The notes under the pieces: generated by a model | Seen by the model: the letters and a program-made list of their open reading frames with translations, nothing else | What the model was told of the DNA's origin: nothing | The model's database searches: none | Shown here: one piece after another, positions 1 to 64,000 of the stretch | How positions within the stretch are numbered: position 1 is the stretch's first letter | Layout: each line of letters opens with the position of its first letter | Assembly: GCA_017508135.1 (NCBI GenBank) | Contig: JAFVZN010000103.1 | Span: 1-64,000, forward strand | Source of the DNA: Lentisphaeria bacterium | Lineage (GTDB): Bacteria; Verrucomicrobiota; Lentisphaeria; Victivallales; Victivallaceae | Direction: 5' to 3' | Length of the DNA: 64,000 bases | Made by a program: the position numbers and the translations under genes

Positions 1-1
1 A

Positions 2-223
2 CACCGGGCCAGCGGTAGAATGATTGTTCGCAATGATTTCAATGCAGGGACTCAAACCGATGCAACCATAAAGCAGCTTTCTTATCTGGGAAAGATTGAT
101 GAACAGGATGTTACTCCCAAAGGAGTTAAAAAATTCTTCTCTTCCCAGTTTTACAAAGACTATGAAAAAGCAATGGAGAAGCGTAAATATTGGGCAGAAC
201 GCAGGAAACAGGAAACTGTTTAA
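2..223 (+). CDS. 3' end of an unrecognised protein, cut by the window edge
   Basis: An open frame enters from the left edge and ends in TAA. About 73 residues are visible, rich in Lys, Glu and aromatic residues near the end (for example KKFFSSQFYKDYEKAMEKRK), which suggests a soluble basic helical tail. The first internal Met is at base 20, but the frame is open to base 2, so this is more likely the C-terminus of a longer protein than a small gene. No family is recognised. Confidence 0.5.
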   Translation, partial: HRASGRMIVRNDFNAGTQTDATIKQLSYLGKIDEQDVTPKGVKKFFSSQFYKDYEKAMEKRKYWAERRKQETV

Positions 224-265
224 GCAAATATTTACCCGTATGCTTGCTAATGCTTACATGCTTTT

Positions 266-313
266 GTTTGAAAAAATGTATGTAAGTGACATTATTTCGT
301 TTGAAAAAATGTA
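266..313 (+). repeat. Two 15-bp direct repeats upstream of the ATPase gene
   Basis: GTTTGAAAAAATGTA occurs at 266-280 and again at 299-313, exactly 33 bp apart, about three helical turns. The second copy contains the TTGAAA that serves as the likely -35 box. The arrangement suits a regulator, possibly autoregulation, but no binding protein is known. Confidence 0.6.
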
Positions 314-328
314 AAGAGATGCTATATT
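301..328 (+). promoter_or_regulatory. Promoter of the ATPase gene
   Basis: TTGAAA, 16-bp spacer, TATATT. Transcription would start near 335, leaving a short leader with the GGAG ribosome-binding site before the ATG at 356. Confidence 0.55.
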
Positions 329-355
329 TAAAATGAAAACAGGAGATTTATAAAT

Positions 356-1663
356 ATGAAACGAACCGCAATAGCTCAACTTACAGCGTGGAAAATATCG
401 CCAAATCGGAAACCTCTGGTGATAAGAGGAGCCCGTCAGGTCGGCAAAACCTGGCTGATGAAAGAATTTGGTAAACAGGAGTTCAAGAACTTTGTCTATA
501 TCAACTTTGACAGCAACCCGGATATGGCGAATCTTTTTGAAGGAAGTCTGCAAATACCTCGCTTGATTTCCGGGTTGCAGATTTACAGCGGGCAGAAGAT
601 CACAACTGATACGCTCTTGATCTTTGACGAGATTCAGGAAGTACCGCGGGCGTTGAGCAGTTTGAAATATTTCTGTGAAGAGGCTCCGGAATATGCTGTC
701 ATCGCTGCTGGAAGTCTGCTCGGTGTTGCCATGCACAAAGGAACCAGTTTTCCGGTCGGTAAAGTTGATTTTCTGGATCTGTATCCCTTGAGTTTTACTG
801 AATTTCTTAACGCTACCGGCAATGAAAATCTGGTGGATTTGTTGAAAAGCGGTGATTGGCAGTTGATTACCACATTCAAAAATAAATATATTGAACTTCT
901 GCGGTATTACTACTTTATCGGTGGTATGCCGGAAGCTGTTCAAACCTTTATTGATGAAAACGATTTCAATGCTGTCCGCAAGGTTCAGCAAAATATTTTG
1001 ACCGCTTACGAGCAGGATTTCTCCAAGCACGCTCCTGTAGAAACGGTGCCTCGCATCCGTATGGTCTGGCAGTCGATTCCCTCTCAATTAGCAAAGGAGA
1101 ACCGCCGTTTTGTTTATGGAGCATTGCGTAAGGGGGCAAGAGCCAAAGATTTTGAATTGGCGATCCAATGGCTGAAAGATTGCGGCTTGATTCTGCAGGT
1201 CATCCGGCTTTCCAAACCGGCATTACCGCTTCCAGCGTATGCGGATGAAGGATTCAAAATGTTCCTCTCTGATGTGGGTTTGCTGGGGGCGATGAGTGGA
1301 CTTGATGTCACCACGTTGCTGCATGGAAACGCTTTCTTCAATGAATTCAAAGGAGCTTTGACCGAACAGTATGTCGCTCAAGAATTGCGTTGCAGTTTGG
1401 GGCAGACACCCTGTTATTGGAGTGCGGAACACGCTACCGCAGAAGTTGATTTTGTATTCCAGTATAAAACCGGAATTTATCCCGTGGAAGTCAAGGCTGA
1501 AGAAAATCTGAAAGCCAAAAGTCTGAAAGTGTATTTTGAGAAATACACTCCTGCGATTGCCATCCGCAGTTCCATGTCAGATTACCGGTACGATGAGTGG
1601 CTGTTGAATCTGCCGCTGTACGGAATCAGCCAAATCCTTGCTGAATGCGAGAAATTTATTTAA
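356..1663 (+). CDS. AAA-type ATPase with DUF4143 C-terminal domain
   Basis: The 435-residue protein has the two-part architecture of the widespread AAA_14/DUF4143 family. The N-terminal P-loop ATPase shows Walker A GARQVGKT (residues 25-32) and Walker B LLIFDEIQ (87-94). The C-terminal region ends in a nuclease-like core with EVDF followed by PVEVKAE, the spacing of PD-(D/E)XK folds. The biological role of the family is unsettled. It is usually a single-gene accessory locus that is often gained and lost, and here it stands alone behind its own promoter. AGGAG lies eight bases before the ATG. The family call is firm from the motifs; no substrate can be inferred. Confidence 0.85.
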   Translation: MKRTAIAQLTAWKISPNRKPLVIRGARQVGKTWLMKEFGKQEFKNFVYINFDSNPDMANLFEGSLQIPRLISGLQIYSGQKITTDTLLIFDEIQEVPRALSSLKYFCEEAPEYAVIAAGSLLGVAMHKGTSFPVGKVDFLDLYPLSFTEFLNATGNENLVDLLKSGDWQLITTFKNKYIELLRYYYFIGGMPEAVQTFIDENDFNAVRKVQQNILTAYEQDFSKHAPVETVPRIRMVWQSIPSQLAKENRRFVYGALRKGARAKDFELAIQWLKDCGLILQVIRLSKPALPLPAYADEGFKMFLSDVGLLGAMSGLDVTTLLHGNAFFNEFKGALTEQYVAQELRCSLGQTPCYWSAEHATAEVDFVFQYKTGIYPVEVKAEENLKAKSLKVYFEKYTPAIAIRSSMSDYRYDEWLLNLPLYGISQILAECEKFI

Positions 1664-1880
1664 AAGATGAACTTCTCTGCAGGCGAACAATTATCTGCGT
1701 TCAGCATTGCTTTTATGCAGACAGACACTTTTATCGGCGTAAAATTATAAAAATGCGGTAAAATACTCAATCATAATGGGCAGGATACTTACTGGTCTAT
1801 CGTGGTATTTGACGACCACTGTACTTATCCTGTCGCCGGACTTTTTTACGATTCTTTCACAACGATATCGGAGAATGAAG

Positions 1881-1908
1881 TTGAAAAGTTGAGAATATAT
1901 GCTATTAT
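1881..1908 (+). promoter_or_regulatory. Promoter of the lipoprotein gene
   Basis: TTGAAA, 16-bp spacer, TATTAT. The start point would fall near 1915, immediately before the hairpin at 1920-1977. Confidence 0.5.
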
Positions 1909-1919
1909 AATACACAGTC

Positions 1920-1977
1920 CGGGACTTTCGTGTTAAATATTAAAGATTTGAGCGTTTTTAATATATAACAAGTCCCG
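1920..1977 (+). promoter_or_regulatory. Strong 5'-leader hairpin
   Basis: CGGGACT (1920-1926) pairs with AGTCCCG (1971-1977). After a four-base bulge, TGTTAAATATTAAA (1931-1944) pairs with TTTAATATATAACA (1957-1970) with one mismatch, closing a 12-base loop. It lies at the predicted 5' end of the lipoprotein mRNA, about 50 bases before the ATG, and is not followed by a U-run. An RNA-stability or regulatory role is inferred. Confidence 0.5.
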
Positions 1978-2027
1978 ACAATTTCAATTAACTCCGATAA
2001 TTTTTACCGGACAGTAGTGAATTTGCC

Positions 2028-2930
2028 ATGCGGAAAAAAGAACGGAAAGCTGTAATACTGTTGCCACCGCGATGGGGCATCGCCTTGGCAACTTTGGCAT
2101 CGTTACTTTTGACCGGGTGTTATGAAACGGTAACCGGCTATAAGCTGATCGGAGAATATCAAAGTCCGGCTCCTCCGGGATATTGGGGTGACAGTAAATT
2201 AAGTTATAATAAAAATAAAGAATTGCAACTTTCTATTGCTCTGGAAAAATCAACTCTTTCTGAATTTTCACAACCGCCGCAGAAAGAGGTGAAACTGCCC
2301 GGCATCCCAACTCTTTCTGTCCAAAATATCATCCGGGAAAAAGGTTTATCTTCTTTCGCACTTCCCGTATTCGCCGGGGTGATGTCTCCATATTTCCACT
2401 TGATCTATGAAGGTTCCCGATTGAAAGCGATCGTGCATTTTACCCCGAATTCACATTTGCAGATTTTGAACCCTCAAGGCTGGTCAGTGAAAAATGAAAT
2501 CAAAGTTGAGAAAACCAGAGAAGCCTTTGTACGGGCGATCACCTGTTCGGATGATTTACAATATCTGGCAGTTTCTTATTCTTACAGCCCGACACTGCCT
2601 CTTGACCATGCGATAGAAATATACAAATTAAACAACCAAAGCAACACCTTTCGATTCCACAGGACATTGTATCTTCACCATGGAATGTTTTTCTCCGATA
2701 TGCTCATAGACAACAATATGCTTATTATCAATTTACAAAAAGGTGCGCGCAGTACGATCAAAACTTCCAGAGTAATATTTTATGATCTGGAAAAAGAGTC
2801 TGTCGAATGTGAATACATTAAAAAAAATTATACCTTTGTCAGAGCCGCCGCCGTTACACCGGATCACGAATATCTGATCATTACTGCTGATACGATCAGA
2901 TTATACCGCCGTACCCCCCGAAAAAAATGA
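2028..2930 (+). CDS. Predicted lipoprotein of unknown function
   Basis: The 300-residue protein has a positively charged N-terminus, a hydrophobic stretch at about residues 15-29 and a lipobox LLTGC with the acylated Cys at position 31. It should therefore be a membrane-anchored lipoprotein. The mature part has alternating hydrophobic strands and phrases such as DDLQYLAVSYSYSP and TPDHEYLIITADT that look like WD/beta-propeller blades, but no family is recognised. No strong Shine-Dalgarno is visible before the ATG, which is unlike most genes here. It has its own promoter and hairpin leader and no operon partner. Confidence 0.6.
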   Translation: MRKKERKAVILLPPRWGIALATLASLLLTGCYETVTGYKLIGEYQSPAPPGYWGDSKLSYNKNKELQLSIALEKSTLSEFSQPPQKEVKLPGIPTLSVQNIIREKGLSSFALPVFAGVMSPYFHLIYEGSRLKAIVHFTPNSHLQILNPQGWSVKNEIKVEKTREAFVRAITCSDDLQYLAVSYSYSPTLPLDHAIEIYKLNNQSNTFRFHRTLYLHHGMFFSDMLIDNNMLIINLQKGARSTIKTSRVIFYDLEKESVECEYIKKNYTFVRAAAVTPDHEYLIITADTIRLYRRTPRKK

Positions 2931-3119
2931 AAAAAAATCAATAAGGAAACTTTGACTTACCCTTACAGCGTTTTTATTGCCGATCGCCGGACATGGAGTA
3001 ATGGCGGTATGCGAAGCCGGCAGAAAATCTCTCCGCCGAAAGATACGACTCTATTTTAACAGAACTTTGCCGCAACGCGCCGCCGTTGTTTGATTTTTAA
3101 CAAAAAGAGAGAGCATAAA

Positions 3120-4916
3120 ATGAAAAAAAGTGAACGTTATATCCATGATCGTCTGCCACAGGATTTTTACAGCCGGATAGCCGGAGGAGATTATGCCCGG
3201 CAGCTTTATCCGGCATTTGCCGACCGCGAGGCGTGGTCAAAGGCGGGCAAGAGCAAATTTGCCGCTGAAATCATCGCCGGAGCCGATCAGATCGCGGGAA
3301 ATCAGGTTCCGCAACTGTTGTATTCCAATTATGCGCAATTTGCGATAAACGGCAACCGCACGGAGTACGAAACTCCATATTTCCGTCGCCGCAAAGATCT
3401 GGGATTTCTGGCGGCGGCATTGTGCCTGACCGGAGATAAAGCCAAATATATGGCGCGTTTGCTGGATTACACGGTCGCAATTCTGGAAGAGCGTTCATGG
3501 TGCATCCCGTCGCACGCCCGCTGGACACACAACTCCATCCTCCGCTGGCGGAACTGTGACCTTTTTGCCGCTGAAACGGCGGCGGTGATGGCACTGCTTT
3601 ATCTGGTTCTGGGTGAAGAACTGGAAAAAGAGATACCCGGTATATCCGGGATGATCCGGCAAAAATCACTGGAACAGAGCATTTATTACGTCATGGATAA
3701 AAATATCGTTCACTGGTGGGATGTTCAGGAAAAACCTGCCAACTGGACCGTCTGGTGCAGCAGCAACTGTATCATCACCGGACTGATACTGGAACCGGAC
3801 GGCAAAAAACTTGCCGCTCAAATCCGGAGATTTCTCGCCAACACTTCGCGGTTCATCCATTACTATGCGGATGACGGTTATTGTGCCGAAGGCGCATCCT
3901 ATTACGCGAAAGCCAATTTGATGGTGTTTCAAACTATATTCATGCTGGACAAAGCTCTTCCCGGAGCGATGAATAAAATGTTCAGTGAACCCAAAATAAA
4001 AGCGATGGTGGAATTTCTGCCCCGTGCCCGTATCTGCAGCGGAACCATAGTTTCATTCGGCGATTCCCAACCGAAACTGCAGCCGTGTCAGGCGTTGCTG
4101 GCACCGGCAGGAAAATATTTTGATTCCAAACCGTTGCTGGGACTTGCGGCGCGGAGTGAATACAGGCTGGGAGAGTGCGGAGATTTCCTGGCAAGTTTGC
4201 TTGCCACACTTTTTGACCGTCCGGAAACGATACCGGAGATGGATGAGAACAGCAAAGCGACAGTTATTTTTCCGGACCGGCTGGCGATATTCCGGTCGGA
4301 AAATTTCTCGCTTTCGCTGAAAGCCGGGAACAATAATGAATCCCACAACCACAACGATCTGGGACATTTTGAACTGTTCAGCGGGGATGTTCCGGTGATT
4401 CTCGATGCCGGGACCGGAAATTACGCTAAAATCCATTTTTCCGAACAGCGTTATACCCTGTGGCATACGCGCGGGACCGGGCATAATGCCCCGGTTTTCG
4501 GCGAATATGAACAAGTAAAAGGCGAAGAGTATACCGCTGCTTTTACCGTGCAGGATGACCGCATCATCCGCTGTGATCTTTCCCATGCCTATCCGGACGA
4601 AGCCGGAGTAAAGTCGGCAGAACGGCTCATTGAATACAGTGAAAATACGGTCACGGTCGAAGATTCTTTTGTTTTGGAGAAAGAGATGACTGCCGGGATA
4701 ACACTGTTGACCGCCTGCGTTCCGGAAGTGGCAGATGACGTGACAATCCAGCTGGGCGATGTATGCTTGCGTTTGGAAGATTCGGTTCTGGAGAGCGTGG
4801 AACAGATGCCGGATCTAAAACATGACGGCGACCTCATCTGGGGAACCGCAGTTTTCGCACTGAAATTGAAACTGAAAAGTAATCACAGCAAAATGGTATT
4901 CAACCTCACCCGGTAA
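3120..4916 (+). CDS. Heparinase II/III-like protein, apparently cytoplasmic
   Basis: The 598-residue protein has the two-domain layout of heparinase II/III and oligo-alginate lyases: an N-terminal alpha/alpha toroid (about residues 1-340) and a C-terminal beta-sandwich carrying the signature SHNHNDLGHFELF and VILDAGTGNY. Such enzymes cleave uronic-acid-containing polysaccharides or oligosaccharides by beta-elimination. No signal peptide is visible (MKKSERYIHDRL). The start is placed at the ATG preceded by AGAGAGAG rather than an in-frame ATG 30 bases earlier that lacks a ribosome-binding site. It converges on the sialidase-like gene and is a distant paralogue of the protein at 6118-7968. Substrate unknown. 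Confidence 0.8.
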   Translation: MKKSERYIHDRLPQDFYSRIAGGDYARQLYPAFADREAWSKAGKSKFAAEIIAGADQIAGNQVPQLLYSNYAQFAINGNRTEYETPYFRRRKDLGFLAAALCLTGDKAKYMARLLDYTVAILEERSWCIPSHARWTHNSILRWRNCDLFAAETAAVMALLYLVLGEELEKEIPGISGMIRQKSLEQSIYYVMDKNIVHWWDVQEKPANWTVWCSSNCIITGLILEPDGKKLAAQIRRFLANTSRFIHYYADDGYCAEGASYYAKANLMVFQTIFMLDKALPGAMNKMFSEPKIKAMVEFLPRARICSGTIVSFGDSQPKLQPCQALLAPAGKYFDSKPLLGLAARSEYRLGECGDFLASLLATLFDRPETIPEMDENSKATVIFPDRLAIFRSENFSLSLKAGNNNESHNHNDLGHFELFSGDVPVILDAGTGNYAKIHFSEQRYTLWHTRGTGHNAPVFGEYEQVKGEEYTAAFTVQDDRIIRCDLSHAYPDEAGVKSAERLIEYSENTVTVEDSFVLEKEMTAGITLLTACVPEVADDVTIQLGDVCLRLEDSVLESVEQMPDLKHDGDLIWGTAVFALKLKLKSNHSKMVFNLTR

Positions 4917-4947
4917 AATCGGGCAAGGTCGGCTCCCTCATCTTTGA

Positions 4948-4972
4948 CCGCAGTTGAAGTTATCAACTGCGG
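4948..4972. terminator. Palindrome at a convergent gene junction
   Basis: CCGCAGTTGA and TCAACTGCGG form a perfect 10-bp stem around the loop AGTTA. The right arm contains the last codons and TGA stop of the sialidase-like gene. No T-run follows on either strand, so it is not a canonical intrinsic terminator. It may act in transcript-end protection or bidirectional termination. Confidence 0.4.
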
Positions 4973-6102
4973 ATCTTGGCAACAAAGATCGAATTGTCGC
5001 TGCCGTAACTCATACAGCGGCGCCAATTGCTGTGATCCGGAGCGGTGGTCTGCATCCATTCCGACACGATGACCCACGCTTCATTTTCGCTCACATTGAC
5101 ACAACCGAAATTGCCCAGCCGCGCGCCCCGCTCCGGCACGGCAATAAATTCACTCTCCCGGATGAGAACCATCTTCTCCGTATCAAATTCAGCGGCGAAC
5201 AGCGGTGCCCGGTGGCGGAAAACATGGTCGTTTTCCGCCCCTTTCCGGGTGTAGACCATATAAAGTTTTCCCCCGCACTTGAACCAGTGCTGCTGGGTGC
5301 AATAGTTGCCGGATTCTCTGCCGTCATCAAATTTCAAAAGTTCCGGTTCACTCAGGTGCAGTCCGTCATCGCTCCAAGAGACGTAACCTGCCTTATCGTT
5401 GCGCAACGCCAGAAAATATCTGCCGTTGAACTCTGCAACAGAAGGTTCTCCGCAACCGCGCGGAACGGGAACGGTCACACTGTTTCCGATGTCCAGACAG
5501 CGGAGTTCTTTTCCATCGAAACTGCACCGCATCACCGCGGAGTGATAGGTTGATTGTCCGGGAGTCTCCGCCTCCTTGCGCGACTGAAAATAGACCGGAA
5601 CCAGGAGTTCGCCGTTTTCCAGCTCCAAAATCTGACAGCATCCGCTGCCGCAGGAGAAGTATTTCTCCGGGTCATCCATCTTCAACTCCCGGAACTCCGC
5701 CCACGTTCCGGCATTTTCATCAAAAACGCTCCATATCGTATGGCGCGGGCGGGGTGCCGGAAAGAGTTTGTTATTCAAATAAAGTGCATCATGACCGGTC
5801 AATATAAGTTTCCCTGTTGCCCGGTGATAAAAGGGTGTGGCATCGCAGAAAGTCTGTTCCACGCCGTCACCCAGATCTTTACGCGCCAGAGGATGCTGAG
5901 GCACTATTTCTGACCAGTTATTGCCATTGTCACTGCTGGTCAGCATCTCAATTCCGGAAAAGATATCGACTCCGGATATCATAAGTTTCTGAGTAGTGAT
6001 GACCGCCTTGTTTCCGGGGAGGACCGCGCCACGGGCATGGGTGTAACAATAATCACCGGAAAAACCGGTTTTAATCTGAATCAATTCTACGTTCAAAGCC
6101 AT
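4963..6102 (-). CDS. Sialidase-like (BNR/Asp-box) six-bladed propeller protein
   Basis: The 379-residue protein resembles the exo-sialidase/BNR superfamily. An Asp-box-like element LTSSDNGNNWSEI sits near residue 60 and a second, GYVSWSDDGLHLSE, near residue 235. Phrases such as TGHDALY, NGELLVPVYF and GCGEPSVAEFNGRYFLALRN fit propeller strands. No signal peptide is seen, so it probably acts in the cytoplasm on imported oligosaccharides. The ATG at 6102, with AAAAAAGG nine bases upstream, is preferred over an in-frame TTG six bases earlier. It follows the heparinase-like gene by 15 bases and is likely cotranscribed. Whether it is a true sialidase is uncertain; several unrelated glycosidases share this fold. 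Confidence 0.65.
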   Translation of the reverse strand: MALNVELIQIKTGFSGDYCYTHARGAVLPGNKAVITTQKLMISGVDIFSGIEMLTSSDNGNNWSEIVPQHPLARKDLGDGVEQTFCDATPFYHRATGKLILTGHDALYLNNKLFPAPRPRHTIWSVFDENAGTWAEFRELKMDDPEKYFSCGSGCCQILELENGELLVPVYFQSRKEAETPGQSTYHSAVMRCSFDGKELRCLDIGNSVTVPVPRGCGEPSVAEFNGRYFLALRNDKAGYVSWSDDGLHLSEPELLKFDDGRESGNYCTQQHWFKCGGKLYMVYTRKGAENDHVFRHRAPLFAAEFDTEKMVLIRESEFIAVPERGARLGNFGCVNVSENEAWVIVSEWMQTTAPDHSNWRRCMSYGSDNSIFVAKIRS

Positions 6103-6117
6103 AATCAATAACCTTTT

Positions 6118-7968
6118 TTATTCGCTTGGAACAGTGAATACAAATTCCATTTTTATATTCTCAGCTTTTTCCATCGCAGTGAACGCCAGCCGGTAAACGG
6201 GAAGTTTATGCCAGGTATCTTCGTTGATGGTGTCGATGGAAAATTTATAAGGCACACTGCTTTTGACGGTAAGTGTCAGAACTTTTCCCTTCCATGAAAT
6301 AAGATACTTCCCATGAGAAAGTTCTCTGACTTCACCGAGAGTGATGACCGCACCCTCAAAATCAGCAGCAACAGAAAACTCTGCTTCATCAGAAACAGTA
6401 AATTTTCCGCCGTTTTTGCGGTCAAAAACGAAGGTCCGTTCCAATTTTTCGATACCGGGGATCTGGTTATAGACTTTTTTGATATCGAACCGGACGCGGC
6501 AGCGGTCGGAAGAAATATCATGTTCCAACAGATCTCCGCAAATGAGTTTTTCCGGAGTAAGATTTTTCGGCGGATTAAAGTCATCACCGCCAACCCGGTT
6601 CGTTTGCAATTTGCCGTTGATCCGGGGAACGCTGTGACCGTAGCTGTTGAGCAGCTTGGACTCATAGCGGCGGGGACTGAAAGTTCTTGCAGTATAAACT
6701 TCACCGCCCGGGTCCAGCACCATCGGAACGCCGTCAAGTGCGATGATGTAGGTTCCGACGTCGTTGTGGTTATGGGATTCGCGGTTGTGACCGCCTTTGA
6801 ACGAGACCGACATGGAACTTCCCGGCATCTGCCGCATAACAAAGCATCCGGCGTCAGGGAAGGTGGAATATGGAGCATCATTTTTGACCTCTGTGGGCGT
6901 GTTATCCGCCGGATAAGCGAGCCGCAGCGCGATGCCGGTTATGCTCTCTCCGAGGGGGATGTCATTGGCAAAACCTTTACGTTTGCCCAGCAGTATATCT
7001 CGCAGTTGCAGGATGTATATATCCGGCTTTACGTTGATGGAACAATCGGTGTATGCCGGATAAAATCCGGGAGCCATCATAATATTTTCCGGGTACATGA
7101 CCGCCTTGAGCATCCGGGGTTCAGAGGAAAGTACATCGCGTTGGCCGTATTGTTTGAGCAGTGCGGAGATGATAAGATATTGGCCGCAGCTGCCGTCCCA
7201 GTAACCAAGACCTTCATCGCAGTAGCCTTCGCTGCCGAAACTTTCCATATAGGGGCCAAAGTTGTCAAAGAAAAGTTTTAATATCCTGTCAACACGCTCT
7301 TTTTCCATGCCGATACGCAAAATCGCATCGATAACGCCGCGTTTGCAGATCGGATTCCAGTTGTTTGTGCCGTTGAGCCACCAGAAACGATCCGGCGAAC
7401 ACTTCCCTTCGACAGCCTCTTCGATGGGGGTGATGACATGGTGAAAGATCGCCTTTCTCAATTCCGCAGCCAGAGCTTTATCCATCACCGGTTCCAGTAT
7501 GTACAGCACGGTCGCCAGTTCGCCGCCGAGATTTGCAGAAAACAAGTCAACGATGACCTCTTCACCTTTGTACGCTTTGAGCTTCAGGTCATGGGCAGGA
7601 AGCACCCAGGAGGGAAGAGAAAGGATAAGCCGGATACGGGCTTCGATGTTTTTGAGATATTTTTCCTCTCCGGTGGTACAGAAAGCTGCGACCAGTGCGC
7701 CGAAGTGACGGATTTTGAAATAACGGATTTGATAGTTGCTCCGGTTGCCGGTTTGCGAACACTCCAGATAGAGCGGCAGGGGAGAAATCAGCTCTTCGGC
7801 AGCCATTTCATCGGCGCGCTGCATCAGCGTTGGGTATTGCGGATGCTGTTTCAGATTTTCCCAGAACTTCTGATCTTTACAATCGGGGATATTGTTCCAT
7901 TTGACGATACCGGCACTTAAAATTGAAGTCAACATAATTAAAACTGCTCCTGAAATATATTTTAACAT
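6118..7968 (-). CDS. Exported heparinase II/III-like protein
   Basis: The 616-residue protein begins with a signal peptide (MLKYISGAVLIMLTSILSAG) and then the alpha/alpha toroid and beta-sandwich of the heparinase II/III superfamily. It has the signature ESHNHNDVGTYI followed by VPMVLDPGGEVY. It is probably a periplasmic or secreted polysaccharide lyase acting on uronic-acid-containing chains. The start is the ATG preceded by GGAGATTTTTTT; the open frame continues upstream but the promoter at 8024-8052 overlaps that extension. The leader carries a 23-bp duplication of its ribosome-binding site and start codon. It is first in a two-gene unit with the sialidase-like gene. Confidence 0.82.
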   Translation of the reverse strand: MLKYISGAVLIMLTSILSAGIVKWNNIPDCKDQKFWENLKQHPQYPTLMQRADEMAAEELISPLPLYLECSQTGNRSNYQIRYFKIRHFGALVAAFCTTGEEKYLKNIEARIRLILSLPSWVLPAHDLKLKAYKGEEVIVDLFSANLGGELATVLYILEPVMDKALAAELRKAIFHHVITPIEEAVEGKCSPDRFWWLNGTNNWNPICKRGVIDAILRIGMEKERVDRILKLFFDNFGPYMESFGSEGYCDEGLGYWDGSCGQYLIISALLKQYGQRDVLSSEPRMLKAVMYPENIMMAPGFYPAYTDCSINVKPDIYILQLRDILLGKRKGFANDIPLGESITGIALRLAYPADNTPTEVKNDAPYSTFPDAGCFVMRQMPGSSMSVSFKGGHNRESHNHNDVGTYIIALDGVPMVLDPGGEVYTARTFSPRRYESKLLNSYGHSVPRINGKLQTNRVGGDDFNPPKNLTPEKLICGDLLEHDISSDRCRVRFDIKKVYNQIPGIEKLERTFVFDRKNGGKFTVSDEAEFSVAADFEGAVITLGEVRELSHGKYLISWKGKVLTLTVKSSVPYKFSIDTINEDTWHKLPVYRLAFTAMEKAENIKMEFVFTVPSE

Positions 7969-8005
7969 AAAAAAATCTCCTGTTTTAACATAAAAAAATC
8001 TCCTG
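7960..8005 (-). repeat. Tandem 23-bp duplication of the heparinase start region
   Basis: A 23-bp unit containing CAGGAGATTTTTTTATGTTAAAA (minus strand) occurs twice in tandem. The upstream copy supplies its own Shine-Dalgarno and ATG (7991). It encodes a nine-codon reading frame, MLKQEIFLC, whose TAA overlaps the region just after the true ATG at 7968. Because 23 is not a multiple of three, the upstream ATG is out of frame with the gene. Confidence 0.75.
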
Positions 8006-8023
8006 CTTGAACGCCGACGACTT

Positions 8024-8052
8024 AATATATTTATCCATAGTATTTCTGTCAA
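8024..8052 (-). promoter_or_regulatory. Consensus promoter of the heparinase-like operon
   Basis: On the minus strand, TTGACA (8052-8047), a 17-bp spacer, then TATATT (8029-8024). The start would be near 8017, giving a leader of about 50 bases that contains the duplicated ribosome-binding site. Confidence 0.75.
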
Positions 8053-8228
8053 TCAGAATTTTGAAGAAATTTTACAAAATTTCACCAAAATTTCTCTTCC
8101 GATATTGGCAAAAGACAACTCACGGCAGTATAGTATATGCCAGACAATCTGTTCATTTTCCCCTCCGGTTGGCAGCCGAAGTATAAAATGTCTTCTTTGT
8201 CCAACGTTTTCCAGTATTTTAATTAAAA

Positions 8229-8283
8229 GGTAATGTCCCAAATTTTGTAAAACTTCGACATCCAGATTTATGACAACTTTTAT
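8229..8283 (-). repeat. 55-bp dispersed repeat, copy 1
   Basis: It matches 51 of 55 positions with 14842-14896, including the uninterrupted stretch ATCCAGATTTATGACAACTT (plus strand). It lies about 180 bp upstream of the heparinase promoter, in the same orientation relative to the downstream gene as copy 2. Confidence 0.75.
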
Positions 8284-8313
8284 CACTCTTTTGTCTGAAG
8301 AACAGAGCAATAT

Positions 8314-10779
8314 TTAAAATCGCCGTTTTTTCACGGAAGAGCGGCACGCGGAGGCATCTTCCGGATGCTCCGGCCATTCGTGCTTGGGATAACGGCTCCG
8401 CAGTTCGGTGCGCACCAGATGCCAGCTGCCTTTCCAGAATCCGGGCAGATCGCAAGTTATCTGTACCGGACGCCGCGCCGGAGAAAGCAGTTCCAGCCGC
8501 AGAGGGATGCGATTTTTCCCCACGCAGGGATGAACCGTTTCGCCGAACAACTGCGGAATGGGAACACTCAACGTCGGTTGTTCTCCGGAATAATCTATCG
8601 CGATCTCCTGCCCGGCGGGAGTGCGGTACTTATCCGGACAAATCCGGTTCAGCGTATCCAAAAGTGAAAATCCGAGCATTGATTTGAGGATATTCAGCCA
8701 ATCCTGACTTTGCAATGTGTTGAAATCTTTGACACCGGAAAAATATACCGGCGCATCGGATTTTAAAATATTATTCAACTCCTCCTCTTCCCACGCCGGA
8801 AAATCTTCATCCCCTGCCCGGCGCGCAAAGCGTACCCGTTCCAGAAGCCGCCGCGCCGCAGGAGCTTTCCCGAAGATATCGAGCCCCCGCCGCAGAGCCG
8901 TCTGCAATACGATGGATGCAAGCTGCTGTTTATCCGGGACGATGGGAGAGGATTCCAGCACGATGGAACCTAATTTCACCTGATGCACTCCGGAAACTTT
9001 CCCGGAAGTTTCATCGAACTGCAACTCATCGTGTCCGGTAAAAACATCGGAAAAGTGCTTCCGTATATCTTCCAGACTCAACGGTGCCGCCAGATAAACC
9101 GCCGCATCGCCGCCGGGTAAAACCGTCAAATCGGCGATCGCCAGAAACTCTTCATGGCGCAGAGGATCATCTTCACCGATTTTCGCACTGCGACCTCCTG
9201 AGAGCTGATAAACTGCGGAGTGCCGCTTTTTCGCCCGTCCGATATATTCCGGATAGGCACGGGCAAGCAGAACTCCAAGTTCAGCTTCCATCTCCGCCGC
9301 CGATGTTCCAGCCGGCACTTTAAAGTAACTCTTCAACCGCTGACAACTCTGTTTTATCTGAGGAAACTTCCCCGGATCACGCCGGAAAGCCGCCAGATAT
9401 CCGGCAAGGTCACAGCCGTGTTTGCCATTTGCGCCGCCGTTGCGTCCCTCTTCGATAAATGCCGCCGCTTCACACGCAAGCGGCAGAACACCTGCTGTTT
9501 CAGCGTAAATAAGCATCGCTCCCAGCCGGGGGTGTACGGGGAGCAGAGATGCACGCTTTCCTGCCGGAGTAAGCCGCTTGTCCTTATCCAGCAATCCGAG
9601 AGAAACCAGCAGTTTCTCCGCGCGGTCGATACCGCTTTCCGGAGGCGGAGTCAGCCATTCCAGCTGTGCGGCATCCGCCCCCCAGCGGGCAAGTTCCAGC
9701 ACCGTCCGGCTGAGGTCACAACGGCTGATCTCCGGCTGCCGCCGGGAAAGAAAACCCAACTCCTCCTGCAAACTCCACAACCGCAACGCCTTTCCCGGCG
9801 CACAGCGTCCGGCACGTCCGGAACGCTGACACGCGGAATCCAGTGCGATACGCGCAGGCTCCAGTGCCGGTATCCCCATTCCCGGAGAAAAATTCATCCG
9901 CCGCTCCCAACCGCTGTCAACGACAACGGTGATGCCTTCGATAGTCAAACTGCTTTCAGCTATGTTGGTCGCCAGCACGACTTTGCGCCTGCCGTCCGTA
10001 AGCGGAAACAGAACGCGGCTCTGTCCGGCAAGCGGCATTGAGCCGTGGAGCTTCATTATCACGCAGTTGTCCAGAGAGTTTTCCAGCATGGCTCCGCAAC
10101 GGTCGATCTCGTTTTTTCCCGGAAGAAAAACCAGCATATCGCCGGAAGTGGAATTGAACATGCTTATCACCGCGCGGGCGGTTTCTGCCGGGAGCTGGTA
10201 AAACTCCCGGGAAATTTCCCGGTAGCAGATCTCCACCGGGAACTCTCTGCCGGGAACATTTATCTCCGGGAACTCCGGCAGACGGGCACTCAACTCCTCA
10301 TCCAATGTGGCAGACATTATCACGACCGCCAGTTCCGGGCGCAGACAACTGCGGACTTCGTTGAGCAAAGCAAAAATCAACTCCTGTTCCGCGCCGCGCT
10401 CGTGGAACTCATCAAATATGACCGCATCATAATCGTTCAGTTCCGGGTCATTTTGCAGCATATTCAAGACCACGCCGCAGGTTGCCGCAACGATCCGGGT
10501 CGAAGAAGAAAGCACACTCTCTCCGCGCACAGCGTATCCGACTTCCGAGCCAAGAGTCCACCGCTGCATGGCGGCGATCCCGGCGGCGGCAGCTTTGGCG
10601 GCGATCCGCCGGGGTTCCATCAGCAATATGCGTTTGGAAAAAAGTTCACTGAGCGCGACCGGAAGAAGCATCGTTTTGCCCGCGCCCGGAGCCGCCCGGA
10701 GAATACAGCCGCCGCTGGAGGAAACGCACTCTTTTATCTCCGGCAGCATCGCATATACCGGAAGTTGTCTGAAATCCAT
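8314..10779 (-). CDS. hrpB: ATP-dependent helicase HrpB
   Basis: The 821-residue protein matches the HrpB family of DEAH-type helicases in length (E. coli about 810) and layout. It has a P-loop PGAGKT (residues 31-36), DEFHER (123-128), a helicase C domain with NIAESSLTIEGI and QRSGRAGR, then the helicase-associated region and an HrpB-specific C-terminus ending in a basic tail (KKRRF). GAGGGGG precedes the ATG. It lies 25 bases downstream of the recombinase gene and is probably cotranscribed. The cellular role of HrpB is not well defined in bacteria. Confidence 0.93.
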   Translation of the reverse strand: MDFRQLPVYAMLPEIKECVSSSGGCILRAAPGAGKTMLLPVALSELFSKRILLMEPRRIAAKAAAAGIAAMQRWTLGSEVGYAVRGESVLSSSTRIVAATCGVVLNMLQNDPELNDYDAVIFDEFHERGAEQELIFALLNEVRSCLRPELAVVIMSATLDEELSARLPEFPEINVPGREFPVEICYREISREFYQLPAETARAVISMFNSTSGDMLVFLPGKNEIDRCGAMLENSLDNCVIMKLHGSMPLAGQSRVLFPLTDGRRKVVLATNIAESSLTIEGITVVVDSGWERRMNFSPGMGIPALEPARIALDSACQRSGRAGRCAPGKALRLWSLQEELGFLSRRQPEISRCDLSRTVLELARWGADAAQLEWLTPPPESGIDRAEKLLVSLGLLDKDKRLTPAGKRASLLPVHPRLGAMLIYAETAGVLPLACEAAAFIEEGRNGGANGKHGCDLAGYLAAFRRDPGKFPQIKQSCQRLKSYFKVPAGTSAAEMEAELGVLLARAYPEYIGRAKKRHSAVYQLSGGRSAKIGEDDPLRHEEFLAIADLTVLPGGDAAVYLAAPLSLEDIRKHFSDVFTGHDELQFDETSGKVSGVHQVKLGSIVLESSPIVPDKQQLASIVLQTALRRGLDIFGKAPAARRLLERVRFARRAGDEDFPAWEEEELNNILKSDAPVYFSGVKDFNTLQSQDWLNILKSMLGFSLLDTLNRICPDKYRTPAGQEIAIDYSGEQPTLSVPIPQLFGETVHPCVGKNRIPLRLELLSPARRPVQITCDLPGFWKGSWHLVRTELRSRYPKHEWPEHPEDASACRSSVKKRRF

Positions 10780-10804
10780 CTTTCAAACCCCCTCAACTTT
10801 GTTA

Positions 10805-11788
10805 TCAGTACTTTTTCCGCTTCGCCATGGGATGCGTTTCCTGATAAACCTGTTTCAACCGTTCCGCACTGACATGGGTATAGATCTGGGTCGTGCTGAG
10901 ATTTTCATGTCCAAGCATCTCCTGGACACTGCGCAGATCGGCACCGGCATCCAGCAAATGAGTGGCAAAACTGTGGCGCAGCTTGTGCGGGGTGAAATCC
11001 GGCGGCAAACCGGCGCAGAGCAGATAATTTTTCAAATCCCGCTGAAACGAGCGCGCCGTGATCCGGGTCCCGGATTGATTGAGAAACAAAGGACTGTTGC
11101 GTTCGCGCCCGCCCATGCCGCAAGCGGAACGTACATCCAGATACTCCCACAACGCTTTTACTGCCGGACGCCCCAGCGCGGCGAGGCGTTCTTTCTTTCC
11201 CTTTCCGCGCACCTTTACCACGCCGGAAGAGAGGTCGATATCGCCGTAATTTATTCCCACGGTCTCGCTGATACGCAAGCCGCCGGAGTAGATGACTTCC
11301 ACCATTGCCTTGTCGCGGGCGCAGGAAAACTCTGCTCCGGCTTCGGAACGCACCCGCCCGGAGGCGGCGGCTTCCGTCCAGACGGTGTTGACGGCATTGA
11401 TAAGCTGTTCGACTTGCGAAATACTCATCACTTTGGGCAATGGTTTATCCATTTTCATTTTGGCAAGACCGACGAAAGGGTTGGTTTTGACCGCATTTAT
11501 CTTATTGAGAAACCGGAAGAAACTGCGCAAACCTGACAACTTCCTCGCGATGGAACGTTTGCTGTTGCCGTTATCATCCAGTGCCGCAACAAAAGCTTTG
11601 GCATCCTCTTTGCAAACACTCTGCCAGTCATTGAAGTTGGCATCACTGTCACGCACCAGTGCGGCAAACTCCAAACAACCGGAACTGTACGCGGCAATGG
11701 TATGCTCAGACGCGTTGCGTTCAATCCGCAAATAGGTGATAAACTGCTCTAAAAACAGCTCACTTGAAACTTTTTTTTCATTTTTCAT
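10805..11788 (-). CDS. Tyrosine recombinase of the XerC/XerD family
   Basis: The 327-residue protein has an N-terminal SAM-like core-binding domain (about residues 10-100) and a catalytic domain. Its catalytic residues are visible: Arg in YSGGLRISE, HKLRHSFATHL (His and Arg), LGHENLSTTQIY (His) and the nucleophile Tyr in IYTHVS. It probably resolves chromosome dimers at dif with a partner encoded elsewhere; XerC cannot be separated from XerD here. The ATG is chosen over two in-frame GTG codons just upstream. The neighbours are housekeeping genes, with no sign of an integrated element, which favours a Xer over an integrase role. Confidence 0.85.
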   Translation of the reverse strand: MKNEKKVSSELFLEQFITYLRIERNASEHTIAAYSSGCLEFAALVRDSDANFNDWQSVCKEDAKAFVAALDDNGNSKRSIARKLSGLRSFFRFLNKINAVKTNPFVGLAKMKMDKPLPKVMSISQVEQLINAVNTVWTEAAASGRVRSEAGAEFSCARDKAMVEVIYSGGLRISETVGINYGDIDLSSGVVKVRGKGKKERLAALGRPAVKALWEYLDVRSACGMGGRERNSPLFLNQSGTRITARSFQRDLKNYLLCAGLPPDFTPHKLRHSFATHLLDAGADLRSVQEMLGHENLSTTQIYTHVSAERLKQVYQETHPMAKRKKY

Positions 11789-11817
11789 TTGCACCACGAC
11801 AAAAACAGGGCTATATT
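11789..11817 (+). promoter_or_regulatory. Promoter of the SH3b protein gene
   Basis: TTGCAC, 17-bp spacer, TATATT. The -35 overlaps the 5' end of the divergent recombinase gene. Confidence 0.6.
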
Positions 11818-11835
11818 ACATTTTATAGAATGTAA
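11816..11835. promoter_or_regulatory. Operator-like palindrome
   Basis: TTACATT, six bases, AATGTAA is a perfect inverted repeat. It overlaps the end of the -10 box and the predicted start point of the SH3b gene and lies just upstream of the divergent recombinase gene, a position suited to a repressor. Confidence 0.45.
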
Positions 11836-11868
11836 CGTGCATTTCAAAAAATTTCAAGGAGAAGTATT

Positions 11869-12801
11869 ATGAAAAAGTTGTTTTTGCTCGCATCCGTGAT
11901 CGCAGTCTCATTGCTCCGGGCGGATACCGCCGCTCCGGCGACGGTCAAAGGTAAGGTCAATGTCACCGATTTTCTCAACGTCCGTCTCGGTCCCGGTCTG
12001 CGCCACCCGGTCACCGGACGTCTGCTCCCCGGCGAAGAGGTGGAGATCCTCAAGATAAATGAAAACTGGCTGGAACTCAAAGCTCCGGCAACGTTGAAAA
12101 TCTATATCTCCGAAGCTAACGTCAACGCCAACGGCAAACTCAACCGGGAACTCAATATGCGCTCCCGCATGGACAGCAAGTCTCCCAGTTACGGTACGCT
12201 TCCGGCGGGTACTGTGGTCAAAAAAATGGAGGAACGGCGCAACGGCTGGGTCCGCATCGTTCCTCCCGGAACGATAAAAGTTTATGTGACCGCGCTCTGT
12301 GTTGACTTCGACCGCCGGGAGTTCGGTGCTGACGGTCTGCCGCTGAAAAAAGAAGTGCCTCCAACTGAAAACAAAACCGATGCTCCGGCAAAGACCGACA
12401 CTCCGGCAAAAGTTGATGCTCCGGTAAAGGTTGATGCTCCGGCAAAGACCGATGCTCCGGCAAAGGTTGATGCTCCGGCAAAGACCGATGCTCCGGCAAA
12501 GACCGATGCTCCGGCAAAGACCGATGTTCCGGCGAAAGCTGATACGGCACTGAAAACCCTCACCGGTGTCGCGTACAAATGGAAATATGCCAAAAGCTCC
12601 GACACGGCGATCGCTCTGCTCGATGCGCCCAAAGGACGTAATCAGGCGTTTGTGATCGGCAAAGATGAAGCTGTTCAGGCGGAACTGCTCAAATTTGCCG
12701 AAGCCGGAGTTGCCATCCAAGTCAAGGGTGACTACAAGAAGGACACTCCGGTTTCTGTTTTTGTCGTTTCGGCGATCACGCCGGTGGTAACGAAAAAATA
12801 A
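11869..12801 (+). CDS. Exported protein with bacterial SH3 domains and a Pro/Ala/Lys/Asp repeat tract
   Basis: The 310-residue protein has a signal peptide (MKKLFLLASVIAVSLLRA) and then two SH3b-like domains: residues about 25-85, with LNVRLGPGLRHPVTGRLLPG, and about 88-145, with LNMRSRMDSKSP. A tract of nine hexapeptides of the APAKTD/APAKVD type (about residues 172-225) follows, then a C-terminal domain of about 85 residues that is not recognised. SH3b domains commonly bind cell-wall peptides, so a periplasmic wall-associated role is likely. AAGGAG precedes the ATG. It converges on the glycosidase-like gene with only three bases between stops. Confidence 0.75.
   Translation: MKKLFLLASVIAVSLLRADTAAPATVKGKVNVTDFLNVRLGPGLRHPVTGRLLPGEEVEILKINENWLELKAPATLKIYISEANVNANGKLNRELNMRSRMDSKSPSYGTLPAGTVVKKMEERRNGWVRIVPPGTIKVYVTALCVDFDRREFGADGLPLKKEVPPTENKTDAPAKTDTPAKVDAPVKVDAPAKTDAPAKVDAPAKTDAPAKTDAPAKTDVPAKADTALKTLTGVAYKWKYAKSSDTAIALLDAPKGRNQAFVIGKDEAVQAELLKFAEAGVAIQVKGDYKKDTPVSVFVVSAITPVVTKK
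12382..12543 (+). repeat. Nine tandem 18-bp units inside the SH3b gene
   Basis: Near-identical units of the type GCTCCGGCAAAGACCGAT encode the hexapeptides. High DNA-level identity implies recent expansion or copy-number slippage. The spacer is flexible and charged, like linkers that cross the periplasm or peptidoglycan. Confidence 0.85.
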
Positions 12802-12804
12802 ACG

Positions 12805-14769
12805 TCAGCAGATCTTTACAAATCCCGCATTCCACGGTTCGATTTCCGGGATGGGAAATACGATATCATCGCCGTGACGCTGAACTTCCGGTGTCACGGC
12901 TTTTTTTCCGGGAACGTGCCACTCAACTCCAGAGTTCTCCGGAACATTGCGGACCATCATCCGGAACGGGCGGTGTTTACTTATCGTTGTATTGAGAACC
13001 GTCACTGTCCGCACACTTCCATCTGCCGTTATCCGCGGCACCAGCAGACACTGCACCGCTTCAAGTGCCAGCACCGGCAGTTTGTTTCCGGAAATATAGT
13101 CGACGATACGGTTTATCAGCATCACCCGGCTGGATGCGGCAAACGCGGTATGGAATCCGGCATATCCGATCAATGCGATACGGCTGCCGTCTTTCCGGTT
13201 CAACACGACCGTTGCCTCACCGTAAGAGCAGTTGCGCGCCTGATTCTGATACCGGGTCAGCACACGCACATCGCAGCCATCGGGAATGAGAAAATGCACC
13301 CGGTCCTCCGAAAACGGAAAGTTTTTGGCTCCTTCAATTCCCTGACACAACGCATCTTCAGTACAGTAATCAAAAACCGTCTGCGCCAACCGCTGCGGCA
13401 CGATACCTTCCAGCTCCGCACCCAAGCCCCGCCCGACCAGAGTCAGTGCGGCTTTGCCGTCAAGGATCGCGTTACGCTTCAACTCCTGACGGATCTCTTC
13501 ATCGGAAAGATGTTCAATATGCTCTGCCGTCAGCATCACGCATGATGCCAAAGGAGAATATCCCGCCTGCGGTACACCGATCAACGGCAATCCCAGCGTT
13601 TCCACTTCGGCAAGCGGCAGATTCTTCTGCGGGAACCCGATGCCGCCCGGAAGCGTTCCGGCATTGCTCTGTATCAGCTCCCGGAAACACGGCGCATCCG
13701 CCGCCAGCGGAGCGAGCAGGTTTTCGCCGTACCACTTTGGAGTTTCACAAATCGGGTCCATAAGGAAGTAAGTCATGCTGTCAGCTCCGAGAGCCAGATA
13801 GAGCATGGTTTCAAAACACACACCCTGCGCAGTTTTACAACAGAAGGTACGCGGATAGTTTTCAATTTCCGGACATATTTGCGAAACAAGTTCATATCCC
13901 CACTGCTGAAACTGCTGCTTGGAGCAGAGGAAGGCTTTATCCACGATACGGTAGGGAACATGGTCGCTGTACGCACCGCCGCCGGGGCGGGAACCGACGC
14001 GCGTCCCGGCACTCTCCGCCATAGCCTTTAAAATCGCACCCCGCTCCGCACCGTTGCCGTGCTGAAATCCGAACCGGGTTTCAGGCGAGTATTTCTGAAA
14101 GTTTTCCACAATGACCTGCACCACTTTGGTAAGCGTTCCGACAGCACGTTTCTGCCAACGCTGCTGCAATTCCGGATCAGCGTTACAGGCAGCGACCAGC
14201 CCCGCCCGGTCGTATGCGGTCCCCTCTGCGGCATTGAATGCGGCAATGCAGTCATCGCAGTAACAGCCGCACGTATTGATCGCCGGAGTGTGACCGCTCA
14301 AACGCAAATCATCATCTATCCATACTGAACCGGGATGCCACTGCGCATAAATGCGGCTCATCTCCGCCATGTATTCCAAAAAACCCGGCTGTGCCGGACA
14401 GTTGCACGTCCGGGTCACTTCTCCGTTGCATCCGACAAAAGTTCCCCACTTGAGTCCGGCGATGGAGTTGTCGGCAAAGGTTCTGTCGCCGTGACCGATA
14501 GTCGCCTGTATCTGCAGAGAGGGGATTATCCCGACTTTCCGCAGTTCACTTGCGTACTGCGCCATCCAGCCGGACTTCTTCCGGTGTTCCTCCAGCGTGG
14601 GGAAGCCGATACCGGTGGCGAACCAGAGTTCATCACAGATCGCCCGGCTCTTTTTCAGCTCCTCAAACAGCGGTTCCCATACCTCCGGCACCTCGTGTCC
14701 GGCACGGAGACGGACGATCAGCAACGGTCGCTCCGCTTCCGGCGCGGCAAAAAAATCAGCATTTTTCAT
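12805..14769 (-). CDS. Glycoside hydrolase-like TIM-barrel protein, function unknown
   Basis: The 654-residue protein appears to begin with a (beta/alpha)8 barrel: DELWFATGIGFP, SVWIDDDLRL with a candidate acid pair, and ETRFGFQHGN. A cysteine cluster CGCYCDDC at about residue 175 resembles the metal-binding knuckles of GH42-like enzymes. The middle region (EHIEHLSDEEIRQELKRNAILDG) resembles the GATase-like domain that follows the barrel in GH42, and a beta-rich tail ends the protein. No signal peptide is visible, so a cytoplasmic glycosidase is inferred. AAAGGAG precedes the ATG. A promoter and a 55-bp repeat sit directly upstream. The substrate cannot be named. Confidence 0.55.
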   Translation of the reverse strand: MKNADFFAAPEAERPLLIVRLRAGHEVPEVWEPLFEELKKSRAICDELWFATGIGFPTLEEHRKKSGWMAQYASELRKVGIIPSLQIQATIGHGDRTFADNSIAGLKWGTFVGCNGEVTRTCNCPAQPGFLEYMAEMSRIYAQWHPGSVWIDDDLRLSGHTPAINTCGCYCDDCIAAFNAAEGTAYDRAGLVAACNADPELQQRWQKRAVGTLTKVVQVIVENFQKYSPETRFGFQHGNGAERGAILKAMAESAGTRVGSRPGGGAYSDHVPYRIVDKAFLCSKQQFQQWGYELVSQICPEIENYPRTFCCKTAQGVCFETMLYLALGADSMTYFLMDPICETPKWYGENLLAPLAADAPCFRELIQSNAGTLPGGIGFPQKNLPLAEVETLGLPLIGVPQAGYSPLASCVMLTAEHIEHLSDEEIRQELKRNAILDGKAALTLVGRGLGAELEGIVPQRLAQTVFDYCTEDALCQGIEGAKNFPFSEDRVHFLIPDGCDVRVLTRYQNQARNCSYGEATVVLNRKDGSRIALIGYAGFHTAFAASSRVMLINRIVDYISGNKLPVLALEAVQCLLVPRITADGSVRTVTVLNTTISKHRPFRMMVRNVPENSGVEWHVPGKKAVTPEVQRHGDDIVFPIPEIEPWNAGFVKIC

Positions 14770-14807
14770 ATTTGAACACTCCTTTGGTTTTTCTGCGTTC
14801 AAATATT

Positions 14808-14836
14808 AATCTATCATGCCGATCCGGAAAATTCAA
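14808..14836 (-). promoter_or_regulatory. Promoter of the glycosidase-like gene
   Basis: On the minus strand, TTGAAT (14836-14831), a 17-bp spacer, TAGATT (14813-14808). The 55-bp repeat ends five bases upstream of the -35 box. Confidence 0.55.
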
Positions 14837-14841
14837 GCCGG

Positions 14842-14896
14842 GGTAATGTCCAAAATTTTGTGAAACTTTGATATCCAGATTTATGACAACTTTTAT
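14842..14896 (-). repeat. 55-bp dispersed repeat, copy 2
   Basis: It is 51/55 identical to 8229-8283. Here it abuts the -35 box of the glycosidase-like gene, the position of an activator or repressor site. Confidence 0.75.
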
Positions 14897-15035
14897 TGCC
14901 ATAATAAAATATATCATTTGTTGCGTGTTTTATCAATACGGCATCAAAAGCATTGCTGCAATCGGCGGGGCGGCTCTTCCGCCGCAGTTTTGATTTCACA
15001 AGAAATGAGACAATAACCAAGCCGGAATTCCGTTT

Positions 15036-16337
15036 CTATCTGGATTCGTAATAATCATCGTGCTTGGAGATGATCGACGGCGACAATATCAGGAAGATAT
15101 AGAAGAATACCGTCAGCACAAAACAGAACATGAACATGAAGTTATAGCAGCTCATGCTTTTTCCGAAAAATTGCCACTCCGGAGCCAGCACCCCCGCCGC
15201 CAGTACCAGTGTCGTACCGGTTCGTCCGATACTCGTTCCGATATTGGAAAAAGTCAGGCAGAATGCCATCGCCATGATCTTGTTTCCCGGCTTGGCACTC
15301 GCCATCATCTCCGTGGAGTTCAAACACAAACAGAACGACTGCGCAAAGCCGAGAATAAACATCACAACTCCCATGCAAACAGCAGCATAAGGTGTCTGCG
15401 GCAATATGAAACACAACCAGCCGATAGCGATAATGTGCAGTGTGTGCATGATGATCTGGAAATATCTCGCACCCAGTTTACGCATACTCACCCCCACCAG
15501 AGCAAATCCGGAGATAAGTCCGACCAGATAGATCGACGTCAGCGTCATGATCGTTTCCGCCGAAAAGTTGAGGGTGGTTTTCATATAGATCACCGCCAGC
15601 GGCATCGCGCTGGAAACAGCAATATTAAAAAAACAGGAGTAGAACGAAAATCCCACCAGCGGCGCATTGCGGATGGAGATGTTGAGAGCCTTGCCGATAT
15701 CGATCTTATTCTTCCTTACCTCCGGATTGTCCGGCAGTCTGTCCATGCAGAACTTCCGCCCCAGCACCAGCACACCTGCCACCGCGATAACGATCTGCAT
15801 GATCTCTATTGACGGGTTCTTTCCCAGCAATTTACCGATACCGTAAATTATTGCCGCATTTATCAGCATATAGGAAAAGCGCATCGTACCGAAGAAGCTC
15901 CCGCGCTCCTCCGGCTTCAAAAACATATCCAGTATCGGATACCACGACACCGAATAGGGGAAACGCATCATGCAGTAGATCGCACACCCGATCATCACCA
16001 GATATTTGGCGTAAGCCGCCGGAACGATACTCGGTGCCGCCGCCATGGTCAAAAACGCCAGCATCGATACGATACATGACATTCCATACGATGCCCGCAA
16101 TCCGATCTTGCTGGCAAGTCCGGCACACGGAATGACCAGACACATCCCGAAAATGGTACTCAGCGCAGTGGAGAACATCGAAAAAGATTCATTGCCGCCC
16201 AGGGCGATCAAATAAATGATTATCAATGAATTGCTGTCCAGAAGCTGTTCCGAAACACAGCCGAACCATGCCGACATGATCGCCGTCCAACGATATTTTC
16301 TCCGCTGTCCGTCCGACAGCGTATCAGCGAAACCCAT
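15036..16337 (-). CDS. MFS transporter
   Basis: The 433-residue protein has about twelve predicted membrane segments separated by short loops and a cytoplasmic loop after helix 6 (FCMDRLPDNPEVRKNKIDIGK). It is a major facilitator of unknown substrate. Its position upstream of the glycosidase-like gene suggests sugar or oligosaccharide uptake. The start codon lies three bases after the stop of the 176-residue protein, so it is the last gene of a tightly packed minus-strand operon. It ends in TAG. A GC-rich hairpin with no T-run follows near 14967-14987. Confidence 0.8.
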   Translation of the reverse strand: MGFADTLSDGQRRKYRWTAIMSAWFGCVSEQLLDSNSLIIIYLIALGGNESFSMFSTALSTIFGMCLVIPCAGLASKIGLRASYGMSCIVSMLAFLTMAAAPSIVPAAYAKYLVMIGCAIYCMMRFPYSVSWYPILDMFLKPEERGSFFGTMRFSYMLINAAIIYGIGKLLGKNPSIEIMQIVIAVAGVLVLGRKFCMDRLPDNPEVRKNKIDIGKALNISIRNAPLVGFSFYSCFFNIAVSSAMPLAVIYMKTTLNFSAETIMTLTSIYLVGLISGFALVGVSMRKLGARYFQIIMHTLHIIAIGWLCFILPQTPYAAVCMGVVMFILGFAQSFCLCLNSTEMMASAKPGNKIMAMAFCLTFSNIGTSIGRTGTTLVLAAGVLAPEWQFFGKSMSCYNFMFMFCFVLTVFFYIFLILSPSIISKHDDYYESR

Positions 16338-16340
16338 AAT

Positions 16341-16871
16341 TTACTCTTCCTCTTTATCTTCTACGATCTCAACCGCCAGATGGCAGCTCAACCGGAAACA
16401 CCACTTCAACGCTTCAAAGAGCAGCAGCACCGGATCGGCATCACCAAGAAGCGAACTGTTTGTATTGAACCATTCCAGATAATTCTGCGCGCAAGTGAAG
16501 GGAAACGGTGAACGTTTGAACTCTTCCGTGATCTTATCATCGGCATACAACGGGATCTTTCCGTCCAGCATACCGGTAAGTTCAAACTTGTTTCCCTGAT
16601 TGTTGTACATATTGGTGACAACTTCCGCCGCTTTGGCAAAGACGAAAGTAAAGAGCGAACTTATCTCATCCGGTTCCAGGACGGCATTGTCCGCCTCATC
16701 CCCGGAGCGGCGTTTCACTTCCGCAAGCATTTTGATGATAAGCTCCTTTTCCGCTTCCGCCAGCTCAGGAGCCGTGGCGATGGGGCCATCAAGCAGCTCA
16801 AGCTGAACAGCGGTATCTATTATGCACTTCGCCGCGGCCTGAGCGGCAAGCGACCGGCTGAATCCGGACAT
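16341..16871 (-). CDS. Hypothetical protein, 176 residues
   Basis: The family is not recognised. The protein is acidic and predicted mostly helical, with a conserved-looking core (FAKAAEVVTNMYNNQG, FTCAQNYLEWFN) and an acidic C-terminus (EDKEEE). AAGGTG precedes the ATG. It sits between a 58-residue membrane protein and an MFS carrier with gaps of 13 and 3 bases, so the three are very likely translated from one mRNA and may work together. Confidence 0.7.
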   Translation of the reverse strand: MSGFSRSLAAQAAAKCIIDTAVQLELLDGPIATAPELAEAEKELIIKMLAEVKRRSGDEADNAVLEPDEISSLFTFVFAKAAEVVTNMYNNQGNKFELTGMLDGKIPLYADDKITEEFKRSPFPFTCAQNYLEWFNTNSSLLGDADPVLLLFEALKWCFRLSCHLAVEIVEDKEEE

Positions 16872-16884
16872 ACAGCACCTTCTT

Positions 16885-17061
16885 TCAAAATATCATATAA
16901 AATGTTCCGATCAGCAGAAACATCCCGAGTACCAGGATGTACAACACCTTCCAGCACAAAAAATACCACTGCGGCTTCCAGCTGCCCGGGGCACTGGGAT
17001 GCCCCGCCAGCCGGGAAAAGCCGCCTGAGTGTTCATAATTGCTGATCTTTGATCTTGCCAT
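16885..17061 (-). CDS. Small single-pass membrane protein
   Basis: The 58-residue protein has a basic soluble N-terminus (MARSKISNYEHSGGFSR) and one C-terminal transmembrane helix (VLYILVLGMFLLIGTFYMIF). The ATG lies two bases after the TGA of the aminopeptidase gene, which indicates translational coupling. An in-frame TTG six bases earlier overlaps that stop. No family is recognised. The tail-anchored layout suggests a membrane-tethered accessory protein. Confidence 0.6.
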   Translation of the reverse strand: MARSKISNYEHSGGFSRLAGHPSAPGSWKPQWYFLCWKVLYILVLGMFLLIGTFYMIF

Positions 17062-17063
17062 CG

Positions 17064-18134
17064 TCAACGGACCGGAATGAAACTTTCGTCACCCTTGAAG
17101 TTGGTGATCGTTTCAGTCAGAAGTTCCACCGCCGCTTCGGCATCGCGCAAGTCGCACATTTCGACCTGAGAGTGCATATAACGGTTCGGCACACTCAGCA
17201 GCGCAGTGGCAACTCCGGCACGGGTCATCTGTATTGCGGCAGTATCCGTACCGCCGGTGGCGCGGTGGCCGACCGATTCCTGATAAGCGATATTGTTGTT
17301 TTTCGCAGTTTCACGGATGATCTCACCCAGCACAACATTGTTATCACAGCTCTTGCAGAGGATGATGCCCTTGCCCAGAGTGATATCGCCGTACCGCTTC
17401 TTGGGGATATCCGGCAGATCGGTGGCAAAACCGACGTCAATGGCAAAACCGACCGCAGGGTCGATCCCGAAACAGCCGACAGTAGCTCCGCGCAAACCGA
17501 CCTCTTCCTGCACCGAACCGACACCGAATACCGCCACATTGAGCTTTCTTCCGGCGAGACGTTTCATCGTTTCCGCAACGATAAACGCGCCGATTTTGTC
17601 ATCACATCCTTTGGAGATGAAACGGTTGGCATTGAGCATACGGAAGTTCTCCCGCATCACCACCGGATCACCGACAGAAACCAGTTCTTCGGCTTCACTG
17701 CGGCTGGATGCGCCGATATCTATCCACATATCGTGCAGTTCGACTGCCCGTCCGCGTTCATCCTCTTTGAGCAAGTGGATGGGTTTCTTGCCGATAACAC
17801 CGGGGACCCGCCCTTTGGAAGTGATGATATCGACTTCACTGGAAGGAACATTGAGTTTGTCGATGCCGCCGTTGGGGCGGAAGTAGAGCAAACCTTCTTC
17901 GGAAATATAGACGATCTGGAAACCGATCTCATCGTAATGTCCGGACAACATCACCCGCATGGGCGCACTTTCGTTGAGCGATGCGATCGTATTTCCCAAC
18001 ACATCACAGCGGACATTGCAGCATCCGCTGAGATAATCCCGGAACGTTTTCGCAGCTTCCGCTTCATACCCGGTGGGGCTGGCGGTACGGTGAAGAGCTT
18101 CCAGAAACTTGAGACTTTCTGCTGAAAATGCCAT
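17064..18134 (-). CDS. M42-family aminopeptidase (glutamyl aminopeptidase/FrvX type)
   Basis: The 356-residue protein shows the dinuclear metal site of M42 peptidases: SGHYDEIGF (His66, Asp68), GCDDKIGAF, QEEVGLRGA with the Glu-Glu catalytic/ligand pair, and AIDVGFATDLPD. A late His (RYMHSQVEM) completes the set. These enzymes form cytoplasmic dodecamers that trim peptides from the N-terminus. The ATG with AGAGGTG six bases upstream is preferred to an in-frame GTG that overlaps the ribosome-binding site. It follows the cyclophilin gene by 19 bases. Confidence 0.9.
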   Translation of the reverse strand: MAFSAESLKFLEALHRTASPTGYEAEAAKTFRDYLSGCCNVRCDVLGNTIASLNESAPMRVMLSGHYDEIGFQIVYISEEGLLYFRPNGGIDKLNVPSSEVDIITSKGRVPGVIGKKPIHLLKEDERGRAVELHDMWIDIGASSRSEAEELVSVGDPVVMRENFRMLNANRFISKGCDDKIGAFIVAETMKRLAGRKLNVAVFGVGSVQEEVGLRGATVGCFGIDPAVGFAIDVGFATDLPDIPKKRYGDITLGKGIILCKSCDNNVVLGEIIRETAKNNNIAYQESVGHRATGGTDTAAIQMTRAGVATALLSVPNRYMHSQVEMCDLRDAEAAVELLTETITNFKGDESFIPVR

Positions 18135-18153
18135 TTTTTTCACCTCTTTTTAC

Positions 18154-18645
18154 TTACTCTGCGACAACTTCATTGATAACCACATTTTCCACCGGCACAT
18201 CCCGGTGCATTCCGCGGCTGGCGGTGGCGACACCGGCGATGGCATCGACGACTTCCATGCCTTCGACGACTTTGCCGAAAACACAGTAGCCGTAGAACTG
18301 GGCTGTAGGAGCCTTGAAATCAAGGAAGTCATTATCCACCAGGTTGATGAAGAACTGGCAGGTCGCGGAATCGACCACCTGTGTCCGCGCCATGGCGATG
18401 GTGCCGCGGCGGTTGGAAACCTGATTGGCGGCTTCGTTTTTGATCGGCTTTTCCGTGGGTTTCTGGACGAAGTTTTCGGTAAATCCGCCGCCCTGGATCA
18501 TAAAGCCGGGGATAACACGGTGAAAGATGGTTCCGTTATAGAAACCGCTGTTGACATAGGACAGAAAGTTTTTGACAGTGATCGGAGATTCTTTTTCAAA
18601 AAGTTCCAGTTTGATGTCGCCTTTGTTGGTTTTAATGGTAATCAT
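18154..18645 (-). CDS. Cyclophilin-type peptidyl-prolyl isomerase
   Basis: The 163-residue single-domain protein has the cyclophilin pattern: [15 protein letters not shown] with the catalytic Arg, the [11 protein letters not shown] core and [17 protein letters not shown]. It has no signal peptide, so it is the cytoplasmic (PpiB-like) form that assists protein folding. AGGAG precedes the ATG. It is the first gene of the run continuing into the M42 peptidase. Confidence 0.93.
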
Positions 18646-18681
18646 GGTAATATTCTCCTGATAATTTTTTGCAGTTTTTTA

Positions 18682-18710
18682 AATATACATTACAAATGCG
18701 TTTCCCGCAA
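18682..18710 (-). promoter_or_regulatory. Promoter of the cyclophilin operon
   Basis: On the minus strand, TTGCGG (18710-18705), a 17-bp spacer, TATATT (18687-18682). Confidence 0.6.
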
Positions 18711-18721
18711 GAGATTTTCAC

Positions 18722-19702
18722 TCAATATTGGTCAAAAACTCTTTGGATCTCAGTAATAGAAAGTTTTTCCGCCAGTGCGAACATCAGCAGTATCCGCGCT
18801 TTTTGTGCCGACAGATTGCCGCCGCACACCGTTCCCATACCGTCATCATCCTGCGATCCGTTGCGGTTGACAAAACCGTTGGTACGGGTACAGCGGACGA
18901 AAGTGATCTTTCCGGCAAGCTCTTTCACCCGCTTCTGCCAGAGCGTACTCAAATTTCCGTTGCCGACACCGGCGATAACGATTCCGGGAACTCCTTTTCC
19001 GATACACAGATCAAAGCAGTCATCCGGCACTCCGGCATAGGCATACAACACCCGGACTTCCGGAAGCGTATCATATTTCCGGCAGTCAAATTCACTCTCC
19101 GCAGTGTGCCGCCGCGCTGAACGGTAATAAAGTTCCGTCACGCCGTCAGTAACACACCCCAACGCCCCCATTTCCACCGGAGTGAAGGCATCAGGACGGG
19201 TGGGATGTATCTTCCGGCTCTCCCGGGCGGAAACAAGCACTCCGTTCATACAGATCATCGTGCCGCAGTTGTCAACTTTCCCGGAGGCGGCGGCGACGAC
19301 GGAGTTGTAAATATTCAACGCTCCATCCGCGCTTACTGCCGATGCCGGGCGCATGGCTCCGGTGACGATGACCGGTTTGGAACTTTTCACGCACAGATTG
19401 AGAAAATATGCCGTTTCTTCCATCGTATCTGTGCCGTGAGTGATGATCACGCCGTCGAACTCCTGCAAAACTTCCGTGACCCGGCGCGCCAGCGTGAGCC
19501 AGTGTTCCACGGTCAATGATGCGCTGTCCAGCCGGATGATATCTTCGACCGTGATTTCCGCAACTTGAGAAAGTTTCTCTTTTCCCAGCGTTGCCACGAC
19601 CTCTTCTCCACTGAGTACCGTCCGGTAATTCGTGCATGACAACGGATCACTGCTGACACTGGCAACAGTTCCGCCGACAGCAAGGATATGGATTTTTTTC
19701 AT
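18722..19702 (-). CDS. L-asparaginase
   Basis: The 326-residue protein has both asparaginase signatures: VGGTVAS with the nucleophilic Thr12, and ITHGTDTMEETAYFL with the second Thr-Asp pair. It also has TGAMRPASAVSADG. It hydrolyses Asn to Asp and ammonia. No signal peptide is evident, which favours the cytoplasmic type. The start lies three bases after the stop of the RNA methyltransferase, so the two are cotranscribed. Confidence 0.9.
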   Translation of the reverse strand: MKKIHILAVGGTVASVSSDPLSCTNYRTVLSGEEVVATLGKEKLSQVAEITVEDIIRLDSASLTVEHWLTLARRVTEVLQEFDGVIITHGTDTMEETAYFLNLCVKSSKPVIVTGAMRPASAVSADGALNIYNSVVAAASGKVDNCGTMICMNGVLVSARESRKIHPTRPDAFTPVEMGALGCVTDGVTELYYRSARRHTAESEFDCRKYDTLPEVRVLYAYAGVPDDCFDLCIGKGVPGIVIAGVGNGNLSTLWQKRVKELAGKITFVRCTRTNGFVNRNGSQDDDGMGTVCGGNLSAQKARILLMFALAEKLSITEIQRVFDQY

Positions 19703-19705
19703 CGC

Positions 19706-20524
19706 TTACTTTTCCCGTTTTTTGAAGTTCCGCTGCCGTGCGGCTTCGTAAAGAAGTATGGTGGCGGCACTGGCGACATTGAGCGAATCGATTTCGCCCA
19801 GCATGGGGATGTTCACCTTCAAGTCAGCCTGCTCCATCCAGAAATCGGTCAACCCGGTCTGCTCCGCACCGACGACTACCGCCACCGGCTGAGTAAGATC
19901 GACGTCGGTATACTTGAAATCGGTGTGCGGAGTGGCGGCAAGTATCTTCACATTGCGGTCGCGCAGATATTTCAAGGCTGCTCCATTATCGCACACTGCG
20001 GTCGGCACCGAAAATATCGCTCCGGTACTGGCGCGGATAACATTGGGATTGTACAGATCGGTCATCCGTTCACACACGATCAGCGCATCGGTTCCGGAAG
20101 CATCGGCACTGCGGAGCATCGAACCGAGGTTGCCCGGTTTTTCGATGGTTTCCGCCACCAGATAGAGCATATTTTCATATTCGGGCAGGTCTTCAAGCTC
20201 ATGCTGTCTCATCTTTGCCACGGCGAGCAGTCCTTCCGGGCGTTCCCGGTAGGTGACTTTTTCCAGCAGATGCGGTGCCAGCCGGACGACTTTTATGCCC
20301 CGGGCGGCGATGCTTTCAAGCAGCGGGTATTCGTTGCTCCCGAGAAAATGTTCCGGAGAAAAATATACCTCAGTCAACTCCATGCCGTACCCGATGGAAC
20401 GGGTCAGTTCCCGGTAGCCTTCAAGCAAAGTCAACTGTTCTTTTTCCCGGGTGCGCCGGTCGCGGAGTTTCACCAGATGTTTCAGCGACGGATTCTGTGC
20501 GCTGGTTATTTCCAAAAACTGCAT
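19706..20524 (-). CDS. TrmH/SpoU-family RNA 2'-O-methyltransferase
   Basis: The 272-residue protein has an N-terminal substrate-binding domain (residues 1-95) and a knotted SPOUT domain with the three motifs: NLGSMLRSADASG, VVVGAEQTGL and PMLGEIDSLNVASAA. It methylates a ribose in rRNA or tRNA using SAM; the target cannot be told from sequence. The ATG preceded by GGAAAGAAG is chosen; the open frame runs 13 codons further upstream with no ribosome-binding site. Confidence 0.85.
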   Translation of the reverse strand: MQFLEITSAQNPSLKHLVKLRDRRTREKEQLTLLEGYRELTRSIGYGMELTEVYFSPEHFLGSNEYPLLESIAARGIKVVRLAPHLLEKVTYRERPEGLLAVAKMRQHELEDLPEYENMLYLVAETIEKPGNLGSMLRSADASGTDALIVCERMTDLYNPNVIRASTGAIFSVPTAVCDNGAALKYLRDRNVKILAATPHTDFKYTDVDLTQPVAVVVGAEQTGLTDFWMEQADLKVNIPMLGEIDSLNVASAATILLYEAARQRNFKKREK

Positions 20525-20587
20525 AATGTCGATCTTCTTTCCTTGCCAGAGTGAAGTGTGCATTTTTTACACACATTGCGTGTCATA

Positions 20588-20616
20588 AATATACATTATA
20601 CGTCACACTTTTTCAA
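20588..20616 (-). promoter_or_regulatory. Promoter of the RNA methyltransferase/asparaginase unit
   Basis: On the minus strand, TTGAAA (20616-20611), a 17-bp spacer, TATATT (20593-20588). It is divergent from the clpB promoter, with 10 bp between the two -35 boxes. Confidence 0.65.
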
Positions 20617-20626
20617 GTACTTCACC

Positions 20627-20655
20627 TTGAAATTTATTCCGGCACGCTTTATGCT
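20627..20655 (+). promoter_or_regulatory. Promoter of clpB
   Basis: TTGAAA, 17-bp spacer, TATGCT. The -35 reads CTTGAAA, as in heat-shock sigma-32 promoters, but no CCCAT-type -10 follows. No CIRCE element is present in the leader. Confidence 0.5.
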
Positions 20656-20709
20656 GTATCTACGGCAGAATGCAACGCAAACCAACAATATCATACGGAG
20701 GTACTGATC

Positions 20710-23286
20710 ATGAATCCGGACAAACTTACCAACAAAAGCCGCGAGGCCCTGCTCAACTCCCGCCAGATCGCCGTTTCCCGGCATCACAACGAACTGCGCG
20801 TACTCCATGTACTTGCCGCATTGCTTGCCGATGACAACGGTCTGGTGCGCTCCATCTTCGACAAGTGCGGCATCAATTGCGCGATCTTTGAAAACACCCT
20901 CAATACCGCTTTGACTGAACTGCCGCGCATCTCCGGTGACGGAGCCGGGGATATTTACAACTCCAGAGAGTTCAGCGAACTTCTCAGCGATGCCTCCCGT
21001 CACGCGGAAAATATGAAAGATGAATATATCAGCGTTGAACACCTCCTCCTTGCCGTGTTCAACTCCAAAAGCCGCGCCCGGGAACTTCTGGAAAATGCCG
21101 GAGCCACCCAGGATCGTGTCCTGCAAGCCCTCCAGTCCATCCGGGGCAATCAGCGCGTCACCAGCACCGATCCGGAAGCGACCTTTGAAGCTCTGGAAAA
21201 ATATTCCCGCGACCTTACCCAAATGGCCCTTCAGGACAAACTTGACCCCGTTATCGGCAGAGATGACGAGATCCGCCGCATGATCCAGATCCTCTCCCGC
21301 CGTACCAAAAACAATCCGGTACTCATCGGAGAACCCGGTGTCGGAAAGACCGCCATCGTCGAAGGTCTCGCCCGCCGCGTTGTCCGGGGCGATGTCCCGG
21401 AGAACCTCAAAGGCCGCCGGGTCGTGGCTCTGGATATGGGTGCGCTTATCGCCGGAGCGAAGTACCGGGGCGAATTTGAAGAACGGCTCAAGGCAGTTCT
21501 CAAAGAGGTCACTTCCGCCGAAGGAAAGATCATCCTCTTTATCGACGAACTTCACACCGTCGTCGGTGCCGGAGCTTCGGAAGGTTCCATGGATGCCGGG
21601 AATCTCCTCAAACCCATGCTCGCCCGGGGCGAACTCCACTGCATCGGAGCGACCACTCTGGACGAATACCGCAAGTACATCGAAAAAGATGCCGCTCTGG
21701 AACGCCGCTTCCAGTCGGTTCTGGTCAATCCTCCCTCCGTGGAAGATACCATCAGTATCCTGCGCGGTTTGAAAGAGCGTTATGAACTTCATCACGGTGT
21801 CAAGCTCCGCGACAGTGCGCTCGTTGCCGCCGCCGTCCTTTCGGACAAGTACGTTGCCGACCGCTTCCTCCCCGATAAAGCTATCGACCTCGTGGATGAA
21901 GCCGCCGCCGCTCTGCGTACCGAAATCGACAGCAGCCCGGTGGAACTGGATGAAAACCAGCGTAAACTCATGCAGCTGGAGATCGAACTTACCAGTTTGA
22001 AAAATGAGAAAGACCCCGCCAGCATCCGCCGCCGCGAGATGCTTGCCGAAGAGGCCGCCAATCTGAAAGAACGCCAGAAAGAGCTGCAGTCGCGCTACGA
22101 TAACGAGAAGAAAGCCATCTCCGATCTGCGCGAATACCGCGAAGCCCTCGATCTTGCCAAAGGTCAGCTGGAACGCGCCGAAAGGGAGTACAATCTGGAA
22201 AAGGCCGCCGAACTCCGGCACGGGATCATCCCCAATTTGCAGCAGAAACTTGCCGATGCCGAAGAGGCGATCAAAAACCAGAGTGCCGACCGGATGCTCA
22301 AAGAGGAGGTCGATGAAGAGGATATCGCCGCCATCATCAGCCGCTGGACCCACATTCCGGTCACCAAACTGGTGCAGAGCGAAAAAGAGAAACTTCTCCA
22401 TCTGGATGAACGCCTCCACCGCCGCCTGATCGGACAGGATGAAGCGGTCACCGCTGTCGCCGATGCGGTCCTGCGCGCCCGTGCCGGGTTGAAAGACCCC
22501 AAACGTCCGATCGCCAGTTTCATCTTCCTCGGCCCCACCGGTGTCGGTAAAACGGAACTCGCCCGGACGCTGGCTCAGGAACTCTTTGACGATGAACGCG
22601 CCATGGTGCGTATCGATATGTCGGAGTATATGGAAAAGTTCAGTGTCTCCCGGCTCATCGGTGCGCCTCCGGGATATGTCGGTTACGAAGAGGGCGGTCA
22701 GCTTTCAGAAGCCGTCCGCCGCCGCCCCTACTCCGTGGTGCTGTTTGACGAAATTGAAAAGGCTCATCCGGATGTTTTCAACATCCTGCTGCAGATCCTT
22801 GAAGATGGTATCGTCACCGATTCCCAGGGACGGACGGTCAGTTTCAAAAACACCATCATCATTATGACCAGCAACATCGGCAGTTCGTTAATTCTTGAAA
22901 AAGCGGACAATGCCGACCTCAAGGAGATGATGATGCAGGAGTTGCGCCGCCACTTCCGGCCGGAGTTTCTCAACCGCATTGACGAAACGCTCATCTTCCG
23001 GAGTCTGACCCGGGATGATCTGCGCAAGATCGTTTCCCTGCAAATGGAACTCCTCGGTCAGCGGTTGCGCGATCAGGAGATAACTTTGCACGTCACCGAT
23101 GCGGCACTCGACCTTATCGCCGAATGCGGTTACGACCCGGATTTCGGTGCGCGGCCGGTCAAACGGGCGATCATCAATATGGTGGAAACTCCGCTTTCCC
23201 GCCGGATGATCGCAGGTGAGCTTTCTCCCGGAGCGACACTCACCATCGATGCTTCCCATGAAGAGTTGAACTTCAACGTCAACTGA
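20710..23286 (+). CDS. clpB: ATP-dependent disaggregase ClpB
   Basis: The 858-residue protein matches ClpB (E. coli 857). It has an N-domain (1-145), NBD1 with GEPGVGKT (207-214) and IILFIDELH, and the coiled-coil middle domain (about 400-525), which distinguishes ClpB from ClpA/ClpC. NBD2 follows with [11 protein letters not shown] and [11 protein letters not shown]. It rescues aggregated proteins with the DnaK system. The ATG preceded by CGGAGG is used; the frame is open for 53 more codons upstream but overlaps the promoter. It is single-gene, divergent from the methyltransferase, and closed by a clear terminator. Confidence 0.96.
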
Positions 23287-23314
23287 GTGTCACGTCGAAA
23301 GCAGTTGTCAACAG

Positions 23315-23355
23315 GAGCCTGCAGGACGGCAACCGTTCCGCAGGCTCTTTTTTTT
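23315..23355 (+). terminator. Intrinsic terminator of clpB
   Basis: GAGCCTGC (23315-23322) pairs with GCAGGCTC (23340-23347), followed by eight T. Confidence 0.9.
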
Positions 23356-23377
23356 CAAAACATTTTCATTGAAGCTC

Positions 23378-23406
23378 TTGAATAAGTTGTTTTGAGAGGT
23401 TATACT
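23378..23406 (+). promoter_or_regulatory. Promoter of the exported aldo/keto reductase
   Basis: TTGAAT, 17-bp spacer, TATACT. Confidence 0.6.
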
Positions 23407-23444
23407 TTATCATATAACACAATAATTTATGAAAGGACACTTTT

Positions 23445-24668
23445 ATGGACAGAAGAGATTTCCTGAAAAGCATACTCACCCTTGCCGCATTCGCCCCTGT
23501 TTCCAGAATTTCCACCGCCGTCGCCGCTCCCGCCGCTCAGGACAGTCCCGGCAAAGTTTCCCGCCGCCGCTATAAAGATACCGACCTCACCATCCCCATG
23601 CTGGGCTACGGCATGATGCGCCTCCCCCGCCTCAACGGCGAAATCGACATCGAAACCGTCAGAAAACAGGTCGCTATCGCCATGAAACACGGCGTAAACT
23701 ATTTTGATACCGCCTACTTTTATCACGGCGGCGAAAGTGAAAACTGCGCCGGAGAGGTACTCAGCCAATACCCCCGCAGCTCCTACATGCTTGCGGATAA
23801 AATGCCGGTCAGCAGGGCGCGTTCTGCCGCAGATGTGGAGCGTATCTTCAACGAGCAGCTCAAAAAGTGCAAGGTCGATTACTTTGACTTCTATCTTCTG
23901 CACGCACTCAACGCCGGCACCTGGAAGAAAGCCCAACGCTTAAAAGTTTACGAGTTTCTGAAAAAGAAGAAAGATGAAGGGAAAATCCGTCACCTCGGTT
24001 TCTCTTTCCACGACACCCCGGAAGTTCTTCAGAAGATCGCTAACGCCCACCCCTGGGATTTTGCCCAGATCCAGCTCAACTATCTGGACTGGACCATCTA
24101 CCGCTCCCGCGAACAATATGAGATACTGACCAAGCTCGGCATCCCCGTCATCGTCATGGAACCGTTGCGCGGCGGCGCGCTGGCGACCTTGAATCCGCAA
24201 GCCCGCGAAGTTTTCACCCGGAACGCTCCCGATGCCAGCGTTGCCTCCTGGGCGTTCCGTTATGTCGGTTCTCTGCCCAATGTGCTGTGCATCCTCTCCG
24301 GCATGACCATGACCGAACACCTGACGGACAACATCAAAACCTTCACCAACTTCAAGCCTCTCTCTCCTGCCGAACGGAGCGTTATCACTACCGCCTTGAA
24401 CGCTTATCAAAAGAGCGGCATCATCCTCTGTACCTCATGTAAATATTGTCTGCCCTGCCCGGTCGGAGTGAATATCCCCGAAAACTTCTCCATCTACAAC
24501 AATTTTAAAATCAACGGCAATCGCCAGCGTTTCGACCGCAGTTATGCCCGTCTCGGCAAAAAACAACAGGCATCAAGCTGTGTTTCCTGCGGACTTTGCA
24601 AAAAGAAATGTCCCCAGAAAATCGACATCCCCGCGATGCTGAAAAAAGTTGCCGCCGCCAAAAGCTGA
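23445..24668 (+). CDS. Tat-exported aldo/keto reductase with a ferredoxin tail
   Basis: The 407-residue protein starts with a twin-arginine signal (DRRDFLKS followed by a hydrophobic and Ala-rich stretch to about residue 30). The aldo/keto reductase barrel has the catalytic tetrad Asp88, Tyr93, Lys119 and the His of FYLLHAL. A C-terminal domain has two Cys clusters, CTSCKYCLPCPVGV and CVSCGLCKKKCPQ, typical of 2x[4Fe-4S]. Such fusions are predicted periplasmic oxidoreductases; the substrate is unknown. Tat export fits a cofactor inserted before secretion. It stands alone between the clpB terminator and the operator-controlled DUF4838 gene. Confidence 0.85.
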   Translation: MDRRDFLKSILTLAAFAPVSRISTAVAAPAAQDSPGKVSRRRYKDTDLTIPMLGYGMMRLPRLNGEIDIETVRKQVAIAMKHGVNYFDTAYFYHGGESENCAGEVLSQYPRSSYMLADKMPVSRARSAADVERIFNEQLKKCKVDYFDFYLLHALNAGTWKKAQRLKVYEFLKKKKDEGKIRHLGFSFHDTPEVLQKIANAHPWDFAQIQLNYLDWTIYRSREQYEILTKLGIPVIVMEPLRGGALATLNPQAREVFTRNAPDASVASWAFRYVGSLPNVLCILSGMTMTEHLTDNIKTFTNFKPLSPAERSVITTALNAYQKSGIILCTSCKYCLPCPVGVNIPENFSIYNNFKINGNRQRFDRSYARLGKKQQASSCVSCGLCKKKCPQKIDIPAMLKKVAAAKS

Positions 24669-24727
24669 CAACGGCAGTACGTTCCATGCACCATTAAATA
24701 AAATTTGTCTGCATATTGGAAAAATAC

Positions 24728-24754
24728 TGTACGTTATTGATAAGATAACGTACA
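24728..24754. promoter_or_regulatory. Perfect operator-like palindrome
   Basis: TGTACGTTAT, seven bases, ATAACGTACA. It lies eight bases upstream of the -35 box of the DUF4838 gene, a typical site for a LacI-, GntR- or AraC-type regulator. It lacks a T-run, which argues against a terminator of the preceding gene. Confidence 0.6.
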
Positions 24755-24762
24755 TCAACTGG

Positions 24763-24791
24763 TTGCAAACCCCCTTTTTGCGTGCTATTTT
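24763..24791 (+). promoter_or_regulatory. Promoter of the DUF4838/LamG unit
   Basis: TTGCAA, 17-bp spacer, TATTTT. Confidence 0.55.
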
Positions 24792-24827
24792 ACACAATAG
24801 ACCATAAGTAACAAATTGGAGGTTTAC

Positions 24828-27161
24828 ATGAAAAAATTTGCGTTCCCATTGTTGACATTGCTTCTGGCATATACCCTTTCAGCGGGCAATGTTTTCGTCC
24901 TCAAGTCCACCGGATTCAAAGCTCCCGGCGTTCCGGAACTCTTGAAGAAAGTCCTTGCCGAAGGCGAAGTTGCCCTCCCCCCCGATACCGGAAAGGTCGA
25001 AATTTATGCCGGTACCGTCAACACGGAACCCTTTGCCTCCATCTTCAAAAAGCACCTCCCCGGAAAAAAACTGGAATTTGACGGTTACGCCGTCGTCGTT
25101 TCAGGCAGAAAAGTCTATCTCATCGGCAATGTTGAACGCGCCGTCATCTATGCCGCCAACGATTTTCTGGAAAAGCAAGCCGGTTTCTACCGCCGTGTCC
25201 GCCCGGTGGATAACGGCACTCCCGGGAAAAAACTTTCTCTCAAAAATGCCGCCTGGTTCAGCAACCCCGCCTTTGAACTCCGCGGCCTTGCCGGTTTCGC
25301 CTACAAGCGTCTCCATCCGGATTTCCTCGACTGGGAAACCATCAACAACTACAACTTCCGCCCCTTCAACATGAAGGAAAATGCCTTCACCATGGATGAA
25401 CTCATCCGCCGCGGCTATGCCATCAAACATTCCGGTCACGCCTTTTACTACTGGATAAACAACGACGATTACGCCAAACATCCGGAATACTTTCCCCTCA
25501 TCAAAGGCAAACGTCAGAAATTTGAAAAGCGCAACTACTCCACCAAAGTCATGATCAACGTCGGCAGCAAAGAGGTTCAGGACCTCGTTGTTCAGCGGAT
25601 GTTTGAATATATGGAAAAATATCCCGAAACCACCATGATCTCCATGGGTATGAATGACGGTACCGGGTGGGGACACTCCCCGGAGGAGCTGGCAATGGAT
25701 GACCCCGAAGAGTACAAACGCGGCATCTACTCCACCCGTTACTTCCGCTTCTGCAACATCATCGCGGAAAAGTTCTGCAAACGCTATCCCAACGTCCAGA
25801 TCTTCGTCTACGCTTATCTGACCGCAGTCCAGCCCCCCAATCTCAAAAAGCTCCATCCCAATTTGTTCATCTCTCTCTGCACCTACCGCCGGGACTACAA
25901 GCACCGCATCAACGATCCGTCTTCCTCGGTCAACGCCTACTGGAACGACCTTATTCTGCGCTGGAAAAAGTTCGGCAATCCGGTCTATATCCGCGATTAC
26001 ATCCTCTTCGGCGGCAGTCCCGCATTCGATGTGCCGCTGCTGAAAATTCTGCAGCAGGATATGCAGTACTACCGTTCCATCGGCATCAATGCTTACCACT
26101 CCGAATGTATCGTCGACATGCCCCGTCCTGATGCCTCTCAGGAAATCCTCAGCAACTACAAGGGTAAAGGCACCGCCAACGGCAGATGCCGCTACTACTG
26201 GCACGGTATGAAGATGGTCTACCATCTCTTGAGCAAGATCCTCTGGGATCCGTATGCCGATCTGGAACAGCTCAAAGCGGAATATTTCACCAAATATTAC
26301 GGTCCTGCTGCCAAATATATCGCCGGTATCCACGCTCTCATCGCCAAACGCTGGGAGGCAGACCCCGCCCCCTACATCTGGAACAAATACGACACCAACT
26401 TCCCGCAGATGCTCTTTGCTCCGGAAGATATGGCGTTTATCGAAAAGCAGTTGAAAGCAGCTGCTGCTGCCGCCGGAAAATCCGGAGATAAACTCTTCAT
26501 CGAGCGCGTCCGCCGCGAAGAAGAACTCTTCAACAACGAATACCGCAAACGTTATTCCGCCGTGCAGAACACTCTCAACGTCGTTCCGATGAAGGGAAAA
26601 GTCACCTTTGATTCGGTCAAAAAACACGCCATCGCCAACAAATCAGTCATTGATGGACTCAAAACCTTTGAGCGCAAAAGCAAAACTGTCACCAACTCCA
26701 AATTCCCGGCAAAGATCTATTGCGCCGTTCAGGGTGACAATCTCATCATCGTCAGCGATTTCAACCAGAAAAAACTTCCGGTCAGCTTTGAGAAACGGGA
26801 AAATGACAATCAGGTCTGGAAAGGCAACTCCACGCTGGAACTTTTTATCAGTGCCGGTCCCGATAAAGCCGGTGACGGTTACTATCAGCTTATCGTCACT
26901 CCGCTCGGCAACTACTGGGATGCCCAGTTGAGCCATTACACCTGGAACAGCAACGCCACCTTCTCCGCCCGCAAGAGCAAGTTCAAATGGGAGGCGATGG
27001 CGATCATCCCGCTCTCCAAACTTGGTTATCCCGTGAATGTGAAAAACTTCAAAGTCCGCATGAACTTCGGCCGCAGCATCCCCGATACGGAAATCTCCAG
27101 CTGGACCAACGGCACCTTCGCCAATGAATCCGCCTTCGGTATTCTGAATATCGCACGGTGA
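24828..27161 (+). CDS. Exported DUF4838-family protein with C-terminal CBM9/DOMON-like domain
   Basis: The 777-residue protein has a signal peptide (MKKFAFPLLTLLLAYTLSAG) and an N-terminal alpha-glucuronidase-like small domain (KVEIYAGTVNTE, YAVVVSGRKVYLIGN, RAVIYAANDFLEKQAGFY). The DUF4838 barrel follows, with GHAFYYWIN, MISMGMNDGTGW and HSECIVDMPRPD. A C-terminal beta-sandwich of about 180 residues (AVQGDNLIIVSDF, STLELFISAGPDKAGDGYY) resembles CBM9/DOMON carbohydrate-binding modules. DUF4838 is related to GH67-type enzymes, so a periplasmic glycan-processing role is likely. GGAGG precedes the ATG, which is preferred to a TTG four codons upstream. It is followed at once by the LamG-like gene. 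Confidence 0.8.
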   Translation: MKKFAFPLLTLLLAYTLSAGNVFVLKSTGFKAPGVPELLKKVLAEGEVALPPDTGKVEIYAGTVNTEPFASIFKKHLPGKKLEFDGYAVVVSGRKVYLIGNVERAVIYAANDFLEKQAGFYRRVRPVDNGTPGKKLSLKNAAWFSNPAFELRGLAGFAYKRLHPDFLDWETINNYNFRPFNMKENAFTMDELIRRGYAIKHSGHAFYYWINNDDYAKHPEYFPLIKGKRQKFEKRNYSTKVMINVGSKEVQDLVVQRMFEYMEKYPETTMISMGMNDGTGWGHSPEELAMDDPEEYKRGIYSTRYFRFCNIIAEKFCKRYPNVQIFVYAYLTAVQPPNLKKLHPNLFISLCTYRRDYKHRINDPSSSVNAYWNDLILRWKKFGNPVYIRDYILFGGSPAFDVPLLKILQQDMQYYRSIGINAYHSECIVDMPRPDASQEILSNYKGKGTANGRCRYYWHGMKMVYHLLSKILWDPYADLEQLKAEYFTKYYGPAAKYIAGIHALIAKRWEADPAPYIWNKYDTNFPQMLFAPEDMAFIEKQLKAAAAAAGKSGDKLFIERVRREEELFNNEYRKRYSAVQNTLNVVPMKGKVTFDSVKKHAIANKSVIDGLKTFERKSKTVTNSKFPAKIYCAVQGDNLIIVSDFNQKKLPVSFEKRENDNQVWKGNSTLELFISAGPDKAGDGYYQLIVTPLGNYWDAQLSHYTWNSNATFSARKSKFKWEAMAIIPLSKLGYPVNVKNFKVRMNFGRSIPDTEISSWTNGTFANESAFGILNIAR

Positions 27162-27166
27162 CCGCT

Positions 27167-27898
27167 ATGAAACTGCTCTTTTCCGTACTGGCGGCACTGA
27201 CCGTCTGTGCCGCCGGTGCCATCGAACTCAACGGCAAAAAAGAACATATCGCACTGAACTGGAAAAACACCATGCCGTATCCCGTTTTCACGGTGAGTTT
27301 CAAAGTACGCATGGCGAAAAAAGATATGGTACTGCCGGCTTCGGTAAAAAATCGCGGCAGGATACTTTTCCATCTCAACGCCCGCGGCAAGCAGAATTCC
27401 GGTTTGCAGAACATCAGGATTTTTTTCAATGTTCCGACACACGCCGCCGCCGGTTATGCCGGTATCCAGGCTAACGGCAGGAGTTATTCCGGCAAGGAGG
27501 AAAAAATCCGCTACAACGTTTACTGGCGCGCCGAAAACAGTCAGGTCCCCACAGATGAATTTGTCACCGTCACTCTGGTTTATGCCGACGGCAGAATGGA
27601 TGCCTACCTCAATCAGCAGAACCATGCCGTACTGCACAAGCTCATGGTCCACACCATCGCCCATGCCGCACCGGAATATCAGATGAGTTTCGGTGGCATG
27701 GGAGGACGGTACACGGTTCCCTGTGCGATAACAGATATAGCCATCTTCGACCGGGCACTTTCCGCAGAAGATGCCAAACATCTTGCCACCGGGACCCCGC
27801 CGCAGAAGATCACCGGACTTCTGGCATATTATCCTCTGGAAAAAAACGGCACTCCGGCGGTCGCTTCACCGCAGATAAAGTTGAAAGTCGTCAAGTGA
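27167..27898 (+). CDS. Exported LamG-like (concanavalin-type) protein
   Basis: The 243-residue protein has a signal peptide (MKLLFSVLAALTVCAAGA) and one jelly-roll domain with LamG/laminin-G-like-3 features: FTVSFKVRMA, VTVTLVYADGRMDAYLN and ITDIAIFDRALSAEDAKHLATG. It probably binds carbohydrate. The ATG lies five bases after the TGA of the DUF4838 gene, so the two are translationally coupled and likely partners. An intrinsic terminator follows. Confidence 0.75.
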   Translation: MKLLFSVLAALTVCAAGAIELNGKKEHIALNWKNTMPYPVFTVSFKVRMAKKDMVLPASVKNRGRILFHLNARGKQNSGLQNIRIFFNVPTHAAAGYAGIQANGRSYSGKEEKIRYNVYWRAENSQVPTDEFVTVTLVYADGRMDAYLNQQNHAVLHKLMVHTIAHAAPEYQMSFGGMGGRYTVPCAITDIAIFDRALSAEDAKHLATGTPPQKITGLLAYYPLEKNGTPAVASPQIKLKVVK

Positions 27899-27908
27899 TA
27901 TATTGAAA

Positions 27909-27935
27909 AACTCCCGGAATGTTCTCCCGGGAGTT
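27909..27935. terminator. Bidirectional intrinsic terminator
   Basis: AACTCCCGG and CCGGGAGTT form a stem flanked by A-run and T-run, located between convergent genes. Confidence 0.85.
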
Positions 27936-27940
27936 TTCGA

Positions 27941-28657
27941 TCATCTGATTCCGGCGGCATCGACAAATGCCTGTATCAATGCGGCACTGTCGGCGTTCTC
28001 TTCAAAGAACCACTCCGGATGCCACTGCACCGCCCAGACGAACCGCCGTTCCGGCATATAGATCGCTTCAACGATGCCGTCTTCGGATATTGCCATCGGT
28101 TTCAATTTATCGCCAAGAGTTTTTGCCCCCTGATGGTGAACACTGTTCACTGCAAAGGGCGCACTTCCCAGCAGTTCCGCAAGCGGCGTTCCGGGAACAG
28201 CGGTAACATTATGCACTCCCCGGTTGAACGGCTCTGCCATCCGGTGCTGAACTTCCGTGCCGTAATCGATTTTCAAATCCTGATACAGCGTACCGCCGCT
28301 TGCCACATTCAACATCTGGAATCCCCGGCAGATACCGAACAGCACCTTGTCCAGTGCCATCGCCCGTTCATAGATATACATTTCTATCCGGTCGCGCGCA
28401 GGCTGAACTTCGCCGCAGTGCGGCTGGACCTCTTCACCGTAAAGATGCGGCTGGATATCATTTCCGCCGCTCAACAGCAGAGCATCACACTTTTCAATGT
28501 AAAAATCCAGCGTCCGGCGGTTTTCCGTAAACGGGATGATGACCGGGATCGCCCCGCAGCTCTCCAATGCGGCGATATATGACGGCCGCATGGTACACAA
28601 CTCTTTCTCCGTATTCCACTGGGGAGATATGCCAATTACAGGGAACCTGGTTTTCAT
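27941..28657 (-). CDS. Class I glutamine amidotransferase-like hydrolase (peptidase C26/PuuD type)
   Basis: The 238-residue protein has the C26 layout: LLLSGGNDIQP, the nucleophile elbow FGICRGFQ (Cys), NSVHHQGAK, and the His-Glu pair in VQWHPEW. The family includes gamma-glutamyl-GABA hydrolase. Its position as third gene after a nucleotidyltransferase and HexNAc kinase does not obviously fit putrescine breakdown, so the substrate is open. The ATG lies two bases after the TGA of the kinase gene. Confidence 0.82.
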   Translation of the reverse strand: MKTRFPVIGISPQWNTEKELCTMRPSYIAALESCGAIPVIIPFTENRRTLDFYIEKCDALLLSGGNDIQPHLYGEEVQPHCGEVQPARDRIEMYIYERAMALDKVLFGICRGFQMLNVASGGTLYQDLKIDYGTEVQHRMAEPFNRGVHNVTAVPGTPLAELLGSAPFAVNSVHHQGAKTLGDKLKPMAISEDGIVEAIYMPERRFVWAVQWHPEWFFEENADSAALIQAFVDAAGIR

Positions 28658-28659
28658 CT

Positions 28660-29757
28660 TCAAAGCAATGCCTTCATACGTTTCATCTGCGCTTCCATGG
28701 ATTCGACCAGCTTGAACTGGGTGCGGCAGCGGTCAAGGTTCTGCCGGGGGCGGCGGGTCTTGAAGTAGATATCTCCGGAGAGATAGTCGGTCAGGAACCG
28801 CATACCGATCTCCAGAGTTATCAATTTTCCGGAGAAGGGCAGATACTCTTTTTCCGCCGGAGTCAAAACCGATCCTGCGGCATCGACGAAACCTTCATAG
28901 AAACCTTTATACATATCAAACCGCATACCGACCTTGTCCAGATTTATTTCATCCTCTTCCGCCGGGTTGGTTCCGCTGCGGACCATATCGCCGAAGTCGT
29001 AGAGCGAAAGCCCGGGCATCACGGTATCCAAATCGATAACACATACCGCTTCACCGGAAAGGTCGTCGATCAGGATGTTATTGGCTTTGGTATCGTTATG
29101 GGTGATACGCTCGGGGATATCCCCGGACTCGTTGAGTTTCACCAGAACATCGGTCTCCTCCTTGCGGGACAAGACAAAGTCGATCTCTCTTCCGACCTCT
29201 TTGACCCGGCCGCAGACATCAGCTTTCACCGCCGCCTCCAGAGCCGCCACCCGCTTGGGCGTATTGTGGAAATCGGGGATCGTCTCATGGAGTCTGCCGT
29301 TGAAATCGACCAGCTGCCGCTGAAATTCACCGAATCCCTGCGCCACCCGGAACGCCTGTTCCGGAGTTTCCAGAATTTCATACGCGCGGGCATGTTCAAC
29401 AAAGATATACGACCGCCAGCAGTTGCCGTTATCATCAAAGGCAAACGGTCTGCCGTCATGGGCGTTGAGCAGACGTATGGTCCGTTTCCGGGTCTCCTGA
29501 CGGCCGGCTTTGATTTTTTTAAGCAGATGGTTGGTCACCCGGGCGACATTTTCCATCACCTTTATCGGTTCTTTGAACACATGGGAGTTGATCCGCTGTA
29601 AAATGTAATGCAGCCTGATGCCGCCCTGATCGAAGGTCAACTGAAAAGTGTCATTCACGTTGCCGTTACCGAACGGGGTCCCGACCAGAAAATCGCCGTA
29701 AACGTCGAACATTCCGATCAGACGGCGGATCTCACGCTGACTGTAAGGTGTTGCCAT
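28660..29757 (-). CDS. N-acetylhexosamine 1-kinase-like phosphotransferase
   Basis: The 365-residue protein belongs to the APH/choline-kinase fold and resembles NahK/LnpB of the lacto-N-biose pathway. It has an N-terminal FGNGNVNDTFQLTF loop, LQRINSHVFK, catalytic ITHNDTKANNILI and metal-binding VIDLDTVMPG. It would make HexNAc-1-phosphate from GlcNAc or GalNAc and ATP. The next gene upstream encodes a sugar-1-phosphate nucleotidyltransferase, which supports the call. The ATG is preceded by CAGGTG; an in-frame GTG overlaps that site. Confidence 0.82.
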   Translation of the reverse strand: MATPYSQREIRRLIGMFDVYGDFLVGTPFGNGNVNDTFQLTFDQGGIRLHYILQRINSHVFKEPIKVMENVARVTNHLLKKIKAGRQETRKRTIRLLNAHDGRPFAFDDNGNCWRSYIFVEHARAYEILETPEQAFRVAQGFGEFQRQLVDFNGRLHETIPDFHNTPKRVAALEAAVKADVCGRVKEVGREIDFVLSRKEETDVLVKLNESGDIPERITHNDTKANNILIDDLSGEAVCVIDLDTVMPGLSLYDFGDMVRSGTNPAEEDEINLDKVGMRFDMYKGFYEGFVDAAGSVLTPAEKEYLPFSGKLITLEIGMRFLTDYLSGDIYFKTRRPRQNLDRCRTQFKLVESMEAQMKRMKALL

Positions 29758-29775
29758 TTTCCGCACCTGCCCAGA

Positions 29776-30684
29776 TCAAAAGAGTTTTTCCGGGTAAGCA
29801 CCGGAATCGACCAGTTTCTTCAGTGCCGCCTGAACCAGCGGACGGTCTTCCTTGTAGGTGACACCGAACCAGCTGTCGCGGCTGTAACGCATGGCGATCT
29901 CAGCTTTGCCGGAACGGATAAGAGAATCAACGACTCCGGGCAGATAAAATTCGCTCTTCAACTCGGTCCCGCGCGCGGACAGGAAGTCGATGAACAACTT
30001 TTCTATCTCGCCGACCATCTCCGGCATAAAGCCCCAGGAGTTCATGGAGGCAGGTTCATTTCCGGTAAGTTCCACTTCGCTGCCATCCTCCATCAAGCTG
30101 ACCACTTTTCCGTCGGCGCGGCGGTAGATCTTGGTATTTTCCACCACGTTGACCAGATGTCCGGCGGCATCAGATGTGCAAATCCCCCGGGAAACAGAAC
30201 CGTTTTCACTGAGAGTATTGCTCAACACAAAACTTGCGATACAGCCGCGCACCTTGCCCGGAGCCGGAGGATTCTTGAGATAATCTGCCAACTGACCATA
30301 GCTGTCACGACCGTAAAAATCGTCGGCATTGATAACCGCAAAGGGTTCATTGAGCAAATGGCGCGCCGCATAGACTGCGTGTCCGGTCCCCCAGGGTTTC
30401 TCTCTGCCTTCGGGACGTTTGAAGCTGCCCGGAAGATCGTCAAGATCCTGAAAGGCGTAATCGAGCCGGACTTTTCCGGCATAACGCTTGCCGATGACCT
30501 CCTTGAATTCCGCTTCAAAATCCCGGCGGATAACAAAGATCACCCGGTCAAATCCGGAACGCATGGCATCAAAAACCGAATAATCCATCACCGTTTCACC
30601 GGAGGGTCCCATCTGATCAAGCTGTTTCAAACTTCCATAACGACTGCCCATTCCGGCAGCGAGTACCAAAAGCGACAAACCCAT
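29776..30684 (-). CDS. Sugar-1-phosphate nucleotidyltransferase
   Basis: The 302-residue protein has the NTP_transferase signature LAAGMGSRYGSLKQL at its N-terminus, VINADDFYG with the metal-binding Asp pair, and FYLPGVVDSLI. It probably couples HexNAc-1-phosphate to UTP, handing over from the adjacent kinase; nucleotide and sugar specificity are inferred from context only. The ATG with AAAGGAG eight bases upstream is used rather than one two codons earlier that is too close to the ribosome-binding site. First gene of a three-gene operon divergent from nagA. Confidence 0.82.
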   Translation of the reverse strand: MGLSLLVLAAGMGSRYGSLKQLDQMGPSGETVMDYSVFDAMRSGFDRVIFVIRRDFEAEFKEVIGKRYAGKVRLDYAFQDLDDLPGSFKRPEGREKPWGTGHAVYAARHLLNEPFAVINADDFYGRDSYGQLADYLKNPPAPGKVRGCIASFVLSNTLSENGSVSRGICTSDAAGHLVNVVENTKIYRRADGKVVSLMEDGSEVELTGNEPASMNSWGFMPEMVGEIEKLFIDFLSARGTELKSEFYLPGVVDSLIRSGKAEIAMRYSRDSWFGVTYKEDRPLVQAALKKLVDSGAYPEKLF

Positions 30685-30732
30685 AATCATACTCCTTTCA
30701 GTTGAATGTTTTTTCACACTGTGTTTTCATAA

Positions 30733-30761
30733 AATATAATCCACTTTCCGGAGGAAATCAA
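30733..30761 (-). promoter_or_regulatory. Promoter of the nucleotidyltransferase/HexNAc-kinase operon
   Basis: On the minus strand, TTGATT (30761-30756), a 17-bp spacer, TATATT (30738-30733). Confidence 0.6.
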
Positions 30762-30836
30762 ATCCGGAGTTGAACGTTTCGCATCATTATCCGATGTTTT
30801 TGCGTTATTGTCCATGGATAATGTGAAATTATACAT

Positions 30837-30864
30837 TTGCAGTTTGCCGTTTCCGGACTATATT
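30837..30864 (+). promoter_or_regulatory. Promoter of nagA and the MFS gene
   Basis: TTGCAG, 16-bp spacer, TATATT, divergent from the kinase operon promoter with about 75 bp between the -35 boxes. Confidence 0.6.
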
Positions 30865-30901
30865 ATAAAAGGTGAACACAACACTAAAAGGAAAAAAAAA
30901 G

Positions 30902-32047
30902 ATGTATACCCTTATCGAAAACGCCCATATCGTCTCCCCCGATCTTGATATCGCCAATGGTTCTCTGCTTATCAAAGATGATACCATAGTCAATGTAACT
31001 CCCGGCACCATCAATGCTCCGTCAGGCTCAAAAAAAATCGATGCCGCCGGAATGTTGACCGTTCCCGGCTTTATCGATCTCCACTGCCACGGCAGAAACA
31101 ACTTCGACTTCTGCGACGGAAACGCCGCCGGAACTGCTCTGATCGCAGAAAACAAACTTGCCGAAGGCGTGACCACTCTGCTTCCCACCACATTGACCGT
31201 CTCCGAAGAACAGCTGTCATCCGCCCTCGCCGCCTGCGCCGCTTACGATCAGAAAAGCGGATGCCGTATCCCGGGCGTCCATCTGGAAGGTCCGTATATC
31301 AATCCGAAGTGCGCCGGAGCCCAGAATCCCGCATTTGTCCGGCTTCCCGATGCGGCGGAAGTTGACCGCCTCAACGCGGTGTTTCCGGTAAAAAAGATCA
31401 CTTTCGCCGTGGAAATGGCTGGCGGGACCGCTTTCACTGCCGCCATGCTGGAACGGGGGATCACCCCCTCCTGTACGCACAGCGGTGCCAAGTATTCCGA
31501 TTTTGTTTCCGCCCATCAGGCGGGATTGCGCAACTTGTCGCATTTTTGCAATCAGATGACTCCGTTGCACCACCGGGATATCGGTCTGGTCGGTGCCGGA
31601 CTGCTCCACAGAGATGTCTTTGCTGAACTTATCTGCGACAAACTTCACATCGACCCGGCGATGATAAAACTGGTCTTCCAGACCAAGGGCGCAGAACATG
31701 TCATCCTGATCACCGATGCCATGCGTGCCGCCGGTATGCCCAACGGGGAATACGATCTGGGCGGACTTCCGGTGATCGTGGCGGACGGAGCGGCGAGATT
31801 GAAAGAGGGCGGCGCGCTTGCCGGAAGTACGCTTCAACTGGCGACCGCCTTCAAAAACGTGGTGGAAGTCACCGGTCTGCCGCTCAAAGAAGCGGTCAAA
31901 GCGACCTCGCTTTCAGCGGCATCATCCCTGAAACTTTCCGACCGGGGACGGCTGGAACCGGGATATCTTGCCGATATCACCATATTGGATGACACCTTCT
32001 CGGTCAGAAAAACTCTGGTCGGCGGCGAACTCCGGTTTGAAAAGTAA
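30902..32047 (+). CDS. nagA: N-acetylglucosamine-6-phosphate deacetylase, first copy
   Basis: The 381-residue amidohydrolase has GFIDLHCHG, the metal-ligand Glu in HLEGPYINPKC, CTHSGAKYS, NLSHFCNQMTPLHHR and the catalytic Asp in ILITDAMRAAGM. It removes acetate from GlcNAc-6-P. Compared with typical NagA (THLFNAM) the segment reads SHFCNQM, so it may prefer a related amino sugar. AAAGGA precedes the ATG. It forms an operon with the MFS carrier (21 bases apart) and faces the HexNAc kinase operon. Confidence 0.85.
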   Translation: MYTLIENAHIVSPDLDIANGSLLIKDDTIVNVTPGTINAPSGSKKIDAAGMLTVPGFIDLHCHGRNNFDFCDGNAAGTALIAENKLAEGVTTLLPTTLTVSEEQLSSALAACAAYDQKSGCRIPGVHLEGPYINPKCAGAQNPAFVRLPDAAEVDRLNAVFPVKKITFAVEMAGGTAFTAAMLERGITPSCTHSGAKYSDFVSAHQAGLRNLSHFCNQMTPLHHRDIGLVGAGLLHRDVFAELICDKLHIDPAMIKLVFQTKGAEHVILITDAMRAAGMPNGEYDLGGLPVIVADGAARLKEGGALAGSTLQLATAFKNVVEVTGLPLKEAVKATSLSAASSLKLSDRGRLEPGYLADITILDDTFSVRKTLVGGELRFEK

Positions 32048-32068
32048 CGATTCCTCTCCACACGCATC

Positions 32069-33346
32069 ATGAAAAATTCCGGAATTCATCCATCCCCGGT
32101 ACGGGATCTGTGTATGTACAATCTCTTCCTGGGATGTGCATTGACCATCGCCTCAAACTTGACCTTCATGGACAAACTGCTGCTGCGCATGGATATCGAT
32201 TTGGGGTTGTTCGGGACGATCAAAGGGGTCATGTATCTCTTTCCGGCGATAGTCTACCAGTTTCTGGTGATCGTCCTGAAAAAGCTCCGGCGCGATGTGC
32301 AAATTTGTGCTGCAAGCTACTTTCTGCGCGTATTGCTTCCGGTACTGCTGCCTTTTATGGCGATGCTGACCGGCAACCGGCAGCTGCTGACGCTCGGCAG
32401 CATCATACTGCTCCCGCTGGGAATGTTGTTCGCAGTGATCGCCAACAACACTCTGATGACGATCTACCGCAAAGTCATTCCGCAGGAGAAGTTCAACTAC
32501 TCCATCGGCATGATAAACATGTTTCTGGCGATGCCGTCATATTTACTGGGATTGCCGTTTGCGTGGCTGCTGGACAAAATGGAACACCTGGACAACTTTG
32601 AATACTTTCTGATATTCGGGATCGCCCAACTGGTGACACTGGCGTTTGAGCTCCCCGCCATCCTCTTTATCCGCAAAATAAAAGTTCCATACGACACCGC
32701 CGGCAGTACCGAAAAGATAGATATGCTCGCGCCGTACCGGGATCCGAAACTCCGGGTGGTGATGCTGATAAACATCCTGCACCGCATCGTCAACGGGCTG
32801 ATGGTCGCATATCTTACCGTCTATTTTCTGAAAGTTGCCGATTTCAGCATGACCGCATTGCTGACGATCAGCATAAGTCTGGGACTGCTGTCGACATTTT
32901 CGATGCCGCACGCGGGAAAGACCATGGACCGCTGGGGATACAGCCGGTTTTTCATCATCATCGCCGGAGTAATGCTGACGGGGACAGCACTGTTCACAGC
33001 CTGTTGGAAAATGCTGTTGATCCTGCCGCTGTTCGCCCTTTTCTGCTGGGATTGCAATGCCACCCCGGTCGGCGGATGGCTGAACATGGGAACATATTCT
33101 GCTTCGGTAAAACTGGCAAATCAGGAAAATCTGAACGCCGCAGTCGCGGCATACAGCATTTGCTTCAACGGCGGATTATCGGTCGGATTGCTGTTGGCAT
33201 CCGGACTCTTCGGTGTTGCCGGGCGGCTGAACGGCAGTGATCTTGCTTCACAGCTGCATACCTATTTCCTGTTGACACTGCCTTTCTTCGGGCTGCTGCT
33301 CGGAACAACGCTTTATTTCCACAAGATCAACCGCAAGAGCGAATAG
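32069..33346 (+). CDS. MFS transporter in the amino-sugar module
   Basis: The 425-residue protein has about twelve membrane helices, with a central basic loop before helix 7 (LAPYRDPKLRVVM). It is a major facilitator whose substrate is unknown. Cotranscription with nagA suggests amino-sugar or oligosaccharide transport. It is the second MFS in the window next to carbohydrate genes. It ends in TAG. Confidence 0.75.
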   Translation: MKNSGIHPSPVRDLCMYNLFLGCALTIASNLTFMDKLLLRMDIDLGLFGTIKGVMYLFPAIVYQFLVIVLKKLRRDVQICAASYFLRVLLPVLLPFMAMLTGNRQLLTLGSIILLPLGMLFAVIANNTLMTIYRKVIPQEKFNYSIGMINMFLAMPSYLLGLPFAWLLDKMEHLDNFEYFLIFGIAQLVTLAFELPAILFIRKIKVPYDTAGSTEKIDMLAPYRDPKLRVVMLINILHRIVNGLMVAYLTVYFLKVADFSMTALLTISISLGLLSTFSMPHAGKTMDRWGYSRFFIIIAGVMLTGTALFTACWKMLLILPLFALFCWDCNATPVGGWLNMGTYSASVKLANQENLNAAVAAYSICFNGGLSVGLLLASGLFGVAGRLNGSDLASQLHTYFLLTLPFFGLLLGTTLYFHKINRKSE

Positions 33347-33379
33347 AGATGTTTTTTCCGTTTTTGATAAAAAAACAGG

Positions 33380-33408
33380 TTGTAAAAAGCAGAAAACCGG
33401 GATATATT
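33380..33408 (+). promoter_or_regulatory. Promoter of the tig-clpP-clpX operon
   Basis: TTGTAA, 17-bp spacer, TATATT. Confidence 0.7.
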
Positions 33409-33471
33409 ATAGAGATTGTATTGTAAATCATAAGGTCAATTAAAAAATATTTCAAGAAAGGTTTTACCAAA

Positions 33472-34779
33472 ATGGCTAAAAATCTGAACGATTCCATCCA
33501 GATGGAAGTCAAAGATGCCGGAGTCTGTACCCGTGAATTCACCTTTTCCGTCAGTGCCGACACTGCCAAAAGCGAAAGTGCCAAAGTCCTGAACAACATC
33601 GCCGGAATGGTCCAGCTTCCCGGTTTCCGCGCCGGTAAGGCTCCCCTCGGCATGGTCAGCAAAAAGTACGCCGCCGAAATCGTCGAAGAACTCCGCAGCC
33701 GCTATCTCAGTGCCGCTGTCAGCAAGATCGAAAGCGATGATTCCCTCGATCTGCTCTCTTTGCGTATCAACAAAATGGACGAAATCAAGGTCAACGAGGC
33801 TTGCGAATTCGTCTTTGAAGCCGTCGTTTCTCCGGAATTCGATCTGGGCGATTACAGTGCCATCAAGCTGGACATTCCCGTTGATGCCGTCACCGAAGAT
33901 GCCGTCAAAGAACGCCTCGACCTCTACCGCAATATGTACGGAACCTACGCCGATGCCGATACCCCCGCGCAGAAGGAAGATATGCTCAAGGTCGACTACA
34001 AAGGCGACTTTGAAGTTGCCGAAGATGCTCCGGCTTCCCTGAAACGCCAGATCGAAGCTGCCGACAGCTTCATGTGGCTCAACGAACCCGAAAACATCCC
34101 CGGCTGCATCGCGGCTCTCACCGGTGCTGAAATCGGCAAAGAGTACACCTTCGCCGCCAACTATCCTGCCGACTACCGCGAAGAAGCACTTGCCGGCAAG
34201 AGTGTCAACTACACGGTCAAGGTCAATGCCATCCAGCGCCGCAAAGCGTTGACTGACGAAGAGCTGATCGCCCGTACCAACTCCGAATCCATGGAAAAAC
34301 TCACCGACAACATCCGCAAGAGCCTCGAAGGCGATGCCGAGCAGAAACGCCGTCAGGATGCGGTCGAAGCCTATTACAAGAAACTTGACGAAAGCATCGC
34401 CCAGTTCGATCTGCCCGCGCTGCTCGTCGACAGCGAGATCCAGAAGGCTCTGGAACGTCTCGCCCGCGAAACCGTCAAAGACGAAGCCGATGCCGAAAAG
34501 TTCAAAGCTGAACTCGACAACCATCGCAAAGCCGTCGAAGGTGATGCCCGTGCCGCCGTCCGCCGCCAGCTCATCCTCCGCAAGGCTGCGATCGCGGAAA
34601 AGGTCGAAGTTTCCGACAACGAACTCGACTTCCAGCTCAATATGATGAGCCGTTACTATGGCTTCAACGCCAAAGAGATGCGCACCACTCTGGAAAAGAA
34701 TGGCGGCATCGATGAACTGCGCTCCGATCTGATCAACGGCAAAGTTCTGGAGAAACTTGCAACTGCGGCTCTCAACTGA
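33472..34779 (+). CDS. tig: Trigger factor
   Basis: The 435-residue protein has the three-domain plan of trigger factor. The N-terminal ribosome-binding domain carries the signature GFRAGKAPLGMV; a PPIase-like FKBP domain (about 150-245) and a long helical C-terminal chaperone domain follow. It binds nascent chains at the ribosome exit. AGAAAGG precedes the ATG. It is first in the conserved tig-clpP-clpX order. Confidence 0.93.
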   Translation: MAKNLNDSIQMEVKDAGVCTREFTFSVSADTAKSESAKVLNNIAGMVQLPGFRAGKAPLGMVSKKYAAEIVEELRSRYLSAAVSKIESDDSLDLLSLRINKMDEIKVNEACEFVFEAVVSPEFDLGDYSAIKLDIPVDAVTEDAVKERLDLYRNMYGTYADADTPAQKEDMLKVDYKGDFEVAEDAPASLKRQIEAADSFMWLNEPENIPGCIAALTGAEIGKEYTFAANYPADYREEALAGKSVNYTVKVNAIQRRKALTDEELIARTNSESMEKLTDNIRKSLEGDAEQKRRQDAVEAYYKKLDESIAQFDLPALLVDSEIQKALERLARETVKDEADAEKFKAELDNHRKAVEGDARAAVRRQLILRKAAIAEKVEVSDNELDFQLNMMSRYYGFNAKEMRTTLEKNGGIDELRSDLINGKVLEKLATAALN

Positions 34780-34804
34780 GCAAGCCGTTGTGAATTTCAC
34801 TTCC

Positions 34805-34826
34805 GGGGCATAACAGGGGCATAACA
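34805..34826 (+). repeat. Tandem 11-bp repeat between tig and clpP
   Basis: GGGGCATAACA occurs twice head to tail, ending 17 bases before the clpP ATG. It could arise by slippage; any effect on clpP translation is unknown. Confidence 0.7.
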
Positions 34827-34843
34827 AACAAATGGAGAAGAAC

Positions 34844-35458
34844 ATGACAGCTATCAAATCTTATCTGGTTCCGACGGTCATTGAACAGACCAGTCAGGGA
34901 GAACGTGCATTCGACATTTACAGCCGCCTCCTCAAAGATCGCATCATCCTGCTCGGTACGCCGATCGATGATGCCGTGGCTAATTTGGTCATTGCCCAGT
35001 TGCTCTTTTTGCAGGCGGAAGATCCGAAAAAGGATATCGAACTCTACATCAACAGTCCCGGCGGTTCCGTTACCGCGGGACTGGCGATCTACGACACCAT
35101 GCAGATCTTGTCCTGCGATGTCAAAACTTATTGTCTCGGACAGTGCGCCAGCATGGGGGCTGTCCTGCTTGCCGCCGGTGCCGCCGGTAAACGTTACGCC
35201 CTCCCCAACAGCCGGATAATGATCCACCAGCCCTGGGGCGGTGCGGAAGGTACTGCGGCAGACATCAGCATTCAGGCACAGGAGATCCTCCGTTTGAAAG
35301 CGATGCTCAACGGCATCCTTTCCAGCCACTCCGGTCAGCCGCTCAAGAAGATCGAAAAAGATACCGAACGCGACTTTTTCATGAGCGCGGAAGAAGCTGT
35401 GGAATACCGTCTGGTCGACAGTGTCATCCATCCGCAGAAGAAGAACTCCGGTAAGTAA
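34844..35458 (+). CDS. clpP: ATP-dependent Clp protease proteolytic subunit
   Basis: The 204-residue protein has the ClpP catalytic Ser103 ([12 protein letters not shown]) and His128 ([10 protein letters not shown]), with the Asp further on. It forms the tetradecameric protease core fed by ClpX. The start is the ATG preceded by GGAGAA; an ATG four codons earlier overlaps that ribosome-binding site. Confidence 0.95.
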
Positions 35459-35480
35459 ATACCAACAGAGTAAAGCTGAT

Positions 35481-36776
35481 ATGGCGAACAATAAAGATAA
35501 AATTCTGTGTGCATTTTGCGGACAGACTCCCAACTCCAGAAAGAAAGATCTCTTTTTCCTCCCCAGCATGTATGAGGGATTGAGCATCTGCACGGAGTGT
35601 CTGGAAAAGGCAAATTCGTTCCTCAACGATGCCGCCGAAACCAAAAATGCCCGCAAAGATGATGCGGCTGCCGCCTACATACGTTCTCTGAAAGTGCCGA
35701 CTCCGGTCGAGATAAAAGCGGAACTTGACCGCTGTGTCATCGGTCAGGAGTCTGCCAAAAAGGTTTTGTCCGTGGCAGTGCATAACCATTACCACCGCTT
35801 GAAGAGTCGTCTCTCCGGAATGGCGGATGCCCTCCCCGAAGAGCTTAAAGAAGTAAAACTTGACAAGAGCAACGTTCTGCTTCTCGGTCCTACCGGCAGC
35901 GGGAAAACCCTTCTGGCGCAAACGCTTGCCAATATGCTGGATGTTCCCTTTGCCATCGCAGATGCCACCACGCTGACCGAAGCCGGTTACGTCGGTGAAG
36001 ATGTGGAAAACATCCTGCTGCGGCTCTATCAGGCATCCGGAAACAATCTGGAACGCACCCAGATCGGTATTATTTACATTGACGAACTGGATAAGATTTC
36101 CCGTAAAGGTGAAAACGCCTCCATCACCCGCGACGTATCCGGCGAAGGTGTCCAGCAGGCTCTGCTGAAAATCCTGGAAGGTACTGTTGCCAACGTTCCG
36201 CCGCAGGGTGGACGCAAGCACCCCAATCAGGAATTTATCCATATCGATACCACCAACATCCTCTTTATCTGTGCCGGCGCGTTTGTCGGTCTGGATAAAC
36301 TGGTAAAACGGCGCAAAGGCAACCGGGTCCTCGGTTTCGACGATGCCGGAAAGGTCGAACTTCCGGAAGAGGACGAAAACCGTAATCCGCTCCTGGATTG
36401 CGAACCGGAAGATCTCGTCCACTTCGGTCTTATTCCGGAGCTGGTCGGACGTCTTCCCGTGATCTCTGCCCTCGATGCACTGGATAAAGATGCTTTGGTG
36501 CGGGTGTTGAGCGAACCGCGCAATGCCCTGACCAAACAATACCGCAAACTCCTTGCGTTGGAAAATGTTGATCTCGAATTCACTCCGGCGGCACTCGAAG
36601 CGATTGCCGAAAAAGCCGTCAAGCGCGGCACCGGAGCGCGCGGATTGCGCGCTCTGATGGAGGAATTGATGCTTGATGTCATGTTTGCCGCCCCCGCCGT
36701 AAAAGGCAAGGCGCGCTGTATCATCGGGGATGATGCCGTCCGTGGAGAAAACAAACCGCAGCTGGTCGAACTCTGA
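35481..36776 (+). CDS. clpX: ATP-dependent Clp protease ATP-binding subunit ClpX
   Basis: The 431-residue protein has an N-terminal C4 zinc domain (Cys10, Cys13, Cys37, Cys40), Walker [12 protein letters not shown], the pore-loop GYVGEDVE, Walker [11 protein letters not shown] and the C-terminal AAA lid ([15 protein letters not shown]). It unfolds substrates for ClpP. The gap to clpP is 22 bases; the ribosome-binding site is weak (AGAGTAAAG), consistent with coupling. Its last 47 bases overlap the kinase-like gene in another frame. Confidence 0.95.
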
Positions 36777-37839
36777 GCAGGATCTGCTGGAGCAGACGAT
36801 CATTATATCAGATGCCGGCAGCAAAGAGAGTGCCGCCGGCAGCGATGATGCGGTTTCAAACCTTCCGTTGAAATCGCAGGATCGGTATAAATTCATCCGC
36901 AGTATCGGTTTCGGCGGGATGAAAGGTGTGCTGCTGGTTCACGACAAGGACACCGGACGTGATATCGCCATGGCGATCATGCCGGATTTCCGCAACCGTC
37001 CCCGGCGGGACTTGAACCGTTTCGTCCGGGAAGCGCATATCACCGCCCAGCTGGAACACCCGAATATCGTGCCGGTACACGATATCGGTATCGATGGTTC
37101 CGGTTCGCCGTTTTTCACCATGAAGTATCTGCACGGTCAGACGATGGCGATGATATTGCGCCAGAAACACAGCGGCAAAGAAAGTGCATACACGCAAGAC
37201 AGACTGCTTCAGGTGTTGATCCGGGTCTGCAACGCTATCGCCTTCGCTCACAGCAAGGGGATTTGCCATCTGGATCTGAAACCTGCCAACATCCACTGCG
37301 GCGACTTCGGTGAAGTGCAGGTGCTGGACTGGGGACTTGCGGCGGCAAAGGATGATGATTTTGACAACGGACTGTTTCTGGGGACACCGGGATATATGTC
37401 GCCGGAATTTATCCGTTCCGCCGGAAAGGAACGTCCCGGTCCTGCGGCAGACATTTATGCTATCGGCGCCATACTTTATGCGATACTTGCCAACGACACG
37501 CCATTTTCCGGACTGCCGCAGCAGGAAATTTTGCGCCGCACAGTTGAAGGAAGGATCAAACCGCCATCCCATCGCGGCATCCACGTCGATCCCGGACTGG
37601 AAGCGGTGTGCATGAAGGCACTTGCCACCAAGCCGGAAGATCGTTATCAGAGCGTTATGGAACTGCGTAAAGAGATACTTGCCTGTATTGCCGGATTTCC
37701 CACGCAGGCGGAAAATCCTTCGGAATGGCGGCGCGCAACGCTTTATATCAAACGGCACTGGGCAGATATGATCATCGCACTGTTGGTGATTATCGTGGCG
37801 ATGCTGACATTCATTCTGCTGAAACACACCGGCGCATAA
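36730..37839 (+). CDS. Membrane-anchored Ser/Thr kinase-like protein lacking the usual ATP-binding lysine
   Basis: The 369-residue protein has an N-terminal tail of about 50 residues and a Hanks-type kinase domain with a glycine-rich loop (GFGGMKGV, 60-67). The beta-3 motif reads DIAMAIM, so Ala82 stands where VAIK has Lys. The alpha-C Glu (REAHI), HLDLKPAN (180-187), DWG (200-202) and GTPGYMSPE are present. One C-terminal membrane helix follows (about 346-364). The cytoplasmic domain with a C-terminal anchor resembles Planctomycetes PknB-like proteins. Activity is uncertain without the Lys. The start is ambiguous: ATG at 36730 or 36733, or a GTG just after. It is embedded in the clp operon and dxr follows after 12 bases. 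Confidence 0.8.
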
Positions 37840-37851
37840 AGGATTTCCGCA

Positions 37852-39006
37852 ATGACCAGAAATAATGTAGCTCTGCTGGGCGCGACCGGCTCTATCGGGC
37901 GCAGTGCGACCGCAGTTTTATCCTGTTGCAAAGAGCGTTTCAATGTGCCGCTGGTCGCGGCGCGTTCCAGTATCGACAAACTTGCCGGATGTGCCGGGCA
38001 GTTGGATGCCCAGATGGTGCTGACGACCGATGATACCAAACTTGACGAATTATCCTCACTTCTGCCGCCGGGGGTGCAGGCATTGTCCGGAATGGATGCG
38101 CTGATCGAAACCGTCACTTCGGATAAAATCGACACCGTGCTGTGTGCCATTATCGGCACTGCCGGAATACGTCCGGTACTGGCGGCAATCGAAGCGGGGA
38201 AAACGGTTGCACTTGCCAGCAAAGAGGTGATGGTTTCAGCTGGAGAACTGGTCAACGCCGCCTTGAAAGCCAATCCCCGGGCCCGGCTGATCCCGGTGGA
38301 CAGCGAACACTCAGGAGTTTTTCAGGCTCTTGCGGGGAGGCGGAAAGATGAAGTTGAAACCATAATACTGACCGCAAGCGGCGGCCCGTTCCGAACCTGG
38401 AGCGCGGAACAGATCGCCACTGCCACATTGGAAGAGGCCCTCGATCATCCGACCTGGAGCATGGGGCAAAAGATCACCATTGATTCAGCATCGATGATGA
38501 ATAAGGCACTGGAACTGGTCGAAGCGCGGTATCTGTTTGAAGATTATCATGCCAAACTTGATGTGCTTGTCCATCCGCAATCCGCAGTCCATGCGCTGAT
38601 CGGACTTACAGACGGGTCGCTGATCGCCCAGTGCGCCATTGCCGATATGAAACTGCCCATAGCCTACGCATTGACCTATCCGGAGCGGGTCGCGCTCCCG
38701 GTGGAGAAACTCTCTCTGGCGGCGATGGGGAAACTGGAATTTTCCGCCCCGGACCGGAAACGGTTCCCGGCATTTGATTTTGCCGATGCCGCACTTTCCG
38801 CAGGAGGCACACTGCCGTGCGCGATGAATGCGGCGAATGAAGTCGCCGTGGAACGCTTCTGCGCCGGAGAGATAACTTTCGGTTCCATCTATCGCATCAT
38901 CGAAAAAGTCATGTCCGCATGGCACAACGAGCCGCAAATATCTCTGGAACAGCTTGACGAAGCCGATGCCGAAGCGCGGCGCAGGGCGCGCGAGGTAAAA
39001 TTGTGA
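37852..39006 (+). CDS. dxr: 1-deoxy-D-xylulose 5-phosphate reductoisomerase
   Basis: The 384-residue protein has the NADPH-binding LLGATGSIG at the N-terminus, the metal/substrate motifs SKEVMVSAGE, PVDSEHSG, TASGGPFR and ITIDSASMMNKALE, and the C-terminal AANEVAVERF. It makes 2-C-methyl-D-erythritol 4-phosphate, the committed step of non-mevalonate isoprenoid synthesis. The stop overlaps the GTG start of the next gene. Confidence 0.95.
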   Translation: MTRNNVALLGATGSIGRSATAVLSCCKERFNVPLVAARSSIDKLAGCAGQLDAQMVLTTDDTKLDELSSLLPPGVQALSGMDALIETVTSDKIDTVLCAIIGTAGIRPVLAAIEAGKTVALASKEVMVSAGELVNAALKANPRARLIPVDSEHSGVFQALAGRRKDEVETIILTASGGPFRTWSAEQIATATLEEALDHPTWSMGQKITIDSASMMNKALELVEARYLFEDYHAKLDVLVHPQSAVHALIGLTDGSLIAQCAIADMKLPIAYALTYPERVALPVEKLSLAAMGKLEFSAPDRKRFPAFDFADAALSAGGTLPCAMNAANEVAVERFCAGEITFGSIYRIIEKVMSAWHNEPQISLEQLDEADAEARRRAREVKL

Positions 39007-40556
39007 AACATTCCGCAAAATCCGGACCAGGCACCGGCAGCAGTGATGATCTTTTTCTCCGGAAGATACCGGTTCTGCTGTTGTTGCTTGCGGCGGTATT
39101 GCGGGCATTGCAGCTTTCTGTGGAGCTGCAGTACGATGAATTGTGGACACTGATAAATTTCACTCAGCTTGATACATTTAAAATCCTGACCGATCTTTCA
39201 TTGCCCAACAATCATCCGGTAAACACGCTGGTGCTGAAACTGCTCTCTCAGATATCATTGGCTCCCGTCATCCTCCGGCTGGGGGTGTTTCTGTGCGGCA
39301 TCATGGTGGTCTACCTGACTGGAGAATGTGCAAAACTGCTCTCATCCGACCGGGAATATCCGCTTGCGGCACAGTTTCTGGCGGCGTTGTCACTGCCGCT
39401 GATATATTTCAGTGTTTATGCAAGAGGATATATGTTCCAGCTTGCCGGATTGCAGTTGTGCATATTGGGGATGTACCGCAGTGCGACCAATGATAATGAC
39501 CGGGCGGCACCGTTTATGATCGCAACCGGCGGGATATTGTGCTGTTTCAGCGTATCCAGCGGCATCATGTTTCTGCTGTGCGCGGCAGTGGGACACTTAC
39601 TGCTGGCACCGGAGGAATGCCGTTTCAAGAAAAAATTTCTCATCAGCACCATCGTCACCGCAATCATTTTGCTTATATATTATGCCGCGCTCTACACCCG
39701 CATCCGTGCCGGTCAACACTGGGGGATAGAGATCACGTCATTATCGGTATGGCTCACCTTTGCAGCACGCACGGTGTCGGCATTGCTGCCGCTGTTTCTG
39801 ATACCGTGGGTCGCCGCCGGATCGATATTTGACCGCCGGTGCCGGATAATAATGCTGACGGCACTGCTGCCGCTGCTGCTGGCGGTCGTCACCAACGGAG
39901 GGCCGGAACGGGTTTATCTGCCGCTGGCAGTGGTGTTCATCCTTATCGCGGCAGGCGGATTCAACGCGCTGAGAAAGAAGTTTCCGCAACACAAAAAAAT
40001 ATTGATGATGCTGCTGGTACTCAGCGGCATCGGAAGCTGGTGTGTCCCGGAACCGGTGTGGCAGCTGCAAACGCCCGCCGCCGATCTGCGCAAAAGTTTG
40101 ACCGCGACACCGGAAAATACGCTGGTGGCACTGCCGGGAACGGCGGGATTCCCGGCGGCAATGAACGCGCCGGAACTGGCACAGCTTGCCGAACAACGGG
40201 CGGCGATGCCGGCGGCGGCACTGGTGATGCTCCATTGCGACGAGGGAAAATTCAACGGCAGTGACAACTCCTTCGGTGAAGTGGAAATGCGCTTTCCCGT
40301 CCGGGGCAAACGGCTGAATATTCTGCCGGGGTACAGCTACGCGCTGACCAGATGTGAAACTCCGCCGCCGGGAACAACGGTGCTGGTGCAATTTTTTGAT
40401 GCGCCATCGGAGGAATTTGTAAAATATTCCGGTAAAAAAATACGTCTTAATCTCTGGTTGAATAAACGTTGTCAACTTTATATTTGTGAAGTCCCGCCGC
40501 AGGGGTTGCCTGTGGTCAATGGAATATGTTACCGTATTGGAGAAAGCGTACCATGA
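39003..40556 (+). CDS. Polytopic membrane protein, GT-C glycosyltransferase-like
   Basis: The 517-residue protein has roughly ten to eleven membrane helices and a soluble C-terminal domain of about 150 residues. The first extracytoplasmic loop carries LQYDELWTL (Asp45-Glu46) and NNHPVNTLVLKLL, matching the DE-type loop of ArnT/PMT-like GT-C enzymes, which transfer sugar from polyprenyl phosphate. The GTG start overlaps the dxr stop (GTGA), so it is coupled to isoprenoid synthesis, a suggestive link to a lipid-linked sugar donor. The acceptor is unknown. Confidence 0.65.
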   Translation: MKHSAKSGPGTGSSDDLFLRKIPVLLLLLAAVLRALQLSVELQYDELWTLINFTQLDTFKILTDLSLPNNHPVNTLVLKLLSQISLAPVILRLGVFLCGIMVVYLTGECAKLLSSDREYPLAAQFLAALSLPLIYFSVYARGYMFQLAGLQLCILGMYRSATNDNDRAAPFMIATGGILCCFSVSSGIMFLLCAAVGHLLLAPEECRFKKKFLISTIVTAIILLIYYAALYTRIRAGQHWGIEITSLSVWLTFAARTVSALLPLFLIPWVAAGSIFDRRCRIIMLTALLPLLLAVVTNGGPERVYLPLAVVFILIAAGGFNALRKKFPQHKKILMMLLVLSGIGSWCVPEPVWQLQTPAADLRKSLTATPENTLVALPGTAGFPAAMNAPELAQLAEQRAAMPAAALVMLHCDEGKFNGSDNSFGEVEMRFPVRGKRLNILPGYSYALTRCETPPPGTTVLVQFFDAPSEEFVKYSGKKIRLNLWLNKRCQLYICEVPPQGLPVVNGICYRIGESVP

Positions 40557-40939
40557 GCAAACGTCCGTCACCGTTTTTACTGCTGCTGGCAGTAATTTTC
40601 ACCGCGTTTGCGCCCATGACAACGCCGTCAGCACACGCCATAGAACCATCCGCGCTGATAACAGCGGCCCCCCATGCCGCGCAGTTGGCAAAGTTGTGGA
40701 GCCCGCAACTGTTCCGGGCACTGGGGTCCACGGGGACCGGGTTGTACAAAATGGGAGCGGCGACGCTGAATATCTTCCGTTTACCGCTGGGATTGCTTCA
40801 ATGCACCGCCGGGGCACCGTTCGGATTTTTCAGTGATGGAGCCTCCAACGTGGCACAGGGGCTGATCGCACCGTGCGAACTGCTGCTGCAAACAGTCCTG
40901 CTGCCGGTGCGTATCATCAGTCTGGGAACGATATATTGA
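40553..40939 (+). CDS. Small exported protein of unknown function
   Basis: The 128-residue protein has a signal peptide (SPFLLLLAVIFTAFAPMTTPSAHA). The mature part of about 95 residues is hydrophobic, with Gly/Ala-rich stretches (LIAPCELLLQTVLLPVRI) that may associate with membrane. The family is not recognised. The ATG overlaps the stop of the GT-C-like gene (ATGA) and is preceded by GGAG, so the two are translationally coupled and may work together. Confidence 0.6.
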   Translation: MSKRPSPFLLLLAVIFTAFAPMTTPSAHAIEPSALITAAPHAAQLAKLWSPQLFRALGSTGTGLYKMGAATLNIFRLPLGLLQCTAGAPFGFFSDGASNVAQGLIAPCELLLQTVLLPVRIISLGTIY

Positions 40940-41014
40940 CCCCAAAGCAAGCGGCGCACCTCACCACTACCCTGGTCGCCGTCAGGCGACACACACACTC
41001 CAGCCCAGTCCATA

Positions 41015-41134
41015 GGCGTTGATATCGCACAGCCGGGCGGGTTTTGCAAGCGAGAAGCGAGGGGAGTGGACTTGCGTCCTCGACCCTCGCGGCGAGCGCA
41101 GCAAGGCGCGCTCCGGCAAAGCGAGATCAACGCC
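41015..41134. repeat. Large imperfect inverted repeat between convergent genes
   Basis: GGCGTTGATATCGC (41015-41028) and GCGAGATCAACGCC (41121-41134) pair at 13 of 14 positions and enclose about 90 GC-rich bases. The region 40940-41135 has no gene. It may terminate both converging transcripts or be a REP-like intergenic repeat. Confidence 0.5.
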
Positions 41135-41135
41135 C

Positions 41136-41969
41136 CTACCTGATAACGGCACGCAAGCCGATGCCCGCAGGCAATACACGGCCGGTGGATTCCGGAATAA
41201 ACATTTCGCCGCCGTCGATATCACATTTTTTGCCGAAGACATCCGTAACCAGCCGGGACAACACCATCAGGGAAAATCCCGGCGAATGGCAGCTCAAGAC
41301 CAACGTGAAAGGTTTATCCGGCTTCCGGAGCTGACGGCACAGATCAAGAAGTTTCGGCAGATCGGTTTCGATCTTCCACAACTGACCGGACGGTCCGCGG
41401 CCGAAGGTCGGCGGGTCAAGTGCGATCAGATCATATTTGGAGTTGCGGCGCAGTTCGCGCTGGCAGAAACGGTTGACATCTTCAGCTATCCACCGCACAG
41501 CATCGGGGATATCGGGATTGAGGGAATGATTCTCTCTGCCCCATTCGATCATACCGCGCGCGGCATCGATGTGGCACACTTTCGCCCCGCCCGCTGCCAT
41601 GGCGAGCGACCCCAAACCGGAGTAAGCAAAGAGGTTGAGCGCATCCATATTGCGGCAATTCTGCCGGAAATATTCCCAGTTGCGGAACTGTTCCGCAAAA
41701 AATCCCAGATGACCGAAACTTGTCGGCTTGATCTTTATCGTCATCTTGCCGAGAATACAGTTCCAAGTTTCCGGCAGTGCTTCGCGGTTGCGCCAGCGGC
41801 CGTTACCGGAACTGTCACGAACAAACTCCGAAACGGCGGCTTTCCATTCGCTCTCCGGCAGTGCCGGTTTCCAGAACGCATTCAACGCCGGCCGGATGAT
41901 CCGGTAAGGACCGACCTGCTCAAGTTTTTTCAAATTTCCGCTGTCGAGCAGAATATATTCATTTTTCAT
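41136..41969 (-). CDS. Class I SAM-dependent RNA methyltransferase, RlmI/RlmK-like
   Basis: The 277-residue protein has the Rossmann SAM site LNLFAYSGLGSLAMAAGGAKVCHID and motif IV DLIALDPPTFGRG, typical of the COG1092 group that methylates 23S rRNA. It is shorter than RlmI and lacks an N-terminal PUA domain. KIKPTSFGHLGFF corresponds to the segment preceding the SAM fold. The ATG overlaps the TGA of the second nagA (TGATG), so the pair is coupled. It ends in TAG. Confidence 0.75.
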   Translation of the reverse strand: MKNEYILLDSGNLKKLEQVGPYRIIRPALNAFWKPALPESEWKAAVSEFVRDSSGNGRWRNREALPETWNCILGKMTIKIKPTSFGHLGFFAEQFRNWEYFRQNCRNMDALNLFAYSGLGSLAMAAGGAKVCHIDAARGMIEWGRENHSLNPDIPDAVRWIAEDVNRFCQRELRRNSKYDLIALDPPTFGRGPSGQLWKIETDLPKLLDLCRQLRKPDKPFTLVLSCHSPGFSLMVLSRLVTDVFGKKCDIDGGEMFIPESTGRVLPAGIGLRAVIR

Positions 41970-43159
41970 CAGCACTTCTCCGCATGATAGATAATTTCGC
42001 CCCGCCGCACCGTCAGCAACGGGCGGTTACTGCCAAGTTCAAATACCGCAAGATCGGCACGCCGCCCGGGGAGCAGTATGCCCCGGTCGTCAAATCCGAA
42101 GTGACGCGCCGGGTTGAAGGTCACGGCTCCGGCGGCACGGGTTTCGGAAAGATGGCCGCTGGACATCAAACTGTGCCAGCCGGAATCAAGCATGGTCGTG
42201 GTTCCGGCAAGTTTTCCTTCCGGATTCTGCGAAAAGCCGCCGACCACCCGGATCGCGGACGGACCGATGCAGTAATCTCCATCCGGCATACCCGATGCCA
42301 TCGTACAATCGCTGATACCGATAAGCTGATGTTCCGGCTTACAGCGGCACGCCAGATCGACCATACGCGGATGAACATGGCGGCCGTCAATGATGAGTTC
42401 CACGGTAACACGGTCATCGGTCAGTGCCATACCGGCAAGTCCGACCTGCCGCTGGTGCAATGGTTCCATACCGTTGAACAAATGCGTACAGTGCGTGGAA
42501 CCGGCTTCGATCGCCCGCAACGTCTGTTTATTGTCAGCAAGGCTGTGGCCCATGGAGGCGATAACACCGTTTTCTTTGAGCAATGTTATCAACTTTTCCG
42601 CGCCGGAAAGCTCCGGAGCGAAGGTCATTATCTTTACCAGTCCGTCACCGGCGGCAATAAGTTCCTGAGCAAAAACGGTGTCGATCTCGCTCAACACCTC
42701 GCGCGGCTGTGACCCGGAACGCTTCGGATTGAGAAAGGGGCCTTCGATATTGATGGCAATGGCATCAGCTCCGGGAAGCGGCGCGCGCATAGCTTTCGCA
42801 AGTGCGGCAAGGTTTTCCAGCATCACCTCTTTGCGGTCAGCAACGACGGTGGGGAAAAATCCGGTGACACCACGCTCGCCCAGAATACGGCTCATCGCGG
42901 CAAGGTCACGCGGCGAAGTTTCACAACGGGAACAATCACACCCGCCGGCACCGTGGATGTGGGTATCCAGAAATCCGGGCGCAATATAAGCCTTTTCAAA
43001 ACCAAAAAATTCTATCTCCGGTTCAACGGAGAATCCGGACAATCCGCCGACACCGATGATACGCTCATTTTCACACAACACCGCGCCGTGAGGTATCACC
43101 CGGTCCGGAGTGATAAGATAATCTGCGACATAAAGTCGACGTATCCGCTTTTTTTCCAT
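41969..43159 (-). CDS. nagA: N-acetylglucosamine-6-phosphate deacetylase, second copy
   Basis: The 396-residue amidohydrolase has PGFLDTHIHGAGGCDC, the metal Glu in NIEGPFLNPKRSG, GHSLADNKQT, CTHLFNGMEPLHQR and the catalytic Asp of IGISDCTMASG. It is a more canonical NagA than the copy at 30902-32047. The start is the ATG preceded by AGGAAAG; the frame stays open 77 codons upstream, but the promoter at 43194-43222 lies inside that extension. Two copies suggest different amino-sugar substrates or different regulation. Confidence 0.85.
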   Translation of the reverse strand: MEKKRIRRLYVADYLITPDRVIPHGAVLCENERIIGVGGLSGFSVEPEIEFFGFEKAYIAPGFLDTHIHGAGGCDCSRCETSPRDLAAMSRILGERGVTGFFPTVVADRKEVMLENLAALAKAMRAPLPGADAIAINIEGPFLNPKRSGSQPREVLSEIDTVFAQELIAAGDGLVKIMTFAPELSGAEKLITLLKENGVIASMGHSLADNKQTLRAIEAGSTHCTHLFNGMEPLHQRQVGLAGMALTDDRVTVELIIDGRHVHPRMVDLACRCKPEHQLIGISDCTMASGMPDGDYCIGPSAIRVVGGFSQNPEGKLAGTTTMLDSGWHSLMSSGHLSETRAAGAVTFNPARHFGFDDRGILLPGRRADLAVFELGSNRPLLTVRRGEIIYHAEKC

Positions 43160-43193
43160 CTTAAGCACACTTTCCTTTTTTGCAGCGAAATAA

Positions 43194-43222
43194 AATATAT
43201 CGCCATTACGGCATATTTTCAA
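43194..43222 (-). promoter_or_regulatory. Promoter of the second nagA
   Basis: On the minus strand, TTGAAA (43222-43217), a 17-bp spacer, TATATT (43199-43194). It supports the start at 43159. Confidence 0.7.
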
Positions 43223-43380
43223 GCTCAGCACGGGTACACGCGCGATATTTTTCTCTCTCACTCTTAATAAGGAGCGATGACGCAGGGAAAGGGAAGTATC
43301 AAACTCCCGGGCTGTTATCAAACAGTGCTTTGCTCGGCACACAACGTTGAACGCGATCGGCGGATGCAGTTTCCGGTGTC

Positions 43381-45000
43381 TCACTCCCACGGGACATAAA
43401 GGAAGTAGTCATTCCCCATATATTGTGCCGAAAATATTGCGCTGTACCGTTCCACTTCCAGCGGGCGGCAGCTGAGTACCACCGGACGCCGCTGACGGAT
43501 AAATTCCATTACCGCATGGTCATGATCTTGATACAGACCATTTTTCATCACCAGAAACTGCTTGTGCCGGAACCCGGCATCCGGCAGCAGAACACTCCAC
43601 ATGCCATCTTCCGTATAATTCAGCACGCCGCGCGCTTTTATCCCTTCCGGCAACTGTTCGACACACCGCCGGAACGCATCAATGACCGCCGCCTCGGCAC
43701 GGGAAAATTTTATTCCGCGCACACCGGGGATATCCAGCATCTTCCGCTTGCCGGATCCAAAAAAACGGATATAACCGCTCCGCAAACGCGGCAGCGTACA
43801 TCCCACCCACAAAAGCAGCAGCACACCGGCTCCGATACGGCACCAGAGCTTGTTTCTGCCGCGATTTTTCAACAACTGTTCCACCGTCAGAATATAAAAT
43901 CCCATAAACGGCACACCACCCCAGAATATATGCCGCACACACGGTACCGGATAATACTGGTGCCATGCGCCAAGCGCAAATATCCCACAACACAGCAATA
44001 TCAAATCCCGTTCCGCCGCACTGCCGTTTTTGTGCATCACACTGCGCGCACATTTATACAGCCACGGCAGTACCACTATCGGCATGATGCCGAATATCGA
44101 ATCAAAGAAACCATTATCAGTAAGGAACGGACACAGCGATGCGGCAAAATATCGCCACTGGCCCTCTTTGCCGCCGGTACCGCGCGCTCCGACAAAGTCA
44201 AACACATAGCTCACACACTGGAAAACAAAATCATCCCACGCACCGCACACCAGCAGCAATATTCCGACACTGCCGACAACAAGGAGAAAGCCGCCAAGCG
44301 TGATCGCGCTGTCCGTAAAAAATTTCTTCACTGCCGCAAAACGGCTTTTTTCAGTACCGCTTTTTACAAATATCGTTCCCAACACCGCGATCAACGTCAC
44401 CACACCGACCGGATGCCGGGAGAGAAAAGTCAATCCCGCCGCCACACCTGCACCAAAGAGCCAATACCATCGGGTAGACTTCAGATATTTGATTTCACTC
44501 CACAATGCCAGCAGCGAAAAAAAGAGAGCAAATATACTGCTCCACGGGTGGAAAGTCACCATCAGATCCGGCATCAGCGAGAAGATCATCACCAGCATCA
44601 GATCCCGCCACCGCGCCGACAGGACCTCCTGCCAGATTATATCCATCATCACGACACTTCCGGCATAAAACAGCACGGAAAAATATTTCATAATCAACAA
44701 TTCGCCGCCGCCCAGACGTAACGCCAATCCCTGCAATACCGGGGAAAGAAAACCGTACTGGCAAAAGACATCGCGGAACACCATTCCGCCCTCAGCAACT
44801 CTCAATGCGGGGATCATCATCACGCCGTCATGGTGAAGATCTATCCCCAGCGGTGCAAACGCACCGAACCACAACAGCGCACACAAAAATATTATACTTC
44901 TCCGGCACAATACCGGCAGCAGACCGGGAACGGTGGAGGGGGATTCTGCCGTAACTGTTAACTCCGCAACAGGATGAAATTTTTTCTTTGCGGCACTCAC
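43381..45000 (-). CDS. Polytopic membrane protein, GT-C-like
   Basis: The 539-residue protein has about eleven membrane helices and a C-terminal soluble domain of about 130 residues. The first external loop reads LHHDGVMMIPALRVAEGG and FRDVFCQYGFLSP, the pattern of uncharacterised GT-C family membrane glycosyltransferases. The start is uncertain: GTG at 45000 is chosen, with TTG at 45006 possible, and neither has a good ribosome-binding site, which suggests coupling to plsX. The acceptor and donor are unknown. Confidence 0.65.
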   Translation of the reverse strand: MSAAKKKFHPVAELTVTAESPSTVPGLLPVLCRRSIIFLCALLWFGAFAPLGIDLHHDGVMMIPALRVAEGGMVFRDVFCQYGFLSPVLQGLALRLGGGELLIMKYFSVLFYAGSVVMMDIIWQEVLSARWRDLMLVMIFSLMPDLMVTFHPWSSIFALFFSLLALWSEIKYLKSTRWYWLFGAGVAAGLTFLSRHPVGVVTLIAVLGTIFVKSGTEKSRFAAVKKFFTDSAITLGGFLLVVGSVGILLLVCGAWDDFVFQCVSYVFDFVGARGTGGKEGQWRYFAASLCPFLTDNGFFDSIFGIMPIVVLPWLYKCARSVMHKNGSAAERDLILLCCGIFALGAWHQYYPVPCVRHIFWGGVPFMGFYILTVEQLLKNRGRNKLWCRIGAGVLLLLWVGCTLPRLRSGYIRFFGSGKRKMLDIPGVRGIKFSRAEAAVIDAFRRCVEQLPEGIKARGVLNYTEDGMWSVLLPDAGFRHKQFLVMKNGLYQDHDHAVMEFIRQRRPVVLSCRPLEVERYSAIFSAQYMGNDYFLYVPWE

Positions 45001-45009
45001 GGTCAAACT

Positions 45010-46059
45010 TTACGCCCTGGTGTCAGGTTGTTCCGGCGGGAATTTCTGAAGTTTGGCAACGTCACCGGCGTTTTCGATCGCGGCAACGATACGCTGATTC
45101 AAGCCGAATTCAACGCACTCAGCTGCGACCCGGATCGCATTGCGGACCGCAGTCGGATTGGAACCGCCGTGACCGATGATACATATACCGTTGATACCCA
45201 GAAGCGGCGCACCGCCGATAACATCGGAGGCTCCGAAAGCCTTGAGTTCAACAAACGCATTCTTCGCCAGGACTGCGCCCATGATACGCAGCGCATTCTT
45301 GGTCAACACCTGCTTGAGCCAGTGAACCGTGGCATGAGCCAGACCTTCGGCACTTTTCAGCATGACGTTACCGGCAAATCCGTCAGAAACAACGACATCG
45401 ACTCCGCCTTCAAAAGCGGAATCCGCTTCCACGTTGCCGATAAAGTTGATCGGCAGCTGTTCCAGACGTTTGAACGCCTCTTTGGTCAATTCACACCCCT
45501 TGATATCTTCACCGCCGACACTGAGCAGTCCGACCCGGGGACGCTCTTTGCGGTAGAGATACTGGGCGTAAATATCACCCATCAGGGCAAATTGAGTCAG
45601 GTGCAGTGGAGTACAATCGGGGTTCGCCCCGGCATCCATCAAAAGGAACCGGCCATTTTTGCTGGGCATACTTGCCGCCAGCGCCGGACGGTCGATACCC
45701 GGCAGTGTGCGCACCAGAACTTTGGTGGCGGCGACCGTAGCACCGGTGTGACCGGGGGTCGCCATAGCGTCGATCTTTTTTTCTTTGAGCAACCGCGCCA
45801 GCGTGGTGATCGACGAATCCCGCTTGGAACGCAGTGCCACGGCAGAGGCTTCTGACATTTCACAAACCGTCGGCGCGTGAACCAGCTCGATACGTTTATG
45901 GCCGGTCAAACCATATTTCTCCAGGTAGAACTCCACCCGCTGCTGGTGACCGGCCAGAACGACCTCAAGTGCAGGAAAATCGACGAGAGCCTGAGCCAAT
46001 CCTTCTATGACGACCCCGGGGGCGAAATCGCCGCCCATTGCATCTACGCCGATTTTCAT
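45010..46059 (-). CDS. plsX: Phosphate acyltransferase PlsX
   Basis: The 349-residue protein starts MKIGVDAMGGDFAPG, the PlsX signature, and contains MDAGANPDCTPLHLTQFALMG and VVSDGFAGNVMLK. It converts acyl-ACP to acyl-phosphate for phospholipid synthesis. It follows rpmF by 43 bases, the usual rpmF-plsX order, but fabD lies some 2.2 kb upstream rather than next to it. Confidence 0.95.
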   Translation of the reverse strand: MKIGVDAMGGDFAPGVVIEGLAQALVDFPALEVVLAGHQQRVEFYLEKYGLTGHKRIELVHAPTVCEMSEASAVALRSKRDSSITTLARLLKEKKIDAMATPGHTGATVAATKVLVRTLPGIDRPALAASMPSKNGRFLLMDAGANPDCTPLHLTQFALMGDIYAQYLYRKERPRVGLLSVGGEDIKGCELTKEAFKRLEQLPINFIGNVEADSAFEGGVDVVVSDGFAGNVMLKSAEGLAHATVHWLKQVLTKNALRIMGAVLAKNAFVELKAFGASDVIGGAPLLGINGICIIGHGGSNPTAVRNAIRVAAECVEFGLNQRIVAAIENAGDVAKLQKFPPEQPDTRA

Positions 46060-46102
46060 TGTCTGTACGACCTTGCACTCACTTTTTTTTGCAAGTCAAA
46101 AC

Positions 46103-46282
46103 TTACGCTTCGACCGTCACGACCTGCTTGCCATTGTACTGACCGCAAGCGGCACAGACACGATGGGACATGACCGGAGCCTTGCAGCTCGGGCAGAAAG
46201 TGGCGGCGACGCCTTCATAACGGTTGGCGGCCTTGCGCTGACGGCGCTGCATACGGGAAGTTTTACGTTTCGGAACTGCCAT
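46103..46282 (-). CDS. rpmF: 50S ribosomal protein L32
   Basis: The 59-residue protein reads MAVPKRKTSRMQRRQRKA at its N-terminus and has the zinc-ribbon pair CPSC and CAAC near the C-terminus, exactly as in bacterial L32. GGAG precedes the ATG. It is followed by plsX and preceded by a clear promoter. Confidence 0.95.
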   Translation of the reverse strand: MAVPKRKTSRMQRRQRKAANRYEGVAATFCPSCKAPVMSHRVCAACGQYNGKQVVTVEA

Positions 46283-46354
46283 TTTTCTAACTCCTTCAAA
46301 TATTTAATTGTAATTATTTCCAATAAAAACTCAAATCAAACTTTCAATCTCTAT

Positions 46355-46382
46355 AATATAGCACAGAGACACATTTTTACAA
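46355..46382 (-). promoter_or_regulatory. Promoter of rpmF-plsX
   Basis: On the minus strand, TTGTAA (46382-46377), a 16-bp spacer, TATATT (46360-46355). Confidence 0.65.
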
Positions 46383-46540
46383 GTCTATTTGCAAAAACTT
46401 TTAGAATTTTTCACAGCTGTCCCATAAGAAACAACCTGCGGCGGCGCCTCGCGGGCAATCTTACGGGCAAATCGGCGGACTCATCCTCGGTCGAGTACAG
46501 TCGTACACTCCCTCGGATTCGCCTTGATTTACCCGCAATC

Positions 46541-46733
46541 TTGCCGCACGATGCATCCACCGGTCGCGACAAACCGTTTTGAACGCAGTGTCACTGGTGG
46601 CGCGGCGCATAGCGCACGCGCGTTTTGCTTGCGCAAAACAAAATCTGACAAAATCACTTTTTCAAAATCCTATTTTCTTCCACTGAAAAAATTGAAAAAA
46701 CAAACTTTTTTCTGATTTTATGGGATATCTGTG
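46541..46733 (+). repeat. Composite intergenic repeat, copy A
   Basis: It contains, in order, TTGCCGCACGATGCATCC plus ACCGGTC (46541-46565), ATCTGACAAAA (46643-46653) and ATGGGATATCTGTG (46720-46733). The same three blocks recur in the same order at 63145-63250 with a shorter middle. The last block also recurs at 52393-52406. Confidence 0.7.
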
Positions 46734-46790
46734 CATTTGTCTCATAAAAACCACCTGCGGCGGCATCAAAACGCCGCTTCCTTACAAAAT

Positions 46791-47519
46791 TCACCAATTC
46801 TTCAGCAATGCGGCCCGGTTGCTGGTCACAGCATCCACGCCCAGCGCGATCAAATGCTTCGCGTGCGCCGGATTGTCCACCGTCCACACGGCAAAAATCT
46901 TTCCGGCATCATGCACCGCTTTGACAAGTTCACAACTTATCTCCGGATGACACCATGCATCGATACCGTCAACGCCCAGTGCCTCAAGTTTTGCCACAAG
47001 ATCCCCGGAGGAAATAATGCCGTTTTCGGTACGCAATCCGTTGAGCCACAGCGCGCAATACTCCGGCATCGCCGCCTTTATCCCGGAAATGAGCTCTTCC
47101 GAAAAACTGATAAAAACGATCTGCTTCGCCGGGATACCGGATGCTTCGACCACCTTTTTCACCGCCGGGATCAGAGCCGGATCGCTGCCTTTGAGTTCAA
47201 TATAATACTCCCTGCCCTCTCCGAGATATTTGAACGTTTCGGACAACAGCGGGATTTTTTCGTCCGGATACTCTTTTTCAAAACTTCCGGAAACAGAGAT
47301 CTTCTGCAGATCCGCGTAAGTGGAACTTTCGATATCCATGATCGCACTGCCCATGCGCGCAGTGCTGTTATCGTGTCCGACTGCGACCTGACCGTCAGCA
47401 GTCAAATGCACATCACACTCCATACCGTCAGTACCGCGTTCAAGAGAGAGCCGGAACGCCGCAAGCGTATTTTCCGGAGCATCATACGATTCACCGCGGT
47501 GAGAGATCCATTTAACCAT
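46791..47519 (-). CDS. Glycerophosphodiester phosphodiesterase
   Basis: The 242-residue protein has the GDPD catalytic pattern: HRGESYDAPENT, the metal pair MECDVHLTADG and VGHD, then ELKG. It would hydrolyse glycerophosphodiesters from phospholipid turnover to glycerol-3-phosphate and an alcohol. No signal peptide is seen, so it is cytoplasmic. The ATG overlaps the end of the kinase-like gene by eight bases. A GC-rich hairpin (GCGGCG/CGCCGC) follows the stop and could terminate transcription. Confidence 0.9.
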   Translation of the reverse strand: MVKWISHRGESYDAPENTLAAFRLSLERGTDGMECDVHLTADGQVAVGHDNSTARMGSAIMDIESSTYADLQKISVSGSFEKEYPDEKIPLLSETFKYLGEGREYYIELKGSDPALIPAVKKVVEASGIPAKQIVFISFSEELISGIKAAMPEYCALWLNGLRTENGIISSGDLVAKLEALGVDGIDAWCHPEISCELVKAVHDAGKIFAVWTVDNPAHAKHLIALGVDAVTSNRAALLKNW

Positions 47520-48246
47520 TTTTCTTCAACTCCTCAAGATAAATTTCATACAGTTCCTCCCTTCGCTCAGGCGCAAATCGCCAGGGCGAAAGGAAATAAT
47601 CCAAATCTTTATTCTGCAACCGTTTTCTCTTGAAAAACGGAACCTTCCGGCAAGTGGCGAGGTCTATCCACACCACATCAAGCCTCTGTCCGCGTTCTTC
47701 ACTTCCGGTCAGAACATAAAGTTCGTTGCGCGGCGTGAACCCGCCATGCACCGCCCCGGAACGGTGAAGTTTTGCCAGCAGTTTCAAATTCTTTTCAGCG
47801 AACTCCGCCGCCAATGCTTCATCCTGTTCCCGTGCGCCGCCGGGGAGAAAATCATCGCCGTCACCGCTGCCGCACACCATTTCAGTCATAAAATAACTGG
47901 ATACGAGCCGGAGACCGCGCCGCTTCTCGCCTGCCGCCAGCACCCGGGCTACCGGAATACCGCAACTGCCGGCAGTTTCAAAACCTTTCCACTCCCGCAA
48001 CGCCAGCGACGGACGGAAGAGATAACGGAAGAACCGTTTTTCGCCGTAGTGTTTCCACACCACCTGAAAATCACTCCTGCCATCGACCGCATACTCTGCA
48101 GGAACTTCCATGCGGACAACTTTTTTATGCCGGGTGCGCCACAAGAGTTCAGCAGCATCGCGGTCAAAATCCTGCGTCTGCAAAAAGTTGAACGCCGCCT
48201 CAAATCCCGGTGTTATCCGGTCAACACTCCGGCAGTAAAGCTCCAT
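47512..48246 (-). CDS. InaA/LPS-kinase-like protein
   Basis: The 244-residue protein has the kinase-like fold of the Kdo/WaaP/InaA family: VWKHYGEKRFFRYLFRPSLALREWKG, YFMTEMV, the catalytic-loop equivalent AVHGGFTPRNELYV, and VVWIDLATCR. The catalytic Asp position is Gly (HGG rather than HGD), as can occur in the InaA branch, so activity is uncertain. It may act on lipopolysaccharide core or in membrane stress. The ATG lies two bases after the TGA of fabD. Confidence 0.65.
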   Translation of the reverse strand: MELYCRSVDRITPGFEAAFNFLQTQDFDRDAAELLWRTRHKKVVRMEVPAEYAVDGRSDFQVVWKHYGEKRFFRYLFRPSLALREWKGFETAGSCGIPVARVLAAGEKRRGLRLVSSYFMTEMVCGSGDGDDFLPGGAREQDEALAAEFAEKNLKLLAKLHRSGAVHGGFTPRNELYVLTGSEERGQRLDVVWIDLATCRKVPFFKRKRLQNKDLDYFLSPWRFAPERREELYEIYLEELKKNG

Positions 48247-48248
48247 TT

Positions 48249-49163
48249 TCAAAAACTCAGAGCATCCAGCGCAGCTGCGCTGTTGACGTTGAAAGTTGCG
48301 ACTTCCGGCAGTGAGCGGCTGCACAATTTGGTCAAAACATTGCCGGGACCGAATTCGATCATCGTGTCACCTCCGGCACTCACCATCGCCCGGACACAAT
48401 CATCCCACCGGACAGAACCGGCGACCTGACTTGCCAGATTGGCGCGCAGTTCATCGGCATCTTTTGCCACGGCGGCGGTGTAATTGTGGAAAACCGGAAC
48501 TGCCGGCATTGCAAAAGCAACCTCATCCAGCACCGGTTTCAACGCGCGTCCGGCATCAGCCATCAGACGGGAGTGGAAGGCTCCGGCGACATTGAGTTCG
48601 ATGACCTTACGGATGCCGCGCTCTTTCAGCTTGACGCAAGCCGCAGAAACTTTCTCTTTTTCTCCGGAAATAACGATCTGCCCGGGGCTGTTGTAGTTGG
48701 CAACGTCGATCCCGCACTCTTCGCAAACTTCGCGGATAATGGCAATATCGCCATTCAGCACCGATGCCATGCCGCCGGTCGCGGCGCGGCAGGCGTTATC
48801 CATAAGTTCCGCCCGCTTGGCAAGCAGTTTCAATCCGGTAACGAAATCAAAGGCTCCGGCGGCATAAAGCGCACCGTATTCACCCAGACTCAACCCGGCA
48901 CAGCCGACAGCTTCAACTCCGGGGAACCGGGCTTTGAACGCCTCCAGTGCCGCACAGCTCATAGTGTAGATGGCAACCTGACAGTAGCAGGTCCGGGTCA
49001 GCTCTTCATCGCTTCCGGAAAAGATGATGGAGGTAAGAGAATATCCCAACGCTTCGTCTGCGGCATCAAAAATCGCCTTGGCAGCGGGAGATGATTCATA
49101 CAGATCTTTGCCCATTCCAACACTCTGAGCACCCTGTCCGGAAAAAACAAAAAACGGTTTCAT
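48249..49163 (-). CDS. fabD: Malonyl-CoA:ACP transacylase
   Basis: The 304-residue protein has FSGQGAQSVGMG at its N-terminus, the active-site GLSLGEYGAL (nucleophilic Ser), and VAGAFHSRLM with the catalytic His. It loads malonyl groups on ACP for fatty-acid synthesis. AAAAGGA precedes the ATG; the frame is open for 36 codons upstream but overlaps the likely promoter. Confidence 0.94.
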   Translation of the reverse strand: MKPFFVFSGQGAQSVGMGKDLYESSPAAKAIFDAADEALGYSLTSIIFSGSDEELTRTCYCQVAIYTMSCAALEAFKARFPGVEAVGCAGLSLGEYGALYAAGAFDFVTGLKLLAKRAELMDNACRAATGGMASVLNGDIAIIREVCEECGIDVANYNSPGQIVISGEKEKVSAACVKLKERGIRKVIELNVAGAFHSRLMADAGRALKPVLDEVAFAMPAVPVFHNYTAAVAKDADELRANLASQVAGSVRWDDCVRAMVSAGGDTMIEFGPGNVLTKLCSRSLPEVATFNVNSAAALDALSF

Positions 49164-49242
49164 AAATATCCTTTTGGTCTTTTTGTAAAAAATCAAACGA
49201 CAGCGGCGGGGCTTTTTTTTACCTTGCCCCCGATGTACTTTA

Positions 49243-49271
49243 TATATCAGGACATTACCCCTCAATATCAA
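49243..49271 (-). promoter_or_regulatory. Possible promoter of fabD
   Basis: On the minus strand, TTGATA (49271-49266), a 17-bp spacer, GATATA (49248-49243). The leader would be about 75 bases. Confidence 0.4.
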
Positions 49272-49363
49272 GTACGGAACAAAACTGTTCTTACATCTTT
49301 ATAAGATACTGCAAAAACTGAAAAAAGTCAAGTCTTTTTTTATCCAATGCGCCAAATCGGGCT

Positions 49364-49759
49364 TCATTTTTTTCCGGCTTCGCGGAGTGCTTTCAGCGCG
49401 GCTTTCGCGTCAGGGTTTCCTTTTTCCGCTGCCCGGGCGAACCACTTTTCAGCTTCGGCAGCCGATGCTTCAACTCCGGTTCCGTTCCGGTAACATTTTC
49501 CCAGCAGAAACATCGCCTGAGCGCATCCGGAAGCGGCGGCACTGCGGAGATGGTTCACCGCTTCAACAGCATCGGCTCTGGTTCCATCGCCCTCAAGAGC
49601 GCATTCAGCATAGTAATACTGCGCGTAAACCACACCGTCTTCGGCAGCGATACGCAGCCATCTTGCCGCTTCGGAATCGCCTTTGCCGTCCGCACTTTCC
49701 GGAGTGGAACAGGAACAGCACAAGAGCATTATTGCCAGAAATATCACAATATTTTTCAT
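49364..49759 (-). CDS. Small lipoprotein with Sel1-like repeats
   Basis: The 131-residue protein has a signal with a Cys-rich lipobox (IMLLCCSCS). Sel1/TPR-like repeats follow: AARWLRIAAEDGVVYAQYYYAECALEG, HLRSAAASGCAQAMFLLGKCYRNGTG and AEKWFARAAEKGNPDAKAAL (read as three separate units). Sel1 proteins are usually scaffolds for protein-protein contacts. GAGGTCG precedes the ATG. It is a single-gene unit. Confidence 0.8.
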   Translation of the reverse strand: MKNIVIFLAIMLLCCSCSTPESADGKGDSEAARWLRIAAEDGVVYAQYYYAECALEGDGTRADAVEAVNHLRSAAASGCAQAMFLLGKCYRNGTGVEASAAEAEKWFARAAEKGNPDAKAALKALREAGKK

Positions 49760-49789
49760 GATCGACCTCTCATCATTAGCTTTTCCAAC

Positions 49790-49818
49790 AATATACCACC
49801 CGGTCACGCTTATGTCAA
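49790..49818 (-). promoter_or_regulatory. Consensus promoter of the Sel1 lipoprotein
   Basis: On the minus strand, TTGACA (49818-49813), a 17-bp spacer, TATATT (49795-49790). Confidence 0.75.
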
Positions 49819-49967
49819 GAAAGAAAGATCAATATTTCCGGCAATGTCCGGGATTTTACCGGAGAGTGTCCGCATAAATTTTTTTCCGGAAAAAGGTGGC
49901 ACAACTATTTAAAAAAAGCAAAAGTGTGCTATCTTATATCCGTAAAAACAACCATTGAGGTACAATT

Positions 49968-50618
49968 ATGAAAAATCTGCTCCTGCTCGGCGACTCCATC
50001 CGTCTGGGATACGACTCCTTTGTTCAAGAAAAACTTGCCGGAAGAATGAATGTCTATTTCGCTGAAGACAACGGCCGTTTCGCCCAATACACCCTGCGCG
50101 AACTCTCAATCTGGAAAAGCAAACTTTCCTGGCCCGACGATATCGATGTCGTCCATTGGAACAACGGTTTGTGGGATATTCTCCATTTAAGCTCCAAAGC
50201 GACCGGTTACGATGGCGAAGATACCGGAGAGACCATCGTTTCAGCGAACCGGCCTGCCGATCTCCGTTTTGACAAAGACCCGCTGACCCCGCCGGATATG
50301 TACCGCTATATGCTGGGACGGATCGTGACCAGAATACATCAACTCTTCCCGCGCGCCGCAGTGATTTTTGCTACGACCACCCCGGTCATTGAAGAATTGG
50401 CAACGACCGCTTACCGCTCCAACGCCGAAGTGGAACTTTACAACCGGATCGCAAGAGAAGTACTCATCCCGCGCGGCGTGCGCATCAATGAACTGGGCGA
50501 CTTTTCCAAAGCGAACTGCTCAAAACTCCACCGGGACTGGGTCCACTACACCGATGAAGGGAGTGAACTTCTTGCCGCTGAAATTGTAAGTTTTCTTGAA
50601 CGCTCCAACCTTATATAA
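49968..50618 (+). CDS. SGNH/GDSL-family hydrolase
   Basis: The 216-residue protein starts MKNLLLLGDSIRLGY, block I with the nucleophile Ser, has VHWNNGLWDI (block III Asn) and ends with RDWVHYTDEGSELLA, the Asp-x-x-His block V. It is probably an esterase acting on acyl groups of carbohydrates or small esters. It has no signal peptide. TGAGG precedes the ATG. It is 12 bases upstream of the metallophosphoesterase and likely cotranscribed with it. Confidence 0.85.
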   Translation: MKNLLLLGDSIRLGYDSFVQEKLAGRMNVYFAEDNGRFAQYTLRELSIWKSKLSWPDDIDVVHWNNGLWDILHLSSKATGYDGEDTGETIVSANRPADLRFDKDPLTPPDMYRYMLGRIVTRIHQLFPRAAVIFATTTPVIEELATTAYRSNAEVELYNRIAREVLIPRGVRINELGDFSKANCSKLHRDWVHYTDEGSELLAAEIVSFLERSNLI

Positions 50619-50630
50619 GAAAGGACTGCC

Positions 50631-52391
50631 ATGAAAAAAATAATTTTCACCGCCTTGCTGCTGTGCCTTGCGCTCATAAATCTTTATGCCGCGCCGTGGC
50701 AGATTTATGTTTCATCCAAAATCACGCAGGAGGATGCCAAAAAAATATCCGCCTCCGGCAACATGCCCCCGGAAAGCAAAAAGGTCAACATCAAGCCGGG
50801 TGCGGTCTTTCATCTTGCCAAAATTTCCGGCAGAATAAAAAAAGGAACTCCGCTCCGCGCCATCGCCTTTACCACCATCAACTCCCCCGCCGATGAGGAA
50901 AGATTTATCGGTGCCGGTGCCGACTGGTATTTCACCTGCTATATCAACGGCGAAAAGGTTCTCTCCACTGAACCCGGCGGCAATGAATTTTTCCGGATTT
51001 CCAGTTACAATCACATCGGCAAAGTGAAACTGAAAAAGGGAGCCAATCATGTAACGCTCTTTATCCGCCCGCTGGTCTATCAGTGGAAATTCGCCTTCCG
51101 GCTCATGCCCGATTTGAAAATGCTCCCCGTTCACCGTGCCGACCGCGACCGGATGATCGCTCAGATGTTCCCGCCTGCCAATCCCGGACTGCTGCGGAAA
51201 GAACTGCTCCACCAGCTCTCCACCGACAGTGCCGCCATCAGCTGTGAATTTGGTACGCCCACGATCTGCGGTATCCGTTTCCGCTCCGCATCCGCTCCTG
51301 AAAAATTGCTCTGGAACACAATCAGCGGCAAGCGCGTGGTGAAAAAAATCCACCGATTCTTCCTTTCCGGGCTGAAACCCGATACCGCCTACACCTACGA
51401 TATCGTCAAACTGGACACCAACACGGCAAAAATAATTCCGGTATCCTCCGGCAGTTTCAAAACCGCGCCCGAAACCGGAGTCCGCCACCGTTTCATCGCC
51501 ACCGGAGACACGCAGATATCTCCGGATGAACGCAAAAAAACCGTAGCCTCCATGCTGGCTCTCCCGGAAGGTAAAAGTGCCGATTTCTTCGTCTCCCTCG
51601 GAGATGTTACGTCAACTTTTGTCACTTTCGCGCCAAACTATTTTGATTCCTATTTGGACATCCTGCACCAGAATAAATTTTTCAAGCCGGTGGTGATGGT
51701 AAAAGGCAACCATGAATACCGGGGCAACGAAACGGAAGTTTACAACGATCACTTCGGCAGAAGTTACTACACCTTCCGCCACGGGGAAGTATTCTATATC
51801 GTTCTGGATACCGGAGAAGGTGCCGATACCATCTGGAAACCGGGCAATCATCTGCTGTGGACCGATACCACTCAACTTTTTGAAGAGCAAATAAAATTTC
51901 TGGAGCGGGTGATATCTTCCCCCGCCTGTAAAAATGCCAAATACCGCATCGTACTCGCCCACGCTTCGCCTTTCAAATTTCACGCGCACTACTACGCCCA
52001 AAGCGTCCGCAAGCTGGCGGAAAAGTTCTTTTTCGGAACCGATCCCCGCTGTAAAATCGACCTCTGGCTCTGCGGTCACGTCCATTACGTCTCCCGCTTC
52101 GACCCGGCAACCGACACCGCCTACACCAGCCGAGCCACCCCATACAAGGCGAAACATTACAGTGCGGAGGATTTAAAAGAGATCAACTTCACCGTCATCA
52201 CCAACGACGGCCCCGGCAGGGGCAAGGTGCGCACCTCGGTAACTGCAGTGGAAGTCACCCCGGAAGGGCTGGCAGTCAAGATCATGACACCGGAGGGAAA
52301 AGTCATCGACGAATCCTTTATCCGGAAAGGCAAACCGCACGAAGTCAAAAGCACTGTTCTGTACAAACTTGAACGCAAGCATTTCAAATAA
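50631..52391 (+). CDS. Exported metallophosphoesterase (purple acid phosphatase-like)
   Basis: The 586-residue protein has a signal peptide (IIFTALLLCLALINLYAA) and an N-terminal beta-sandwich of about 170 residues. A fibronectin-III-like purple-acid-phosphatase N domain follows (LSGLKPDTAYTYDIV), then a calcineurin-like phosphoesterase core. The core ligands are TGDTQ, SLGDVTS, VKGNHEY, LAHASPF and CGHVHYVS. It would hydrolyse phosphomonoesters or diesters in the periplasm, perhaps to release phosphate from modified glycans. AGAAAGGA precedes the ATG. It follows the SGNH hydrolase. Confidence 0.85.
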   Translation: MKKIIFTALLLCLALINLYAAPWQIYVSSKITQEDAKKISASGNMPPESKKVNIKPGAVFHLAKISGRIKKGTPLRAIAFTTINSPADEERFIGAGADWYFTCYINGEKVLSTEPGGNEFFRISSYNHIGKVKLKKGANHVTLFIRPLVYQWKFAFRLMPDLKMLPVHRADRDRMIAQMFPPANPGLLRKELLHQLSTDSAAISCEFGTPTICGIRFRSASAPEKLLWNTISGKRVVKKIHRFFLSGLKPDTAYTYDIVKLDTNTAKIIPVSSGSFKTAPETGVRHRFIATGDTQISPDERKKTVASMLALPEGKSADFFVSLGDVTSTFVTFAPNYFDSYLDILHQNKFFKPVVMVKGNHEYRGNETEVYNDHFGRSYYTFRHGEVFYIVLDTGEGADTIWKPGNHLLWTDTTQLFEEQIKFLERVISSPACKNAKYRIVLAHASPFKFHAHYYAQSVRKLAEKFFFGTDPRCKIDLWLCGHVHYVSRFDPATDTAYTSRATPYKAKHYSAEDLKEINFTVITNDGPGRGKVRTSVTAVEVTPEGLAVKIMTPEGKVIDESFIRKGKPHEVKSTVLYKLERKHFK

Positions 52392-52392
52392 T

Positions 52393-52406
52393 ATGGGATA
52401 TCTGCG
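52393..52406 (+). repeat. Isolated copy of the ATGGGATATCTG motif
   Basis: It matches 13 of 14 positions with blocks at 46720-46733 and 63237-63250 and lies two bases after the stop of the metallophosphoesterase gene. Confidence 0.5.
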
Positions 52407-52445
52407 GATATCTGTGGTATTTTAAAAAAATTTTCAAAATAATAC

Positions 52446-52474
52446 TTGCAAAAAGCAAGATTGTGTGATATATT
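52446..52474 (+). promoter_or_regulatory. Promoter of tRNA-Glu
   Basis: TTGCAA, 17-bp spacer, TATATT, about 27 bases upstream of the mature tRNA 5' end. Confidence 0.7.
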
Positions 52475-52500
52475 TAGTCAACATCACGTTTGATGAGTGC

Positions 52501-52576
52501 GTCTCCATCGTCTAGAGGCCTAGGACACCGGGTTTTCATCCCGGCAACACGGGTTCGACTCCCGTTGGAGATGCCA
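52501..52576 (+). tRNA. tRNA-Glu (UUC anticodon)
   Basis: The acceptor arm GTCTCCA pairs with TGGAGAT (one G-T pair). The anticodon stem CCGGG/CCCGG closes a seven-base loop with TTC at 52535-52537, and the T-arm carries GGTTCGACTCC. CCA is encoded at 52574-52576. Eight T follow directly and may terminate the transcript. The TSUP permease gene starts 24 bases later. Confidence 0.95.
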
Positions 52577-52600
52577 TTTTTTTTGCCCGGATCCGGAACT

Positions 52601-53353
52601 ATGAAACTCTTTATCTCTGCATTCGTTGTCTTTTGCACACACTTGCTGGAAGCCATCACCGGTTTCGGCAGTTCCGTTCTTGCCCTGCCCTTTCTGAATA
52701 TCACCCTCGGACTGCGGATGGCGGTGCAGATGCTCTGCGTTCTGAGCTGGATAATGGCTCTCTACATCGTCATACGTTCCTGGAAAGATCTGGTTTGGAA
52801 AGAGTTTCTCTTTATCGTCTGCTATGTCGCGCTGGGGATGCCGGTCGGAATGTGGATATTTGACAAGCTTCCGGCGGCGGTGCTGTGTCTGATACTCGGA
52901 ACATTTATGATCGCCGTCGGCATCCGCGGCGAACTTGCCACCATAAAAAAACACTCTGCGGAACCGGCAGAACCGGCAAAGCGGACTTTTCTGATGAAAC
53001 TTCTGCTCTTCGGCGGGGGCATCATTCAGGGAGCATTCGGCTCCGGCGGTCCCTTTATAGTTATATATTCAGCCAAAGCACTCCCGGAAAAACGCCTGTT
53101 CCGGGGAACGCTCAGTATGCTCTGGCTGTCGATGAACACCATCCGTCTGACCAGTTGGGGAATCTCCGGCGAACTGTGGAACCCGGAGCTGGGCAAATGT
53201 CTGCTGTGGAGTTTACCGGTAGTCATTATCGGAATACTTATCGGCGACTGTCTGCACAACAAGGTCAGCGAACACCACTTTAAGATCGGTGTTTATGCTG
53301 TCCTGACCATCTCCGGTATTTTTATGGCGGTTGCCAACGCTTTGAAACTCTGA
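52601..53353 (+). CDS. TSUP/TauE-SafE family permease
   Basis: The 250-residue protein has about eight membrane helices, with the repeated small-residue pattern of the sulfite-exporter family (EAITGFGSSVLALPF near the N-terminus, GGGIIQGAFGSGGPFIVIY in the middle). It probably moves a small organic or sulfur-containing anion. The ATG is chosen because the frame upstream passes through the tRNA. It may rely on readthrough from the tRNA promoter. Confidence 0.85.
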   Translation: MKLFISAFVVFCTHLLEAITGFGSSVLALPFLNITLGLRMAVQMLCVLSWIMALYIVIRSWKDLVWKEFLFIVCYVALGMPVGMWIFDKLPAAVLCLILGTFMIAVGIRGELATIKKHSAEPAEPAKRTFLMKLLLFGGGIIQGAFGSGGPFIVIYSAKALPEKRLFRGTLSMLWLSMNTIRLTSWGISGELWNPELGKCLLWSLPVVIIGILIGDCLHNKVSEHHFKIGVYAVLTISGIFMAVANALKL

Positions 53354-53377
53354 AAAATCATACCTGCGCCGCCGTGG

Positions 53378-54076
53378 TTATTTTTGACCGTAGTAAGCGT
53401 TCTTGCCGTGCTTGCGCTCGTAATGCTTGGCAATAAGTGAATCTTTCAACGGACGGGCATCCGGATTTATCCGGCAGGTCAGCAGAGCCATCTTGCACAA
53501 CTCTTCCAGCACGCGGGCGTTGTAAACCGCCTTGTTGCCGCTGTTCCCCCAGGTGAATGGTCCGTGTCCTGCCACCAGTGCCATCGGGTTTTCATCCGGG
53601 TCAAGAGCCCGCGCTTTGAAGCAATCAATTATCTGAAACCCGGTTTCAGTTTCGTAGTCGTTCTTTATCCGTTCATCCGGCATGAAATCAGTACAGGGAA
53701 CGGAGTTTGCCAGATGGTCGGCATGGGTGGTTCCGAAGACCGGAACATCGCACGCCGCCTGCGCCCAGGCGGTGGCATAAGTGGAGTGGGTGTGAACGAT
53801 ACCGCCGATATTTTTCCATGCCCGGTAAAGCTCCAAATGGGTATTGGTATCGCTGGACGGCCGCATGGTTCCGGCAACTTTTTCTCCGGTGGCGATGTCG
53901 ACGATCACGATATCCTGCGGCGTTAAATTTTCATACGCCACGCCGGAGGGTTTGATGGCAAAAACATTTTTCTCCCGGTCAACGCAGCTGACATTTCCAA
54001 AGGTATAAAGCACCAGACCGAGTTCAGGCAGCTGCAAATTTGCCTGACAGCACTCTTCCTGCAATTTCTTGAACAT
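53378..54076 (-). CDS. araD: L-ribulose-5-phosphate 4-epimerase
   Basis: The 232-residue class II aldolase-family protein has the substrate loop IKPSGVAYENL, phosphate-binding MRPSSDTNTHLELYRA, and zinc ligands in VHTHSTYATAWAQ and GTTHADHLA. It converts L-ribulose-5-P to D-xylulose-5-P. CAGGAG precedes the ATG. It follows the interrupted araB by 17 bases. No araA is present in the window. Confidence 0.9.
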   Translation of the reverse strand: MFKKLQEECCQANLQLPELGLVLYTFGNVSCVDREKNVFAIKPSGVAYENLTPQDIVIVDIATGEKVAGTMRPSSDTNTHLELYRAWKNIGGIVHTHSTYATAWAQAACDVPVFGTTHADHLANSVPCTDFMPDERIKNDYETETGFQIIDCFKARALDPDENPMALVAGHGPFTWGNSGNKAVYNARVLEELCKMALLTCRINPDARPLKDSLIAKHYERKHGKNAYYGQK

Positions 54077-54093
54077 GATACATTCTCCTGAGT

Positions 54094-55674
54094 TTACCGC
54101 ACAGCGGATTTTTCCAGCATCTTTCCATTGTGGAGATAACGCTGATAAAGCGATTCATAGACCGGAACATTTGCCGGATCAGGCGTATAAACCAGATCAA
54201 ATCCGGCTCCCATCGCCGCCATCGCCGCCTTTATATCCGGGAAAACCCCCGCTGCCACGGCGGCAAACATCGCGCCTCCGAGCGCACACGCCTGATCGCA
54301 TTTGGCAACCTTGACCGGCATATTGAAGACGTCAGCGCACATCTGCATGACCAGCGGAGATTTCCGGCTGATACCGCCGATAGCGACCACGTTTTTTACA
54401 GAAATGCCCTCTTCGCGGAAACGCTCAATGATCGCCCGCGCGCCGAAAACCGTACTTTCCAGCAACGAACGGAAAAGCATCGGAGCAGTGGAACCGAGAT
54501 TCAATCCCAGCAACGCGCCCGTCAGCGTGGTATCGGCATCGGGGGTACGCCTGCCGTTGAACCAGTCGATCGCGCACACGCCTCCGGCTCCGGGAGGGAT
54601 GGAAGCGGCATCGCGTTCCAGATCGGCGATGGAAACTTTTCCGGCATACTCCTACAGCCGTTTGAACCAGGCGTAAACATCGCCGAAAGCGGATTGTCCG
54701 GCTTCAAGACCGATCATCCCGGGAACAACGGAACCATCGACCTGCCCGCAAATGCCCCGGATACAGCGCGGCATTTCCGGAGCGACCAGTATATCGCAGG
54801 TGGATGTACCGACAACTTTTACCAGAGTATCTTCATCTATCTGCGCGCCGACCGCGCCGAAGTGACAGTCAAAACCGCTGCCGCCGATAACGACATTTGT
54901 GGAAAGTCCGAGCTTTTCCGCCCATTTTGCCGAAAGCGTTCCCACCGGCTGGTCAGCGGTTTGAGTTTCCGTATACAAGCGGTCGCGCCAGTTGGCAAGC
55001 AGCGGGTCGACCGCCACCAGAAACTCTTCCGGCGGCAGACCGCCCCATTCGGCGTGCCACATCGCTTTATGTCCGGCGGCACACCGGCTGCGGACGATCT
55101 GTTCCGGGCGGGTATTGCCGGTAAGTTCCGCGCTTATCCAGTCGCAATGTTCCACAAAACTTGCCGCCGCTTCGCGCACACGCGGATTGTGGCGCAATAC
55201 ATAGAGCAGCTTGCTGAAAAACCATTCTGAAGAGTAAATACCGCCCTCATATTTCCGGTAATCCACCCCGTTCCACGCGGCGGCGACCTCATTTATCCGG
55301 TCAGCTTCCTTTTGTGCCGAATGATCTTTCCACAACAGAAACATCGCATCCGGGTCTTCAGCGAACTCCGGCAGCAACGCCAGCGGCACACCGGCAGAGT
55401 TCACCGCACACGGTGTGGCTCCGGTGGTATCGATGGCGATACCTCTGACCGCGTTCCTGTCCTGTCCGGAAAGCACGCCGCAGATCACCGTCTCCATGCC
55501 TTCCAGATAATCCAACGGATGCTGGCGGAACATTCCGCGCGCGGCATCACAATAACGCTTTTCCGCCCAGCGGGCATAATTATGCACACAACTTCCCAGA
55601 AATTCGCCATTTGCACTTACCAACACTGCGCGCACGCTGTCGGAACCGAAATCCAAGCCGATAAAAGTTTTCAT
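54094..55674 (-). pseudogene. araB: Ribulokinase gene interrupted by an in-frame amber codon
   Basis: The full frame is 526 codons. N-terminal part: FIGLDFGSDSVRAVLV, QAD-type FGGY fold, ending GQSAFGDVYAWFKRL. Codon 341 is TAG (54654-54652). The same frame continues EYAGKVSIADLERDAAS and the FGGY C-terminal motif IGGISRKSPLVMQM with QACALGGAMFAA. A single C-to-T change (CAG to TAG) explains it; both halves are otherwise intact and uninterrupted. Truncation removes much of the second actin-like domain, so activity should be lost unless the codon is read through or is a sequencing error. It sits between rpoN (22 bases) and araD (17 bases). Confidence 0.85.
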
Positions 55675-55696
55675 GATCCATTATTCCATATTGTAT

Positions 55697-57118
55697 TTAA
55701 CGCCGCTTACGGGCAGAAACCGCAGGTATTTTCAATGCATCCCGATACTTGGCAACGGTTCGCCGGGCGATATTTATATTCTGTCCGGAGAGTAGCCGGG
55801 CGATGTTTTCGTCAGAAACGGGAGCTGCCGGATCTTCCTGTGCGATGATCTGCCGGATCTGTTCCATGATCGCGGCGGCGGCGACTTTCTCTCCGTCTGC
55901 GCCACTGCCGCCGCTGGAGAAGAAAAATCTCAACGGAAACACTCCGAATGGTGTCCGGATAAATTTATCCGCAACGGCACGGCTGATGGTGCTTTCATCA
56001 TAGCCGAGATGGATGCCTGCTTCCCGCATGGTGAAAGTTTTCAATCCGGTAACGCCGCGCTGTAAAAATTCCGACTGCTGTTCGATGATAAGTTTTCCCA
56101 GCCGGGTCAAGGTGGAATCCCGCATGACCAGTGATTTTATCAGCTCCCGCGCCCGCAGGAGTTTTTCATTGAGATATTTGCGGTCATCGGCGGAAAGGGA
56201 AGCATCTTCAAGCAATTTTTCATAGTAGTTGGAAATGGTTATCCGCCGGAAATTCTCCCGCAGCTGCCGGACGGTAAAAGTTCCGTCCGGTTGCCGTTCT
56301 ATTTCCAGTTCCGGCACCACCACCTGCGCATTGGCAGTGCTGAACGACCGCCCCGGGACCGGGTCAAGCTGCCGGAGCAGAGCCAGCATACCGTCCAGTG
56401 TTTCTGCAGAAACATCCAGCTTTTTCTGCAATGCCGCCAAACTTCCCTGCGCCACCTCATCCAGACCGCATCGGATCAAATGCCGCATCTTTTCATCCAG
56501 CGCGCCACGCCGCTTCAACTGCAGTTCCAGACATTCAGTCAAGTCCCGCGCGCCGACACCCGGCGGCGCAACTTCCTGCACCAGTTCCAGTGCCGCCATG
56601 ATATCTTCCATATCGCAATCACAACTCATCGCCAGATCGGCAGGGTTGACCCGGAGAAAACCGTCCGGATCGATGGAGGATACAACTTCGATCACCGCCT
56701 GCCGGAGATTTTCCGGAATATCGGCAGTATCAAGTTCGATCAGTATCAGCTCCATCAGCGACGGAGCCGAAGCCGGGGAGTTGGATAAAAATTCCTGTTT
56801 GCGGTCCCCGCCATCGTCATCACGGTTCCCGGGGAGCGGCAGTTCATCTGACCACCGGTCGCTTTCGGCAAGTGTCACTTCAAAACCGGATTCGTAATCA
56901 TCTTCTCCGGCAGAATCTTTTTTCCTCTCATCCGGAACAGCCTCCACCGGTTCCGGCGGCAGTTCTTCCAGAACCGGATTGGAAACCAGCTCCTGCGCCA
57001 GACGGCTCTCCAACTCCTGCAGCGGCAGATGAAGCAGTTCCAGCCCCAACCGCTGCTGCATGGAAAGCGCAGTGGTCTGCTGCTGCGTCAAGCCGGTGTG
57101 CAGATGCTGTTCGACCAT
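55697..57118 (-). CDS. rpoN: RNA polymerase sigma-54 factor
   Basis: The 473-residue protein has the Gln/Leu-rich activator-interacting region I (LTQQQTTALSMQQRLGLELL), an acidic region II, the core-binding domain, the helix-turn-helix region (GYDESTISRAVADKF) and the RpoN box ARRTVAKYRDAL near the end. It directs transcription from -24/-12 promoters with enhancer-binding activators, none of which is in the window. AGGAT precedes the ATG. The frame is open 28 codons upstream, overlapping the end of nfo; the start after nfo is preferred. Confidence 0.95.
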   Translation of the reverse strand: MVEQHLHTGLTQQQTTALSMQQRLGLELLHLPLQELESRLAQELVSNPVLEELPPEPVEAVPDERKKDSAGEDDYESGFEVTLAESDRWSDELPLPGNRDDDGGDRKQEFLSNSPASAPSLMELILIELDTADIPENLRQAVIEVVSSIDPDGFLRVNPADLAMSCDCDMEDIMAALELVQEVAPPGVGARDLTECLELQLKRRGALDEKMRHLIRCGLDEVAQGSLAALQKKLDVSAETLDGMLALLRQLDPVPGRSFSTANAQVVVPELEIERQPDGTFTVRQLRENFRRITISNYYEKLLEDASLSADDRKYLNEKLLRARELIKSLVMRDSTLTRLGKLIIEQQSEFLQRGVTGLKTFTMREAGIHLGYDESTISRAVADKFIRTPFGVFPLRFFFSSGGSGADGEKVAAAAIMEQIRQIIAQEDPAAPVSDENIARLLSGQNINIARRTVAKYRDALKIPAVSARKRR

Positions 57119-57137
57119 GGATAATCCTGTGTAATTA

Positions 57138-57980
57138 TTATACCGCAAGTGCCTGTAATGCGGCGATCTCATCTTTCCATATCGTCTCATCCGGCGTTTC
57201 AAGGATCAAAGGAACTTTGTCAAAACGGCTGTCGGTCACGATACGTTTGAACAAATCGAAACCGAGATTGCCTTTGCCCAGTGATTCATGCCGGTCAAGA
57301 CGCTGACCGAGTACCCCTTTGGCATCATTGAGATGCATACCGCGCAGCAGATCAAAACCGATGATGGAGCCGAAAGCGGAAAAACACTTTTCAAAACCAT
57401 CTTCCGATGCCAGATCATATCCGGCGGCAAACGCATGGCAGGTGTCGATACACACCCCCACCCGTCCGGGACGGTCAACACATTCCAGCATCAACGCCAG
57501 CTGTTCAAAAGAGTAACCGAGATTGCTCCCCTGCCCTGCGGTATTTTCAAAGACCGCCGTCACGCCGGGAACCTCATCAAGAGCCTGTCGGACAGTTTCC
57601 CCGATGATGCGGCAGCCTTCTTCTTCACTGACCAGCTTCAAGGTACTGCCGGGATGAAAGTTCAACCGGTCAAGTCCGAGCTGACGGCAGCGGTCAAGTT
57701 CTTCAATAAAAGCGCGCAGTGCCCGCTGCCGTTTTCCGGGATCGGGCTGACCGAGATTTATCAAGTAGCTGTCGTGCGGCAGTATCTGTTCCGGGGCGTA
57801 GTTGAATTTCCGGCAGTTCTCTTTAAACGCGGAAATCTGTTCATCGCGGAACGGCGGTGCGCTCCACTGCCGCTGATTCTTGGTGAACAGTGCAAACGCC
57901 GTTGCTCCCAGCGCGGCGGCATTCAGCGGAGCGTTTTCCACTCCGCCGGAAATGGATACATGAGCACCGATATACTTCAT
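57138..57980 (-). CDS. nfo: Endonuclease IV
   Basis: The 280-residue protein starts with the AP-endonuclease family 2 motif IGAHVSISGG and has the zinc ligands in LNFHPGST, AVFENTAGQG, GVCIDTCHAFAAGYD and LNDAKGVLGQRLDRHESLGKG. It repairs abasic sites. It starts seven bases after the stop of the symporter gene. Confidence 0.95.
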   Translation of the reverse strand: MKYIGAHVSISGGVENAPLNAAALGATAFALFTKNQRQWSAPPFRDEQISAFKENCRKFNYAPEQILPHDSYLINLGQPDPGKRQRALRAFIEELDRCRQLGLDRLNFHPGSTLKLVSEEEGCRIIGETVRQALDEVPGVTAVFENTAGQGSNLGYSFEQLALMLECVDRPGRVGVCIDTCHAFAAGYDLASEDGFEKCFSAFGSIIGFDLLRGMHLNDAKGVLGQRLDRHESLGKGNLGFDLFKRIVTDSRFDKVPLILETPDETIWKDEIAALQALAV

Positions 57981-57986
57981 CTTCTG

Positions 57987-59582
57987 TCACTCCGTAAACT
58001 TTATCACACCGATAACGTCAAGGAACGCGATGAACACCAGCACCGGAGTGACCAGACGGATAAAAAATCCCCAGATCACGGAAAAAGAGAACAAACTGAC
58101 CTTCCGTCCGCCGGAACCGCCTTCGTCTTTGATTCCGGCAAGGCGCAGCCACAAATTGCCGTCGATGGCAGGGGAGGTTCCTTCCCGCAGTTCTTTGAGT
58201 GCCTTGCGCACACCCCAGGTCCAGCCGACGTAGACCGCCAGCATGAAACCGCACAACGGCAGCAGCCAGTTGCAGGCGAAGCTGTCCAGCATCCCGAACA
58301 TGGAGCCGGAGAGGTCGTTATTCCACACTTTAAGCAAAAACGCATGCAAACGGGGGAAGTTGTTCCAGTTTGCCATGGATATTGAACACGCCACCGCGAT
58401 GACCAGAATCATGGACAACGTCAGGCATATTGCCGGAGAGCGTTTCATTTTGAATTCATCCGTGAAGATCCGCACCGGCGGTTCCAGCAAACTCATTCCG
58501 CTGGTCAGCGCTGCGACCGAGATCATCATGAAGAAAAGTCCGTTCCACAGCCAGCCGCCGGGAAGTTGATTGAATGCCGCCGGAAGAATTTCATAAATAA
58601 GCACCGGACCGCTGGTCTCTTTAAAGCCCATGGCGAAAACAGCAGGAAAGATCGCCAGTCCCGCCATCATCGCCGCCGTCGTATCCAAAACCAGAATACT
58701 CACGGCAGACTGGACGATATTCTCCTTTTTGGAAAGATAACTGCCGTAGGTCAGCACGATACCCATGGCAAGGCTGAGTGAGAAAAAGGAGTGCCCCATC
58801 GCCGCGATAACGCTGTCGGCATTAAGCTTGGAGAAATCCGGAGACAAAAACCATTTGACCCCTTTCATCGCTCCCGGCAGTGACAAGCCCCGGCAGATGA
58901 GGACGATCAGCAGTACGAACAGCATCGGCATCAAAACTTTGCTCCAGCGTTCAATACCTTTCTGCACGCCGCTGAAAACCACACCGCCGCACAGCAGCAA
59001 AAACAAAATCGAACTGGCGATAACCCATCCCATCATACCGTTGGAAGCGGATGCGATCGGTCCCATTACCGCTTCTGCACCCGTTTGGTCATTGAAATTG
59101 AGCTGTCCGAGGAAGGCTTTGCCCATGTAAATCAATGTCCAGCCGCCGATCACCGCATAATATCCGGTGATGATGACCGGAATGACCATACCGCTGATGA
59201 ATCCGACTGTTTTCCAACCGAACAGCAGTAAAGAAATTCCCGCAGTGAGGCAGAATGTACCGTAACCCCAGTATTTGAAAACCAGCAATATCACGCCGAG
59301 CGCCACCAGCAGTACGCCCAAGCCATCGGCAAAGATGGTTTTGGCTTTGGTCATTTTTGCAAATGCCCCGACTGCACTGCGCTGTGCCGCCCTGCCCAGA
59401 GTCAACTCTGCCAGCAGCAGCGGAAAGCCGACGAACAAGACACACAAAATGTAAAGTATGACAAATGCCCCGCCGCCATTCATGCCGCAGATAAACGGAA
59501 ATTTCCAGATATTTCCCAAACCGATGGCTGAACCTGCTACCGCCAGAATGAAGCCCCAGCGGCTTCCCCAATGTTCTCTCAT
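57987..59582 (-). CDS. Neurotransmitter:sodium symporter family (SNF) transporter
   Basis: The 531-residue protein has the LeuT-fold signature WGFILAVAGSAIGLGNIWKFP in its first helix (Na+ site) and about twelve membrane helices. The later segment GHSFFSLSLAMGIVLTYGSYL is conserved in the family. It imports amino acids or related amines with sodium. It is in a run with ruvA (27 bases upstream) and nfo. Confidence 0.92.
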   Translation of the reverse strand: MREHWGSRWGFILAVAGSAIGLGNIWKFPFICGMNGGGAFVILYILCVLFVGFPLLLAELTLGRAAQRSAVGAFAKMTKAKTIFADGLGVLLVALGVILLVFKYWGYGTFCLTAGISLLLFGWKTVGFISGMVIPVIITGYYAVIGGWTLIYMGKAFLGQLNFNDQTGAEAVMGPIASASNGMMGWVIASSILFLLLCGGVVFSGVQKGIERWSKVLMPMLFVLLIVLICRGLSLPGAMKGVKWFLSPDFSKLNADSVIAAMGHSFFSLSLAMGIVLTYGSYLSKKENIVQSAVSILVLDTTAAMMAGLAIFPAVFAMGFKETSGPVLIYEILPAAFNQLPGGWLWNGLFFMMISVAALTSGMSLLEPPVRIFTDEFKMKRSPAICLTLSMILVIAVACSISMANWNNFPRLHAFLLKVWNNDLSGSMFGMLDSFACNWLLPLCGFMLAVYVGWTWGVRKALKELREGTSPAIDGNLWLRLAGIKDEGGSGGRKVSLFSFSVIWGFFIRLVTPVLVFIAFLDVIGVIKFTE

Positions 59583-59609
59583 AAAAGTATTCTTTCGTTT
59601 TATATTGTT

Positions 59610-60209
59610 TTATTTTCCGCTGTTGAGGCGTACCAGTGCCTTTCGCAGCAAATTTTCTGTATTGCACTCATTTTCCGGAAGTTCAGCAAGCAGAGCGTTG
59701 ATGCATTTATTGACGGCATCGCGCTTGAAGCCCAGCTGTTCCAGAGCGGCGCAGGCATCGGCGGCGGCACTGTTGCCGGGACCCGCCGGAGCGACGGCGG
59801 GGTCGCTGTTTTCCAACCGCCCTTTAAGCTCCACGACCAGACGTTCCGCCGTGCGCTTGCCGATACCGTTGATACGGCTCAACGCTTTGACATCACCGGC
59901 ATCCACAGCGGAACAGAAGTTCGCCACCGGCATGGAACTCAGAACATTGAGTGCCAATTTGCCGCCGACACCGGAAACGTCGATAAGTTTACGGAAGAGC
60001 GCGCGTTCAGCTTTGTCGGCAAAACCGAACAATGTTATGGCATCCTCCCGCACCTGCGTGTGAACAAAGAGCTTCACACTGCCGCCTTCCAGCGGCAGTT
60101 TGTCAAAGGTGGACAGCGCGATGGACAACTCATAGCCCACGCCGTTCACATCCACCAGACAGGAGGAAAAATCCCTCTCCAGAAGTGTTCCGGACAGGAA
60201 ACCGATCAT
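59610..60209 (-). CDS. ruvA: Holliday junction DNA helicase subunit RuvA
   Basis: The 199-residue protein has the N-terminal OB domain (MIGFLSGTLLE, VDVNGVGYEL), two helix-hairpin-helix motifs (LIDVSGVGGKLALNVL, LSRINGIGKRTAERLVVELK) and the C-terminal UBA-like domain that binds RuvB. The start overlaps the stop of nadC by four bases. Confidence 0.95.
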   Translation of the reverse strand: MIGFLSGTLLERDFSSCLVDVNGVGYELSIALSTFDKLPLEGGSVKLFVHTQVREDAITLFGFADKAERALFRKLIDVSGVGGKLALNVLSSMPVANFCSAVDAGDVKALSRINGIGKRTAERLVVELKGRLENSDPAVAPAGPGNSAAADACAALEQLGFKRDAVNKCINALLAELPENECNTENLLRKALVRLNSGK

Positions 60210-61093
60210 TTGACCACCTCGATATCAAGGGAGATATCCATTGATCTGACGGAATGGGTCAGCGCGCCGGAGGAGACGAAATCGACACCCAGTTTGCCGA
60301 TGCGTGGCAGACGTTCGATAGTGATGCCGCCGGAAGCCTCAAGTCTGGCACGCCCGTTGACGATCTTCACGGCTTCAGCCATCATCTCATCGGACATATT
60401 GTCCAGCATGATATATTCGGCACCGCTTTCAGCGGCTTCGCGCACTTCGTCCAAAGTATCGGTTTCAACTTCGATCTCCAGAGCAGGATAAGCCTGCCGC
60501 GCCCGCGCCACTGCCCGGGTGATGGCACCATCGCCTTCCAAAGCGGCAAGTTCCCGGTGGTTGTCTTTTATCATGATACGGTCAAAAAGCCCGATACGGT
60601 GGTTGGTCGCACCGCCGACAGCCACGGCGTACTTTTCCAGATTGCGGTAGCCCGGGGTGGTCTTGCGGGTATCCAGCACCACGCAATTGGTATCCTTGAG
60701 AGCTTCCGCATAACGCCGGGACATGGTGGCGACACCGCACATGCGCTGCAAAAAGTTGAGCGCAGTCCGTTCGGCGGTGATGATACCGCGCGCAGGACCG
60801 CTGATCTCCGCCAGAAATTCACCGCGCACACAGCTGTCGCCATCCTTTTTGAACGCGGTAAACGTGAGCGCAGGTTCGACCTTTTCAAAAACACGTTTGG
60901 CAACGTCAAGTCCGGCAAGCACCATAAAGTCCTCTTTGCACAGCAGCACGGCGCGGCTGACCGCATTTTCCGGCACGACCGACAAAGTGGTGGTATCTCC
61001 GGCACTGTCCAGATCTTCTTCCAGAGCCAGATCGATCAACAGATCCGCCCGTTTCCAGTCAATGGGAGTTACAAGATTTTTTTCGATACTCAT
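60206..61093 (-). CDS. nadC: Nicotinate-nucleotide pyrophosphorylase (carboxylating)
   Basis: The 295-residue protein has EEDLDSAGDTTT, the quinolinate-binding RTALNFLQRMCGVAT, LDTRKTTPGYR, IMIKDNH and the late EASGGI motif. It converts quinolinate to nicotinate mononucleotide in de novo NAD synthesis. The ATG is preceded by GGACGTG. First gene of the nadC-ruvA-SNF-nfo-rpoN run. Confidence 0.95.
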   Translation of the reverse strand: MSIEKNLVTPIDWKRADLLIDLALEEDLDSAGDTTTLSVVPENAVSRAVLLCKEDFMVLAGLDVAKRVFEKVEPALTFTAFKKDGDSCVRGEFLAEISGPARGIITAERTALNFLQRMCGVATMSRRYAEALKDTNCVVLDTRKTTPGYRNLEKYAVAVGGATNHRIGLFDRIMIKDNHRELAALEGDGAITRAVARARQAYPALEIEVETDTLDEVREAAESGAEYIMLDNMSDEMMAEAVKIVNGRARLEASGGITIERLPRIGKLGVDFVSSGALTHSVRSMDISLDIEVVK

Positions 61094-61190
61094 AACAGTC
61101 ACGTCCTTTATTGTATAACAAGATAAAATGCCTTTCAGAAAATATAACCTCTCAACGCCTTAAAATCAACCTTTACACTGCGCAAACAGC

Positions 61191-61219
61191 TTGAAAAAGT
61201 ACTATTTAAACGGTATATT
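61191..61219 (+). promoter_or_regulatory. Promoter of the amidohydrolase/azlCD operon
   Basis: TTGAAA, 17-bp spacer, TATATT. Confidence 0.7.
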
Positions 61220-61276
61220 ATATTGAAGCGGCAGAGTGTGCCGCCATGAATGAACAATTTTCCCAGAGGTTTTTTT

Positions 61277-62047
61277 ATGTACGACTTCACCTGCGTCGAT
61301 GCCCACGTCCACCCGTTTGTCCAGCCGGAAAGCAACATCGGAAGATACGGTACGCCCACTGATATGGCTGATATGGTGCGTCTGCTCAAACAGGCTGGGA
61401 TCACACTCTGCTGCGGTTCGGTGGTGCGCTTCAACTGGTTCGCCTCTCCGCACTGGATACAGTTGTGCAACAAAGAGTGCTTCCAGTTGGCAGAGGAGTA
61501 TCCGGATTTTCTCATCCCGGGGCTGCTCATCCACGCCGCGTTCCCGGAAGAATCGTGTGCCGAGATCGAAAAATACCATGCCACGGGAAAACTTCACTGG
61601 ATCGGTGAGATCGTTCCTTATACCACAGGGACGTTTAACTATGCCATTGAAGAACTTTTTCCTGTTTACGAACTTGCCGCATCATTGAATTTGCCCATAA
61701 ATATCCATCCCGTCAACGCTTCAGATGTGGCAAAGGTTGCGGAAAACTTTCCCAAACTCAACGTTGTAATGGCACATCCCGGAGAAAAAGACCCCTATCA
61801 GGAAAAGATCGACTTGATGAAGAAGCTTCCCAATTTGCACCTTGATTTGAGTGGAACCGGAATGTTCCGCTGGGGTATGCTCCAGTACGGAGTCAAGCAG
61901 CTGGGAGCTGAACGTTTTCTTTTCGGCTCGGACTTCCCGGTCTGCAACGCGGCGATGAACCGCGCGGCGGTGCTGTCGGAAAACCTCAAAGATTCCGACC
62001 TTGAATCGATCTTCTCCGGCAACTTCCGCCGCCTGACTTCACTCTGA
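61277..62047 (+). CDS. Amidohydrolase-family (amidohydro-rel 2 type) metal-dependent hydrolase
   Basis: The 256-residue TIM-barrel protein has the metal motif CVDAHVHPF, INIHPVNASD, NVVMAHPGEKD and LFGSDFPVCNAAMN with the catalytic Asp. The family includes decarboxylases and lactonases; the substrate cannot be inferred. AGAGG precedes the ATG. It lies 20 bases upstream of azlC. Confidence 0.8.
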   Translation: MYDFTCVDAHVHPFVQPESNIGRYGTPTDMADMVRLLKQAGITLCCGSVVRFNWFASPHWIQLCNKECFQLAEEYPDFLIPGLLIHAAFPEESCAEIEKYHATGKLHWIGEIVPYTTGTFNYAIEELFPVYELAASLNLPINIHPVNASDVAKVAENFPKLNVVMAHPGEKDPYQEKIDLMKKLPNLHLDLSGTGMFRWGMLQYGVKQLGAERFLFGSDFPVCNAAMNRAAVLSENLKDSDLESIFSGNFRRLTSL

Positions 62048-62067
62048 GTTGCGGACATTTCCATGCT

Positions 62068-62793
62068 ATGACGAAACGGGTTTTCAAAGCTGCCTTCGTA
62101 AGTTCCCTGCCGGTGCTTATGGGATATTCAGCCATGGGCATGGCGGCAGGTATCCTGCTTGCCGGAACGGTGAAACTGAAATTTCTGCCGTTCTGGGCAT
62201 TTTTGAGCAGCGGGATAAATATTTCCGGAGCCTTGCAGTTCATCATGGTGAACTGGACGGAAGCCCTTCTGCCGTTGACTCAGGTCGCATTGCTCACCTT
62301 CTGCCTCAACGTCCGCTACGCGATGTACGGCTTTTCCCTGATTGAAAAATTCCGCCCGCTCCCCTGGCTCAAACGCGGTTACCTCATCTGGAGCCTGACC
62401 GATGAAACCTACGCGCTGGAAGTCGATTCCGCCGCCCGTACTCCGGCAGGGGAAAACCAGTTGGACTTCTGTCTGGGAGTCGCGTTTCTCGACCACCTCT
62501 ACTGGCTCATCGGAGTCACCGCCGGAGCGGTCATCGGAGCGGCACTGCCGTTCGACAGCAGAGGTATCGACTTCGCAATGACGGCACTTTTTCTGGTGGT
62601 GCTGACCGACCAGTGTCAAAGCAAAATAAACCGGCTCAGTGCGGCTGTCGGGATAATTTCAGCGATTTGCGGCAGGGTGTTCTTCTCCACCTCAAATATG
62701 CTGATACCGGCAATGGTGATGATGGGAGCGGTGTTCATCATTTTCCGGGGGAAATTTGAACGTAAACCGGAGCAGAAGGAGGGTGAAGAATGA
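62068..62793 (+). CDS. azlC: AzlC-family branched-chain amino-acid exporter subunit
   Basis: The 241-residue protein has about six membrane helices and the family pattern SSLPVLMGYSAMGMAAGILL, FLSSGINISGALQF and LCLNVRYAMYG-like LNVRYAMYGFSL. With AzlD it exports branched-chain amino acids. It overlaps azlD by four bases. Confidence 0.92.
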   Translation: MTKRVFKAAFVSSLPVLMGYSAMGMAAGILLAGTVKLKFLPFWAFLSSGINISGALQFIMVNWTEALLPLTQVALLTFCLNVRYAMYGFSLIEKFRPLPWLKRGYLIWSLTDETYALEVDSAARTPAGENQLDFCLGVAFLDHLYWLIGVTAGAVIGAALPFDSRGIDFAMTALFLVVLTDQCQSKINRLSAAVGIISAICGRVFFSTSNMLIPAMVMMGAVFIIFRGKFERKPEQKEGEE

Positions 62794-63131
62794 GCAGAGA
62801 AACCTACTTTCTGTGTATGACTCTCACTGCCGGAGTGGTCACGATCGCACTGCGGGCATTCCCGTTTCTGATGTTCAGCGGCAACCGTCCGGTGCCGCCG
62901 GTCATCCGTTATATCGGCAAAGTTCTGCCTCCGGCGGCGATCGCCATGCTGATAGTCTATTGTTACTGTTCGGCATATCAGGACAAAAGTTTTGCTTCCG
63001 GCGGCTTCGGACTTCCGGAACTTGCCGCCTCCGTGCTGGTGGTCGCGCTCCAGTTCTGGAAGCGCAATCCGCTGCTCTCCATCATTTCCGGAACCATACT
63101 CTACATGGTCATCGTCCAGAATTTTGTGTAA
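62790..63131 (+). CDS. azlD: AzlD-family transport subunit
   Basis: The 113-residue protein has four membrane helices with the AzlD pattern TIALRAFPFLMFSG and IGKVLPPAAIAMLIVY. It is the partner of AzlC. GGAGGG lies just before the overlapping start. Confidence 0.92.
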   Translation: MSRETYFLCMTLTAGVVTIALRAFPFLMFSGNRPVPPVIRYIGKVLPPAAIAMLIVYCYCSAYQDKSFASGGFGLPELAASVLVVALQFWKRNPLLSIISGTILYMVIVQNFV

Positions 63132-63144
63132 CATCCTCCCGCGT

Positions 63145-63250
63145 TTGCCGCACGATACATCCGCCGGTCAAGCTCAAGGCGGTGTACGATATCCGCGAGA
63201 TCCACGAGATCTGACAAAACCTTTTTTTGAAAAATCATGGGATATCTGTG
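63145..63250 (+). repeat. Composite intergenic repeat, copy B
   Basis: TTGCCGCACGATACATCC plus GCCGGTC (63145-63169), ATCTGACAAAA (63209-63219) and ATGGGATATCTGTG (63237-63250), in the same order as copy A. It ends 30 bases before the feoA -35 box. Confidence 0.7.
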
Positions 63251-63280
63251 AAAATAAGTGATTTTTTGGGTGTTTCCGGC

Positions 63281-63309
63281 TTGAAAAATAAGTTAGTCTG
63301 TGCTAATTT
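63281..63309 (+). promoter_or_regulatory. Promoter of feoAB
   Basis: TTGAAA, 17-bp spacer, TAATTT. No clear Fur box is visible. Confidence 0.55.
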
Positions 63310-63347
63310 ATAACATAAGCAAAAATATCAATGAAAGGTTTTGTCCG

Positions 63348-63569
63348 ATGAAAACACTCAAAAATGCCGCCGTCGGCGAGAAGGTCAAAGTGTGCCGCAT
63401 CAACGGTACCGGTCCCCTTCAACGCCGCATGATGGACCTCGGTCTGCTCAACGGGACCGAGATTTTCGTCCGCAAAGTCGCCCCCCTCGGAGACCCCATG
63501 GCGATAAATGTAAGGGGCTACGAACTTTCCCTCCGGAAATCAGAAGCCGACGTCATCGTCATCGAATAA
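63348..63569 (+). CDS. feoA: Ferrous iron transport protein A
   Basis: The 73-residue SH3-like protein has KVKVCRINGTGPLQRRMMDLGLLNGTEI and ending NVRGYELSLRKSEADVIVIE as typical of FeoA (read as separate segments). It assists FeoB. GAAAGG precedes the ATG; the frame is open 16 codons upstream, but those overlap the promoter. Confidence 0.9.
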   Translation: MKTLKNAAVGEKVKVCRINGTGPLQRRMMDLGLLNGTEIFVRKVAPLGDPMAINVRGYELSLRKSEADVIVIE

Positions 63570-63594
63570 TTTTTCAAGAGCAGGATCACCGTTT

Positions 63595-64000
63595 ATGCCG
63601 ATAAAACTTTCTCTTGCCGGAAATCCCAACAGCGGCAAGACCACGATGTTCAACACCCTCACCGGAAGCGATCAGCGGGTCGGCAACTGGCCCGGAGTGA
63701 CCGTCGAACGCAAAGAGGGTAAACTCAAGGGCAATGCTGACGTCATCGTTCAGGATCTGCCCGGAATCTATTCGCTCTCACCTTACACGCTTGAAGAGGT
63801 CGTTTCCCGCAACTACCTCATCACCGAACAGCCTGACGTCATAATCAACATCGTCGATGCCACAAATATCGAACGGAATTTGTACCTGACCACTCAGCTC
63901 ACTGAACTCGGCATCCCGGTCGTTATCGCCCTTAATATGTTCGATGACCTGACCAGACGCGGAGATAAAGTCGACCTCGAAAAGCTGGGAAAACTTCTCG
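63595..64000 (+). CDS. feoB: Ferrous iron transport protein B, N-terminal part
   Basis: About 135 residues of the FeoB G domain are visible before the window ends. They include G1 GNPNSGKTT, switch NWPGVTVERKEG, G3 DLPGIYSL and G4 NMFD. FeoB is the GTP-dependent ferrous iron permease of the inner membrane. It follows feoA by 25 bases. Confidence 0.95.
   Translation, partial: MPIKLSLAGNPNSGKTTMFNTLTGSDQRVGNWPGVTVERKEGKLKGNADVIVQDLPGIYSLSPYTLEEVVSRNYLITEQPDVIINIVDATNIERNLYLTTQLTELGIPVVIALNMFDDLTRRGDKVDLEKLGKLL

Follow-up and report, generated by a model that had tools for sequence, protein, structure and literature searches.

The window analyzed here, a 64,000-nucleotide stretch of a contig from a Lentisphaeria bacterium (JAFVZN010000103.1), carries directly behind clpX a gene for a serine/threonine kinase without the β3 lysine. 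Very probably, its product is a Hanks-type kinase that can carry out catalysis and whose phosphate-binding lysine has moved from position 72 to position 55 (PKA numbering), a change invented in PVC bacteria independently of the WNK kinases. Judged from its sequence and those of its relatives, the gene is real and conserved, and probably encodes an active enzyme. Mutating the β3 lysine is a common way of inactivating a kinase, and its absence is commonly taken as the sign of a dead one; motif rules would count kinases with Lys at 55 and Ala at 72 (K55/A72) as pseudokinases. The lysine move known from WNK appears to have taken place in a large bacterial clade as well; in 2007 Kannan and colleagues presented WNK as the only functional ePK family lacking the β3 lysine (PMC1821047). 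The clade offers a second, independent case in which to ask why kinases move this lysine.

Gene and Genomic Context

The kinase domain of the window protein is a full PF00069 domain (E 7.4e-37; 127.6 bits vs. a curated cut-off of 31.7). A preliminary description of this DNA had placed the gene in an overlap of 47 bases with clpX and close in front of dxr, and the ORF coordinates agree: the overlap runs to the clpX stop at 36776 if the first ATG (36730) is the start, and dxr starts 12 bases past the kinase stop (Table 1). A GTG at 36742, 20 bases past the start of an upstream GGGGA stretch region, is a possible alternative start and would reduce the overlap to 35 bases. Among the 16 loci L006-L021, 13 have an in-frame GTG equally far from the clpX stop and 1 more has an ATG there; the more distant loci do not. 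The listed GTG start of clpX itself overlaps clpP; comparison with the homologue L404 makes the ATG at 35481 the likelier start. Scanning the operon for promoters and terminators gave results near shuffled expectation and was uninformative. Two ORFs flanking the operon (30872-32047, plus strand; 41969-43390, minus strand) look, from their translations, like N-acetylglucosamine-6-phosphate deacetylases.

Table 1. Features of the kinase gene and its neighbors, in window coordinates.
Feature	Position	Strand	Remark
K55/A72 (WNK-like) serine/threonine kinase, C-tail-anchored, 369 aa (P0001)	36730..37839	+	activity and tail anchoring predicted
Gly-rich loop G-F-G-G-M-K, residues 60-65	36907..36924	+	
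Lys65 codon	36922-36924	+	PKA position 55, relocated lysine
β3 strand I-A-M-A-I-M, residues 79-84	36964..36981	+	
Ala82 codon	36973-36975	+	PKA position 72, normally Lys
αC Glu101	37030..37032	+	PKA E91, invariant in alignment
Catalytic loop HLDLKPAN, residues 180-187	37267..37290	+	D182 = PKA D166; Leu for HRD Arg
DWG metal-binding motif, D200-W201-G202	37327..37335	+	
C-terminal hydrophobic helix, residues 344-368	37759..37833	+	read as membrane tail anchor
N-terminal T-I-I-I segment, residues 23-26	36796..36807	+	possible phosphothreonine/FHA docking motif (speculative)
clpX	35421..36776	+	directly upstream, overlapping kinase gene
clpP	34832..35458	+	name from translation; matched in relatives
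tig, trigger factor	33472..34779	+	name from preliminary description and translation
dxr	37852..39006	+	downstream neighbor, only in closest relatives

Active Site of the Window Kinase

In place of the expected VAIK the window kinase reads DIAMAIM, and both HLDLKPAN and DWG are present in the translation. The preliminary description was thus right that Ala stands where the β3 lysine is expected and that the HxDLKPAN and DxG elements are kept. Ala82 occupies the β3 lysine site (PKA K72) and Lys65, in the Gly-rich loop GFGGMK, falls at PKA position 55. The phmmer alignment to PknB is ungapped from β1 through β3 and pairs Lys65 with a Ser and Ala82 with the Lys of AVKVL. At the DNA level, the pattern GGMK-x11-R-x-[I/V]-A-[ML]-A has 1 match in the window and none in 100 shuffles, so the feature does not arise by chance. 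The residues equivalent to E91, D166, N171 and D184 are all in register. The AlphaFold2 model (pLDDT 91.8, pTM 0.90, 93 aligned sequences) aligns with PknB (1mru_A) over 262 residues with an rmsd of 1.8 and a Z of 32.2; the predicted structure is a standard kinase fold.

In WNK, catalysis depends on K55, which makes the ATP contact otherwise made by K72 (PMC1821047). In the proposed mechanism, Lys65 would project into the pocket and bind the phosphates of ATP, probably pairing with Glu101, and D182, N187 and D200 would carry out the usual chemistry.

Lysine 55 and Lysine 72 in PVC Kinases

A kinase profile built from 14 domains of both types allowed 336 hits from 341 loci to be aligned, giving 303 distinct domains, 288 of which cover positions 55, 72 and 166. 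In this alignment, a check that the preliminary description had proposed, Ala is found at the β3 lysine position in 221 of the 288 domains, all with Lys at 55, a class inflated because many of the domains come from loci picked by the K55/A72 pattern. Another 66 domains have K72, with G (53), S (8) or A (5) at position 55, and 1 has K55 with Val at 72 (L336, from Lentisphaera marina). Neither the combination of both lysines nor the loss of both occurs among the 288 domains, at a profile threshold (1e-8) under which strongly degraded kinases may be missed.

Because the pattern-picked loci inflate one class, a fair count comes from six kinomes collected blind to the motif. These contain 79 K55/A72 domains, 63 K72 domains and the 1 K55/V72 domain, again with no domain bearing both lysines or neither, apart from 10 hits that do not include both columns; 1 match (L281) lacked a profile hit and 2 weak matches lie outside the count. 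The window's own genome (72.65% complete) has 1 K55/A72 and 4 K72 domains. Three other genomes also have a single K55/A72 domain, next to 9 (G040, 2 not covered), 10 (G043) and 5 (G051, 1 not covered) K72 domains. The K55/A72 type makes up over half of the covered domains in Lentisphaera marina (52 of 85, with 32 K72 and 7 not covered, counted from 90 loci of 98 kinase matches) and in Pontiella sulfatireligans (23 of 26, with 3 K72). The 98 kinase matches of Lentisphaera marina (G100) occur in a 5.3-Mb genome, and 53 of its 85 covered domains have Lys at 55.

In Rubritalea profundi, 1 K55/A72 domain is found with 9 K72 domains that have G or S at 55, 1 K72 domain with position 55 uncovered and 2 domains covering neither position. 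The 17 domains in the 16 top-scoring loci of Rhodopirellula rubra (81 matches) are all K72, its two K55/A72 pattern matches lying outside those 16 loci.

Conservation and Probable Catalytic Competence

Across the 221 K55/A72 domains, G52, E91, H164, D166 and K168 are kept without exception, and N171, D184 and G186 in 220, the remaining one being a gap. The C-lobe is also retained, with P207 in 216, E208 in 215 and D220 in 213 domains. At other motif positions, Leu or Phe replaces the HRD arginine in 214 of the 221 domains, with Arg still present in 3, and Trp replaces the DFG phenylalanine in 218 of 221; the residue after the Gly of DWG is Leu in 225 of 254. Among 162 distinct matches to the DNA pattern, the Lys codon is AAA in 98 and AAG in 64 and the Ala uses all four codons; only silent change is shown by this variation, since the pattern itself fixes the amino acids. 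Taken as a set of sequences, the family reads as one with selected active-site residues and not as one in decay.

The preliminary description had proposed a pseudokinase or an atypical kinase. On the pseudokinase account, loss of the β3 lysine ends catalysis and the protein would serve the Clp machinery as a scaffold; K72 is indeed absent, simple motif rules would give that label, and a C-terminal TM helix is known from the bacterial pseudokinases ActPs3 and GLW (PMC12599244). However, a compensating lysine in the pocket, which the same description had named as an observation that would speak against it, is found in the invariant Lys65, and together with the intact catalytic set it leaves this account unsupported. 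It is dismissed as the main reading and considered very unlikely. Kinases of the same superphylum that are degenerate look different: in Rubritalea profundi, three G55/R72 kinases lack E91 and carry Ala at the catalytic Asp position. These three (L393, L397 and L399) make stronger candidates for genuine pseudokinases than does the window gene.

A further possibility is that ATP is bound via Lys65 but serves allosteric switching or a reaction other than protein phosphorylation. The nucleotide-pocket elements are kept, and the kinase fold has precedents in AMPylation by SelO and glutamylation by SidJ (sections of PMC12599244). Against this, HxDLKPxN and DWG are in canonical register with the C-lobe PE and D220, and the model is that of a standard kinase fold, which makes the proposal highly improbable. 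A protein kinase with a relocated lysine is the preferred reading. Its regulation would be unlike that of WNK and PknB, because the catalytic loop has HLD or HFD and the activation segment of the window protein (P0001) contains no Ser/Thr between DWG and GTPGY.

Relation to WNK and Other Kinases

The window kinase and WNK have three things in common: the β3 lysine is gone, the Gly-rich loop supplies a Lys at PKA position 55, and the other catalytic residues are kept (PMC1821047). The differences are several. The β3 position is Cys in WNK (PMC12599244) and Ala here; WNK has the HRD arginine (R348 in WNK1) where the window kinase has HLD; and the window kinase, in contrast to WNK, is predicted to be C-tail-anchored. 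In WNK1, chloride binding uses the leucines of the DLG site (PMC5346417), and the L369F mutant is listed as chloride-insensitive (PMC13397483). Here the motif is DWG, with Trp at the first Leu position in 218 of 221 domains, so WNK-style chloride sensing is a weakened candidate. The leading matches to the window kinase, in sequence and in structure, are bacterial PknB. No WNK occurs among the best 60 of the 2155 and 296 matches of the sequence searches, nor in the best 50 structural matches of Foldseek or of VIA-align; when the N-lobe was searched against the PDB to find WNK, the matches listed were led by bacterial and calcium-regulated kinases. With DWG, HLD and PknB as the leading solved relatives among the matches listed, the window kinase is WNK-like in the swap but not a WNK.

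PknB is the best match in sequence (E 4.1e-43) as well as in structure. The kinase domain of PknB and StkP is membrane-anchored, and the same is predicted for the window kinase. Unlike the window kinase, PknB has the β3 Lys and HRD; the window protein has no sizeable part past its C-terminal helix. The K72 paralogues of PVC bacteria (for example L005, L064, L067, L309 and L311) differ in having G, S or A at 55 together with K72 and branch near the K55 group; two of them (L005 and L064) share the N-lobe sequences FIREARITA..HPN and YFTMK with the K55 kinases.

A shift of positive charge from 72 to 55 is also described for CAK-chloro, of the choline/aminoglycoside-type kinases, in part of PMC1821047. 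This is a different kinase family, with R55 and Met72 and with E91 replaced by Phe, whereas K55/A72 kinases keep E91. The 2025 review of bacterial pseudokinases deals with seven families out of 42 and, in the portion available, uses WNK as a eukaryotic comparison in four places and includes no K55/A72 family (PMC12599244). Of the families described in that portion, ActPs1-3, GLW, DLHK, CP1 and DYD lack or often lack the β3 Lys and some have a C-terminal TM helix; unlike the window kinase, they show degraded catalytic or metal motifs or Arg or bulky replacements. A literature search found no bacterial WNK-like family among the papers listed, and the 2025 bacterial kinase atlas (Sci Signal) could list one under another name.

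Distribution and Origin

Scanning genome contigs with the DNA pattern gave at least 119 stretches. Among the matches listed, 108 lie in kinase domains recognized by the profile, from Lentisphaerota (63), Verrucomicrobiota (18), Kiritimatiellota (16), Planctomycetota (9) and unnamed (2). The other 11 comprise 4 that resemble kinase loops and are ended by a stop or by the contig end (L123, L159, L168, L184) and 7 that are unrelated. In the window's phylum 69 of 288 genomes match, and a reversed control pattern has 0 matches; in the phylum of Rhodopirellula rubra 2 of 149 genomes match, one being Rhodopirellula rubra itself. These counts are lower bounds, as the pattern misses codon or residue variants such as L073 and L074. 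The impression, voiced in the preliminary description, that similar AMA-type kinases occur in PVC bacteria is borne out for several of the phyla, with a patchy reach into planctomycetes.

A quick tree of 154 domains, with columns 55 and 72 removed, has many weak forks. On this tree the K55/K72 state changes 2 times, vs. a shuffled mean of 48.8, and none of 500 shuffles is as low. The K55 domains form one group, apart from L286 of Lentisphaera marina, a G55/K72 kinase with HRD whose position inside the group has support 80; this placement possibly reflects a reversal, an intermediate or a misplacement. The two changes on the tree suggest that the swap arose essentially once among PVC bacteria. 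K72 kinases of the same bacteria branch beside the K55 group (L311, L309 and L218, then the group of L005, L064 and L067), which places the invention inside the PVC kinases. As far as can be told from a tree of PVC domains with no eukaryotic or WNK sequence in it, the origin of K55 appears to be independent of WNK.

Linkage to clpX

In the window's taxonomic family (Victivallaceae), clpX adjoins the kinase in 55 of 56 K55 loci (30 of 30 and 25 of 26, the exception being L068; the K72 paralogues L064 and L067 were left out of the count), and the linkage holds down to about 42% identity. Among K55 loci from other families of the order, 0 of 12 have clpX in their flanks. Proceeding from clpX outward, over flanks of about 1.5 kb (less at contig ends), a kinase is found at 18 of 18 loci of the window's family and at 0 of 12 loci of the other families. 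The gene order after clpX, which the preliminary description had proposed to compare, is thus kept within one family and absent elsewhere in the order; among the loci examined only this family has the linkage, and a PVC-wide linkage is ruled out. So is a link to dxr, which follows in 16 of 30 loci of one set and in 0 of 40 of a second. Of 48 genomes of the family, 45 have exactly 1 pattern match and 3 have none. In two members, G035 and G049, clpX is present, its flanks contain no kinase and the genome gives no pattern match; no clpX was found in G008 and G018 at the threshold used, and G018, which lies outside the set scanned with the pattern, has no close kinase hit.

A kinase encoded behind tig-clpP-clpX would, in the window's family, probably phosphorylate something in that circuit. 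Coupling to Clp proteolysis, raised in the preliminary description, is plausible as a guess from gene order. The linkage may instead be inherited gene order only, with the kinase unrelated to Clp, an explanation compatible with the relocated lysine and not far short of an even chance. It is favored by the restriction to one family, by the two genomes with clpX but without the kinase, and by loci whose first in-frame start is as much as about 120 bases past clpX. Against it, clpX is retained down to about 42% identity while dxr is not, and nearly every genome of the family has exactly one match. In several loci, moreover, candidate starts overlap the clpX stop by 4 or 1 bases, an arrangement that would suit translational coupling, and the two genes may be co-transcribed. 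Position 388 of ClpX is Thr or Ser in 18 of 18 linked and in 1 of 10 readable unlinked proteins (2 unlinked ClpX unread); T388 as a phosphosite was discarded, this contrast between families being fully confounded with phylogeny.

Predicted Membrane Anchoring and Terminal Segments

In 54 of the 55 linked orthologues the C-terminus contains a strongly hydrophobic stretch with 0-21 residues after it, and 1 is cut by the contig end. Measured from the most hydrophobic 19-residue stretch, the 54 readable proteins likewise have at most 21 residues beyond, and PASTA-type extracellular sensor domains after the TM helix are absent from them. Basic residues commonly precede the stretch. The protein is therefore probably tail-anchored, its kinase domain lying in the cytosol and no sensor domain outside; the C-terminal helix would hold it on the inner membrane. 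The sensing of envelope signals suggested in the preliminary description fits poorly with a single TM helix at the very C-terminus and few residues beyond. A broader scenario combines a clade-wide, independent invention of the WNK-type active site with a new use of the pocket vacated by the lysine (Ala72, DWG, HLD), which would sense a small ligand or the ionic or osmotic state, one branch having become a dedicated membrane-tethered ClpXP switch in the window's family; this is unlikely.

At the other end of the protein, a T-x-[VIL]-[VILM] motif, defined post hoc, occurs near the N-terminus in 36 of the 55 linked proteins vs. 8.1 expected from shuffles, and the window's genome has two FHA-domain matches. 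Speculatively, the motif is a candidate phosphothreonine/FHA docking site. A different architecture is seen in L040:4752-7832, an unlinked K55 kinase of 1026 aa that belongs to a different family within the order; a leucine-rich-repeat match (PF12799) follows its kinase domain.
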